Source: Acidobacteriota bacterium
GTDB lineage: Bacteria; Acidobacteriota; Aminicenantia; S016-38
Length of the DNA: 38,843 nucleotides
Assembly (NCBI GenBank): GCA_015486055.1
Contig: WFSJ01000003.1
Span: 1-38,843, forward strand
Direction of reading: 5' to 3'
Part shown: positions 1 through 38,843 of the stretch, piece by piece
Layout: each line of letters begins with the position of its first letter
Numbering within the stretch: the first letter of the stretch is position 1
The notes under the pieces: model-generated
What the model saw: the letters and a program-made list of their open reading frames with translations, nothing else
What the model was told of the DNA's origin: nothing
Database searches by the model: none
Program-made: the position numbers and the translations under genes

Positions 1-70
1 CTAAATAGGTTCTTATAGCCCCCCTGGCTATTTTTAAAAGCTCCTTCCTTTCTTTATCATTAAGCATCAT
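1..70 (-). CDS. amrA: AMMECR1-domain protein (AmmeMemoRadiSam system protein A), N-terminal fragment
   Basis: Only the first 23 codons are in the window; the gene runs off the left edge. Read on the minus strand from ATG at 70-68 (a second ATG follows at once at 67-65), the peptide begins MMLNDKERKELLKIARGAI and continues RTYL. The pattern 'L-x-D-x-E-x-x-x-LL-x-(I/L)-A-R-x-A-I' is the usual start of AMMECR1-domain proteins. The call is supported by context: the radical-SAM member of the same AmmeMemoRadiSam set lies at 6133-7155. AMMECR1 proteins are thought to act with Memo and a radical-SAM enzyme, but the reaction is not established. No good Shine-Dalgarno sequence precedes it. The gene diverges from glgA across only 41 AT-rich bases. 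The assignment rests on a short peptide, so confidence is moderate. Confidence 0.6.
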   Translation of the reverse strand, partial: MMLNDKERKELLKIARGAIRTYL

Positions 71-75
71 TTATT

Positions 76-111
76 ATGATAGAACAAAAGAAAAAAAAGT
101 AAAATAAAAAT
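76..111 (+). promoter_or_regulatory. Putative promoter of the glgA operon, leaderless type
   Basis: A -10-like TAAAAT lies at 100-105, six bases before the glgA ATG at 112. An ATGATA at 76-81 (four of six -35 consensus bases) sits 18 bp further upstream. Transcription from this site would start at or very near the ATG. No Shine-Dalgarno sequence is visible. The region is very AT-rich, so chance matches are likely and confidence is limited. Confidence 0.35.
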
Positions 112-1503
112 ATGAAAATGAAAATTTTAATGGTAACTTCGGAGTCCCTTCCATTCGTAAAAACAGGAGGATTGGGAGATGTATCTTTTTCTTTAACAAA
201 AGCTTTAAATAAACTGGGGATTCAGGTTGATCTAATTCTGCCCCTTTACGGCTTTATCAATATAAAAGACACTAAAAAAATAGGCGAATTTAACATTTTT
301 ATGGGGAAAAAATTTCCAGTGGAATTATTCTCAAAGAAAATCTCAGGAATCAGATTTATATTCGTCTCGAGTCCCGTACATTTTAACAGGAAAGGGGTCT
401 ACGGGGAAGCAAAAGAATACAAGGACAACTGGGAAAGATTCGGAATTTTTTCAAAAGCAGCAGCAGATTTCGCAAACAGGGAAAAATACCACATACTTCA
501 TGCTAACGACTGGCAATCAGCGCTTTCTCTCCTATATTTAAGGAAGATGAAATCCCCAGTTTCAAGATTTTTTACAATACATAACATCTCGTATCAAGGG
601 AATTTTCCTGCATGGACAAGTCGTCCTCTCGGCTTGGAAGAGGAATTTCATCCCGAAGGAGTGGAATTCTTCGGGAAACTGAGTTTCCTCAAAGCTGGAA
701 TAGTATATTCAGAAATAATTACTACCGTTAGCCCAACCCATTCAAGGGAAATTCTCACTCCGGAATTTGGCTTTGGAATGGAGGGGATACTCAGGAAAAG
801 ACGGAATGATCTTTTTGGGGTTTTGAACGGCATAGATACGGAGGTTTGGAACCCGAAGAATGACCCTTTGATACGGTGTTCTTACTCAACAGAAAATCTC
901 TCCGGTAAGGAAAAATGCAAGGAGGAGCTTATAAAAAAGGCCAAAATAAAGTTTTCCCCGCTCATCGCAATGATATCAAGGATAGCTCCTCAGAAGGGCT
1001 TTGATCTTTTGATTAAATCATTGGAGAAGATCTTAGCTTTAAGAATTTCAATGATTATCCTTGGAAGGGGTGAAAATTCAATGTTGGGAAAGTTAAAAGA
1101 GTGGGAAAAGAAAAACCAACAGGCCATGAGGGTTTTTAATGTGTTTGATGAGGAACTTGCCCATCAGATAATAGCAGGTGCAGATATCTATTTAATGCCG
1201 TCAAAATTTGAGCCCTGCGGTTTGACTCAGATGTATGCGCTGAGATATGGAACAGTCCCGGTTGTAAGGGCTGTTGGAGGGCTTAATGACACCGTGGATG
1301 ACTTTAAATTCGAAAGATACCAATCCGAAGCTTTAGCTGAAACTTTAGGCAGGGCAGTGAAGACTTTCAGAAATGATAAAAAAAAGTGGGAAAACCTTAT
1401 AAAAAAAGGTATGAGCAGGGATTTTTCTTGGTTGAAATCTGCAGGAGAATATGTTAAACTTTATCAAATTAGTATGATTAGGAGAAGGTTATGGAACTTA
1501 TAG
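112..1503 (+). CDS. glgA: Glycogen synthase (ADP-glucose type, GT5)
   Basis: This enzyme transfers glucose from ADP-glucose to the growing alpha-1,4-glucan chain in the cytoplasm. The 463-aa length is normal for bacterial GlgA. Family features are visible in order: the N-terminal KTGGLGDV nucleotide-sugar loop (near residue 17), HANDWQSAL, TIHNISYQGNF, GVLNGIDTEVWNP, SRIAPQKGFDLL in the C-terminal GT-B domain, and PSKFEPCGLTQMYALRYGT followed by GGLNDTV near the C-terminus, which carries the conserved glutamate. Translation may start at 112 or at the second ATG (118), since homologues often begin directly with MKIL. It is the first gene of a plus-strand run to 7155 and overlaps trxA by 13 bases. 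A GH57 alpha-glucan-type enzyme at 25073-27070 fits glycogen metabolism in the same organism. Confidence 0.95.
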   Translation: MKMKILMVTSESLPFVKTGGLGDVSFSLTKALNKLGIQVDLILPLYGFINIKDTKKIGEFNIFMGKKFPVELFSKKISGIRFIFVSSPVHFNRKGVYGEAKEYKDNWERFGIFSKAAADFANREKYHILHANDWQSALSLLYLRKMKSPVSRFFTIHNISYQGNFPAWTSRPLGLEEEFHPEGVEFFGKLSFLKAGIVYSEIITTVSPTHSREILTPEFGFGMEGILRKRRNDLFGVLNGIDTEVWNPKNDPLIRCSYSTENLSGKEKCKEELIKKAKIKFSPLIAMISRIAPQKGFDLLIKSLEKILALRISMIILGRGENSMLGKLKEWEKKNQQAMRVFNVFDEELAHQIIAGADIYLMPSKFEPCGLTQMYALRYGTVPVVRAVGGLNDTVDDFKFERYQSEALAETLGRAVKTFRNDKKKWENLIKKGMSRDFSWLKSAGEYVKLYQISMIRRRLWNL

Positions 1504-1811
1504 ATGTTAACGACTCAAATTTTGAGGGAAAAGTTTTGAAAAGTCCTGTTTCAGTGATAGTTGATTTCTGGGCTGAATGGTGTGCTCCATGCAAAAAGCT
1601 TGAACCTATCCTTGAGGAAATTGGGAAAAAATACAATGGAAAAGTCAGAGTAACAAGGCTCAATGTGGAAGAAAATCCGAGAACAGCGGCTTCCTATGCT
1701 ATAAGAAGCATTCCAGCAATAATGATATTCAACAGGGGAAAACCTGCTGATACAATCATAGGTCTTCATCCTAAATCATACATTGAAAAATTATTAAGGA
1801 GTTACCTATGA
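1491..1811 (+). CDS. trxA: Thioredoxin
   Basis: This is a small cytoplasmic dithiol-disulfide oxidoreductase of 106 aa, a typical length. The redox site reads WAEWCAPCK, with the cysteines at residues 31 and 34. It is CAPC rather than the commonest CGPC, a natural variant that can shift redox potential. The conserved cis-proline segment RSIPAIMIF and the preceding NVEENP strand are present. A strong ribosome-binding site, AGGAGAAGG, lies just before the ATG inside the end of glgA, which fixes the start. The stop overlaps the trxB start as ATGA, so the thioredoxin/reductase pair is almost certainly translated together. Its partner is the next gene. Confidence 0.95.
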   Translation: MELIDVNDSNFEGKVLKSPVSVIVDFWAEWCAPCKKLEPILEEIGKKYNGKVRVTRLNVEENPRTAASYAIRSIPAIMIFNRGKPADTIIGLHPKSYIEKLLRSYL

Positions 1812-2731
1812 AAGAAGTTGATATAGCGATAATAGGGGGAGGACCTGCTGGGCTTTCGGCTGGCCTTTATGGTGCAAGGTCTATGTTAAAGACGGTTGTT
1901 CTTGAGAAGCAATCTCCTGGAGGACAAATTCTTCTAACCGATTTAATAGAGAATTACCCGGGTTTTCCAGGGGGGGTTAATCCCGAGGAGCTGACAAAAA
2001 GGATGAGGGAACAGGGAGAGGAATTCGGAGCTCAGGTAATACTGGACGATATAGATGGAATCGAGGAACAGGGAAATTTCTGGAAGGTTAATGGATGGGA
2101 GGATGAATATTTAGCAAAGGCTTTGATAGTGGCAACAGGCTCAGAACCGAGAAAACTTGAGGTTCCAGGAGAAGCGAAGTTCACCGGGAGGGGAGTTTCA
2201 TACTGCGCTACCTGCGATGCCCCTTTTTTTAAGGGCCAAGAAGTTGCTGTTGTGGGCGGAGGAGATTCTGCTGCATCAGAGGCAATCTACATTACAAAAT
2301 ATGCATCAAAGGTCTATCTTATACACAGAAGGGATAAATTAAGGGCTGAAATGATATGGCAGAAGAGGGTCTTTGAAAATCCAAAGTTAGAATTGGTGTG
2401 GGACACGGTGGTCAGGGAGATAAAGGGAGAAAAGAAGGTAAAGGAGCTTATCCTCAGAAACCTCAAGGATGGAGAGGAAAAGACCCTGCCGGTTGAGGCA
2501 ATATTCATCTTTATAGGAATGATCCCAAATACTGGTTTCTTAAAAGATAAAGTCAAACTTACTCCGTCGGGTAAGATTGACGTAAATCTGAGGATGGAAA
2601 GTTCGGCAAACGGTATATTTGCAGCAGGGGATGTTATAAATGTCCCTTATGAACAGGTTTCAGTGGCTGTGGGCACGGGAGCAATAGCAGCTATGAGCGC
2701 CATAGAATATATAAACAAGAACTTCGGATGA
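1808..2731 (+). CDS. trxB: Thioredoxin reductase (NADPH, FAD)
   Basis: This flavoprotein reduces the thioredoxin encoded just upstream. At 307 aa it is the low-molecular-weight bacterial type. The sequence shows an N-terminal FAD-binding GGGPAGLSAG, the redox-active CATC pair (Cys133 and Cys136), the second Rossmann motif GGGDSAASEA, an HRRDKLRAE segment of the kind that binds the NADPH 2'-phosphate, and the C-terminal GIFAAGDV FAD motif. An AAGGAG ribosome-binding site precedes the ATG, which overlaps the trxA stop. The stop codon overlaps an ATG at 2728 that appears to be the original start of the next gene. NADPH specificity is inferred from the HRRxxxR motif only. Confidence 0.95.
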   Translation: MKEVDIAIIGGGPAGLSAGLYGARSMLKTVVLEKQSPGGQILLTDLIENYPGFPGGVNPEELTKRMREQGEEFGAQVILDDIDGIEEQGNFWKVNGWEDEYLAKALIVATGSEPRKLEVPGEAKFTGRGVSYCATCDAPFFKGQEVAVVGGGDSAASEAIYITKYASKVYLIHRRDKLRAEMIWQKRVFENPKLELVWDTVVREIKGEKKVKELILRNLKDGEEKTLPVEAIFIFIGMIPNTGFLKDKVKLTPSGKIDVNLRMESSANGIFAAGDVINVPYEQVSVAVGTGAIAAMSAIEYINKNFG

Positions 2732-3727
2732 GGTATAAAAGTTAAAATAAAGGGGAAATTCCTCCTGCTTTCTCTCATAATTCTTGGGGTAGGAATAGGC
2801 GGCGTTAATTCTGGGGAAAACCAGGTTTTGTTCCTTTTCTCAATGCTTCTTGCGGCGATTGGGGTCTCCGGGTTTTTTTCAAAGAGGAATATAGAGAAAA
2901 TAGAGGTTGCCTCATCTGCTTTCAGTGAGGCCTATTGCTGCGAGGAAACTCTAATTGAGTTGAATTTTAGAAACAAGAGATTCTATCCAAGATTCGCACT
3001 ATGGATTAAAAAGGGGAATGAAAATATATTCCTCGGAGATTTAAAGTCAAAAGGGGAAAGGAATTTCCCTGTGAGGCATATCTTCACAAAAAGAGGATAT
3101 AATTCCTTTCCCGGGATAAATTTATGGTCGGAATTCCCCTTGGGCCTTGTAAGAAGAAGTAAAAATTATTCCTTCAAGGGTAAATTACTGGTCTATCCCA
3201 GGATATACAGGGTTCTTCCTCATTTCCCGGAGGAAATAAAGGGGGAGGGGGAAAATAAACCGAGCCCCAAAGGAACAGAGGAATTTCACTACATAAGGGA
3301 GATAGAAGAAGGGGAAACGAGAAGAATATACTGGAAGGGATACGCAAGAACGGGCAATTTGATGGAAAAGGTTATGGGGGGAACCCATGGAGAAAGGATA
3401 ATAATAGTTCTTGATCCCTATGGAACCGGCAAAAAATTTGAGGAGAATATTTCTCTTGTAGCTTCTTTGGGATATTACCTCTGGAACGAGAGGGTTTTTC
3501 ATTTCATATTCTCACAGGGATTTCAGGGTGAGGTAAACGAGAAAAATTTTGAATTGTTCATGAGGTCCCTTGCTCTCCTTTCTCCTGGGAACAAGTTGGA
3601 AAGCCAGAGAATGGCTAAATTTATAAGGACAGAATTCCCTGAGGTAACCGTGTTTGCTGCCATAACAATGGAGGATTCGCCTTTAAAGGCAATTCTGAAA
3701 CCAAAAGAACTGGTATTTATAAAATGA
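2728..3727 (+). CDS. DUF58 family protein, with an apparent frameshift near its start
   Basis: This looks like a DUF58 protein, a family usually encoded beside a MoxR-type AAA ATPase and a transglutaminase-like membrane protein. The signature is visible: GTEEFHYIREIEEGETRRIYWKGYARTG in two overlapping parts, followed by a V-L-D strand like that of a vWA-type fold. Two hydrophobic segments lie at the N-terminus. The clean frame has no ATG or GTG until a TTG at 2828, which would cut off the first membrane helix. Upstream codons in the same frame (2741-2827) read as the expected helix. An ATG at 2728, overlapping the trxB stop, would join that frame if one A in AAAA (2737-2740) were absent. I therefore give 2728 as the probable original start; the safe continuous frame is 2828-3727. 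The end overlaps the next gene as ATGA. No MoxR gene is nearby. Confidence 0.8.
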
Positions 3728-5559
3728 GGGAAATTACATACATTTCTGCAATCACCATTTTCTCTTTTCTTGTGCTTTCAAAAAATCCATGGGCCACCCT
3801 TCCCGTTCTTTTCTTTCTCATCGCATTTTACATCCCATATGAGAAACTCAAGTTCCTTGTGATTCCATCAGTGCTCTCTTCCATATTTTTCTTCATAATA
3901 TATATCCCTACATCTCTTTCAGGGGCTTCTGGCCTGATGCTTTCGTATCTTATGGTGGCTGAATTTCTCTGGAGAGGGTCAAATTCATGGAAGGACTGGG
4001 TTCATGTCTCTTCCATTCTTCTTATGGCAGATTCGGCTATCTACAGTATGGGGATACCTTTTTTCCTTTTATCCCTTTTATTCATAATTCTAAGCCTCGC
4101 AAGGGCATACAGAGAACTTTATCCCCATGAGGAAGGGAAAATCCTCAGTTTCTTACCGATTCATCTTGTTGCCATCCTGATTTTTGCTCCCCTTATCTTC
4201 ATATCCATCCCAAGAAGGGGTGCATATTCCTTCTCAGGAGGATACGGAAGAAGCTCTGGTCTCTCCGATCTCGTAGACCTTAATTTTTCGGGCAGGATAA
4301 GGGAATCAATGGCAGTAGCCTTTGAGGTGAGGGGAAACAAGATCCCGCACTACTGGAGGAGTAAAGTGTTTTACACATACAGGAATGGAAAATGGCTCTC
4401 TGGCCTGAGGGGTAAGGTAAAAAGCGAACACAAAGCTATTGAGGGAGAAAACATTGAGGGAAAAGGCCTTGAGATTAAATACTACCTTAAATATCCTCCT
4501 CTTATCCCCTTGCCATACGGAACAGAGAAAGTGATCCTTCGGGAAAGAGTTTACTGGAGCTTTGGGGATTTCTTTGAGTTCGGCGGTCTTGTCAAAAAAT
4601 ACAGGGTAATTCTCGGTAAGGATAATGGGAAAATTTATTTTTTGAGTTCATATGGGGCAAAACTTATGAAAATTGGGGAGGAAAATCCATTTTTCAACCA
4701 CAAAAGGGTAAGAATTTACCTGAACAAGGATGAAGAAAATGAAATAAGAAAACTTTCGGAAAAACTCAGGGGAAGTAACTTAAAAAATACTTTATCCAAG
4801 ATCAATGAGTATTTCAGGGAAAATTTCCTGTATTCCACTGATATAAAGCTCATATCCAGAGAACCCCTGTATAACTTCCTCTTCTCAACAAGAAAAGGGC
4901 ACTGCGAGCTTTATGCAACAGCCACTTCAGCAATTCTGAAATTCTTAGGATGGGACGCAAGACTGGTCACGGGGTTTAGATTGAGAGAATTTGGAGATGC
5001 GTGGGCAATAGCAAGGATGAGAGATGCCCACGCATGGGTAGAAATTTGGGATGGGAAGAAATGGATATCCTTCGATCCCTCTCCAGGCGAAGAAATCTTT
5101 GAGTATTCAAATAACCCATTGGTAGGGACATGGGAGAAGATAAACTCTTTCTGGGAAAGATATATTATGGAGTTTTCCCCTACTTCTCAGTTCAATTTGT
5201 ACATCTGGATAAAAAAGAATTTAAGGAAAATTGTCTTGGGTATGCTTTTCCTCCTGCTGGCCTTCATAATTTTATCGCTTATCCCGAAAAGAACCGTTAA
5301 AGCCAAGATACTTCCGAAAATTATAAAAAAATACCCCTGGTATTATAGGAAACTCCTATCCATCGGTAAAAAGCTCTCAATAAATAAATCTCCGTATTCC
5401 ACCCCAATGGAATTCGGGAGGTTTTTTGGAAAGGAAGGAGAATTTCTTATTGGCTTTTATTATAAGGAAAGATTTGGTAAAATTCCCCTTGCAGAAGAAG
5501 AAATTTCGCTCATAAGGGAAAAAGTAAAGGAAATTGAGAATAAATTTAAAGAAATTTAA
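3724..5559 (+). CDS. Transglutaminase-like membrane protein (TgpA/DUF3488 type)
   Basis: This 611-aa membrane protein has an N-terminal block of about five or six hydrophobic helices (roughly residues 5-165), an extracytoplasmic transglutaminase-like domain, one C-terminal helix (about residues 500-521) and a cytoplasmic tail. The papain-like triad is intact: Cys394 in GHCELYA, His436 in DAHAWVE and Asp451 in FDPSPGE. Order and length match TgpA-type proteins, which are usually paired with a DUF58 protein and MoxR. Here the DUF58 gene is directly upstream with an ATGA overlap, so the two probably work together. The substrate is unknown; such domains may be proteases or peptide-modifying enzymes. 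The 3' end overlaps the next gene by 26 bases. Confidence 0.88.
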   Translation: MREITYISAITIFSFLVLSKNPWATLPVLFFLIAFYIPYEKLKFLVIPSVLSSIFFFIIYIPTSLSGASGLMLSYLMVAEFLWRGSNSWKDWVHVSSILLMADSAIYSMGIPFFLLSLLFIILSLARAYRELYPHEEGKILSFLPIHLVAILIFAPLIFISIPRRGAYSFSGGYGRSSGLSDLVDLNFSGRIRESMAVAFEVRGNKIPHYWRSKVFYTYRNGKWLSGLRGKVKSEHKAIEGENIEGKGLEIKYYLKYPPLIPLPYGTEKVILRERVYWSFGDFFEFGGLVKKYRVILGKDNGKIYFLSSYGAKLMKIGEENPFFNHKRVRIYLNKDEENEIRKLSEKLRGSNLKNTLSKINEYFRENFLYSTDIKLISREPLYNFLFSTRKGHCELYATATSAILKFLGWDARLVTGFRLREFGDAWAIARMRDAHAWVEIWDGKKWISFDPSPGEEIFEYSNNPLVGTWEKINSFWERYIMEFSPTSQFNLYIWIKKNLRKIVLGMLFLLLAFIILSLIPKRTVKAKILPKIIKKYPWYYRKLLSIGKKLSINKSPYSTPMEFGRFFGKEGEFLIGFYYKERFGKIPLAEEEISLIREKVKEIENKFKEI

Positions 5560-6136
5560 AGGGAAGGTTGAAATTCCCTATGGGATCTTTCGTTGTAATT
5601 GCAGAAGATTCAAATTGTCAGGCGAGGAATTGGAGAGGGCCATAGAGAATTTTCAGAAAGAGCCGGGAAGGAATCTTTATAGAAGCTTTGGCCAGGATCC
5701 CACAAAGTTCAGGCCTTCCTCAGAAGCATTATGGAGAAGATTAAAAAGGGGAGAAGAATTTCCAAGAATTCATCCCGCAGTGGATGCCATAAATTTTTTA
5801 TCCCTTATAAACTCAATTCCCTATGGACTCTATGACTTTTCAAAGCTAAGAGGAGATGTAAAGGTAAGAACAGGAAGAAAGGGAGAAGGTTACGAAGGGA
5901 TAGGAAGAGGATTTATAAATCTTGAGGGAAGGCTTCTTCTCGAGGATCAGTGTGGACCATTTGGAAACCCCACGGGGGATTCCCTCAGAACTTCTGTGGA
6001 TGATGGAACAAAAGAATTCCTCTATGTAATATTTGCACCTGCTGGTTTCCCAACAATTGAGGCGAACGATATTACAATAAAAAAATTGAAGGAATGGTTG
6101 AAAAGTGAAATCATAGAATACGGGTTAAGAAGATGA
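5534..6136 (+). CDS. B3/4 (PheRS beta-like) domain protein
   Basis: This 200-aa cytoplasmic protein resembles stand-alone B3/4 domains, the editing-site fold of phenylalanyl-tRNA synthetase beta. Recognisable family stretches are DPTKFRPSSEALWRRLKRG, then HPAVDAINFLSLINSIPYGLYD. A glycine-rich strand region and an R-T-S-V-D-D-G-T-K segment follow, in place of the usual R-x-S-x-x-T-K near the C-terminus. The function of stand-alone members is not known; editing or hydrolysis of mischarged tRNA is only an analogy. The start is TTG at 5534, chosen because an AAGG-type ribosome-binding site lies just before it and the domain begins soon after. It overlaps the upstream gene by 26 bases and the downstream radical-SAM gene as ATGA. 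Confidence 0.75.
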   Translation: MRINLKKFKGKVEIPYGIFRCNCRRFKLSGEELERAIENFQKEPGRNLYRSFGQDPTKFRPSSEALWRRLKRGEEFPRIHPAVDAINFLSLINSIPYGLYDFSKLRGDVKVRTGRKGEGYEGIGRGFINLEGRLLLEDQCGPFGNPTGDSLRTSVDDGTKEFLYVIFAPAGFPTIEANDITIKKLKEWLKSEIIEYGLRR

Positions 6137-7155
6137 AAATAGCAAGGTATTGGAAACCATACAAGGATGGGAAAATAAGATGCAGTTTATGCAGACATAA
6201 TTGTCTTATCTATCCATCTCAGGCTGGTCTGTGTCAAGTCAGGGTGAACAAAGAAGGTTCTCTTTATACCCTTGTTTATGCAAGGCCAATTGCTGTTCAT
6301 GTTGACCCAATAGAAAAAAAACCCCTCTTTCATTTTCTCCCTGGCTCAAAGGCCCTTTCAATAGCAACTGTTGGCTGTAATTTCAGGTGTGCTAACTGTC
6401 AGAACTATGAAATAAGCCAGTTCAGATACGAAGGGACAAATGTTATACCGGGGGAATATATGCCTCCCGAAGAGGTAGTCAATCTTGCCTTAAAAACAAA
6501 CTCCGAGGTTATAGCCTACACTTATACTGAACCCACAATTTTCTGGGAATATGCGATAGACACTGCTAAAATCGCAAAGGAAAAAGGAATAAAGAATGTT
6601 CTTATAACAAATGGGTACATAAGCGAAGAAGCTCTCAAGGACGCGCAGGAACTTATAGATGCAGCAAATATTGATTTTAAATCCATGAGGAAGGAATTTT
6701 ATGCAAAGATAGTAAAAGCAAGGCTTGATAGATTTCTTGAAAGTCTTAAAGCTTACCTAAAATATGTTCCATGGATTGAGGTAACCACTCTTATAATCCC
6801 CGGGCTGAATGATTCAGAAGAAGAACTAAGGGATATTGCAAGATTTATAGTTAATGAGCTCTCCCCATCCGTTCCCTGGCATATAAGCAGGTTTTTTCCT
6901 TATTACAAATTGACCTATCTCCCTCCCACACCTGTTAAAACAATCACAAGAGCTGTGGAAATAGGATACGAAGAGGGACTAAGATTCGTATATGAAGGCA
7001 ACATTCCAGGCTCCTCCTATGAAACTACTTACTGCCCAAAATGTCATACTCCTCTCGTAAAAAGGGTTGGATATGAAATAGAGCATAACAGTATAGTTGA
7101 GGGGAGATGTCCCGTATGTGGGGAAAAGATAGAAGGCGTCTGGGAAATTACCTGA
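6133..7155 (+). CDS. amrS: AmmeMemoRadiSam system radical SAM enzyme
   Basis: This is a radical S-adenosylmethionine enzyme of 340 aa. The [4Fe-4S] cluster motif CxxxCxxC is in GCNFRCANCQNY (Cys82, Cys86, Cys89). An N-terminal cysteine group, CSLCRHNC, precedes an AGLCQVR segment typical of this subfamily. The sequence YTEPTIFWEYA and a C-terminal CxxC...CxxC zinc-ribbon-like tail (CPKCH and CPVCG) agree with the AmmeMemoRadiSam radical-SAM group (related to PflA-like activases). Its substrate is unknown. An AMMECR1 gene starts at the left window edge, about 6 kb away on the other strand; the third member, Memo, is not seen here. The gene is last in its run and overlaps the convergent SGNH hydrolase gene by 8 bases. 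Confidence 0.9.
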   Translation: MKIARYWKPYKDGKIRCSLCRHNCLIYPSQAGLCQVRVNKEGSLYTLVYARPIAVHVDPIEKKPLFHFLPGSKALSIATVGCNFRCANCQNYEISQFRYEGTNVIPGEYMPPEEVVNLALKTNSEVIAYTYTEPTIFWEYAIDTAKIAKEKGIKNVLITNGYISEEALKDAQELIDAANIDFKSMRKEFYAKIVKARLDRFLESLKAYLKYVPWIEVTTLIIPGLNDSEEELRDIARFIVNELSPSVPWHISRFFPYYKLTYLPPTPVKTITRAVEIGYEEGLRFVYEGNIPGSSYETTYCPKCHTPLVKRVGYEIEHNSIVEGRCPVCGEKIEGVWEIT

Positions 7156-8545
7156 ATTTTAGGATTGTTCCCTCACTCCTGTTTTCAGCTTTATCATAGC
7201 TTTTAAGCTCAAAACTTCCTGTAAGTTCATCTGAATTTATATCAGTTGAATACTTGAGGCCAAGATCAAGGCAGACAATCCCCCTGCAAAGAAGAAAACC
7301 TGCAAGGTCAGATTCCTTGCCTCCCTCCCATGTAATTCTCAAGAACCCGGGAAATGTAGAGGAAGTTAGATTGTGAGGAGGATAGGGGGGAATCGTCTCT
7401 ATTGTATCTTCCCAGGTTTGCGCCATAAGTTTGTAACCCTGTATATTGGGATGATTTCCCCCAGAAAGGAGGTTTTCCCATCCACCAGGGTAATCCATAA
7501 AAACTTTATACATATCCGCAAGGGGAACGGAATATTCTTTAGCAAGTTTTCTCTGGAGTCTAACAACATCCAAGAGCTTCTTGTGAAAATAGGGAGCATA
7601 CCAGAACCAATCCTTCCTCGGAATTATGGTGGCAAGAACAGGAAAAGTTCCGAACTCCATTGAATTTAGGAGCATTGTCCTGAGATTTTCCTCTGTTGCA
7701 GAAAGGGGATATTCTATATGCACAACATCATTTGTGCCTTCCATAAGAAGGAGGTATCTGGCATTCTCCTCCTTCAAAACTCCGCCAAGCCTTAGTAACC
7801 CTCCAAATGTAGTCTCTGCAGGCCGCCCGCAATTTGAAACAGAGGAATTCCCTATGTTCTCCTTTAAAAGCTTCTCCAACCTGAATGGATACCCAATAGG
7901 TGGGTCGTGCTCGCAGGTTCCATAACCACATCCATATGTTATGCTGTCCCCAAAAGCAATGTATTTGTTCGGGTTAACCTGATAGTTATACCAAAAAGGT
8001 GATGAAGGAAATGTTGGAGGAGATTTTAATCTTTTCATCCTTTGCCTCAGAGGGATTTTTTCCTCCCTGAGGATTTCTTTTCCTTTCCAGAGCTCCCTGA
8101 ATTCAAGGATAAGTTCGCCATTTTCAATCTTGAATTCAGGCTTTATCTCAACTCCAAGGAAGTTAGGAATTTTCTCAAATTTACCAGCCTGGATAAGAAG
8201 GAGTTCCCTTCCCATCCCAACAACAATATATAATTTCCCTCTGAAGCATATAGCCCTTGGAGAATAAAGTTCATCAGTAGAAGAAATAAGAGGCTCTGAA
8301 TCAAGAAGAAGAGTATAGTTTTCCTTCGAATATCTCAGTTCAAGGGTTTTTAGCTCACCACTGCATTCAAACGGATAAATATAATAAGAGTCTTCTCCCC
8401 CTCTTTTTACAAGAATTCCACCTTCAAAAAGCTTCGCACCTCCTGGTCCAATCCTTAAAGTAAAAACCCTTGAGCCCACCTCAAATTCCCTTGTGATGGG
8501 GAAAATGAAGCATGCAAGAATGAGGAAAATAAAAACCTTCTTCAT
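7148..8545 (-). CDS. Secreted SGNH/GDSL hydrolase with a C-terminal Fn3-like domain
   Basis: This 465-aa protein starts with a signal peptide (MKKVFIFLILACFIFPIT). A beta-rich N-terminal part (to about residue 185) is followed by an SGNH hydrolase domain: block I FGDSITYG with Ser201, block II glycine in CGRPAETTFGG, block III GTNDVV with Asn272, and block V NHPNIQGY with His365. The position three before that histidine, usually Asp in DxxH, is Gly here, so a Ser-His dyad may operate, as in some family members. The last ~90 residues (from PPHNLTSS) look like a fibronectin-III-type domain. The substrate is unknown; SGNH enzymes are often carbohydrate esterases. The start region has no Shine-Dalgarno sequence. 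It diverges from dnaE across 28 bp. Confidence 0.82.
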   Translation of the reverse strand: MKKVFIFLILACFIFPITREFEVGSRVFTLRIGPGGAKLFEGGILVKRGGEDSYYIYPFECSGELKTLELRYSKENYTLLLDSEPLISSTDELYSPRAICFRGKLYIVVGMGRELLLIQAGKFEKIPNFLGVEIKPEFKIENGELILEFRELWKGKEILREEKIPLRQRMKRLKSPPTFPSSPFWYNYQVNPNKYIAFGDSITYGCGYGTCEHDPPIGYPFRLEKLLKENIGNSSVSNCGRPAETTFGGLLRLGGVLKEENARYLLLMEGTNDVVHIEYPLSATEENLRTMLLNSMEFGTFPVLATIIPRKDWFWYAPYFHKKLLDVVRLQRKLAKEYSVPLADMYKVFMDYPGGWENLLSGGNHPNIQGYKLMAQTWEDTIETIPPYPPHNLTSSTFPGFLRITWEGGKESDLAGFLLCRGIVCLDLGLKYSTDINSDELTGSFELKSYDKAENRSEGTILKFR

Positions 8546-8573
8546 TTTCTTATGTTATCATTAAATTGGAAAA

Positions 8574-11500
8574 ATGAGAAAATTTGTCCATCTTCATCTT
8601 CATACACAATATAGTATTCTTGATGGTGCCATAAAGCTGAAAGATCTTTTCGAAGAAGCTTCAAGAAAAGGGATGGGTTCTGTTGCAATCACTGACCACG
8701 GAAATCTCTTCGGAGCAGCCAAGTTTTCTCTTCTCTCCGACGAATACGAAATAAAGCCGATAATTGGCCTTGAAGCATACATAGCTCCTGAATCAATGAA
8801 GAAGAAGGAACTGAAGGAAGGGCAACCTGTTGCCTATCATCTTACTCTGCTTGCCAAAACAGAGGAAGGATATAGGAATCTCGTAAAGCTTGTTTCCGCC
8901 TCTTATCTTGAGGGCTTTTACTATAAGCCAAGGATAGATAAGGAGCTGCTCTCCTCACACAGTAATGGACTAATAGCCCTTTCAGGATGCCTGCATGGTG
9001 AAATTCCTTACTGGATTCTCCACGAGGATGAAGAAAGGGCTGAAAAAACCATAGAGGAATATGTAAATATCTTTGGAAAGGAAAATTTCTATCTTGAATT
9101 AATGGACAATGGCATTGAAGACCAGAAGAAGGTGGATTCCTTTCTGATAGGGGAAGCAAGAAAATTCGGTATCAAGACTGTTGCAACAAATGATGCTCAC
9201 TATCTCAGAAGGGAAGACCACGAACTACACGATATCCTCCTGTGTATCCAGACCAAGAAAAAGCTCAAGGATGAAGACAGAATGAGATTCCCCACTCAGG
9301 AATTTTATTTCAAATCTCCCGAGGAAATGGAGGCTTTATTCAAGGATGTTCCGGAGTCTCTCGATTCTACCCTTGAAATAGCAGAAAAGGTGAATTTCAA
9401 GATCAGAAAGTCAAACTCATACCTTCTTCCCGAATTTCCCGTTCCAGAGGGATATACCATGGATTCCTATTTTGAAAAGCTCTCAAGGGAAGGTTTTGAA
9501 AAAAGGCTTGAGGAAATAGATGGGAACGAAGAATTAAGGGATGAATATAAAAAGAGACTGGATAAGGAAATTCGGCTGATAAAGGAAAATGGCTTCCCTG
9601 GCTATTTCCTTATAGTATGGGACATAGTAAACAGTGCAAAGAAAAGGGGAATACCTGTTGGCCCCGGGAGAGGGTCTGCCGCAGGAAGCCTCGTAGCCTA
9701 CTCAATGGGAATAACACAAATAGACCCTCTAAAATATGGCCTCCTTTTTGAAAGATTCCTGAATGAGGAAAGGGTTTCAATGCCTGATATAGATATTGAT
9801 TTCTGCGGTAGAAGGAGAGGAGATGTAATAGAACATATAAAGGAAAGATACGGGAGAGAAAATGTCACCCAGATAATAACTTTTGGAACTATGGCAGCAA
9901 GAGGAGCTATAAGGGACGTCGGAAGGGTAATGGATGTGGACGACGAAATCGTGGATAAAATAGCAAAAATGATACCCATGGGAGTAAAAATAGAGGAAGC
10001 CATTGAGAACGACTCAAACTTGAAGAAAATCTACAACGAGGGAGGGGAGGAAATAAAAAGACTTATAGACAACGCTATAAAAATCGAAGGGAGGGTAAGG
10101 CAGGCATCCATTCACGCTGCTGGTGTCGTTATTTCTCCAAAACCTCTCCCCGAGGTTCTTCCCCTTTATAAGTCCCAGAAGGACGAGATAACCACCCAGT
10201 ACGAAATGACCGATCTTGAAGCTTTAGGATTCCTTAAAATGGACATTCTTGGCCTGAGAAACCTTACAATAATAGACGATGTCCTGAAAATGCTCAAGGA
10301 GAAAGAAAAAATTGAATTGGTGCTTGAGAAAATCCCGCTTAATGATACAAATACATACAAATTACTTCAGGAAGGTAAAACAGATGGAATATTTCAGCTT
10401 GAAAGCAGAGGTATGAAGTCAATTCTTAAAAGGGCAAAGCCAACAATATTTGAACATCTCATAGCCATCGTTGCCCTTTATCGTCCGGGACCAATGCAGC
10501 ATATTGACGAATTTATAAAGAGGATGCATGGAAAGCAAAAAATTACCTACGAATTCCCTGAACTTGAGCCAATTCTGAAGGAAACCTATGGGCTCATGAT
10601 TTATCAGGAGCAGGTTATGCTCATTTCCTCCGTGCTTTCTGGATTCTCTCTTTCAGAAGCAGACATACTCAGGAAGGCAATAGGGAAGAAGAAGCTGGAT
10701 GTAATGGAAAAAATGAGGGAAAAATTTATAGAGGGTGCAGTAAATAAAGGTAAGGATAGGAAGAAAATAAGGAGATTCTTTGATGAGGAAATTAGGGAAT
10801 TTGCAAGATATGCTTTCAATAAGTCCCATTCAACAGCTTATGCTTTTCTTGCATACTGGACAGCTTATTTCAAGGCAAATTACCCAATATATTATTTTTC
10901 AGCTCTTCTCACAAACGCCGGAGAATTAGGAAGGACCTCTGATGTAATAAAATACATGAATGACGCAAAAAGATTCTCCATTGAGGTTCTTCCCCCCGAT
11001 ATAAACGAGAGTAACAGTAAATTCATTCCTGTAGATAAAGGAAAAATAAGGTCAGGTTTAGCTGCCATAAAAAATGTCGGTGAAAACGCTGTAAATGAAA
11101 TCATAAAAGCAAGGGAAAAGAATGGAAAATTTCACTCCATCTTTCAGCTTACAAGAAAAGTGAATACAAGAATTGTAACAAAGAGAGTTATAGAATATCT
11201 AATAAAGGCAGGGGCGATGGATTCGCTTGGTATGAAGAGATCCCAGATGATGGAAGTTATAGACCAAGCAATAGAAGCTGGAAAGAGGGGAGAAAACCTG
11301 CTCTTTAATGAGGAGGATGAGATCCCAGAGAATGTCCTAAAACTCCCGGAATGGGACGATATGATGCTCATCAAGCATGAAAAGGAAGCTCTCGGGTTTT
11401 ACATTTCCAACCACCCTCTAAAACCTCTCGAAAAGGAAATAAAAAAGATCTCCCATAAGGATATATCTTACATATTAGAGGAAGAGGAGGAAAAACTCCC

Positions 11501-12005
11501 CCATCAACTTACAATAGTTGGGGTAATTTCTGAAAAAAAGATAAAAAAAACGAGGAGAAAAAAAAGGATGGCAAATCTGAAAATAGAAGATCTTTCGGGG
11601 GTAGCAGAGGCAATAGTTTTTCCCGATACCCTCGCAAATTATGACCACCTTCTTGTAGAAGATGTTCCCTTGGTATTTGATGTAAGAATTCTTTTTGATG
11701 AGCAGGGAAAAACTCTTCTTGTTGAAAGGGTAAGAAAAGTTGAGGATGCCATACTTGAGAACTCAAAGGAACTCAGAGTAAAGCTCAAACTCTGGGACCT
11801 TGATGAGGAAAGGTTGGAACAGCTAAGAGAGGAGTTCCTAAAATACAGGGGTGGACAGAGTGAACTTTTCCTGGAGTTAATGATGCCCGAGGGTGAAACG
11901 AGAATATTTCGCTCGGAGATTATTCCAAGCATTACCCCTTCAGTGACTCTCCTAAAATTTCTCAGGGGAAAACTTGGGAAGGAAAATGTCATCCTCAAAT
12001 ATTAA
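8574..12005 (+). CDS. dnaE: DNA polymerase III alpha subunit
   Basis: This is the replicative polymerase catalytic subunit, 1143 aa, a usual DnaE length. The N-terminal PHP domain begins HLHLHTQYSILDGA with ITDHGNLFGA. The polymerase active site is intact: GRGSAAGS, MPDIDIDFC with Asp405 and Asp407, and the third Asp at residue 557 in FLKMDILGLRNL. FNKSHSTAYA and the tandem helix-hairpin-helix region follow, and a C-terminal OB-fold (LTIVGVISEKK to VFPD) ends the recognisable part. The ATG at 8574 has only a weak GGA upstream; AT-rich -10-like hexamers lie 7-12 bases before it, so a very short leader is possible. It heads a plus-strand run with tsaB and rimI. Confidence 0.97.
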   Translation: MRKFVHLHLHTQYSILDGAIKLKDLFEEASRKGMGSVAITDHGNLFGAAKFSLLSDEYEIKPIIGLEAYIAPESMKKKELKEGQPVAYHLTLLAKTEEGYRNLVKLVSASYLEGFYYKPRIDKELLSSHSNGLIALSGCLHGEIPYWILHEDEERAEKTIEEYVNIFGKENFYLELMDNGIEDQKKVDSFLIGEARKFGIKTVATNDAHYLRREDHELHDILLCIQTKKKLKDEDRMRFPTQEFYFKSPEEMEALFKDVPESLDSTLEIAEKVNFKIRKSNSYLLPEFPVPEGYTMDSYFEKLSREGFEKRLEEIDGNEELRDEYKKRLDKEIRLIKENGFPGYFLIVWDIVNSAKKRGIPVGPGRGSAAGSLVAYSMGITQIDPLKYGLLFERFLNEERVSMPDIDIDFCGRRRGDVIEHIKERYGRENVTQIITFGTMAARGAIRDVGRVMDVDDEIVDKIAKMIPMGVKIEEAIENDSNLKKIYNEGGEEIKRLIDNAIKIEGRVRQASIHAAGVVISPKPLPEVLPLYKSQKDEITTQYEMTDLEALGFLKMDILGLRNLTIIDDVLKMLKEKEKIELVLEKIPLNDTNTYKLLQEGKTDGIFQLESRGMKSILKRAKPTIFEHLIAIVALYRPGPMQHIDEFIKRMHGKQKITYEFPELEPILKETYGLMIYQEQVMLISSVLSGFSLSEADILRKAIGKKKLDVMEKMREKFIEGAVNKGKDRKKIRRFFDEEIREFARYAFNKSHSTAYAFLAYWTAYFKANYPIYYFSALLTNAGELGRTSDVIKYMNDAKRFSIEVLPPDINESNSKFIPVDKGKIRSGLAAIKNVGENAVNEIIKAREKNGKFHSIFQLTRKVNTRIVTKRVIEYLIKAGAMDSLGMKRSQMMEVIDQAIEAGKRGENLLFNEEDEIPENVLKLPEWDDMMLIKHEKEALGFYISNHPLKPLEKEIKKISHKDISYILEEEEEKLPHQLTIVGVISEKKIKKTRRKKRMANLKIEDLSGVAEAIVFPDTLANYDHLLVEDVPLVFDVRILFDEQGKTLLVERVRKVEDAILENSKELRVKLKLWDLDEERLEQLREEFLKYRGGQSELFLELMMPEGETRIFRSEIIPSITPSVTLLKFLRGKLGKENVILKY

Positions 12006-12665
12006 ATGAAAAACATGAAAATTCTCGCATGGGATACATCAACTCCCTTCCCTTCAGTAGCTCTGCTGGAAGGCGAGGAACTTATAGGCGAAATCAACCT
12101 TAATATAGGCCTTCTCCATTCCTCCCATCTTCTTCCTGCCATAAATGTTCTTCTTGAACTCACAGGGGAACGGATAGAAGATGTTGATCTGATAGCAGGG
12201 ACAATTGGCCCAGGCTCGTTTACAGGAATAAGAGTGGGGTTATCTACAGCAAAGGCTTTATGTTTTGCTCTAAATAAACCATTCGCCCCTGTCATTTCCT
12301 TAGATGCCCTTGCCTTCAAGGAAATTGAGGCAAAAAGGCTTATAGCAGCAATAGATGCAAAGAAAGGGGAGGTTTTTCTCGGGGAATACAGCAAAGGGAA
12401 AAGGACTTCTGAGCTTCGGGCAATGCCTATTGAAGAACTATGGAAAAAGGGGGATGCTCTCTTTATAGGAGATGGTGCAATAAGATTCAGAAAGAAGATA
12501 GAGGAAAATTTGGGGAAAGGTGCGGTTTTTTCCTCAAGAAGCCCATTCATAAGCTACGAAACTGGAGTAATAGGGTTTAAAATAAAAAAAGAGGGAAAAG
12601 AAGTAAACCCTGATTCAATAAATCCCCTTTATCTCAGGGCTTCGGATGCTGAAATAAAGAAATGA
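12006..12665 (+). CDS. tsaB: tRNA threonylcarbamoyladenosine biosynthesis protein TsaB
   Basis: TsaB is the scaffold partner of TsaD in making t6A37 on ANN-decoding tRNAs. The 219-aa protein shows the ASKHA-fold N-terminus KILAWDTSTPFPSVAL, the HSSHLLPAI helix and the hallmark GPGSFTGIRVGLSTAKAL loop. The start may be ATG 12006, directly after the dnaE stop, or ATG 12015, since homologues usually begin MKILA-x-D-T-S. It lies between dnaE and rimI; tsaB-rimI adjacency is common in bacteria. tsaD, tsaC and tsaE are not in the window. The stop overlaps the rimI start. Confidence 0.93.
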   Translation: MKNMKILAWDTSTPFPSVALLEGEELIGEINLNIGLLHSSHLLPAINVLLELTGERIEDVDLIAGTIGPGSFTGIRVGLSTAKALCFALNKPFAPVISLDALAFKEIEAKRLIAAIDAKKGEVFLGEYSKGKRTSELRAMPIEELWKKGDALFIGDGAIRFRKKIEENLGKGAVFSSRSPFISYETGVIGFKIKKEGKEVNPDSINPLYLRASDAEIKK

Positions 12666-13111
12666 GAAAGATAAGGAGGATGAAGGAGGAGGACCTCCAG
12701 AAAGTGATTGAAATAGAGAGGCTTTCTTTCCCATCACCCTGGCCAAAGGAATCTTTCCTTTTAGAACTTCAAAATCCTTACTCTAATCTATTTGTCTGGG
12801 AAGAAGATGGGGAAATTCTGGGATACATAATCTGGAGGGCAATTGCTGGAGAGGTTCACATATTAAATATTTCAGTCCACCCAAAAATGAGAAGAATGGG
12901 TATAGGAAAAAAGCTTATGGAATTTTGCCTTGAAGAGGAAAAAGGTTCCCATCACATATTCCTTGAAGTGAGAGTTTCAAACAAACCAGCAATAAAACTA
13001 TATGAAAAACTTGGATTTGAAAAAATAGCGAGAATAAAGAACTACTACAACTTTCCGAAGCAAGATGCCTTCTTAATGTTCAAACTTCTCTATCAGAAAA
13101 TGAAAAACTAA
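12662..13111 (+). CDS. rimI: Ribosomal-protein-S18-alanine N-acetyltransferase (GNAT family)
   Basis: This 149-aa GNAT acetyltransferase probably acetylates the N-terminal alanine of ribosomal protein S18. Family markers are SFPSPWPKESF near residue 26, the acetyl-CoA-binding V-H-P-x-x-R-R-x-G-I-G-K-x-L loop, and LEVRVSNKPAIKLYEKLGF followed by YYNFPKQDAFLM. The start ATG overlaps the tsaB stop (ATGA), supporting co-translation. The substrate is inferred from family and from the tsaB-rimI pairing; other GNAT substrates cannot be excluded. Confidence 0.88.
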   Translation: MRKIRRMKEEDLQKVIEIERLSFPSPWPKESFLLELQNPYSNLFVWEEDGEILGYIIWRAIAGEVHILNISVHPKMRRMGIGKKLMEFCLEEEKGSHHIFLEVRVSNKPAIKLYEKLGFEKIARIKNYYNFPKQDAFLMFKLLYQKMKN

Positions 13112-13114
13112 TTT

Positions 13115-13180
13115 ATGAATGAGGACGAATTGGTAAAATTTTTGAGTTCTCGCAAGATTCCTGAAAGAATAGGAACATGA
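13115..13180 (+). CDS. Possible 21-aa ORF overlapping the next gene's start
   Basis: An ATG at 13115 opens a frame of 21 codons, MNEDELVKFLSSRKIPERIG plus T, whose stop overlaps the next gene's ATG in the ATGA arrangement used throughout this genome. It follows the rimI stop by three bases. The peptide is charged and helix-like and I do not recognise it. There is no clear Shine-Dalgarno sequence. It could be a translational coupling leader for the binding-protein gene, a relic of a longer gene, or chance. The evidence is only position and overlap geometry. Confidence 0.3.
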   Translation: MNEDELVKFLSSRKIPERIGT

Positions 13181-14496
13181 TTGCACTATTGTCGGTTATA
13201 ATTCTTCTTTCTTCTCTCCCCCGGACTCTTAACCCCCTGTATATCTATAACGAGGGGGAAACCCCTATTGTTGAGATGCTCTATCTCTCCCCACTAAGAT
13301 TCGGTCCAGATGGAAAGCTTCAGGATTACGGAGCTCATCTTATAAAGCTCAAGGGGAAAACAGCTGTCCTTGAAATGAAGTCTGGTTTTAAATGGGAAGA
13401 CGGGAGGGAGATCAGCCCTGAGGATTTGAGATTCACTTTCAATTTTCTTTCAAAGGATAAAACATCTGTGTTCAGTCAAGCATGGAAAGGGATAAGGGCT
13501 GAAAAGGAGGGAAGAAAGGTTATTGTTTATTTTCCTAAAAAGGTCAAGCCGTATCTTTTTACCTTCCCAATCCTTCCTTTACACATATTAAAAGGGAAAA
13601 ATCCAAAGGAATTAAGGAAAATCCCTGCTTCAGGAGCTTACAGGGTGAAAAAATGGGAAAGCGGAAGACTTGTCCTTGAAAGGAAGGATTTTCCATATTC
13701 TGTGGCATTCGGGGAAATAACTTTCTTGGAAAGCCGGGATCCTGCAACATCAATTCTGATGGTGAGAAGTGGTAAAGTAGACATTGCTGTCCTTTCCCCT
13801 CTATTTCTTCCTACCAAAAATTTCAAGGGGAAAATCTACAAAATATCCCATCCGGCCTTCCTATATCTGGGATTCAACCTGAGAGACAGAAAGCTTTCGG
13901 ATAAGAAGTTTAGATGCTGGATTTCAAGGCAGGTGCCCTACAGAGAAATTACTATGCTCAGAGAAAATTTTGCAAGGGTTATAAAGAGCCCTTTTCAGAT
14001 ATGGAAGGATAATTTGCCTTACAAAGGGTGCACTGAAACCGAAAGATTAAAAGGGAATTTTTCCATCCTCGTTCCATCTGAATCAAAGATAAGGGTCCAG
14101 ATAGCACAGGTCCTTCAGGATATATTCTCGAGGAAGGGGATAAAAATTAGAATAGAAATGCTTGAAAGAGGGGCTTTTCTCAAAAGGCTGCACAGCGGAA
14201 ATTTTCAGATGGTGCTTTCAGCTTTTTCCCTCGATTCTCTCTTTGACTTTGAGGAAATATTTTTTAAAAGAGGAGGCGCTAATTACTTTAACTATCTCAG
14301 CAGTGAAATGGAGGAAGCCTTAAAGAACAATGAATGGAGAAAAGCTCACAGTATATTCCTCAAGGACCTCCCATTTATACCCATATTCCAATCACAATAT
14401 CCCATAGCCGTAAAGGAAAAAATCAGATGGGCTCCATATACAAAAGCTTTTTCATCTGCCTCTCCATTCCGTTCAATCATAGGGAAAAGAGATTGA
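13177..14496 (+). CDS. Family-5 extracellular solute-binding protein (peptide/nickel type)
   Basis: This 439-aa protein resembles the periplasmic binding components of oligopeptide/nickel ABC importers. It has a short hydrophobic N-terminus (MIALLSVIILLSSLP) acting as a signal peptide. The family segment GFKWEDGREISPEDLRFTFNFL matches the common K-W-x-D-G-x-x-x-(T/S)-A/P-E-D-V/L motif. A second-lobe region around PFLPIFQ-type sequence (DLPFIPIFQSQYP) closes the fold. The length is somewhat short for the family (often ~500-550). No permease or ATPase genes adjoin it, so its transporter is elsewhere, or the protein has another binding role. An AGGA lies before the ATG. The next gene is an outer-membrane barrel with its own putative promoter. 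Confidence 0.8.
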   Translation: MIALLSVIILLSSLPRTLNPLYIYNEGETPIVEMLYLSPLRFGPDGKLQDYGAHLIKLKGKTAVLEMKSGFKWEDGREISPEDLRFTFNFLSKDKTSVFSQAWKGIRAEKEGRKVIVYFPKKVKPYLFTFPILPLHILKGKNPKELRKIPASGAYRVKKWESGRLVLERKDFPYSVAFGEITFLESRDPATSILMVRSGKVDIAVLSPLFLPTKNFKGKIYKISHPAFLYLGFNLRDRKLSDKKFRCWISRQVPYREITMLRENFARVIKSPFQIWKDNLPYKGCTETERLKGNFSILVPSESKIRVQIAQVLQDIFSRKGIKIRIEMLERGAFLKRLHSGNFQMVLSAFSLDSLFDFEEIFFKRGGANYFNYLSSEMEEALKNNEWRKAHSIFLKDLPFIPIFQSQYPIAVKEKIRWAPYTKAFSSASPFRSIIGKRD

Positions 14497-14521
14497 TTTT
14501 TTTCTTTCCTTAATTTATTCT
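14493..14521 (+). promoter_or_regulatory. Putative promoter for the large barrel gene, leaderless type
   Basis: TTGATT at 14493-14498 and TATTCT at 14516-14521 are separated by 17 bp. The ATG at 14529 lies seven bases after the -10-like element, so the transcript would begin at or next to the start codon. There is no purine-rich ribosome-binding site in the 30 bases before the ATG, which is pyrimidine-rich. The -35 overlaps the stop of the preceding gene. Confidence 0.45.
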
Positions 14522-14528
14522 TTCCATC

Positions 14529-17150
14529 ATGAAGAAGATTCTTATCTCAATTTTAATCTCAATTCCGATTTTTTCTGCATCACTGAGGATTCTGGTAATT
14601 GATGAATATGGAAACCCTCTCCCTGGAGTGAGGGCTGTAATAAAGGGCAAAAAAACTTACTATGCCTTCACAGCTGAAAGCGGTGTTATTTACCTTAATC
14701 TAAGGCCCGGAAACTATAGGCTTAAAGCTAACTTAAAAGGATTCTGCAGGAAAAAGGTTGATGGAATAAAAGTCCTGCCCGGAAGGAAAAACTTCTACAG
14801 AATTTCCCTAAGGCTGAGTGACCAGGAATGCTCGGAGGAGGGAAGGATGCTCCCTTCACCCACTCAGATATGGGAAATTTCAAGCTTTGAAAGCAAGGAA
14901 ACACTTTCGATGGAAGATGGAAAGCTTGGGAAAATATCCTATGAAAAGAGAGGGAATTTCTTATGGAAGGGATACGAACTTGGGAAAAGCCATTTTCTTT
15001 TTAACACTTATCCAATGACAACAGAGCTCGGGGATTATTTATACAGTTCAACGAACAGCGAAAATGTAAAAATAGAGAGAAGTGGAAACTATTGTGAGAT
15101 TTACCCTGCCCAAACAGAATTTAACCTTGATTGGCTTCCATTACAAAGTCTTTCTTTGGACCCGGAAAACCCTGATTCCCTTTCGGTCTATTTTTCTGCA
15201 GCAGTAAAGCTTAAAGGCTTTAAAACAGCGGCCTCTTATTCAAAGCTAAATGAGAAAAGGAATATTTTAGGATTTGACAGAAGGGTATCTAAAAAATCAG
15301 ACCTTCTTTATCTTGATTTTTCCCATGGAAACACAGGTTTAAGACTTCTCTACACGAAAATTGATGAGCCCTTTGAAATAAAGTATGCAAATTTCTTTCA
15401 CACTCCGGAAAACACCCCATCTTTTGTTGTAAAATCTCAGGATTTTTCCCTCTATAATTCAAAAACAGAAGGGAACTTTACCCACTTAATAACAGCGGGA
15501 ATGAGGACATTTGAAAGCAATGAGGAAATTTGGAAAGAGACTGGAATTTTCAATACAAAAACAGGCGAAGAGTCCCTTTTTGGAAACAGATACACTAGAA
15601 TGAGGGACTACTACCTGAAGGGTTCTTCCGAAATATTTATCGGCAGACTTGCAGGAGCGGAACACATAATAGAAGCTGGGGGAGAATTCGAATATGTGGG
15701 TTTGTCTTCAACATTTGGGAGTGAAAACCCGATTGTCAGATATCAGTATGGGAATACTCCTTATTTCCTCCCCTTAGGGGAACTCAGATACTGGAGGGTT
15801 TATTCTCTTGGTAAAGAGGAAAATAGGGCTTCTCACATTTCCCATATTTCCCTTTACCTCCAGGACAACTGGGGATTCGGTAATTTAAATCTACTCACAG
15901 GCCTCAGATACGACAACTATTCTTCAGGATATTGTCCAGGAATAAGGGAAGGAGTTGAAGGATGGGATTTTATAAATGGAGAGGGAAATGAGGATATTTT
16001 CTCAAGGAGGATTTTCTACTCCCTCCAAGGACTCGGGAGAGAAAACCTTGGTTTAAGGGTCGGATTTTCCTATTTGCTTCCCCACAGTTTCCTTTTTAAA
16101 GGAGGACTTTTCAGATATGTAAAATCCCTTGACTCAAAAGAGGTGCTTTCCTATTTTCCATATGTTAATGGATGGGGGGACATTTTCTGGAAGGATGTTG
16201 ACGGAAACGGTTTCCCATCGGAGAGTGAAATAGAAAATTACGGAATTTTTCCCCCTCCCCATACTGATAAGAAGGCACCAACTCCCTACTCAGATGTAAT
16301 AATTTTAGGATTGGAAAAAGCTCTACCCCTTGACATTAACTTGGGAATTCAGGCCTGGACTGAAACTTCCTCAAACACAATAGGCTTTGCAAACACATTA
16401 GTGGATTACTATGAGGGCCATTCATGGTGGGCGAATAAGAAGATACCCGAGCCCGGACCCGACGGGGTCTTCGGGACAGGGGACGACGGAACCATAATCT
16501 ATTATTATTTCACCCCCACAGAAGATATAAAAGAGTTCAAATGGAGTTTTTCTTCGGTAGCCTTAAAAACCCTGGACTCAAGCTCCAAAAGTTTAAAGTT
16601 CTATCTGAGGAGACCATTTAAGAAGGGATTTTCACTCTATTTCGATTTTACATACACAAAATTTAAAGGTTACCAAGGTGGAAATATATGGATATACTCT
16701 CCGAATCAGGTTGAAAATATAAAAGCTAATTACGGCCGTTTATCAATAAGAGCAAACGTCCTGCTTTCCCCGATCTCAAAAACATATATTTCCCTCTTCT
16801 TTCTATATGACTCAGGTATACCCTACCAAAGAAGCTTTTATGTGATTTCTGACCAGCCTTATCCATTTAACCTTCAGAAGATAACAGCCTCTGAAAAAGG
16901 ATACAGACTTTCTCCTGCCTTTAAAACTTTAAACCTCGCTCTTTCAAGGGAGATTAAGACTGGTAAGCTCTCATCAGTCATTTCCCTGAAGGTGAACAAT
17001 CTATTCAACTGGACAAGCTCCTATAACAGGATGGGAGTTCAAGGCTTCTTAACCACGGATGGAAAGTTTTATCCCCTTAATTCATTTGGAACAACAGAAA
17101 GAAAATGGGGTGGAAGGGAAATAAGGTTGGGCCTTAAGATCAAGATTTAG
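14529..17150 (+). CDS. Outer-membrane beta-barrel protein with N-terminal carboxypeptidase-regulatory-like domain
   Basis: This is an 873-aa secreted protein. A signal peptide (MKKILISILISIPIFSASL) is followed by a ~80-residue Ig-like domain of the carboxypeptidase-regulatory type (LRILVIDEYGNPLPGVRAVI through the LRPGNYRLKANLKGF segment). The rest is rich in alternating aromatic and polar strands typical of TonB-dependent/Oar-like barrels, for example ISLYLQDNWGFGNLNLLTGL then RYDNY, and VNNLFNW near the C-terminus. Two calcium-loop-like segments are visible, DVDGNGFPSESE and GPDGVFGTGDDG. I do not see a normal TonB plug with its G-x-x-x-x-x-x-RG pattern, and the protein ends in I rather than F. 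Substrate unknown. It overlaps the convergent DUF59 gene by 11 bases. Confidence 0.75.
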   Translation: MKKILISILISIPIFSASLRILVIDEYGNPLPGVRAVIKGKKTYYAFTAESGVIYLNLRPGNYRLKANLKGFCRKKVDGIKVLPGRKNFYRISLRLSDQECSEEGRMLPSPTQIWEISSFESKETLSMEDGKLGKISYEKRGNFLWKGYELGKSHFLFNTYPMTTELGDYLYSSTNSENVKIERSGNYCEIYPAQTEFNLDWLPLQSLSLDPENPDSLSVYFSAAVKLKGFKTAASYSKLNEKRNILGFDRRVSKKSDLLYLDFSHGNTGLRLLYTKIDEPFEIKYANFFHTPENTPSFVVKSQDFSLYNSKTEGNFTHLITAGMRTFESNEEIWKETGIFNTKTGEESLFGNRYTRMRDYYLKGSSEIFIGRLAGAEHIIEAGGEFEYVGLSSTFGSENPIVRYQYGNTPYFLPLGELRYWRVYSLGKEENRASHISHISLYLQDNWGFGNLNLLTGLRYDNYSSGYCPGIREGVEGWDFINGEGNEDIFSRRIFYSLQGLGRENLGLRVGFSYLLPHSFLFKGGLFRYVKSLDSKEVLSYFPYVNGWGDIFWKDVDGNGFPSESEIENYGIFPPPHTDKKAPTPYSDVIILGLEKALPLDINLGIQAWTETSSNTIGFANTLVDYYEGHSWWANKKIPEPGPDGVFGTGDDGTIIYYYFTPTEDIKEFKWSFSSVALKTLDSSSKSLKFYLRRPFKKGFSLYFDFTYTKFKGYQGGNIWIYSPNQVENIKANYGRLSIRANVLLSPISKTYISLFFLYDSGIPYQRSFYVISDQPYPFNLQKITASEKGYRLSPAFKTLNLALSREIKTGKLSSVISLKVNNLFNWTSSYNRMGVQGFLTTDGKFYPLNSFGTTERKWGGREIRLGLKIKI

Positions 17151-17466
17151 AGTTTTCTTCTTTACCCTCCTTCTTTTTGTCCAGTTCCTTTAGATATTTC
17201 ATCGCCTGGTCTGCCCATACGAAGTCTACCACCTTGATGTGGGATTCCTTAACCCCTTCAACATTTTTTACAGCATTCTTTACCATCAGAGCAAGCTGAA
17301 TTCCTATAGGGCAGAAATATGTAGTCGGCCTTACAACAAGGGATACTTTCCCTGCTTTTTCATCAACTTCAAGGTCCTTTACTATCTGAAGGGTCAGGAC
17401 ATCCTGGCGGAGCTCAGGGTCATAAACCATCCTGAGAGCTTCGATTACCTTGTCCTTAAGACCCAT
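17140..17466 (-). CDS. MIP18/DUF59 family protein (Fe-S assembly related)
   Basis: This 108-aa protein belongs to the DUF59/MIP18 family of Fe-S cluster assembly and maturation factors (SufT/PaaD-like). It begins with a helix, then the VYDPELRQDVLTLQIVKDL segment that corresponds to the usual Y-D-P-E-x-x-x-x-I-x-x-L-G-L-V, then TTYFCPIG holding the conserved cysteine, then V-E-G-V-K-E-S-H-I-K-V. The tail is lysine/glutamate-rich. It is the last gene of the four-gene minus operon from 19562 and overlaps its upstream neighbour by 11 bases. The context with two ferredoxin-type MinD ATPases and a NifX-like protein suggests metal-cluster handling. The exact target is unknown. Confidence 0.82.
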   Translation of the reverse strand: MGLKDKVIEALRMVYDPELRQDVLTLQIVKDLEVDEKAGKVSLVVRPTTYFCPIGIQLALMVKNAVKNVEGVKESHIKVVDFVWADQAMKYLKELDKKKEGKEENSKS

Positions 17467-18346
17467 CTACCACCTCTATGATTTTTGAAAATACATGCCC
17501 TAAATTCTCAGCCACAGAGGAACAGGCTGAAGCAGCCACTTCCTTCTTCACGAGGGCATCCACTACACATCTATCAAAGGGAACTTCTCCAAGGAAAGGA
17601 ATACCCCTCTTGTCAGCATATTCCCTTACCTGTTTTTCATTCTCTTTATTTAGTCCTGCCTTGTTCATTATTATCCCATGGGGAACCCTGAAATGGGCAG
17701 CTGTCTCTATTGCCCTTTCCATGTCGTGAATCGCGGAAAATGAAGGCTCAGCAACAACTGCCACGAAAGTCGCCCCTGAAATTGAAGATATAACAGGACA
17801 TCCTATTCCAGGAGGACCATCAACTATTATATAAGGAATTTCCTCCCTTTCTGATAAGAGATGAGCTTGATGTTTCACCATCGTAACAAGGTTTCCCGAG
17901 TTTTCAGCCCCAGGATTTAATTTCGCGTGGACCATTAGACCGAATTTTGTATTTGAAATGGCCCATTTGCCAACGATCTGGGGAACCATAACTATGGCAT
18001 TTACAGGGCAAGCTATTTCGCAAAGAGTGCATCCATCGCATTTTACGGGGTCTATCTGATAAACATCTTCAGCTATCGAGATCGCATCAAAACGGCAAAG
18101 CTGCCTGCATATATCGCAATAGGTACAAAGGGAATCATCTATTTCAGCAACTGATTTCCCTATGAATTCCTCTTCCCTTTTAATCTCAGGCTCGAGGAGT
18201 ATGTGCATATCCGCTGCATCAACATCTGCATCGGCTATAACAAACCCTTTGCCTTTTTTATGAAGCCAGTATGCGAAGGAAGAGGTTATAGTCGTTTTTC
18301 CTGTTCCTCCCTTCCCGCTTATTATCACCATTTCCTTGGCTTTCAT
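17456..18346 (-). CDS. MinD/Mrp-type ATPase with 2x[4Fe-4S] ferredoxin insert (copy 2)
   Basis: This 296-aa P-loop ATPase has the deviant Walker A ISGKGGTGKTT (residues ~10-19), a DADVDAADMH segment and the VDGPPGIGCPVISS switch region. A two-cluster ferredoxin insert follows the first strand: CTYCDICRQLC and CDGCTLCEIACP, each with the Cx2Cx2Cx3C spacing. This architecture is common in anaerobes and archaea. It is paralogous to the next gene upstream, with which it overlaps by four bases. Related pairs occur beside NifX-like 'orange protein' genes in Desulfovibrio, as recalled. The biochemical role is not established; ATP-dependent metal-cluster transfer is an inference. Confidence 0.88.
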   Translation of the reverse strand: MKAKEMVIISGKGGTGKTTITSSFAYWLHKKGKGFVIADADVDAADMHILLEPEIKREEEFIGKSVAEIDDSLCTYCDICRQLCRFDAISIAEDVYQIDPVKCDGCTLCEIACPVNAIVMVPQIVGKWAISNTKFGLMVHAKLNPGAENSGNLVTMVKHQAHLLSEREEIPYIIVDGPPGIGCPVISSISGATFVAVVAEPSFSAIHDMERAIETAAHFRVPHGIIMNKAGLNKENEKQVREYADKRGIPFLGEVPFDRCVVDALVKKEVAASACSSVAENLGHVFSKIIEVVDGS

Positions 18347-19182
18347 CCCGCAATCTCCTTTATTCTCTTATAAACCTTTCTGAATCCTTCCTCAAATTCT
18401 CCGAATGGAAGTTCTCCTCTGGAATACATCCTTGCAATCTCTTCTGAAAATGGAATTCTGTAAAGGATCTCCATACCTTTGCTTTCTGCAAAATCCTCCA
18501 CAAGGGTGTTCCCTTCTTGAGCCTTGTTTATGATTATCCCATGAGGAAGGGAAAGCATCTCAATCATTTCAACAACAAGGGAAAGATCATGGACTCCAAA
18601 GGGGGTAGGCTCTGCAACAAGAAGCACATAATTCGTCTCCTCAACTGCCTCAACAACAGGACAAGAGGTACCAGGAGGAGCGTCAATTATCACATCCCCG
18701 GGATAATTCTTTACCCTCCTCTTGAGCTCCCTTATCAAGGGAACAGCAGAAGCCTCACCCAGGTTCAATACCCCTTCCATAAAATCAATTTCCCCTGATT
18801 TCCCCCTCCTTATTATCCCCTTTTTCCTTGGAACCTCAATTAAAGCTCCCTTCTCAGGGCAAACATAAGCACATACCCCACATGAATGGCAGAGTTCAGG
18901 AAAGAATAGAGTCTTCTTCGCAGGGGGAGGAATTATGACTAGCGCCTTGTAAGGGCAAGCCTTTGCACATTCCCCACAGTATGTACACTTTCCAGGGATT
19001 ATTCTTGGTACAGGCTCTGTAAAATCCTCAACTGAGTTTACAGTGGGTTTAAGGAATATAGCTCCGTTTGGCTCTTCAACATCAGCATCAACATAGAAAG
19101 AAGGGGCTATCGCTTTGGAAAAAAGAAGAGAAAACGTTGTCTTTCCAGTTCCACCCTTACCGCTGGCAACAGCTATTTTCAT
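18343..19182 (-). CDS. MinD/Mrp-type ATPase with 2x[4Fe-4S] ferredoxin insert (copy 1)
   Basis: This 279-aa protein has the same architecture as its neighbour: VASGKGGTGKTTFS P-loop at the N-terminus, DADVEEPNGAIF, a ferredoxin insert with CTYCGECAKACP and CHSCGVCAYVCP, and IIDAPPGTSCPVVEAV. Sequence divergence from the neighbour is large, so the two are old paralogues that may form a heterodimer. The start overlaps the stop of the NifX-like gene (19179-19182) and its stop overlaps the next ATPase gene, so all are co-translated. The function is inferred only from family and context. Confidence 0.88.
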   Translation of the reverse strand: MKIAVASGKGGTGKTTFSLLFSKAIAPSFYVDADVEEPNGAIFLKPTVNSVEDFTEPVPRIIPGKCTYCGECAKACPYKALVIIPPPAKKTLFFPELCHSCGVCAYVCPEKGALIEVPRKKGIIRRGKSGEIDFMEGVLNLGEASAVPLIRELKRRVKNYPGDVIIDAPPGTSCPVVEAVEETNYVLLVAEPTPFGVHDLSLVVEMIEMLSLPHGIIINKAQEGNTLVEDFAESKGMEILYRIPFSEEIARMYSRGELPFGEFEEGFRKVYKRIKEIAG

Positions 19183-19562
19183 TTCAATTCTTTCTCTATC
19201 TTCTCCGCAACCTCTCTGGGAGTTGCTTCCCTGAACTCCTCAAGCTCTCCTGAAAGTAGGCTTTCCACAGCTTCCTTTACAGTTTGACCTTCTTTTGCCC
19301 TGTGCATTTTAGTCCCAGCTGCTTTCAAAACCTCAAAGGCATTTGGACCGAAATTTCCTGAAATGGCTGCTTCTACCCCATTTTCTATGGCGATTTGAGC
19401 AAAAGATATTCCTACTGCAATTCTACCTTCCTTATGGGGATTTTTCCCTCCGATTACCTTCCCTGTTTCAGTATCATATATGACGTAGTATTCAGCCCTC
19501 CCAAATCTTGGGTCAACAATTGAATCAATGGCATTTCCTTTAGCTGTTATAAATATTTTCAT
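19179..19562 (-). CDS. NifX/NifB-type metal-cluster-binding domain protein (DUF/COG1433-like)
   Basis: This 127-aa protein carries the dinitrogenase iron-molybdenum-cofactor-binding fold seen in NifX, NafY and the Desulfovibrio orange protein. It begins KIFITAKGNAIDSIVDPRFGRAEYYVIYD, split by the usual D-x-R-F-G-R-A motif, and later has AIENGVEAAISGNFGPNAFE and a GTKMHRA-like segment. It is the first gene of the operon with two ferredoxin-type MinD ATPases and a DUF59 protein. No other nitrogen-fixation genes are near, so a nitrogenase role is unlikely. Start ATG at 19562 has a GAGGT ribosome-binding site seven bases upstream. Confidence 0.88.
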   Translation of the reverse strand: MKIFITAKGNAIDSIVDPRFGRAEYYVIYDTETGKVIGGKNPHKEGRIAVGISFAQIAIENGVEAAISGNFGPNAFEVLKAAGTKMHRAKEGQTVKEAVESLLSGELEEFREATPREVAEKIEKELK

Positions 19563-19581
19563 TTCATACCTCTAAGGTAGT

Positions 19582-19610
19582 ATTTTATCACTTGAGTCAA
19601 AAACTTTGAA
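19582..19610 (-). promoter_or_regulatory. Putative sigma-70 promoter of the NifX/MinD operon
   Basis: On the minus strand TTCAAA (19610-19605) and TAAAAT (19587-19582) are separated by 17 bp. The transcript would have a leader of about 15-18 bases holding the GAGGT ribosome-binding site before ATG 19562. The -35 overlaps the TTG (19606) proposed as start of the divergent gene, which makes the downstream ATG at 19642 a reasonable alternative for that gene. Confidence 0.4.
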
Positions 19611-21027
19611 AAAAGGGCGAGTTTATGTTAAAAATAGAGTTATGAAAGATGTTACTCATATAACAGCCTATTTTAAAGAAGAGGAAGTTGAGACAAAGGA
19701 TAAACTTCTTGAGACCTTCCTTAAGGAAGTAGAGGAAAATGCTCTTATCCCATTTCTCTTTGAATGGGAAATGCTCATAAGATCAATTCAGCTTTTCCCT
19801 GTGGTAAATTTTCACATCCTCTCAGAGGAGATAAAGAACTCGGTTATAAGGAAAAATTTCAACCCGGAGCTCAATTCCCTTGAGGATATTGTAAACAGGC
19901 TCTCGTTGCTTTCCATAAGACTCGAAAACAGAAATTCCGAGTTCTATACGGAGTTTGAGGATTTCATAGAAGAATATTTCATGAGGAAATACGGCATAAT
20001 GACCCTTGAAATAAAAAAGAAAAAGAAAGATGACTACTGGACTATGATTTCGTATGCTACTGAGCTTTTCCTTGACTGGAGAAATGTGCTTTCTCAAATA
20101 AAGGAAAAAAGCCTTATCCAATATCAAGTATTCTTCTCAGCAACGAGAAGAATAGTAAGGGAAGTCAACAGAATACCTCTTCTTCAGGATTTTCTTCTCA
20201 AAAGATTCAAAAGGCCCCTTGACAGAATATCGGTGAAAGAAATAACGGATCTAATATCCTCAATAAAGGAGAAAAATGAAAGGAGAAGAATAGCCCTTGT
20301 ATTCCTCCTGATATCAAAGCTCATAAAATTCCTTGACCATCTTGAAAATCTTGCAAGGATGGATCCTCTACCCATGAGGTATTATCCGATATTGATACTT
20401 ACAAAATACGAATATTCTCTTTTAATGAAAGTCATGGACACAAATAGAAAAACGGTAAAAAAGCTCAAACCCCCTATGGAGAGACTTCTTGTGCCTCTGA
20501 ATGAAGAATTTAAGAAGGTATTCTACGGTGAACTACTGAATATAAGCTTGGTAAATGTGCCAAGCAAAATAAGAAGCAAAATTGGAAAGTCCGTTTTCCT
20601 TCTGAAATCACTACTCCAGGAATCTGTCATGGAAACAATAAAGTTCTACAACAAAGAAGTTAGCAAGGAATCCCTGTTTCCTTCCCACATAGGAAGAAAG
20701 GAGCAAACTGAATTGGCAATAAACAATTTGGAATCAATAATAGCTCATATTGATGTTCTGCTTTCTAAGGGTAAGGTTGAAAGATACGAGGCGGAGGAAA
20801 TGATAAGCTCCCTTGAGAAAAATGTAATGCACCTCCTTCTTTATAAGGATTGGGAAACCCTTGAAAGAGTATTTTCAGAGATAAGAAGAGCCCTTACCAA
20901 GAGGGAAATATTTACGAAGGTTGCAAACCTTAAAAATTTGCTTCTTTACATCAGGGAAGAAATTAAAAAAAGAAAGGAGCTCAATATAGAACCCGAAGGA
21001 GAAAAAGGCCCTGAGGGGGAGCAGTAG
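19606..21027 (+). CDS. Unrecognised 473-aa, probably all-helical protein
   Basis: I do not recognise this protein. The sequence is rich in Lys, Glu, Leu and Ile with heptad-like spacing and almost no glycine or cysteine in its core, so an all-alpha cytoplasmic fold is likely. There is no signal peptide or membrane helix. The C-terminus ends in an acidic, glycine-containing tail (EPEGEKGPEGEQ). The TTG at 19606 is the longest possible start, but it lies on a putative promoter element for the divergent operon; ATG at 19642 is an alternative and has an AT-rich -10-like element six bases before it. The gene is divergent from the NifX/MinD operon by 43 bp and overlaps convergent truA by 47 bp. Confidence 0.75.
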   Translation: MKKGRVYVKNRVMKDVTHITAYFKEEEVETKDKLLETFLKEVEENALIPFLFEWEMLIRSIQLFPVVNFHILSEEIKNSVIRKNFNPELNSLEDIVNRLSLLSIRLENRNSEFYTEFEDFIEEYFMRKYGIMTLEIKKKKKDDYWTMISYATELFLDWRNVLSQIKEKSLIQYQVFFSATRRIVREVNRIPLLQDFLLKRFKRPLDRISVKEITDLISSIKEKNERRRIALVFLLISKLIKFLDHLENLARMDPLPMRYYPILILTKYEYSLLMKVMDTNRKTVKKLKPPMERLLVPLNEEFKKVFYGELLNISLVNVPSKIRSKIGKSVFLLKSLLQESVMETIKFYNKEVSKESLFPSHIGRKEQTELAINNLESIIAHIDVLLSKGKVERYEAEEMISSLEKNVMHLLLYKDWETLERVFSEIRRALTKREIFTKVANLKNLLLYIREEIKKRKELNIEPEGEKGPEGEQ

Positions 21028-21712
21028 GACCCGCTAAGGTTCTATCCTTTGCTTCAACTATCTTTCCGAAATCTTCTGTGCTTATCTTGCCCTTCCCAAC
21101 CTCCAAAAGGGTCCCAACCATTATTCTGACCATATATTTCAAAAATCCATTGCCTCTTATCTTGAAATAAAGCATCTCTTCTTCTTCATTAACTTCTATT
21201 ATCTCTATCTTCCTAACTTTGCTCTTCCATGAAGAATCTGAGGTAAAGGAGGAAAAATCCTTCTCCCCCAAAAGAAATTTTGAGGCTTCTTTAATGGCGA
21301 TGATATCTAAACTGTTCGTCACATGGGCAACGTATCTGTAATGGAATGGGGAAACTATCTCACCCCTATAAATTCTATATTCGTAAACCTTTCCCTTTGA
21401 GTGAAAACGGGAATTAAACCTCTCCTCCACAATTTCACATTTCAGTATCCTTATATCGGGTGGAAGAAGAGAATTTATAGCCTTCTTCATTGAGTCAGGG
21501 GGAATTGAAAGTTTGGTATGGAAATTTGCTACCTGACCGAGAGCATGAACACCGGCATCTGTCCTCCCAGCTCCATAAATTTTTGGGTTCTTCTTGGTAA
21601 TTACTTGAAGAGCCCTGTGAATGGTTTCCTGAATGGTTCTCTGGTCTGGTTGATACTGCCATCCCTTATATTCTGTTCCATCATAGGCTATCGTGAGTTT
21701 ATAATTTGCCAA
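20981..21712 (-). CDS. truA: tRNA pseudouridine(38-40) synthase
   Basis: TruA isomerises uridines 38-40 in the tRNA anticodon arm. The 243-aa length is typical. The sequence opens KLTIAYDGTEYKGWQYQP, carries the catalytic GAGRTDAGVHA (Asp52), then FHSKGKVYEYRIY and RGNGFLKYMVRIMVGTLLEVG near the end. It is last in the six-gene minus operon from xerC/D and overlaps the delta-prime-like gene by 14 bases. Its 3' end overlaps the convergent unknown gene by 47 bases, leaving no room for a terminator between them. Confidence 0.96.
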   Translation of the reverse strand: MANYKLTIAYDGTEYKGWQYQPDQRTIQETIHRALQVITKKNPKIYGAGRTDAGVHALGQVANFHTKLSIPPDSMKKAINSLLPPDIRILKCEIVEERFNSRFHSKGKVYEYRIYRGEIVSPFHYRYVAHVTNSLDIIAIKEASKFLLGEKDFSSFTSDSSWKSKVRKIEIIEVNEEEEMLYFKIRGNGFLKYMVRIMVGTLLEVGKGKISTEDFGKIVEAKDRTLAGPTAPPQGLFLLRVLY

Positions 21713-22424
21713 TTTTCATATCCTCAAGGAGGGATTTTATGTAAGCCTTTGATATTGATATGTTTGCCCTGTCGGAAAGTGAATAAATCCTGACCAAAGA
21801 ATCAAAGAGCTGCCCTAAATTTTTCTCATCAGGGGAGGCTTTACCAAGTTCATCCCTTTCAAAATAAAGGGTTTCCTCACCTTCTTTCGCTGCTATCCAG
21901 TCCCTTAAAAAATAAATTAAGTTCTCAATATATTCTTTAAGCTCATCCCGCTTTGTTATTGAAGAAGGGTCGCCGAGTTTCCCCTTCCTTCTGCTTTCCT
22001 TCCCTCTCCAAAGAAGATGAAGGCTTCTTGAGAGTATAGTCATAGGAAGTGAGGAAGGTATATCCGTAAGAAGAAGAAAATATGTGGATTCTGGCGGCTC
22101 CTCAAGGATTTTCAAAAGAGCATTGGCTGCTTCATTAGTGAGTTTATCCGCTTCTTCTATAACAACTATCCTCCACTTTGATGAAAAGGGTTTTAACGCT
22201 GTTAGCTCTTCCATTTCCCTTATCTGGGAGATTTTTATGCTTGTCCCCTCCGGTTTTATTTTTACAACTTCAAAATAGCTATCAAGACTCTTCTTGTATT
22301 GGTGCTCAGGGAAAAGAAGCTTTACAAAGAAAAGCACAATTTTCTCATCTCCTCCTTCAACAAGTATAGTATGATGAATCTTTCCTTTTTTCCCGGCCTC
22401 TGTCAGATATTCCTCAGCATCCAT
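21699..22424 (-). CDS. holB: DNA polymerase III delta-prime-like subunit, reduced
   Basis: This 241-aa protein resembles the clamp-loader delta-prime subunit. It keeps IVVIEEADKLTNEAANALLKILEEPP in two overlapping parts, the hallmark Walker-B-like and KxLEEPP region, and LLTDIPSSLPMTILSRS, corresponding to the sensor-1 SRC segment. The P-loop is replaced (VEGGDEKIV) and the four-cysteine zinc module is missing, so it would not bind ATP. It is shorter than usual (~300-330). The start overlaps uvrA by 11 bases and the end overlaps truA. Assignment to delta-prime rather than another AAA clamp-loader relative is by motif only. Confidence 0.75.
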   Translation of the reverse strand: MDAEEYLTEAGKKGKIHHTILVEGGDEKIVLFFVKLLFPEHQYKKSLDSYFEVVKIKPEGTSIKISQIREMEELTALKPFSSKWRIVVIEEADKLTNEAANALLKILEEPPESTYFLLLTDIPSSLPMTILSRSLHLLWRGKESRRKGKLGDPSSITKRDELKEYIENLIYFLRDWIAAKEGEETLYFERDELGKASPDEKNLGQLFDSLVRIYSLSDRANISISKAYIKSLLEDMKIGKL

Positions 22425-24870
22425 TTAGAACCTCCCTTAAAAATCGTCCTGTATGGGTATCTGCTCTGCATATTTGCTCCGGTGTTCCCTCTGCAACGAT
22501 TTTCCCACCCTCTTCCCCACCTTCGGGTCCAAGGTCTATTATCCAATCCCCATTTTTTATAACATCAAGGTCATGCTCAATGACCACAACAGTGGAACCG
22601 CTTTCAACAAGTCTGTGGAGGACGGAAAGGAGTTTTTTTATATCATCAGAATGAAGACCTACTGTCGGCTCGTCAAGAATATAAAGATTTGATTTCGTGT
22701 TCCTTGTAAGCTCCTTTGCTATCTTAACCCTCTGGGCCTCACCTCCTGAAAGATTTGGAGAAGGCTGGCCGAGTTTTATGTACCCAATACCTATATCAAG
22801 GAGAAGTCTCAGCCTTCTCCCTATCTGAGGGATATCTTTGAAAAGGGCATATGCTTCCTCAACAGTCATTTCAAGAACATCGTTTATGCTTTTACCTCTA
22901 AACTTAACTTCCAAGACCTCCTTCCTATATCTTTTCCCCCTGCACTCACTGCATTGGGTAAAAACATCGGGAAGAAAATGCATCTTTACCCTCACTACCC
23001 CTGCTCCTTTGCACACAGGACATCTTCCTTCTCTGAGGTTAAAGCTGAATCTTGACTTTGAAAATCCCCTTTTCCTTGCCTCTGGAAGAGAAGAGAAGAG
23101 CTTCCTTATGTGAACAAAAATTCCTGTATATGTGGCAGGATTAGAGCGAGGGGTTCTGCCTATCGGTTTCTGGTCAACAAGAACAGCCTCTCTTATCTTC
23201 TCCGCCCCCTCCATTTTTATGAAGCCCTCTTTCTTCCCTTTTAAACCCTGATAAATAGCGTCGATTATTAAGGAGCTTTTCCCTGAGCCGCTTACCCCCG
23301 TTACAACAACAAGCTCTCCCAAGGGTATCCTCACATTTATATTCTTAAGATTGTGCTTGGTTACACCCGTAAAATAGAGAAAACCTCTCGGCTTTCTTCT
23401 TCTCCTCGGAACCTCTATCCTCTTATCTCCCCTGAGATAAAGCCCCGTTACTGAAGTGGGGTTTCCCATTATGTCCTTTAAAGTTCCCTGAATGACTATT
23501 TTCCCTCCTTTATCTCCTCCTCCAGGTCCCATGTCTATTATGTAATCTGCCCTTTTTATGGTCATTTCATCATGTTCAACAATTATCACGGTGTTGCCAA
23601 AATCCCTTATCCTTCTAAGAATATCTATAAGCATTGACTGGTCCTTCGGATGAAGTCCTATTGATGGCTCATCAAGAACGTAGAGAGCACCTTTTAGCTT
23701 GGAGCCCAATTGGGAAGAAAGCCTAACCCTCTGGGCCTCACCGCTTGATAGGGAGAAAATAGGCCTGTTCAAGGTAAGATATCCTATGCCAAGCTTCTTC
23801 ATAATCTCAGCCCCCTCAACTATCCTGGAAGCTATCCTTCTCGGAACTTCAGAGGACCATATTTCATTAATCGAAAGGAGTTCTTCTCTCAGTCTTGAAA
23901 CGGGAAGCTCAACATAATAACCAATATCCTTCCCCCCTATTTTAAAAGCATACGCTTCTCTCCTGAGCCTCGTTCCCCCACATAAATCACAAGGCTCCTC
24001 TGTAACCATCGTTCTGCCCCTCTCTTCTCTTACCTTGAAACCAACACCCCCGCAGGCCGGACATACACCATAAGGGCTATTAAATGAGAAAAGCCTCGGC
24101 TCAGGAGAAGGGAGGGATATTCCACAATATGGACAGTGAAGGGATGTAGAGATGAGCAATTCTCCATTTAGATGAAGAATTATTAAGCTGTCCCCTGAAA
24201 TCTCAAGGGCCCTTTTCACACTCCTTGAAAGTCTTTGCCCCTCAGGAAAAAGGTCGTCAATGAGAACCTCTATGTTGTGTGCTCTGTATCTTTCCAGCCC
24301 GAAAGAAGGCAAAACCTCAAGGAGTTTTCCATCAACTCTTGCCTTAAGATATCCCATCTTCAGGATCTTTGAGAAAACCTCCCTATGTTCGCCTTTTTTT
24401 TCCTTCACGATAGGTGCCAATATCTTTATCCTCTTTCCCTTAAATTTTCTTTCTACTGCCTGAGCGATTTCCTCTGGTTCAAAGGCTTCAAGCTTCCTTC
24501 CGCAGGATGGACAGAAGGGATGGGAGGCCTTAGAAAAAAGGAGCCTTATATAATCATATATCTCGGTTGCAGTTCCCACTGTGGAGCGAGGATTTGCTGC
24601 GATGGATTTCTGATCCACTGCTATCCCTGCCCGAAGACCCTGTATTGATTCGACATTTGGTTTTGAGACTTTCTCTAAAAACCTCCTTGCATAAGGGGAA
24701 AGCACCTCAAGAAATCTCATCTGGGACTCCTGAAATATGGTATCAAAGGCAAGAGAGCTTTTCCCTGAGCCAGAAACCCCAGTTATTACCACAAGGGAAT
24801 CGTGAGGAATGGAAAGCGTAAGATTTTTAAGATTATGCTCTCTTGCTCCCCTTATTATTATCTCCCTCAT
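22414..24870 (-). CDS. uvrA: UvrABC excinuclease subunit A, lacking the insertion domain
   Basis: UvrA is the DNA-damage sensor of nucleotide excision repair. At 818 aa it is about 120 residues shorter than the usual ~940. Both ABC ATPase modules are present: Walker A GVSGSGKSSLAFDTI (residues 31-45) and GVSGSGKSSLIIDAI, with signatures LSSGEAQRVRLSSQLG and LSGGEAQRVKIAKELT. The UvrB-binding region (KILAPIVKEKKGEHREVF onward) is retained. The zinc-module CPACGG is followed after only about 16 residues by PCDLCGGTRLRREA; in common UvrA these are ~110 residues apart, enclosing the insertion domain. The second zinc finger (CPVCKGAG and CSECRGKRY) is intact. It is cotranscribed with DUF2905 (four-base overlap) and the delta-prime-like gene. 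Confidence 0.95.
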   Translation of the reverse strand: MREIIIRGAREHNLKNLTLSIPHDSLVVITGVSGSGKSSLAFDTIFQESQMRFLEVLSPYARRFLEKVSKPNVESIQGLRAGIAVDQKSIAANPRSTVGTATEIYDYIRLLFSKASHPFCPSCGRKLEAFEPEEIAQAVERKFKGKRIKILAPIVKEKKGEHREVFSKILKMGYLKARVDGKLLEVLPSFGLERYRAHNIEVLIDDLFPEGQRLSRSVKRALEISGDSLIILHLNGELLISTSLHCPYCGISLPSPEPRLFSFNSPYGVCPACGGVGFKVREERGRTMVTEEPCDLCGGTRLRREAYAFKIGGKDIGYYVELPVSRLREELLSINEIWSSEVPRRIASRIVEGAEIMKKLGIGYLTLNRPIFSLSSGEAQRVRLSSQLGSKLKGALYVLDEPSIGLHPKDQSMLIDILRRIRDFGNTVIIVEHDEMTIKRADYIIDMGPGGGDKGGKIVIQGTLKDIMGNPTSVTGLYLRGDKRIEVPRRRRKPRGFLYFTGVTKHNLKNINVRIPLGELVVVTGVSGSGKSSLIIDAIYQGLKGKKEGFIKMEGAEKIREAVLVDQKPIGRTPRSNPATYTGIFVHIRKLFSSLPEARKRGFSKSRFSFNLREGRCPVCKGAGVVRVKMHFLPDVFTQCSECRGKRYRKEVLEVKFRGKSINDVLEMTVEEAYALFKDIPQIGRRLRLLLDIGIGYIKLGQPSPNLSGGEAQRVKIAKELTRNTKSNLYILDEPTVGLHSDDIKKLLSVLHRLVESGSTVVVIEHDLDVIKNGDWIIDLGPEGGEEGGKIVAEGTPEQICRADTHTGRFLREVLNGC

Positions 24871-25088
24871 CTTTTCCTAAAGATTAAATTCATAACAAGT
24901 GTAAATAAGAGACTCAGAAGAATTGAACTACCTAAGGGGATAAATATTGTCAAACCTTTCTTTCTTATGACAACATCCCCTGGCACTTTGGGTAAGAAAG
25001 GGAAAATATAAAGAAGCAAACCTATAAAAAGGAAAACTATAGAAAATAATATTAAGATTGTCCCTAACTGCCTCAAAGTCCGCTCCAA
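24867..25088 (-). CDS. DUF2905 small membrane protein
   Basis: This 73-aa protein has two hydrophobic helices (about residues 8-32 and 47-68) separated by a polar loop holding LPKVPGDVVIRKKG, the typical LPGD-type motif of DUF2905. The function of the family is unknown. It overlaps the GH57 gene by 16 bases upstream and uvrA by four bases downstream, so it is translated as part of the operon. Confidence 0.85.
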   Translation of the reverse strand: MERTLRQLGTILILFSIVFLFIGLLLYIFPFLPKVPGDVVIRKKGLTIFIPLGSSILLSLLFTLVMNLIFRKR

Positions 25089-27070
25089 TCCCTCTCCTTA
25101 AATTTATCTATTTTTATCTTACCCCAGAAGGGAATCCTCTCAAATGCTGTATGGTCGCTCTCCCAGATCATATATATCTCCAAGGTCTCAGTCCTTTCAG
25201 GCAGTTTAAATCTCGCTTCAAGGATCTCATCAATTCCAACCTCCATTCTCTCCTCTTTCATTTCCCCCCTTACAAGAAAGGATCCAAATCCAAGGTCTAT
25301 CCTGAGTATATATCCCTCTGCAAATACATCTTTAGCCTCTTTGCTTGTATCTATCCTGAGGAACAGGTCATTCCCCACGAAGCCGTAAAAAATCCTTCTC
25401 GTTATAGCCCAACCTCTGTCCATGCTTTCGCCCCTAACTTTCAAGAGTACCTCGCCTGCATTCATCCATTCGAAGAAACTATCTATCTTGCCATTTATTT
25501 CAGGAGAAATATCCCCTACCTGATGGATAAGGGAATAAGCCTTTCCTTTCCCTTCTGCTATCGGATGATAAAGTTCCTTTGGAATTTCTTCCTTCAAATA
25601 TTTAAGTGCAGAAATGAGATAACCCCTGAAGAGCTTGTCGAACTCAAAGGCTGTCTGACAGTAATGAAAATCCGAATACCACCAGAACCAATCAGAACTT
25701 TCCCCTATATAAACCATTTTTAGAGCATCTTCATATTCTTTCTCACCATTGTGGAACTCAATTTTATCCCTTACCATTTTAAGAAGAGACCAGGCCTTTC
25801 TGTTTTTCTCAGAAGCCATCCATGTATCAAAATTAGAAGACACCCAGGAGCCAGGATGAATTTTCCTCAGAGGTTTCGGAGTATAAAGATCGGATGCCTC
25901 CTCTGCTGTTACTGTCCTGAATCCCTCTTTCTCAGTAAGTCCCGAATAGATTTTTCTCAGAAAAGTCCTTCCCCCTTCAGGATAATGTTCCCATGGATTT
26001 TCCCCGTCAAGGGCTATTATCACAAGGGGAGAATTAATGGAGGACAAATCCTTGAGGAACTGCTCCCCTGCCCTTTCCTCACCTGTGTGTTTGTAATCAA
26101 ACCCAACCTTATTGGAAAGCCAGCTGTTTCTGAAGAAAATTCCTATATTTCTATAGCTGTAATAATAAGGTTCAGAGGGGTTATCCTCACTCCTCCTAAG
26201 GATGTCATCATCAGTTGCTATATATGAAAAATGTTGCACAAGAATTCTTAGGGCTTCTTCGCTAACGCTTCCCTCACTCGGCCAGCATCCTTTTGGTCTT
26301 CTTCCAAAATTCATCTCCACCAACTCAATCCCACGCTTCACATGCCACTCGGCATCTTGCGGATATCTGAAGGAAATTCTTGGACCTTTAAGTGGGGATG
26401 ATTCCCATGCCACAGTGGAATCAACAAGGAGAGGGAGAATCGGGTGATAAAAGGGAGAGATCCAGATCTCAATCTTGCCCTTTTCCCAGAGCCTTTTATA
26501 AAGGGGTATTATAGACTTTATTATCTCTCTCTGGGCCGAATGGAGGGTTTCTTTGTCCTCTTCTGTGTAAAGTCTTTCCTTTTCTACTAACTCTTTAAGA
26601 GGTTCCTTTTTCACAAGGTCAGGGTCTGTCCAGGAAAGCTGCCAAAGAAGCTGAAGATCCCTCAGCTCCTGCACTGAAAATTCACCTAAATTTTTTTCTA
26701 TTTCTTCCTCCTGGCCCCTTTTTTCAAGAAGATAGAGATAGCGAGGAAAACTTTTACCCATGGTAGCTCTGTTTATGTACCCGCTGAACCTCAAAAGGAG
26801 CTTCCGTTCTTTAAGAGTTAAATCCCTTGCTGGCTTAAAGGAAATCTCCTCAAAGAGGTCATTCACCTTCCCCTGAGAATATTCTATTATTTGATAAATT
26901 AGGGATGGGGAAAAATTAAAAACAGCTTTTACCTTAGTCTCTTCAAGAAGCTTTGCCATTCCATAATAATCCTTTGTTGAATGAAGCCTTGTCCAGGGCA
27001 GGATAACTTCTCCTTCCGGACTCCTATATATAGGCTGATGCATGTGATAAATAAAAAGCACCTCTTTCAT
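25073..27070 (-). CDS. Glycoside hydrolase family 57 protein (alpha-amylase/amylopullulanase-like)
   Basis: This 665-aa enzyme is a GH57 member, probably acting on alpha-glucans. Conserved GH57 regions are visible in order: region 1 HMHQPIY near the N-terminus, region 2 SPFYHPILPLL, region 3 GCWPSEGSVS with the nucleophile Glu266, and region 4 ALDGENPWEHYPEGG with the acid/base Asp355. There is no signal peptide, so it should act in the cytoplasm, consistent with glycogen turnover alongside GlgA. The C-terminal ~200 residues form a beta-rich domain. Substrate specificity (alpha-amylase, amylopullulanase or other) cannot be read from the motifs. It overlaps xerC/D by four bases and DUF2905 by 16. 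Confidence 0.9.
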   Translation of the reverse strand: MKEVLFIYHMHQPIYRSPEGEVILPWTRLHSTKDYYGMAKLLEETKVKAVFNFSPSLIYQIIEYSQGKVNDLFEEISFKPARDLTLKERKLLLRFSGYINRATMGKSFPRYLYLLEKRGQEEEIEKNLGEFSVQELRDLQLLWQLSWTDPDLVKKEPLKELVEKERLYTEEDKETLHSAQREIIKSIIPLYKRLWEKGKIEIWISPFYHPILPLLVDSTVAWESSPLKGPRISFRYPQDAEWHVKRGIELVEMNFGRRPKGCWPSEGSVSEEALRILVQHFSYIATDDDILRRSEDNPSEPYYYSYRNIGIFFRNSWLSNKVGFDYKHTGEERAGEQFLKDLSSINSPLVIIALDGENPWEHYPEGGRTFLRKIYSGLTEKEGFRTVTAEEASDLYTPKPLRKIHPGSWVSSNFDTWMASEKNRKAWSLLKMVRDKIEFHNGEKEYEDALKMVYIGESSDWFWWYSDFHYCQTAFEFDKLFRGYLISALKYLKEEIPKELYHPIAEGKGKAYSLIHQVGDISPEINGKIDSFFEWMNAGEVLLKVRGESMDRGWAITRRIFYGFVGNDLFLRIDTSKEAKDVFAEGYILRIDLGFGSFLVRGEMKEERMEVGIDEILEARFKLPERTETLEIYMIWESDHTAFERIPFWGKIKIDKFKERDWSGL

Positions 27071-27936
27071 TCAATTTTCCCCTGGGCTTTTTCATATTCC
27101 TTCCTCAGAGTCTCAAAATCAAGATGAGTATACTTCTGAGTCGTTGAAAGTGAAGAATGGCCAAGAAGTTCCTGGATAGTTCTTATATCCGCTCCCATCA
27201 TCAATAGATGGGTTGCAAAGCTGTGCCTGAGCTTGTGGGGCGAAATTTTCTTCTTTATTGAAGTAAGACTTATATATTTATCAACGATTTTCTCAACCCA
27301 CCTTTGAGAAAGCCTCTTTCTAAATTTGTTGAGGAAAAGGGAACCTGTTTCCGCTTCTCCCCTGAATTTGAGATATAAAATAATCGCTTTCTGCGCAGGA
27401 CCACCAAATGGAACGACCCTTTCCTTGCCACCTTTTCCCTTAACCCTTATGAATTTATCCCTGATGTTTAAATCCTGGAGTTCAAGGTCGGTAAGCTCGG
27501 AAAGCCTTATCCCAGTGGCATAAAGGAGCTCAAGAATTGCCCTATCCCTTGATGAAAAAAAATCCTCTGGCTCGGGAAGGTTAAGAAGCTCGGATGCTTC
27601 ATCTATAGTAAGAACAACAGGTAAATTTTTGGACCTTTTTGGATAGCTTACAAGCTTTGCCTGATTTATGGAAATCTCTCCGATTGAAAGAAGGTATTTG
27701 TAAAAGGACTTAATAGTGGCGAGCTTTCTCTCGACAGATGCGCCGCAGTATCCCTGTTGTCTCAGCCAGAGAAGGAAAGAGTAAATTTCCTCTGGCTCTG
27801 CTTCATAGACATCCTTCCCGACTTTACTCAGGAAAACCTTAAACTGATGAAGGTCCTTTTTATAGGACTTTATCGTCCTTGTAGAATATCTCTTTTCCTT
27901 CTCAAGAAATGATAAAAATTCAAGAGCAAGATCCAT
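27067..27936 (-). CDS. Tyrosine recombinase, XerC/XerD type
   Basis: This protein of about 289 aa is a Xer-type recombinase for resolving chromosome dimers. It has a SAM-like N-terminal DNA-binding domain and a catalytic domain with all residues in place: Arg146 (ATGIRLSEL), Lys170 (KGKGGKER), His236/Arg239 (SPHKLRHSFATHL), His262 (LLGHSSLSTTQKYTH) and the nucleophile Tyr271, counted from a possible TTG at 27942. I prefer ATG at 27936, because a TAGAAT lies exactly six bases before it. The single Xer seen here could act alone, as XerA/XerH-type enzymes do. It heads a six-gene minus operon. A neighbouring dif site was not found. Confidence 0.9.
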   Translation of the reverse strand: MDLALEFLSFLEKEKRYSTRTIKSYKKDLHQFKVFLSKVGKDVYEAEPEEIYSFLLWLRQQGYCGASVERKLATIKSFYKYLLSIGEISINQAKLVSYPKRSKNLPVVLTIDEASELLNLPEPEDFFSSRDRAILELLYATGIRLSELTDLELQDLNIRDKFIRVKGKGGKERVVPFGGPAQKAIILYLKFRGEAETGSLFLNKFRKRLSQRWVEKIVDKYISLTSIKKKISPHKLRHSFATHLLMMGADIRTIQELLGHSSLSTTQKYTHLDFETLRKEYEKAQGKIE

Positions 27937-27942
27937 CACCAA

Positions 27943-27971
27943 ATTCTATATCAATCCCGGCTTTTTGGGAA
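27943..27971 (-). promoter_or_regulatory. Putative promoter of the xer-uvrA-truA operon, leaderless type
   Basis: On the minus strand TTCCCA (27971-27966) and TAGAAT (27948-27943) are spaced 17 bp. The ATG at 27936 begins six bases after the -10-like element and there is no Shine-Dalgarno sequence. A transcript from here would begin at or next to the start codon. Confidence 0.4.
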
Positions 27972-27989
27972 AGAACTTTCTTTTCTTCA

Positions 27990-28215
27990 GCCGAAAGGAA
28001 AGAGCGGGGTCTATCACAGGCACGAGTCTCTAAGTACATAGGCATACATGTTAATTCCTATCAACAGATTGAAAACGGGGATCGGAACTAAACCCAATGT
28101 GGACGAGACTGTTATTTGTAAGCTTCCTTACCTTATAGATCTCAACTTCTATGAAAAATACGAGATGCTGGTTTGCCTTTTGGCATTCAAGAGAGCACCT
28201 GACCCCAAAATCTAA
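27990..28215 (+). pseudogene. Decayed XRE-type helix-turn-helix gene
   Basis: The plus strand encodes KERGLSQARVSKYIGIHVNS followed by YQQIENGDRN and a stop at 28089. This is a recognisable XRE/HTH_3 domain (G-L-(S/T)-Q-x-x-(V/L)-(A/S)-x-x-(I/L)-G-I, then Y-x-x-I-E-N-G). If one base (T at 28089) is skipped, the frame continues KPNVDETVICKLPYLIDLNF then YEKYEMLV to a stop at 28215, matching the expected last HTH helix. No good start with a ribosome-binding site is seen. It sits in a 275-bp gap, unusual here, between xer and the end of xseA. It is probably the remnant of a regulator or antitoxin; a sequencing error in a live gene is the alternative. Nothing else is recognised in this gap apart from the xer promoter. 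Confidence 0.5.
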
Positions 28216-29624
28216 TCAAAAGGGAGAGTCCAGTTTCCTTTTACCTTTGCTATGAAACCTCCCCTTGAAAGTTTCACATTAATTTCGTCCCCTCTTTTCA
28301 GCTGGGTTGAGTCCTTTACAATTTTGCTTTCCTTAAGAACTATCGAATAGCCCCTCTCAAGGACGGAAAATGGGCTAAGCATCCTCAACTGGGCCTGGAA
28401 TTTTTCTATCTCTCTATTAGCTGAATCAAACCTTTGCAAGATAGCCCTATCACTTTTTTCTTTAAGAGAGCTCAACTTCTCCTTGTAAGCTGACATTCTA
28501 AGACCAGGAGAATATTCCATCAACCTTTCCCTTAGACCATTCACCCTCTTCGCTGCCCTTCCTGTTGGAGAAATCCTCAAAAGGTTCATGGTAAGAAAAG
28601 AAAGGCCTCTCCTCCTTGCTTCAAGGACCTTTGAAAGGCTGTTTATCAACCTTTCATATATCCTGTCGTAATCCCTGAATACATTTAGAAATCCTGCCTC
28701 TGCATAGCGAAGGCCTCTTTCAAGCTCCAGAAATTGTCTTCTCCTCCTGTTTACAAGTGCCCTCAGAATTGAAATAAGGCTTTTGGAAATTGAATCAATT
28801 TTCTCCCTGAGCTCTTCTCTGCTCCTTATCACGAGTTCTGCTGCTGCTGTCGGGGTTGCAGCCCTGAGATCTGCGACAAAATCGGATATTGTAAAGTCTA
28901 TCTCATGCCCAACGGCCGAGATCACAGGAATTTTTGAGCTAAAGATCGCCCTCGCTACCTTTTCTGTGTTGAAAGCCATAAGGTCCTCAAAACTTCCGCC
29001 TCCCCTTCCAACTATTAACACATCCACTTTCCCCCACCGGTTAAATGCCACAATTCCTCTCGTTATTTCATCTTCTGCTCCTTCCCCCTGGACCCTCACA
29101 GGGTAAAGGAAAAGATGGACAGATGAATTTCTCCTTCTTATTGTCCTTATTATGTCCATTATTGCGGCACCTGTTGGGGAGGTTACAATCCCAATTCTTC
29201 TTGGAAGAAGCGGAAGGGATTTTTTCAGGGATTCCTCAAAAAGTCCTTCTTCCCTCAGTTTTTTCTTGAGCTTTTCTACTGCTTCCCTTAGTTCCCCTAT
29301 TCCTTTCCGAAGAATCACATCGGCTATTATCTGGTACTGACTTTTTCCTTCATAGGTAGTCAGCCTTCCTGAAATCTCAACCTTTTCTCCATCCTTGGGA
29401 AATCCCTCAGGAGGTCTTGTCCTACTCTTAAAGAGAACTGCAGCTAAAGAATAATTCTCCTCTCTCAGGTCAAAGTAAAAATGACCCGCATGTGAAAGAT
29501 GAGCATTGGATACCTCGCCTCTAACATGCACATAACCCATAGCCTCAACTGAGTTTTTTATTAACAGACTTAATTGTTTTACTGTATATACAGGTTCCCT
29601 CTGGAGAAAAAGGTCCTTATCCAT
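28212..29624 (-). CDS. xseA: Exodeoxyribonuclease VII large subunit
   Basis: XseA is the catalytic subunit of exonuclease VII, which degrades single-stranded DNA. The 470-aa protein has the N-terminal OB-fold (VHVRGEVSNAHLSHAGHFYF), the catalytic region beginning RRIGIVTSPTGAAIMDI, GRGGGSFEDLMAFN and VGHEIDFTISDFVADLRAATPTAAAE (split here in two overlapping parts), then a long coiled-coil arm and a C-terminal LERGYSIV segment. The partner xseB is not adjacent, which is unusual. It is the last gene of the aminotransferase-serA-xseA run; its ATG overlaps the serA stop by one base (TGATG). Confidence 0.95.
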   Translation of the reverse strand: MDKDLFLQREPVYTVKQLSLLIKNSVEAMGYVHVRGEVSNAHLSHAGHFYFDLREENYSLAAVLFKSRTRPPEGFPKDGEKVEISGRLTTYEGKSQYQIIADVILRKGIGELREAVEKLKKKLREEGLFEESLKKSLPLLPRRIGIVTSPTGAAIMDIIRTIRRRNSSVHLFLYPVRVQGEGAEDEITRGIVAFNRWGKVDVLIVGRGGGSFEDLMAFNTEKVARAIFSSKIPVISAVGHEIDFTISDFVADLRAATPTAAAELVIRSREELREKIDSISKSLISILRALVNRRRRQFLELERGLRYAEAGFLNVFRDYDRIYERLINSLSKVLEARRRGLSFLTMNLLRISPTGRAAKRVNGLRERLMEYSPGLRMSAYKEKLSSLKEKSDRAILQRFDSANREIEKFQAQLRMLSPFSVLERGYSIVLKESKIVKDSTQLKRGDEINVKLSRGGFIAKVKGNWTLPFD

Positions 29625-30526
29625 CAGGAGAAGAATTCCTTGATGATTTTCACCACTTCCATTCCTGCCCTGAGCTGACCTTCCTCGGCTGAAGCACCTA
29701 AATGCGGTGTTGAAATTACTCTTTCATGGTCTATTAAGGCAAAATTGTCGGTGGGCTCTTTCTCATGGACATCCACACAGTAGTATCCAATCTTTCCGGA
29801 ATTTAAGCCATCAAGCACTGCCTCTTCGGAAACAACACCTCCCCTTGCCGCGTTTACAAGGACAACCCCATCCTTCATTTTCCCTATTTGCTCTCTGCCA
29901 ATCATGTGATGGGTCTGGGGGAGCAAAGGCACATGCATTGTTATAAAATCCGATTTAGAAAAGAGTTCGTCAAGGGAGACCCTTTTTGCTTTTATGTCCG
30001 TTTTAGGCTCCACAACATCATGCCAGAGGACATTCATTCCAAAGCAAACTGCCCTTTTTGCTACCTCTCTTCCTATCCTCCCAAAACCTATTATCCCGAT
30101 GGTCTTACCGTAGAGCTCAAAACCCTGGAACAGCTTTTTCTCCCATTTATGAGCCTTCATAGAAGTATATGCCATGGGAAGTTTCCTTGCCGCGGAAAAC
30201 ATGTGGGCGAAAACAAGCTCCGCAACTGAGATTGAAGTTGCTGCAGGGGTATTTCTCACCTCAACTCCCATTTCCTTTGCAGCCCCAAGGTCTATGTTGT
30301 CAAGACCTATCCCAGCCCTTACTATAAGTTTTAGCTTCTTAGCTTCGTTGAGAATTTCCCTGCGGAGCTTTGTGGCCGAACGAACAACTGCAGCATCTGC
30401 GTTCATAATTTCCTTTTCAAGCTCCTCAGGGTTCATTCCTGGCTTGAATACAACATTTCCTATCTTCTCAAGCTCCTCAAGTGCTTCAGGAGCAATCTTA
30501 TCACACACTAAAATCTTCATTTCCAT
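29624..30526 (-). CDS. serA: D-3-phosphoglycerate dehydrogenase, short form without ACT domain
   Basis: This enzyme oxidises 3-phosphoglycerate in the first step of serine synthesis. The 300-aa form has only substrate- and NAD-binding domains, with no regulatory ACT domain, so serine feedback through ACT is not expected. Visible: VRAGIGLDNID, the NAD fold GIIGFGRIGREVA (Gly147-Gly152) and catalytic Arg228, Glu257 and His275 (TPHLGAS). Other 2-hydroxyacid dehydrogenases share this form, but the class-V aminotransferase directly upstream (10-base overlap) supports serine synthesis. It overlaps xseA by one base. Confidence 0.85.
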   Translation of the reverse strand: MEMKILVCDKIAPEALEELEKIGNVVFKPGMNPEELEKEIMNADAAVVRSATKLRREILNEAKKLKLIVRAGIGLDNIDLGAAKEMGVEVRNTPAATSISVAELVFAHMFSAARKLPMAYTSMKAHKWEKKLFQGFELYGKTIGIIGFGRIGREVAKRAVCFGMNVLWHDVVEPKTDIKAKRVSLDELFSKSDFITMHVPLLPQTHHMIGREQIGKMKDGVVLVNAARGGVVSEEAVLDGLNSGKIGYYCVDVHEKEPTDNFALIDHERVISTPHLGASAEEGQLRAGMEVVKIIKEFFS

Positions 30527-31662
30527 TCTCTCCTGAATACTTCCATTGCTGCTTTGACTCCTGAGCCGAACTCAAATTTATATCCCATCTCTGAAAATGT
30601 CATTTCTATTGCTGATATTGCGGTTATTATGTCAAAGGCTCCCATATATCCAAGGTGAGCAATCCTGAAAATTTTCCCTGCATATGAGCTTTGTCCCCCT
30701 GCAATATAAACATCGTATTTCTTCTGAACAATTTTCACAAATTCCTTTCCATCAATCCCCTCGGGTATTTTCACTGCAGTTGCCACGTTTCCTGGAATCT
30801 TTGAAAGCAGTTCAAGTCCAAGGGCTTTCACCGCTGCCCTCGTTGCATCTGCAAGAATTCTGTGGTGCTCAAAAAGGGCTTCTATCCCCATTTTCTTTAT
30901 AATTTCGAGTGTTTTCCTCTGTTGAATTACAAGGGTAATGGGTGGCGTATATGGGGTAGTTCTTTTTCCAAAGCTCTTTTTATATTTCTTAAGGTCAAAA
31001 TAATACCTTGGGAATTTTGAAGACTCTGTGAGTTTCCACGCTTTATCTGAAAAGGCAATGTATGCAATACCTGGAGGAATCATAAGTGCCTTCTGGGAAC
31101 CTGCAACGAGAACGTCCACTCCCCAATCATCCATGGGGCAGGGTGTAGCTCCAATGCCGCTCACTGCATCTACAACGAGAACTGCATCCGTCTTTGAAGT
31201 GACATGTGCAAAGGACTTTATATCATAGACAGAGCCAGAGGAGGTTTCGGTAAGGGTAGAAAAAACTGCCTTAGTATTTGGATACGCCCTAAGCTCTTCA
31301 TAAAGCTGTTCCCCTGTATAGGGTTCTCCCCATTCAAGGACTATCTCATGTACATTAAGCCCAAATGCCCTCGCTATCTCTCCCCACCTTTCTCCAAATT
31401 TTCCTCCATTGATGGTAATTACCTCATCGCCAGGAGAGAGAAGATTTACAATAGCAGCTTCCATTCCCCCTGTTCCTGAGGACGCGATGATGAATACATC
31501 CTGTTTTGTCCCAAAGACATACTTTATTCCCTCCTCCACTTCCATAAGGATGTCTGAGAAGATGTCAGTCCTGTGATGAATTATTGGCTTTGCTGCTTCT
31601 GCCAAAGCATCTTCCGGTATCGGGACAGGCCCTGGAGAGACAAGATACATTTTTTTAATCAT
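30517..31662 (-). CDS. Class V aminotransferase (alanine/serine-glyoxylate type), probable serine pathway
   Basis: This 381-aa PLP enzyme is similar to serine-pyruvate/alanine-glyoxylate aminotransferases. It shows LVSPGPVPIP, HHRTDIFSDI, SSGTGGMEAA (PLP phosphate site), VVDAVSGIGA with Asp165, and the Schiff-base lysine Lys191 in GSQKALMIPPG. The gene order aminotransferase-serA suggests it provides the phosphoserine aminotransferase step, as in some archaea and Aquificales (recalled), but a glyoxylate-serine role is possible. An ideal AAGGAGG ribosome-binding site lies upstream of the ATG, with a good sigma-70 promoter. It overlaps serA by 10 bases. Confidence 0.85.
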   Translation of the reverse strand: MIKKMYLVSPGPVPIPEDALAEAAKPIIHHRTDIFSDILMEVEEGIKYVFGTKQDVFIIASSGTGGMEAAIVNLLSPGDEVITINGGKFGERWGEIARAFGLNVHEIVLEWGEPYTGEQLYEELRAYPNTKAVFSTLTETSSGSVYDIKSFAHVTSKTDAVLVVDAVSGIGATPCPMDDWGVDVLVAGSQKALMIPPGIAYIAFSDKAWKLTESSKFPRYYFDLKKYKKSFGKRTTPYTPPITLVIQQRKTLEIIKKMGIEALFEHHRILADATRAAVKALGLELLSKIPGNVATAVKIPEGIDGKEFVKIVQKKYDVYIAGGQSSYAGKIFRIAHLGYMGAFDIITAISAIEMTFSEMGYKFEFGSGVKAAMEVFRREWK

Positions 31663-31694
31663 GATTATTCCCTCCTTATTTATTATTTATTTAT

Positions 31695-31723
31695 ATTAAA
31701 TCAGATGATTAAAAATTTATCAA
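31695..31723 (-). promoter_or_regulatory. Sigma-70 promoter of the aminotransferase-serA-xseA operon
   Basis: On the minus strand TTGATA (31723-31718) and TTTAAT (31700-31695) are separated by exactly 17 bp, each matching five of six consensus bases. The leader is about 25 bases and carries AAGGAGGG before the ATG at 31662. Confidence 0.6.
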
Positions 31724-31741
31724 GCCAGGGAAGATAAAGAA

Positions 31742-31769
31742 TTGATTTTTCCCATCTTTTTGGTAAAAT
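31742..31769 (+). promoter_or_regulatory. Sigma-70 promoter of the OsmC-amidohydrolase pair
   Basis: TTGATT (31742-31747) and TAAAAT (31764-31769) are spaced 16 bp. The leader is about 22 bases and has a GGGGGT ribosome-binding site before ATG 31798. It diverges from the aminotransferase promoter within the 135-bp gap. Confidence 0.5.
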
Positions 31770-31797
31770 TTGCTCTTGCGAAAATTCGGGGGTAAAA

Positions 31798-32229
31798 ATG
31801 GCAAATATTAAAAAAGGCAAAGTCAAAATGGTTGAAGGACTTCAGCTAATAGGAGTTTCCGACACAGGACATGCTGTTGTAATAGATCAGAACAAAGATG
31901 TTGGCGGATTAAGTCAAGCATCGCAACCCATGGAGTTTCTTCTCATTTCTCTTGCAAGCTGCACCGCAATGGATGTTATATCCATAATGAAGAAGAAGAG
32001 GCAAGATTTGAGAGGATTTGAGGTGGAGTTTGAGGGAGAAAGGGCAGAAAAGCACCCAATGGTTTATACAAAGATAAAACTGAAATATATTTTCAGAGGA
32101 AAGAGCCTCTCCAAGGAGGCGGCGGAAAGAAGCATCTTCCTTTCCCAGAACAAATACTGCCCTGTGACGGCTATGCTCTCAAAGGCGGTAAGCATAGATG
32201 CAGAATACGAAATAATTGAGGAAGATTGA
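31798..32229 (+). CDS. OsmC/Ohr-family protein
   Basis: This 143-aa cytoplasmic protein belongs to the OsmC/Ohr family of thiol peroxidases. The two redox cysteines are in place: Cys55 in SLASCTAMDV and Cys121 in NKYCPV. Other family features are QPMEFLLISLASC and the central strand VEFEGERAEKHPMVYTKIKL. Members reduce organic peroxides, though the YhfA-like subgroup, which this resembles, has less clear function. It has its own promoter and overlaps the amidohydrolase gene by 14 bases. Confidence 0.88.
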   Translation: MANIKKGKVKMVEGLQLIGVSDTGHAVVIDQNKDVGGLSQASQPMEFLLISLASCTAMDVISIMKKKRQDLRGFEVEFEGERAEKHPMVYTKIKLKYIFRGKSLSKEAAERSIFLSQNKYCPVTAMLSKAVSIDAEYEIIEED

Positions 32230-33616
32230 CCTTCTCCTTAAGAACTGCAGGATTTTAAATAAGCCCTATCCTGTTTCTATCTCCATAGACAAGGGAAGAA
32301 TAACTTCCTTTAAGGAAGCTGAAGCAAGGGAAAGTATTGACCTTAAAGGGAAATTTCTCACCCCTGGTTTCGTGGATTCCCATATTCACCTTCTTGAGGG
32401 GTCACTCTCCCTTTTAGAACTAAACCTAAAGGGACAAACCCTGAGAGGAATAGAAGAAAAAGTGAGTGAGAGGGCAAAGAAGAAAAGCGGATGGATAATA
32501 GGTAAGGGCTGGGAAAATGACAAACTTGAAGGGAAACCCGAAGCCTCCGTCCTTGATAGGGCTTCTCCAAGTTCCCCTGTTGCTCTCTGGAGCAGGGATC
32601 TGCACACTCTCTGGCTCAATTCAGAGGCAATGAAAAGGTTGGGGACCTATGGGGATGGCATTTTAAGAGAAGAAAAGGCATGGAGAGTGAAGATACCAGA
32701 GCCTGATGAGTCTGAAATACGGGAAGCTCTGAGGAAAGCTGAGGAGAAGCTTCTTTCCTTGGGCGTAACGGCAGTGGTTGATTTCTCAGGGGAAAGGGCA
32801 ATTAAATATTATGGAGAAAACAGGCTGAAGATTTACCTTTCTCCCTTTCAGACAGAAGGTTTAGAGGCAGCCCTGAGAATAAAGAAATGGGTGAGAGATT
32901 CAGGGAAGGAAAACTTAAAGTTAGGACCTGTTAAATTCTTTGAAGACGGAAGTTTTGGCTCAAGAACTGCGGCATTGAAGGAAGAATATATCGGAGGCGG
33001 AAACGGCCTTTTGAACTTTGGAAAGAAAGAGCTTGAAAGAGAAGCGTTTAAATACAGAAGCTTTGGCTTTAAAATAGCAATTCATGCTATTGGGGACAAA
33101 GCGTTTGAGATAGCGTATAAAGTGGCTAAAAAGTCCGGGGGAAGGATTGAGCACATCCAGCTCCTGCCTGAAGGGTTTTCTGAGAGTGGGGAAGGAATTT
33201 ACGCATCGCTTCAACCTTCACACATAATAGAAGACCAGACATTTCTCCCTGAGCTAATTGGAAGAGAAAGGGAAAGGAGGTCATATCCAATAAAAACGCT
33301 TAGAGATCTGGGTTTTACCCTGATTTTCGGTTCTGATTGGCCTGTTGAGGAACCTGACCCAAGGAAAAACTTATATGCTGCAACAAGCAGGGAGTGGAAT
33401 AAGGAAGATAGGGTCTCAATAGAGGAAGCTATAATATCACACACTGAAAAACCTGCTGAATATCTTGGAGGAAAATTTGGAAAAATTCGGGAGGGAATGG
33501 AAGCCGATCTTGTTGTATGGGAAGAGGATTTCAGGGAACTCGATGGGAGAAAAATCCTCCAGAATAAAGTTGTTATGACAATTCTTGGAGGGAAGAGCCT
33601 TTATCTCTCTTCATGA
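32216..33616 (+). CDS. Amidohydrolase family 3 protein (YtcJ-like)
   Basis: This 466-aa metal-dependent hydrolase has the amidohydrolase signs: FVDSHIHL (H-x-H) after the first strands, FFEDGSFGSRTAAL, AIHAIGDKAF, RIEHIQLLP, GSDWPVEEPDP and EGMEADLVV near the end. This matches the YtcJ-type of amidohydrolase 3, whose natural substrates are mostly unknown. No signal peptide is seen, so it is cytoplasmic. The start is TTG at 32216 overlapping the OsmC gene by 14 bases; the beta-sandwich begins right away (RKIDLLLKNCRIL), which supports it. It overlaps the convergent permease gene by 44 bases. Confidence 0.85.
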   Translation: MRKIDLLLKNCRILNKPYPVSISIDKGRITSFKEAEARESIDLKGKFLTPGFVDSHIHLLEGSLSLLELNLKGQTLRGIEEKVSERAKKKSGWIIGKGWENDKLEGKPEASVLDRASPSSPVALWSRDLHTLWLNSEAMKRLGTYGDGILREEKAWRVKIPEPDESEIREALRKAEEKLLSLGVTAVVDFSGERAIKYYGENRLKIYLSPFQTEGLEAALRIKKWVRDSGKENLKLGPVKFFEDGSFGSRTAALKEEYIGGGNGLLNFGKKELEREAFKYRSFGFKIAIHAIGDKAFEIAYKVAKKSGGRIEHIQLLPEGFSESGEGIYASLQPSHIIEDQTFLPELIGRERERRSYPIKTLRDLGFTLIFGSDWPVEEPDPRKNLYAATSREWNKEDRVSIEEAIISHTEKPAEYLGGKFGKIREGMEADLVVWEEDFRELDGRKILQNKVVMTILGGKSLYLSS

Positions 33617-34502
33617 CAAGATAGAGGAAGAGAGGAGCTCCCACAAGGGATGTTATAAGACCAACCGGTACTTCAGCCGGGGATATCAAATTTCTCGCGA
33701 TAAAATCTGAGGAAAGAAGGACCAGCCCCCCAATACCCATGGAAGCAGGAATTAGTTTTCTATGGGACCATCCATAAATTTTCCTGCTTATGTGCGGGGA
33801 AATCAAGCCCACAAAACCTATAACCCCACTTAGAGAAACAACTGTTGCTGTAAGGGCGGTGGAAATTATTATGATCTTTACCCTGGATCTTCTTATATTC
33901 AATCCCATTGATTCTGCTTCCTGTCCCCACAATAAGAGGTCAAGCTCCCTGTGGATAAGGAAAGAATAAGCGAAAAATGGGAGAAGCACAGCAGATACGA
34001 GTATTTCCTTTTCCCCTATCCCGGATAGACTTCCGAGAAGCCAAAAAATAAGGTCGGAAGCTGGTTCCCTGCTTTTTACCATCATCAAAATTGAATTGAG
34101 GGCAGTGAGGGTGCTTCCAACCGATATCCCTGTAAGAAGAAGAATTTCCCTTGTGGGAGAAAGTTTTGCTGAGAGAAGGAAAATAAGAAAAACAGTGAGC
34201 AGAGAAAAGAGGAAGGAAAAGCCTGAAAGGGCAAGAGGGGAAATTAACCCGAGAAAAAAAATTGCCACAAGAGAACCTGTTGTTGCTCCTGAGGATACCC
34301 CGAGGATATAAGGTTCAACCAGTGGATTTGAAAATAGAGCCTGAAGCATAACCCCTGAAAGGGAGAGAGAAGCCCCTGCCAGAATTGCAAAACCTCCTCT
34401 CACTGCCCTGTAAAAAATTATCTCCCATGGAACATGAAATCCTGCAGGACCTATGAGAATATACAGGATATATGTAAGGAAAAGGGCCAGCAAAATCCTC
34501 AT
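33573..34502 (-). CDS. btuC: FecCD/BtuC-type ABC transporter permease (cobalamin)
   Basis: This 309-aa inner-membrane permease has about eight to ten hydrophobic helices. Family signs: RGGFAILAGASLSLSGVMLQ, NPLVEPYILGVSSGA, and VVSLSGVIGFVGLISPHISR, the cytoplasmic coupling region with its G-L-(I/V)-x-P-H motif. It belongs to the iron-siderophore/B12 family. The cobalamin assignment comes from the riboswitch and BtuB-like receptor heading this operon. The start overlaps the binding-protein stop by four bases. Confidence 0.87.
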   Translation of the reverse strand: MRILLALFLTYILYILIGPAGFHVPWEIIFYRAVRGGFAILAGASLSLSGVMLQALFSNPLVEPYILGVSSGATTGSLVAIFFLGLISPLALSGFSFLFSLLTVFLIFLLSAKLSPTREILLLTGISVGSTLTALNSILMMVKSREPASDLIFWLLGSLSGIGEKEILVSAVLLPFFAYSFLIHRELDLLLWGQEAESMGLNIRRSRVKIIIISTALTATVVSLSGVIGFVGLISPHISRKIYGWSHRKLIPASMGIGGLVLLSSDFIARNLISPAEVPVGLITSLVGAPLFLYLVMKRDKGSSLQELS

Positions 34503-35326
34503 CTAAAATCCTTTATAATCTTATAAACTTGAACTATCAGGGGCGATGGCCTAAGAAGCCTGTTTTCTGGAAGAATGAGAACTTTTCCCTTCTTAACAGC
34601 AGGAGTATCCTTCCAGGGAAATTCCCTAAGAAAAGGACTGACCTTCTTCCATGAGTTTGAAGGGAGTATTATTGCCTCAGGCGAGGAGGTGAAAATCTTT
34701 TCCCCGCTGAGGCTTGTCCATCCATCTTCCCTGCAAATATTTTTCCATCCTGCCCTTTTTATAAGGTCATCAAGAAAAGTTCCCCTGCATGCAGCCCAGA
34801 ATGGAGCTTTAACGAATCCTATGTAGACCTTTCCCTTCTTTTCCTTGAGAGGCGTAATCTCTCTTAAAAACTTCCTCCTTATTTTTTCAGCCATTCTTTC
34901 CTTGTTGAACATCCTTCCAAGAACAAGGAGCATATTTCCTATCCCCTCAAGATTTTTCGGTTCGGAGAATGCAAAAACTTCAATTCCACTTCTCTGGATG
35001 GAATTTATTAAATTGATTGAGGATGGCTGCATAACGAATACCAAGGAAGGTTTTAAGCTCTTTATTATTTCTATATTCGGATTTATGATTCCCCCAACAT
35101 CCTTTATATTCGGTACACCCGGAAGGTTCGAAAATGAAGTTCTTCCTGCTATCTTCCCTTTAAGACCGAGGATAACCATAGTCTCTGTTATCGCAGGGGA
35201 GAGGGAAATCACTTTAGAGGGGACAGTGTTGAAATGGTGCACTCTTCCAAGAGCATCCTTTATCTCAAATGGAAATAAAAGAAAGCTCAGAAGAAGACAG
35301 GCCGTATATTTTCTCAATCTTTTCAT
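34499..35326 (-). CDS. btuF: Periplasmic cobalamin-binding protein (BtuF-like)
   Basis: This 275-aa protein has a signal peptide (MKRLRKYTACLLLSFLLFPF) without a lipobox, so it is probably soluble in the periplasm. It is a class-III helical-backbone binding protein: KVISLSPAITETMVILGL, FSNLPGVPNIKDVGGIINPN, and IEIIKSLKPSLVFVM. The start lies 62 bases inside the ATPase gene, with a GGAGGT ribosome-binding site eight bases before the ATG, so this long overlap looks real. Ligand is inferred from operon context. Confidence 0.85.
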   Translation of the reverse strand: MKRLRKYTACLLLSFLLFPFEIKDALGRVHHFNTVPSKVISLSPAITETMVILGLKGKIAGRTSFSNLPGVPNIKDVGGIINPNIEIIKSLKPSLVFVMQPSSINLINSIQRSGIEVFAFSEPKNLEGIGNMLLVLGRMFNKERMAEKIRRKFLREITPLKEKKGKVYIGFVKAPFWAACRGTFLDDLIKRAGWKNICREDGWTSLSGEKIFTSSPEAIILPSNSWKKVSPFLREFPWKDTPAVKKGKVLILPENRLLRPSPLIVQVYKIIKDFR

Positions 35327-35984
35327 CGTGGAGAACCTCCGCCGGTTTTCCCGTAAAAATTATCTTTCCCTCCTTTATGAAATTTACCTCGTAACAAAAT
35401 TTTAGAAGGGCAAGACTGTGCTCTGAAGCAAGAACTGTTTTTCCAGAGGAAGCGAGTCCCCCTAAAAGAGAGTAAATTTTAATCTGATTTTTTATGTCAA
35501 GATTTGAAGCTGGCTCGTCAAGAATCATTATAGGGGTTTCCTGTGCAAGAAGCCTTGCTATAAGAACGAGCTTCCTTTCTCCTTCGCTCAGCTCGGTAAA
35601 TTTCCTCGAGGAAAATTGGGCAATCCCAACAAATTCCATTGCATCCTGCCCATCGTATTTTCCCAGCCTGTACGAACCCATCTCCACGACTTCCTTAACT
35701 CTGAAAGGATAAAAGAAAGAGCTTCTCTGGGGAAGAAAGGAAATTATACCGGCCCTTTCCTCAGGGGAAATTGCATGGATGTTTTTGTTCAGAGCCGTTA
35801 TCCTACCTTCTTCTGGTTTGAAATACCCTGCCAATGTCGAAAGAAGAACAGATTTTCCAGCGCCATTCGGTCCAGCAATACAGGTAAAAGATGAGGAGGG
35901 GAGGGAGAGTTTAATCCCTTTCAGAATTTCTCTCCCTCCAAGTTTAATGTGAATATTTTCGGCCTTTAGTATCTCAGAAGACAA
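35265..35984 (-). CDS. btuD: ABC transporter ATPase (BtuD/FepC-type)
   Basis: This 239-aa ATPase energises the permease of the same operon. Motifs: Walker A AGPNGAGKSVLLSTLAG, Q-loop SFLPQRSSF, signature LSEGERKLVLIARLLAQ (usual LSGGE is LSEGE here), Walker B IMILDEPASNLD, and H-loop ASEHSLALL. The start is TTG at 35984, overlapping the receptor gene by 11 bases, with GGGA upstream. The last 62 bases also encode the start of the binding protein. It may serve cobalamin or another corrinoid. Confidence 0.88.
   Translation of the reverse strand: MSSEILKAENIHIKLGGREILKGIKLSLPSSSFTCIAGPNGAGKSVLLSTLAGYFKPEEGRITALNKNIHAISPEERAGIISFLPQRSSFFYPFRVKEVVEMGSYRLGKYDGQDAMEFVGIAQFSSRKFTELSEGERKLVLIARLLAQETPIMILDEPASNLDIKNQIKIYSLLGGLASSGKTVLASEHSLALLKFCYEVNFIKEGKIIFTGKPAEVLHDEKIEKIYGLSSSELSFISI
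35335..35340 (-). promoter_or_regulatory. Ribosome-binding site of the binding-protein gene, inside btuD
   Basis: On the minus strand GGAGGT lies eight bases before the ATG at 35326, within the coding region of the ATPase. The sequence GGAG-GTT-CTCC could fold into a small hairpin that occludes it. The site decides the start of the binding protein and explains the 62-base overlap. Confidence 0.6.
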
Positions 35985-37791
35985 AATCTATTCCCGCATA
36001 AATCGTTCTTTTAGGAGATGGGTATCCGAAAATGTCCTGGTATTTTTTGTTGAGAATATTGTCGCCTCTTAAAAAGAGCCCAAAGCCCTTATTGGATTTC
36101 CAATTAAAGATGACATTTACAATGTAATAGGAAGGGTCCTGCACCTGCTCCCAGAGTTTATCGTCAAAATCCTTTCTCTTTCCAATATAAAGAAAAAGGA
36201 GATTTATTGAGGAGTTACTGAAAGGTAGGTAGCTGAGAACCGCCTTTATCATGAGATCAGGCCTTCTCAGGAGTTTGTTATTCTTAACAATGTCCCTCGC
36301 GCTGAGCTTTGTGAACCCCAGAATTCCACTATACTTTTTCCAGCTTCCCCTTATAGTCGTTTCCCATCCTTGGATTCTTACTTTTCCTATGTTCCCAAAT
36401 TTCGAGGTTAAGTAGTCGTAAAATATGAGGTCCTGAAAATCTGTTCTGAAAGCGGTTGTTGAAATAAGAAAATTCCCCCAGGGGAGAATATCAATTCCAC
36501 CTTCGTATCCTTTGCTCCTCTCAGGGAGAAGGTCAGGATTTCCCCAAAACCCGGTAAATTCCGCAGGCACAGGAAATCTGAAGCCCTCACTGTATGAAAA
36601 TCTTACCTTAGCTCTATCCTTCAGGGCCCAGATTGAAGCTCCAAACTTTGGAGAGAACTTGCTTCCGAAATTAGAGGAGCGGTTATAACTTCCCCCTGCT
36701 GATATAAACAATCTTCCCCTTTCATAGATTAAGTTTGACCAGAGAGAATAATAATTCAGCTTTAAGTCTTTATACTGAACTGAGAAATTGTTTTTAGAAG
36801 TTAGGCTATCCCTCCTCAAGTCAAAGCCAGCAGAAATTTTTATATAGTTGGTAAAAGTTAATGAAGCAGCGGAAGTGAATCCTTCGCTTTCAAGAAAAGT
36901 TGAAAAATTTGTCAAGTGCCATGGATCGTGGGGCGCTGTGAATTTATAATCCTTTGAGTAATAATAAGGTGTAATCGTAAAGGAGAATTTATCCCATTGA
37001 ACTGATGCAGGCACCTGAGCTAGGAAAATTATGTCCCTTGCCCTTCTATCTTTCGCCGGTAAATCCCTGAAGACAAATGGGATAAACCCTAACTGATTTG
37101 TGTAGATTACAGTGGGTGAAAATTTCCAGCTCCCTATTCTTGCTTCGGAAACTGCATAGAAGGAATTCCTTTTAAACCTGTTGTTCTCCGCTACCCCTTC
37201 ATTATTGAAATAACTGTATCCTCCCTTTAACAAGAAATTCCTTCCCTGATATCCTGTTTTCCCCTGAAAGGAAAGGGTTGACATTCCACCACCCATAATT
37301 TCAATCTCATTCCCTTTGCTTTTGTCAAGAGAAATGTTCGTAACTGAGCCCATGGCTGAATTTCCCCACAGAGCGGATTGAGGTCCCATAACAGATTCTA
37401 TTGAGGCCAGAAAGAAGGAAGGAACAAAATCAAACGGGAGGGAAAAAAGGTTGGGGTCAGTTAAAGGAACGGAATTGAGGGTGAAGAGCCCTCTTGATGA
37501 GTCAACACCCCTTAAAAAAACAGAGCTTGGGATAGCATGGGAGGAAAAATTTGGCACATAGACAGAGGGAAGAAGAGAAAGTGCTTCTTTCAAATCTCTT
37601 AATCTGAACCTCTTTAGCTCTTTCGCATTTACCATTTCTGTCGTTGATGATAAAGAAAGGAGAGTTTCACTGCTTCTTTCAGCAACGACCACAATTTCTT
37701 CCTTAAGCTCCTTTTTTTTCTCCCTCTTAACAGCGGATTTTCCGTAAAGAAGAAAAAGAGGCAGAAGGAAAGCTGCGAGAAATCTTTTCAT
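35974..37791 (-). CDS. btuB: TonB-dependent vitamin B12 receptor (BtuB-like)
   Basis: This 605-aa outer-membrane receptor starts with a signal peptide (MKRFLAAFLLPLFLLYGKSA) and a TonB-box-like EEIVVVAER. The plug domain follows (LKEALSLLPSVYVPNFSS through FLRGVDSSRGLFTLNSVPLT and ALWGNSAMGSVTNISLD). The barrel fills the rest and ends in DFVF with a terminal phenylalanine. Length and order match BtuB. A cobalamin riboswitch directly upstream sets the substrate call. Translation starts at ATG 37791 after a GGAGGTG site. TonB/ExbBD are not in the window. Confidence 0.9.
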   Translation of the reverse strand: MKRFLAAFLLPLFLLYGKSAVKREKKKELKEEIVVVAERSSETLLSLSSTTEMVNAKELKRFRLRDLKEALSLLPSVYVPNFSSHAIPSSVFLRGVDSSRGLFTLNSVPLTDPNLFSLPFDFVPSFFLASIESVMGPQSALWGNSAMGSVTNISLDKSKGNEIEIMGGGMSTLSFQGKTGYQGRNFLLKGGYSYFNNEGVAENNRFKRNSFYAVSEARIGSWKFSPTVIYTNQLGFIPFVFRDLPAKDRRARDIIFLAQVPASVQWDKFSFTITPYYYSKDYKFTAPHDPWHLTNFSTFLESEGFTSAASLTFTNYIKISAGFDLRRDSLTSKNNFSVQYKDLKLNYYSLWSNLIYERGRLFISAGGSYNRSSNFGSKFSPKFGASIWALKDRAKVRFSYSEGFRFPVPAEFTGFWGNPDLLPERSKGYEGGIDILPWGNFLISTTAFRTDFQDLIFYDYLTSKFGNIGKVRIQGWETTIRGSWKKYSGILGFTKLSARDIVKNNKLLRRPDLMIKAVLSYLPFSNSSINLLFLYIGKRKDFDDKLWEQVQDPSYYIVNVIFNWKSNKGFGLFLRGDNILNKKYQDIFGYPSPKRTIYAGIDFVF

Positions 37792-37795
37792 AGAA

Positions 37796-37860
37796 CACCT
37801 CCATTGAAATTTAGGAGGGGATTTTTTCTCAGAGTCTCAACCCCCCTCCGAAGAGAGACC
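37796..37860 (-). promoter_or_regulatory. Riboswitch expression platform with alternative pairings around the ribosome-binding site
   Basis: Between the aptamer and the btuB ATG the minus strand has GGAGGGG (about 37849-37843), CCCCTCC (37820-37814) and the ribosome-binding site GGAGGTG (37802-37796). CCCCTCC can pair with either the upstream GGAGGGG or the ribosome-binding site. A third helix, GGTCTC (37860-37855) with GAGACT (37838-37833), would enclose the upstream GGAGGGG. With no U-tract after either hairpin, translational control is more likely than termination. The switch model is inference from base pairing only. Confidence 0.6.
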
Positions 37861-38018
37861 CTGGGCCTGAGCTGATAGGTCTTCTGGCTCCCGGATCGTT
37901 CTAATCCCTACGCCTTCCCATCCCGCTATGCAGAACAGTGGCTCCTGTAGGTTTCGTCCCCGGTTACAGCTGCGGGGGCAGCAGTGGCTTTTCACCACCT
38001 TCCCTAAGTCAACCCAAG
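37861..38018 (-). promoter_or_regulatory. Cobalamin riboswitch aptamer
   Basis: Read on the minus strand the segment contains the conserved aptamer blocks: GAAAAGCCACTGCTGCCCCC and GCAGCTGTAACCGG, the GGAGCCACTG turn, and the B12-box-like AGCCAGAAGACCTATCAG. The ends CTTGGG (38018 side) and CCCAG (37861 side) can form the closing stem. It begins just downstream of the promoter and lies 70 bases before btuB. Adenosylcobalamin binding would be expected to lower expression of the uptake operon. A covariance-model score could not be run. Confidence 0.93.
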
Positions 38019-38024
38019 AAAAAA

Positions 38025-38053
38025 ATTATAGAAAAAAAACACACGCAAGTCAA
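38025..38053 (-). promoter_or_regulatory. Sigma-70 promoter of the B12 uptake operon
   Basis: On the minus strand TTGACT (38053-38048) and a perfect TATAAT (38030-38025) are separated by 17 bp, the strongest promoter match in the window. The predicted start, near 38018, coincides with the 5' edge of the cobalamin riboswitch. Confidence 0.8.
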
Positions 38054-38062
38054 TGATATAAT
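38054..38062 (+). promoter_or_regulatory. Extended -10 promoter for the metallopeptidase gene, leaderless type
   Basis: TGATATAAT is a perfect extended -10 (TGnTATAAT). The GTG start at 38069 lies six bases after it, so the transcript should begin at or beside the start codon. No -35 match and no Shine-Dalgarno sequence are seen. It is back to back with the divergent B12 operon promoter, one might affect the other. Confidence 0.5.
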
Positions 38063-38068
38063 TTTGCC

Positions 38069-38843
38069 GTGAGAAAAGTGATCTTTATTTTTTTTCTTGC
38101 CACTATAATTTTAGGTATAACCCCTCAGAAGGCTTATGAAATAGAAAAACAAGTGGAAAAAGAAGGGGGATTGAGATTTAAGTCCATTCCAGAGGTTGTC
38201 CTTTTGGGCAGTGAGGACTTCTCTAAACTTTTAAAAAAGGATGAAATGAAGGAGGCTGCAATACTCAAGGCCCTTGGGATTATAGACAATGAGGAGAAAT
38301 ATGCACAGATTAAGAGGCACCTTATGTCTTCAACTGCAGTGGGCTTTTTCAACCCCGAAGATCCCAGTAAGGTTTACATCATGAAGAACAGAGGAAAACT
38401 TGAACAGGAATTTGCCCTTGTCCACGAGCTTCGCCACTGCCTACAGTATCAGAATTTTCCATGGGTATTTAAACCATTGAAGAAGGGTCTTTTTATTGAG
38501 GATAGGGTGCTTTCCACTGTCGCTATCCTTGAGGGAGATGCAAACCTAATTACTTTCAGACATTACGGAATAAAGGATTTCCCAATGGATTTTTCTCTCC
38601 TGAAACTTCCCGAATCTAAAAGCGGTGAATTCTTAAAAGGGATTTTTTCATTCATTTATAGAGAAGGATATGTGGCTGTCAGAAATTTTTACAGAGAAAA
38701 CGGGTGGGAAGCTGTAAAGAAAATCCTTGCCTCTCCTCCAAAACATACTGCCTATTTCTTTTCCAGGCCTTATAAAGAAATAAAATGCGAATGCAAGAGT
38801 CCTATTACCTTAGGGATGGAGATATATTCCTTCCCTTTAGGAA
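38069..38843 (+). CDS. Secreted HExxH zinc metallopeptidase-like protein, C-terminus cut by window edge
   Basis: An open frame runs from GTG 38069 to the end of the window, 258 codons with no stop. It starts with a signal peptide (MRKVIFIFFLATIILGITPQ). The zinc site reads FALVHELRHCLQYQ (His119, Glu120, His123), and Glu155 in AILEGDANLI is the likely third ligand, a gluzincin pattern with the 'EGDA' motif found in a family of uncharacterised secreted peptidases. A second in-frame GTG at 38078 is possible as start. The protein is probably exported or periplasmic; its substrate is unknown. It diverges from the B12 operon. The function and the missing C-terminal part cannot be judged here. Confidence 0.8.
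   Translation, partial: MRKVIFIFFLATIILGITPQKAYEIEKQVEKEGGLRFKSIPEVVLLGSEDFSKLLKKDEMKEAAILKALGIIDNEEKYAQIKRHLMSSTAVGFFNPEDPSKVYIMKNRGKLEQEFALVHELRHCLQYQNFPWVFKPLKKGLFIEDRVLSTVAILEGDANLITFRHYGIKDFPMDFSLLKLPESKSGEFLKGIFSFIYREGYVAVRNFYRENGWEAVKKILASPPKHTAYFFSRPYKEIKCECKSPITLGMEIYSFPLG

Follow-up and report, generated by a model that had tools for sequence, protein, structure and literature searches.

What is the function of four overlapping genes that join a NifX-like protein, two MinD-like ATPases with ferredoxin inserts and a DUF59 protein? They lie in the window, which is the whole stretch of 38,843 nucleotides of Acidobacteriota DNA analysed here. All four are on the minus strand, in the order NifX-like, ATPase1, ATPase2, DUF59, with overlaps of 4, 4 and 11 nt. 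The original prediction had placed them in one operon, and the open reading frames, the overlaps and the Pfam domains confirm this. The predicted gene content was also recovered by Pfam: PF02579, two CbiA/ParA ATPases each with two Fer4 stretches, and PF01883. Nitrogenase genes had been said to be missing nearby, and the NifDK family PF00148 is in fact absent from the whole genome. No sigma54 -24/-12-like match was found near the operon, and the window as a whole held 4 matches against 5.8 expected. Scans of the window for sigma70 promoters and terminators gave results at chance level.

The two ATPases are both of the Orp3/Orp4 type. ATPase1 (18343..19182, 279 aa) has a CbiA domain and two Fer4 stretches, and its model has a pLDDT of 96.8; ATPase2 (17456..18346, 296 aa) has a ParA/CbiA domain and two Fer4 stretches, with a model pLDDT of 96.9. 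Each carries the deviant Walker A motif GKGGTGKT, at residues 8-15 of ATPase1 (19138..19161; invariant in 74 sequences) and at residues 11-18 of ATPase2 (18293..18316; conserved in 69 sequences). Cysteine conservation was counted in an alignment of 93 ATPase1/ATPase2 pairs. The ferredoxin insert of ATPase1 runs from Cys66 to Cys108 (18859..18987) and its eight cysteines are present in 93/93; that of ATPase2 runs from Cys74 to Cys113 (18008..18127), and its eight cysteines are likewise present in 93/93, with the exception of Cys77 (91/93). A further cysteine in switch II, Cys174 in ATPase1 (18661..18663) and Cys183 in ATPase2 (17798..17800), lies seven residues past the Walker-B aspartate and is found in all 93 sequences of both ATPases. 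When aligned with a profile built from four NifH sequences, it coincides with a cluster cysteine of NifH. The presence of an invariant switch-II cysteine in both ATPases, at what is by alignment the cluster position of the nitrogenase Fe protein, is new. Outside the ferredoxin insert, no other universally conserved cysteine that could serve as a second NifH-type ligand was found in the 93 pairs, nor was a conserved CXXC cluster motif found in either ATPase. NifH has two cluster cysteines per subunit and one has a counterpart here, a point against the reading that we favour below. A structure search with the high-confidence models matched ApbC, HypB, MinD, BchL and NifH.

The ATPase pair is widespread. 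Of 80 ATPase1 loci drawn from many phyla, 77 also had ATPase2, and contig ends truncated the remaining three. Among 21 genomes, comprising the window's own and its relatives, ATPase1 was present in 15 and was not found in 6; ATPase2 shared its contig in 15/15. In a tree of 93 paired loci, ATPase1 and ATPase2 formed two clean sister clades with a support of 100. Given this constant pairing and the two sister clades, the ATPases are most naturally read as an obligate heterodimer. In Desulfovibrio, the ORP complex members Orp3, Orp4 and Orp8 co-purify (PMC6345978); the co-purification of Orp3 with Orp4 and Orp8 and the two-clade split of the 93 pairs speak for the heterodimer that had been proposed. 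The unbroken order NifX-ATPase1-ATPase2-DUF59 was observed in the window and in the retrieved stretches of nine relatives, and in one further genome (G006) the set is divided between two contigs. Since the arrangement is intact in the window and nine relatives and is split only by contigs in G006, it is not due to chance. Thus, an absence of linkage in relatives, named in the original prediction as the refuting outcome, was not seen.

The DUF59 protein (17140..17466, 108 aa) matches PF01883 with 50 bits and contains the motif RPTTYFCP, which was identified by a motif count. DUF59 proteins act in Fe-S maturation. Around the window, the DUF59 gene accompanies the ATPase pair in 10 of the 15 pair-bearing genomes, and in an eleventh the set is divided over contigs. 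It was found in just 4 of 80 distant ATPase-pair loci, so its inclusion in the general gene set did not hold; DUF59 is an unusual component of the window operon. Its lack in 76/80 distant loci is another point against the favoured reading. We also considered whether DUF59 replaces Mrp. A first count gave 13 loci with DUF59, 35 with Mrp and 1 with both out of 92 (hypergeometric p = 0.012). With MrpORP loci included, the numbers were 15/93 with DUF59, 46 with Mrp and 3 with both, and the tree-aware test on independent pairs gave p = 1. The claim was dropped because the exclusion vanished with more loci and the tree.

The NifX-like protein (19179..19562, 127 aa) matches PF02579 with 70 bits, as well as the structures 1RDU, 2WFB (ORP) and 1EO1. 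It has neither a cysteine-rich motif nor a C-terminal tail, and as a one-domain protein adjoining the ATPase pair it resembles Orp8 in the ORP complex core. The ligands of the NifX family are highly varied (Mo-Cu, thioferrate, 3Fe-4S), and therefore the metal cannot be named from sequence.

Pfam was run on 150 neighbours of the ATPase-pair loci. Fe-S or metal genes were counted as neighbours across 92 loci: Mrp (35), radical SAM (16), IscU-like (13) and Fur-like (11). A count of 15/92 for EBP is too high, because the label at loci L045-L047 is a false match; in L045, Pfam identified a ClpB-like AAA protein there. DUF5320 and NifX proteins were concentrated within 4 kb of ATPase1 and scarce farther out. 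ATPase-pair loci are enriched in Gly/Arg-rich proteins that resemble the thioferrate-binding tail of IssA, which is a further new observation. Tails were searched for with a NifX profile made from the domain alone, not from full-length proteins. The genome of the window has, at a second site on contig C19, an IssA-like NifX protein with a Pro/Gly tract followed by an Arg/Trp/Gly tail, and relatives also had tailed NifX proteins, in 7/9 second loci. An IssA-like NifX was scored in a genome when it matched the window genome's own C19b with E below 1e-15. Of the 21 genomes, 11 had both this protein and the ATPase pair, 4 had the pair only (G006, G009, G014, G017), 1 had the NifX only (G002, 83% complete) and 5 had neither; this co-occurrence is weak and uncorrected for kinship (Fisher p = 0.046). 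Gene neighbourhoods suggest that the ATPase-pair operon is tied to iron-sulfur storage proteins.

To judge by sequence, the Orp8/Orp3/Orp4 core of the Desulfovibrio ORP complex is what the NifX-like protein and its pair of ferredoxin-insert ATPases represent, and the window operon appears to be a pared-down ORP complex, a kind already known. Kinship was judged through MrpORP loci and the literature; both ATPases were present in 12 of the 20 retrieved MrpORP stretches, in agreement with the predicted relation to the orange-protein set. In Desulfovibrio, MrpORP loads Orp3, Orp4 and Orp8 with Fe-S (PMC6345978).

Gene content, linkage, pairing, conserved residues and predicted folds were observed here. 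Because of the pairing, the conserved cysteines, the fold models, the Fe-S and metal neighbours and the co-purification of ORP proteins, we favour, with a probability of about 55%, an ORP-type core of anaerobes that acts as an ATP-driven complex for loading or mobilising Fe-S. ATPase1 and ATPase2 would form an obligate heterodimer that closes upon ATP and carries four [4Fe-4S] ferredoxin clusters. Its switch-II cysteines, one per subunit, would lie at the site that, in the nitrogenase Fe protein, holds part of the bridging cluster. The NifX-like protein may be a scaffold that binds an inorganic metal sulfide, with Fe-S as the most probable form, without using cysteine ligands, and the ATP-driven closing would move electrons and/or Fe-S units between heterodimer and scaffold. 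The DUF59 protein would be a dedicated carrier or targeting factor, alongside or in place of the Mrp-type carrier of Desulfovibrio, and the second locus would provide an IssA-like, Gly/Arg-tailed NifX store. Here we infer the direction of transfer, the roles of ATP and DUF59, and the identity of the metal.

Other roles can be weighed against the same evidence. A heterometal device, in which the NifX-like protein holds a Mo-Cu sulfide or other cluster that the ATPases build or use, would suit a gene set identical to that of the ORP complex and the clear sequence similarity of the NifX-like protein to ORP (structure 2WFB, E = 4.8e-17). However, TM1290 is closer (E = 1.2e-20), ModA had no match in the genome and MoaA had none over the cut-off; uptake of Mo or W through WtpA or TupA may still occur. 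The hint of a Mo-Cu role for the operon is not supported by these comparisons, and we regard such a device as very unlikely. A MinD-like part in positioning the septum or poles, with the Fe-S clusters as sensors, has been suggested for Desulfovibrio: the authors of the ORP complex work propose such a role and report a polar localisation of MrpORP, and MinD is among the best fold matches. Yet ATPase1 matches the NifH, BchL, ApbC and HypB folds equally well, and the neighbours are Fe-S and metal genes. Moreover, by alignment range, ATPase1 reaches MinD residue 249 with two residues over, which may be too few for a C-terminal membrane-targeting helix in this ATPase. Such a positioning role is highly improbable.

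The ferredoxin inserts, the switch-II cysteine at the NifH position and the NifH/BchL fold would also fit an ATP-driven gate that lifts ferredoxin electrons to low potential for some enzyme, with the NifX-like protein as mere docking partner or acceptor. This is unlikely: the genome has no NifDK-type acceptor, and the steady company of the pair is scaffold and carrier genes, not an enzyme. IscU-like and Mrp neighbours, together with the Fe-S maturation role of DUF59 and of Nbp35/Cfd1, would fit a general-purpose [4Fe-4S] assembly scaffold, the equivalent of Cfd1-Nbp35 in anaerobes, in which DUF59 serves for targeting and no store is involved. Nbp35 and Cfd1 do function in Fe-S maturation (PMC6345978). 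The lack of a conserved CXXC counts against this assembly scaffold, which leaves the ferredoxin inserts and Gly/Arg-rich partners unexplained, and we have little confidence in it.

The favoured ORP-type complex could be taken further, to a doubtful but specific proposal: the ATPase pair may be the missing opener of Fe-S stores in anaerobes. A ferredoxin-loaded, ATP-gated heterodimer would reduce the ferric thioferrate bound to scaffolds of the IssA/NifX type and to the Gly/Arg-rich tails and DUF5320 proteins that partner them, and would pass Fe-S units to DUF59 or Mrp carriers. According to the authors of the IssA work, the physiological path from thioferrate to Fe-S clusters is still to be settled. 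To our knowledge, more than a decade of study has not settled the function of the ORP complex either. The neighbourhoods suggest a tie between this complex and IssA across bacteria and archaea; if the opener exists, the two would be halves of a single widespread system of iron-sulfur storage and release. The invariant switch-II cysteine and the recurrent DUF59 partner offer specific predictions open to mutation tests.

Finally, we compared the operon with known systems. With the ORP complex of Desulfovibrio vulgaris (Orp3, Orp4, Orp5, Orp8, Orp9/MrpORP) it shares a NifX-like protein of a single domain and a pair of P-loop ATPases with ferredoxin inserts. The full Desulfovibrio cluster has divergent operons under a sigma54 activator, whereas the operon in the window includes a DUF59 gene and has no evident Orp5 next to it; neither Mrp (MrpORP) nor a sigma54 activator was found beside it among the window genes. 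The Mrp of this genome is on contig C18, with DUF59 and without a NifX domain, and in one relative (G012) an activator and Mrp adjoin the operon. The ATPases share with NifH/BchL the fold and an invariant cysteine after Walker B at the NifH cluster position, but differ from NifH in the ferredoxin insert, the missing counterpart of its second cluster cysteine, the probable heterodimer and the lack of a NifDK-type partner. They share superfamily, probable dimer and Fe-S context with the Mrp/ApbC/Nbp35-Cfd1 carriers, but lack a conserved CXXC, have cysteine in place of aspartate after switch II and carry the ferredoxin insert. The DUF59 protein has the PF01883 domain and the DPE and CP motifs of SufT/MIP18 proteins; unlike them, it has an RP[ST]xxxCP motif and no DLGLI, and it scores 55.4 bits against the SufT equivalog TIGR02945, under the cut-off of 143.4. 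As for IssA, the thioferrate store of Pyrococcus furiosus, the NifX-like protein of the window is tail-less and the tailed candidate sits on a different contig; the NifX domain is shared, and tailed NifX proteins occur in this genome and its relatives.

The operon occupies the minus strand from 19562 to 17140, where four genes overlap successively by 4, 4, and 11 nt. Their products are a NifX-like protein (PF02579), a pair of P-loop ATPases with two Fer4 stretches in each (ATPase1 and ATPase2) and, last in the unit, a DUF59 protein (PF01883). The overlaps and the Pfam matches confirm the tight four-gene operon of the original prediction, which had also noted that nitrogenase genes were not nearby; in fact, no NifDK family member was found in the entire genome (1.86 Mb, 98.9% complete). 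This is a genuine operon, of a kind already known. The DUF59 gene overlaps tail-to-tail, by 11 nt, with the plus-strand gene at 14529-17150. A divergent neighbour at 19606-21027 encodes 473 aa with no Pfam or NCBIfam match, and its counterpart is also divergent in the relative G001. The genome has six PF02579 matches, three DUF59 matches (one fused to Mrp), and one ATPase pair, the remaining ATPase matches being ferredoxin-type stretches only. Elsewhere in this genome, a NifX gene overlaps a PadR-type regulator gene (L059:5883-6652), and an ARMT1-like phosphatase gene (PF01937; L061:7257-8108) lies near another NifX gene.

The linkage is conserved among relatives, as anticipated. In a sample of 21 genomes (our own and 20 relatives), ATPase1 was found in 15, always with ATPase2 on the same contig, and was not found in G002 (83% complete), G010, G011, G016, G019, and G020. 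The window and nine relatives (G001, G003, G004, G005, G007, G012, G015, G017, and G018) keep the four-gene unit whole; in G006 it is split across two contigs, while G008, G009, G013, and G014 have the ATPase pair without DUF59. Scanning genome_contigs for more distant ATPase1 relatives confirmed at least 300 loci; the best 80 of these are spread over many bacterial phyla and, among the archaea, Methanosarcina, Bathyarchaeota, and Heimdallarchaeota. ATPase2 accompanies ATPase1 in 77 of these best 80, and in the other three (L065, L098, L101) the contig ends immediately beyond ATPase1. When 12 relatives' loci were added to the best 80, excluding both G006 pieces as well as L056 (seemingly the contig of L110 again), a NifX gene was no more than 6.5 kb away in 85 of the resulting 92 loci. 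In 16 of these 92 (e.g., L055) there is a radical SAM protein that carries the motif YGPVPSRR; in L057, L140, and L179 its gene is placed between those of the two ATPases. In family f2 (L049-L051), an ARMT1-like phosphatase gene (PF01937) comes after the operon. In genus g2 (L045-L047), the operon adjoins a divergently oriented gene for a TauE/SafE exporter (PF01925, checked in L045), and epimerase and DUF1848 genes lie downstream of DUF59.

DUF59 is present in only four of the best 80 of at least 300 distant loci (L064, L083, L119, L126). Wherever found, its gene immediately follows ATPase2, except in L190, where another stretch intervenes. Its presence and absence imply five state changes on the ATPase tree, yet 16 of 17 locus DUF59 proteins share [RH]P[ST]xxxCP (L048 deviates by one K). 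This motif is in neither of the two other DUF59 proteins of our genome, and DLGLI is in none of the 17. With a common motif despite five state changes, this looks like one linked subfamily, repeatedly gained or lost. Judging from its family, the protein may act as a carrier.

A second association concerns IssA, the thioferrate storage protein of Pyrococcus furiosus. The relative G012 has a fuller cluster, with upstream NifX genes (one tailed as in IssA, one fused to DUF5320, one weak) and a Gly-rich protein, downstream of which runs NifX-ATPase1-ATPase2-DUF59-NifX; a divergent sigma54 activator and Mrp are also present. Counterparts of the upstream genes (weak NifX, Gly/Arg-rich protein, NifX, tailed NifX) occur on contig C19 of our own genome. 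There the tailed NifX frame reaches the contig end, its tail being Pro/Gly then Arg/Trp/Gly; relatives' versions measure 171-188 aa (L207 is cut by a contig end). This C19 cluster corresponds to L060:9018-10684, and at L048:7985-8614 a NifX domain and a DUF5320 region form a single protein. IssA as published has 179 aa, with a thioferrate-binding 70-aa tail (Pro, Gly, aromatic, cationic); in the account of its authors, thioferrate consists of ferric sulfide chains and reduction is a possible activation, the physiological route being left open. Tailed NifX was found in 7/9 second, C19-like loci, 16/80 genome_contigs loci (best 80 of at least 300), 6/20 stretches around MrpORP, and 1/13 relatives' loci. 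DUF5320, a Gly/Arg-rich family, matches 21 of 150 scanned neighbours. With our own profile, which is looser than Pfam's so that DUF5320 counts are upper estimates, 36 of 52 matches in the best 80 of at least 300 loci lay within 2 kb upstream of ATPase1 and only two in the upstream and downstream 4-8 kb flanks combined; DUF5320 or tailed NifX occurred in 52/80 genome_contigs loci (the same best 80), 10/12 ATPase1-bearing MrpORP loci, and 5/13 relatives' loci.

As for metal, the genome has no ModA match, no MoaA above the cut-off, and one SufB/D-type protein; Fe-S is the economical reading, with a role for Mo less likely. Whatever mechanism we attribute to the operon, we infer. AlphaFold gave confident models (pLDDT 96.8 for ATPase1, 96.9 for ATPase2), and that of ATPase1 matched almost equally ApbC (Z 23.1, rmsd 2.8, 209 aligned), HypB (22.6, 3.0, 204), MinD (22.6, 3.0, 210), BchL (22.0, 3.1, 214), and NifH (21.4, 2.9, 212), so the fold by itself cannot pick a function. 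ATPase2, compared by Foldseek only, matched the same families.

Among 100 ATPase1 and 94 ATPase2 sequences (250-345 aa), both ATPases were present at 93 loci (L090 and L182 being identical), and the tree split exactly into the two ATPases (FastTree support 100, branch 0.93). In it G017, of the same class as the window, and a locus from Candidatus Aminicenantes formed a pair (support 99), so the window probably comes from an Aminicenantes-like bacterium. Pairwise distances of the two ATPases correlated (r 0.83, 4278 pairs; 0.80 without the window's kin), a result that shared descent by itself could also give. Each ATPase keeps eight ferredoxin cysteines and one more in 93/93 loci, except Cys77 of ATPase2 (91/93). 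The ninth, switch-II cysteine (Cys174 in ATPase1, Cys183 in ATPase2) lies seven residues past the Walker-B Asp, and when profiles were compared with that of four NifH-family proteins (global alignment; probability 97.3 and 98.6), it fell in both ATPases on a NifH cysteine that is a cluster ligand. In Mrp proteins this position is Asp in 59/59. NifH has a second cluster-ligand cysteine, whose counterpart, in contrast, is missing from both ATPases.

The proposed kinship with the Desulfovibrio orange-protein (ORP) set was also upheld. The MrpORP family (NF041136) exceeded its cut-off in 21 members of a 148-genome sample of the phylum to which a Desulfobacterales genome belongs. Among 20 stretches fetched at strong matches (one, G124, under the cut-off), both ATPases are encoded in 12, L187 has only a truncated ATPase1, and the remaining seven lack both (L181, L184, L188, L189, L192, L193, L195). 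From this gene content, the window pair is the predicted counterpart of Orp3/Orp4. We did not find the DUF59 version, the switch-II cysteines, or the IssA/DUF5320 neighbourhood described, nor, in the accessible open-access literature, a gene linkage of IssA with these ATPases; the accessible parts of PMC6345978 mention IssA solely as a contrast. That paper terms the ORP role in cell division putative, an idea restated in PMC4672049 and PMC3897727, and PMC3949148 notes an earlier link between the Archaeoglobus homologues and the syntrophic growth of D. vulgaris. In the ORP complex itself, according to PMC6345978, Orp4 and the NifX-like Orp8 systematically co-purified with Orp3, and MrpORP loaded Fe-S onto Orp3, Orp4, and Orp8 in vitro.
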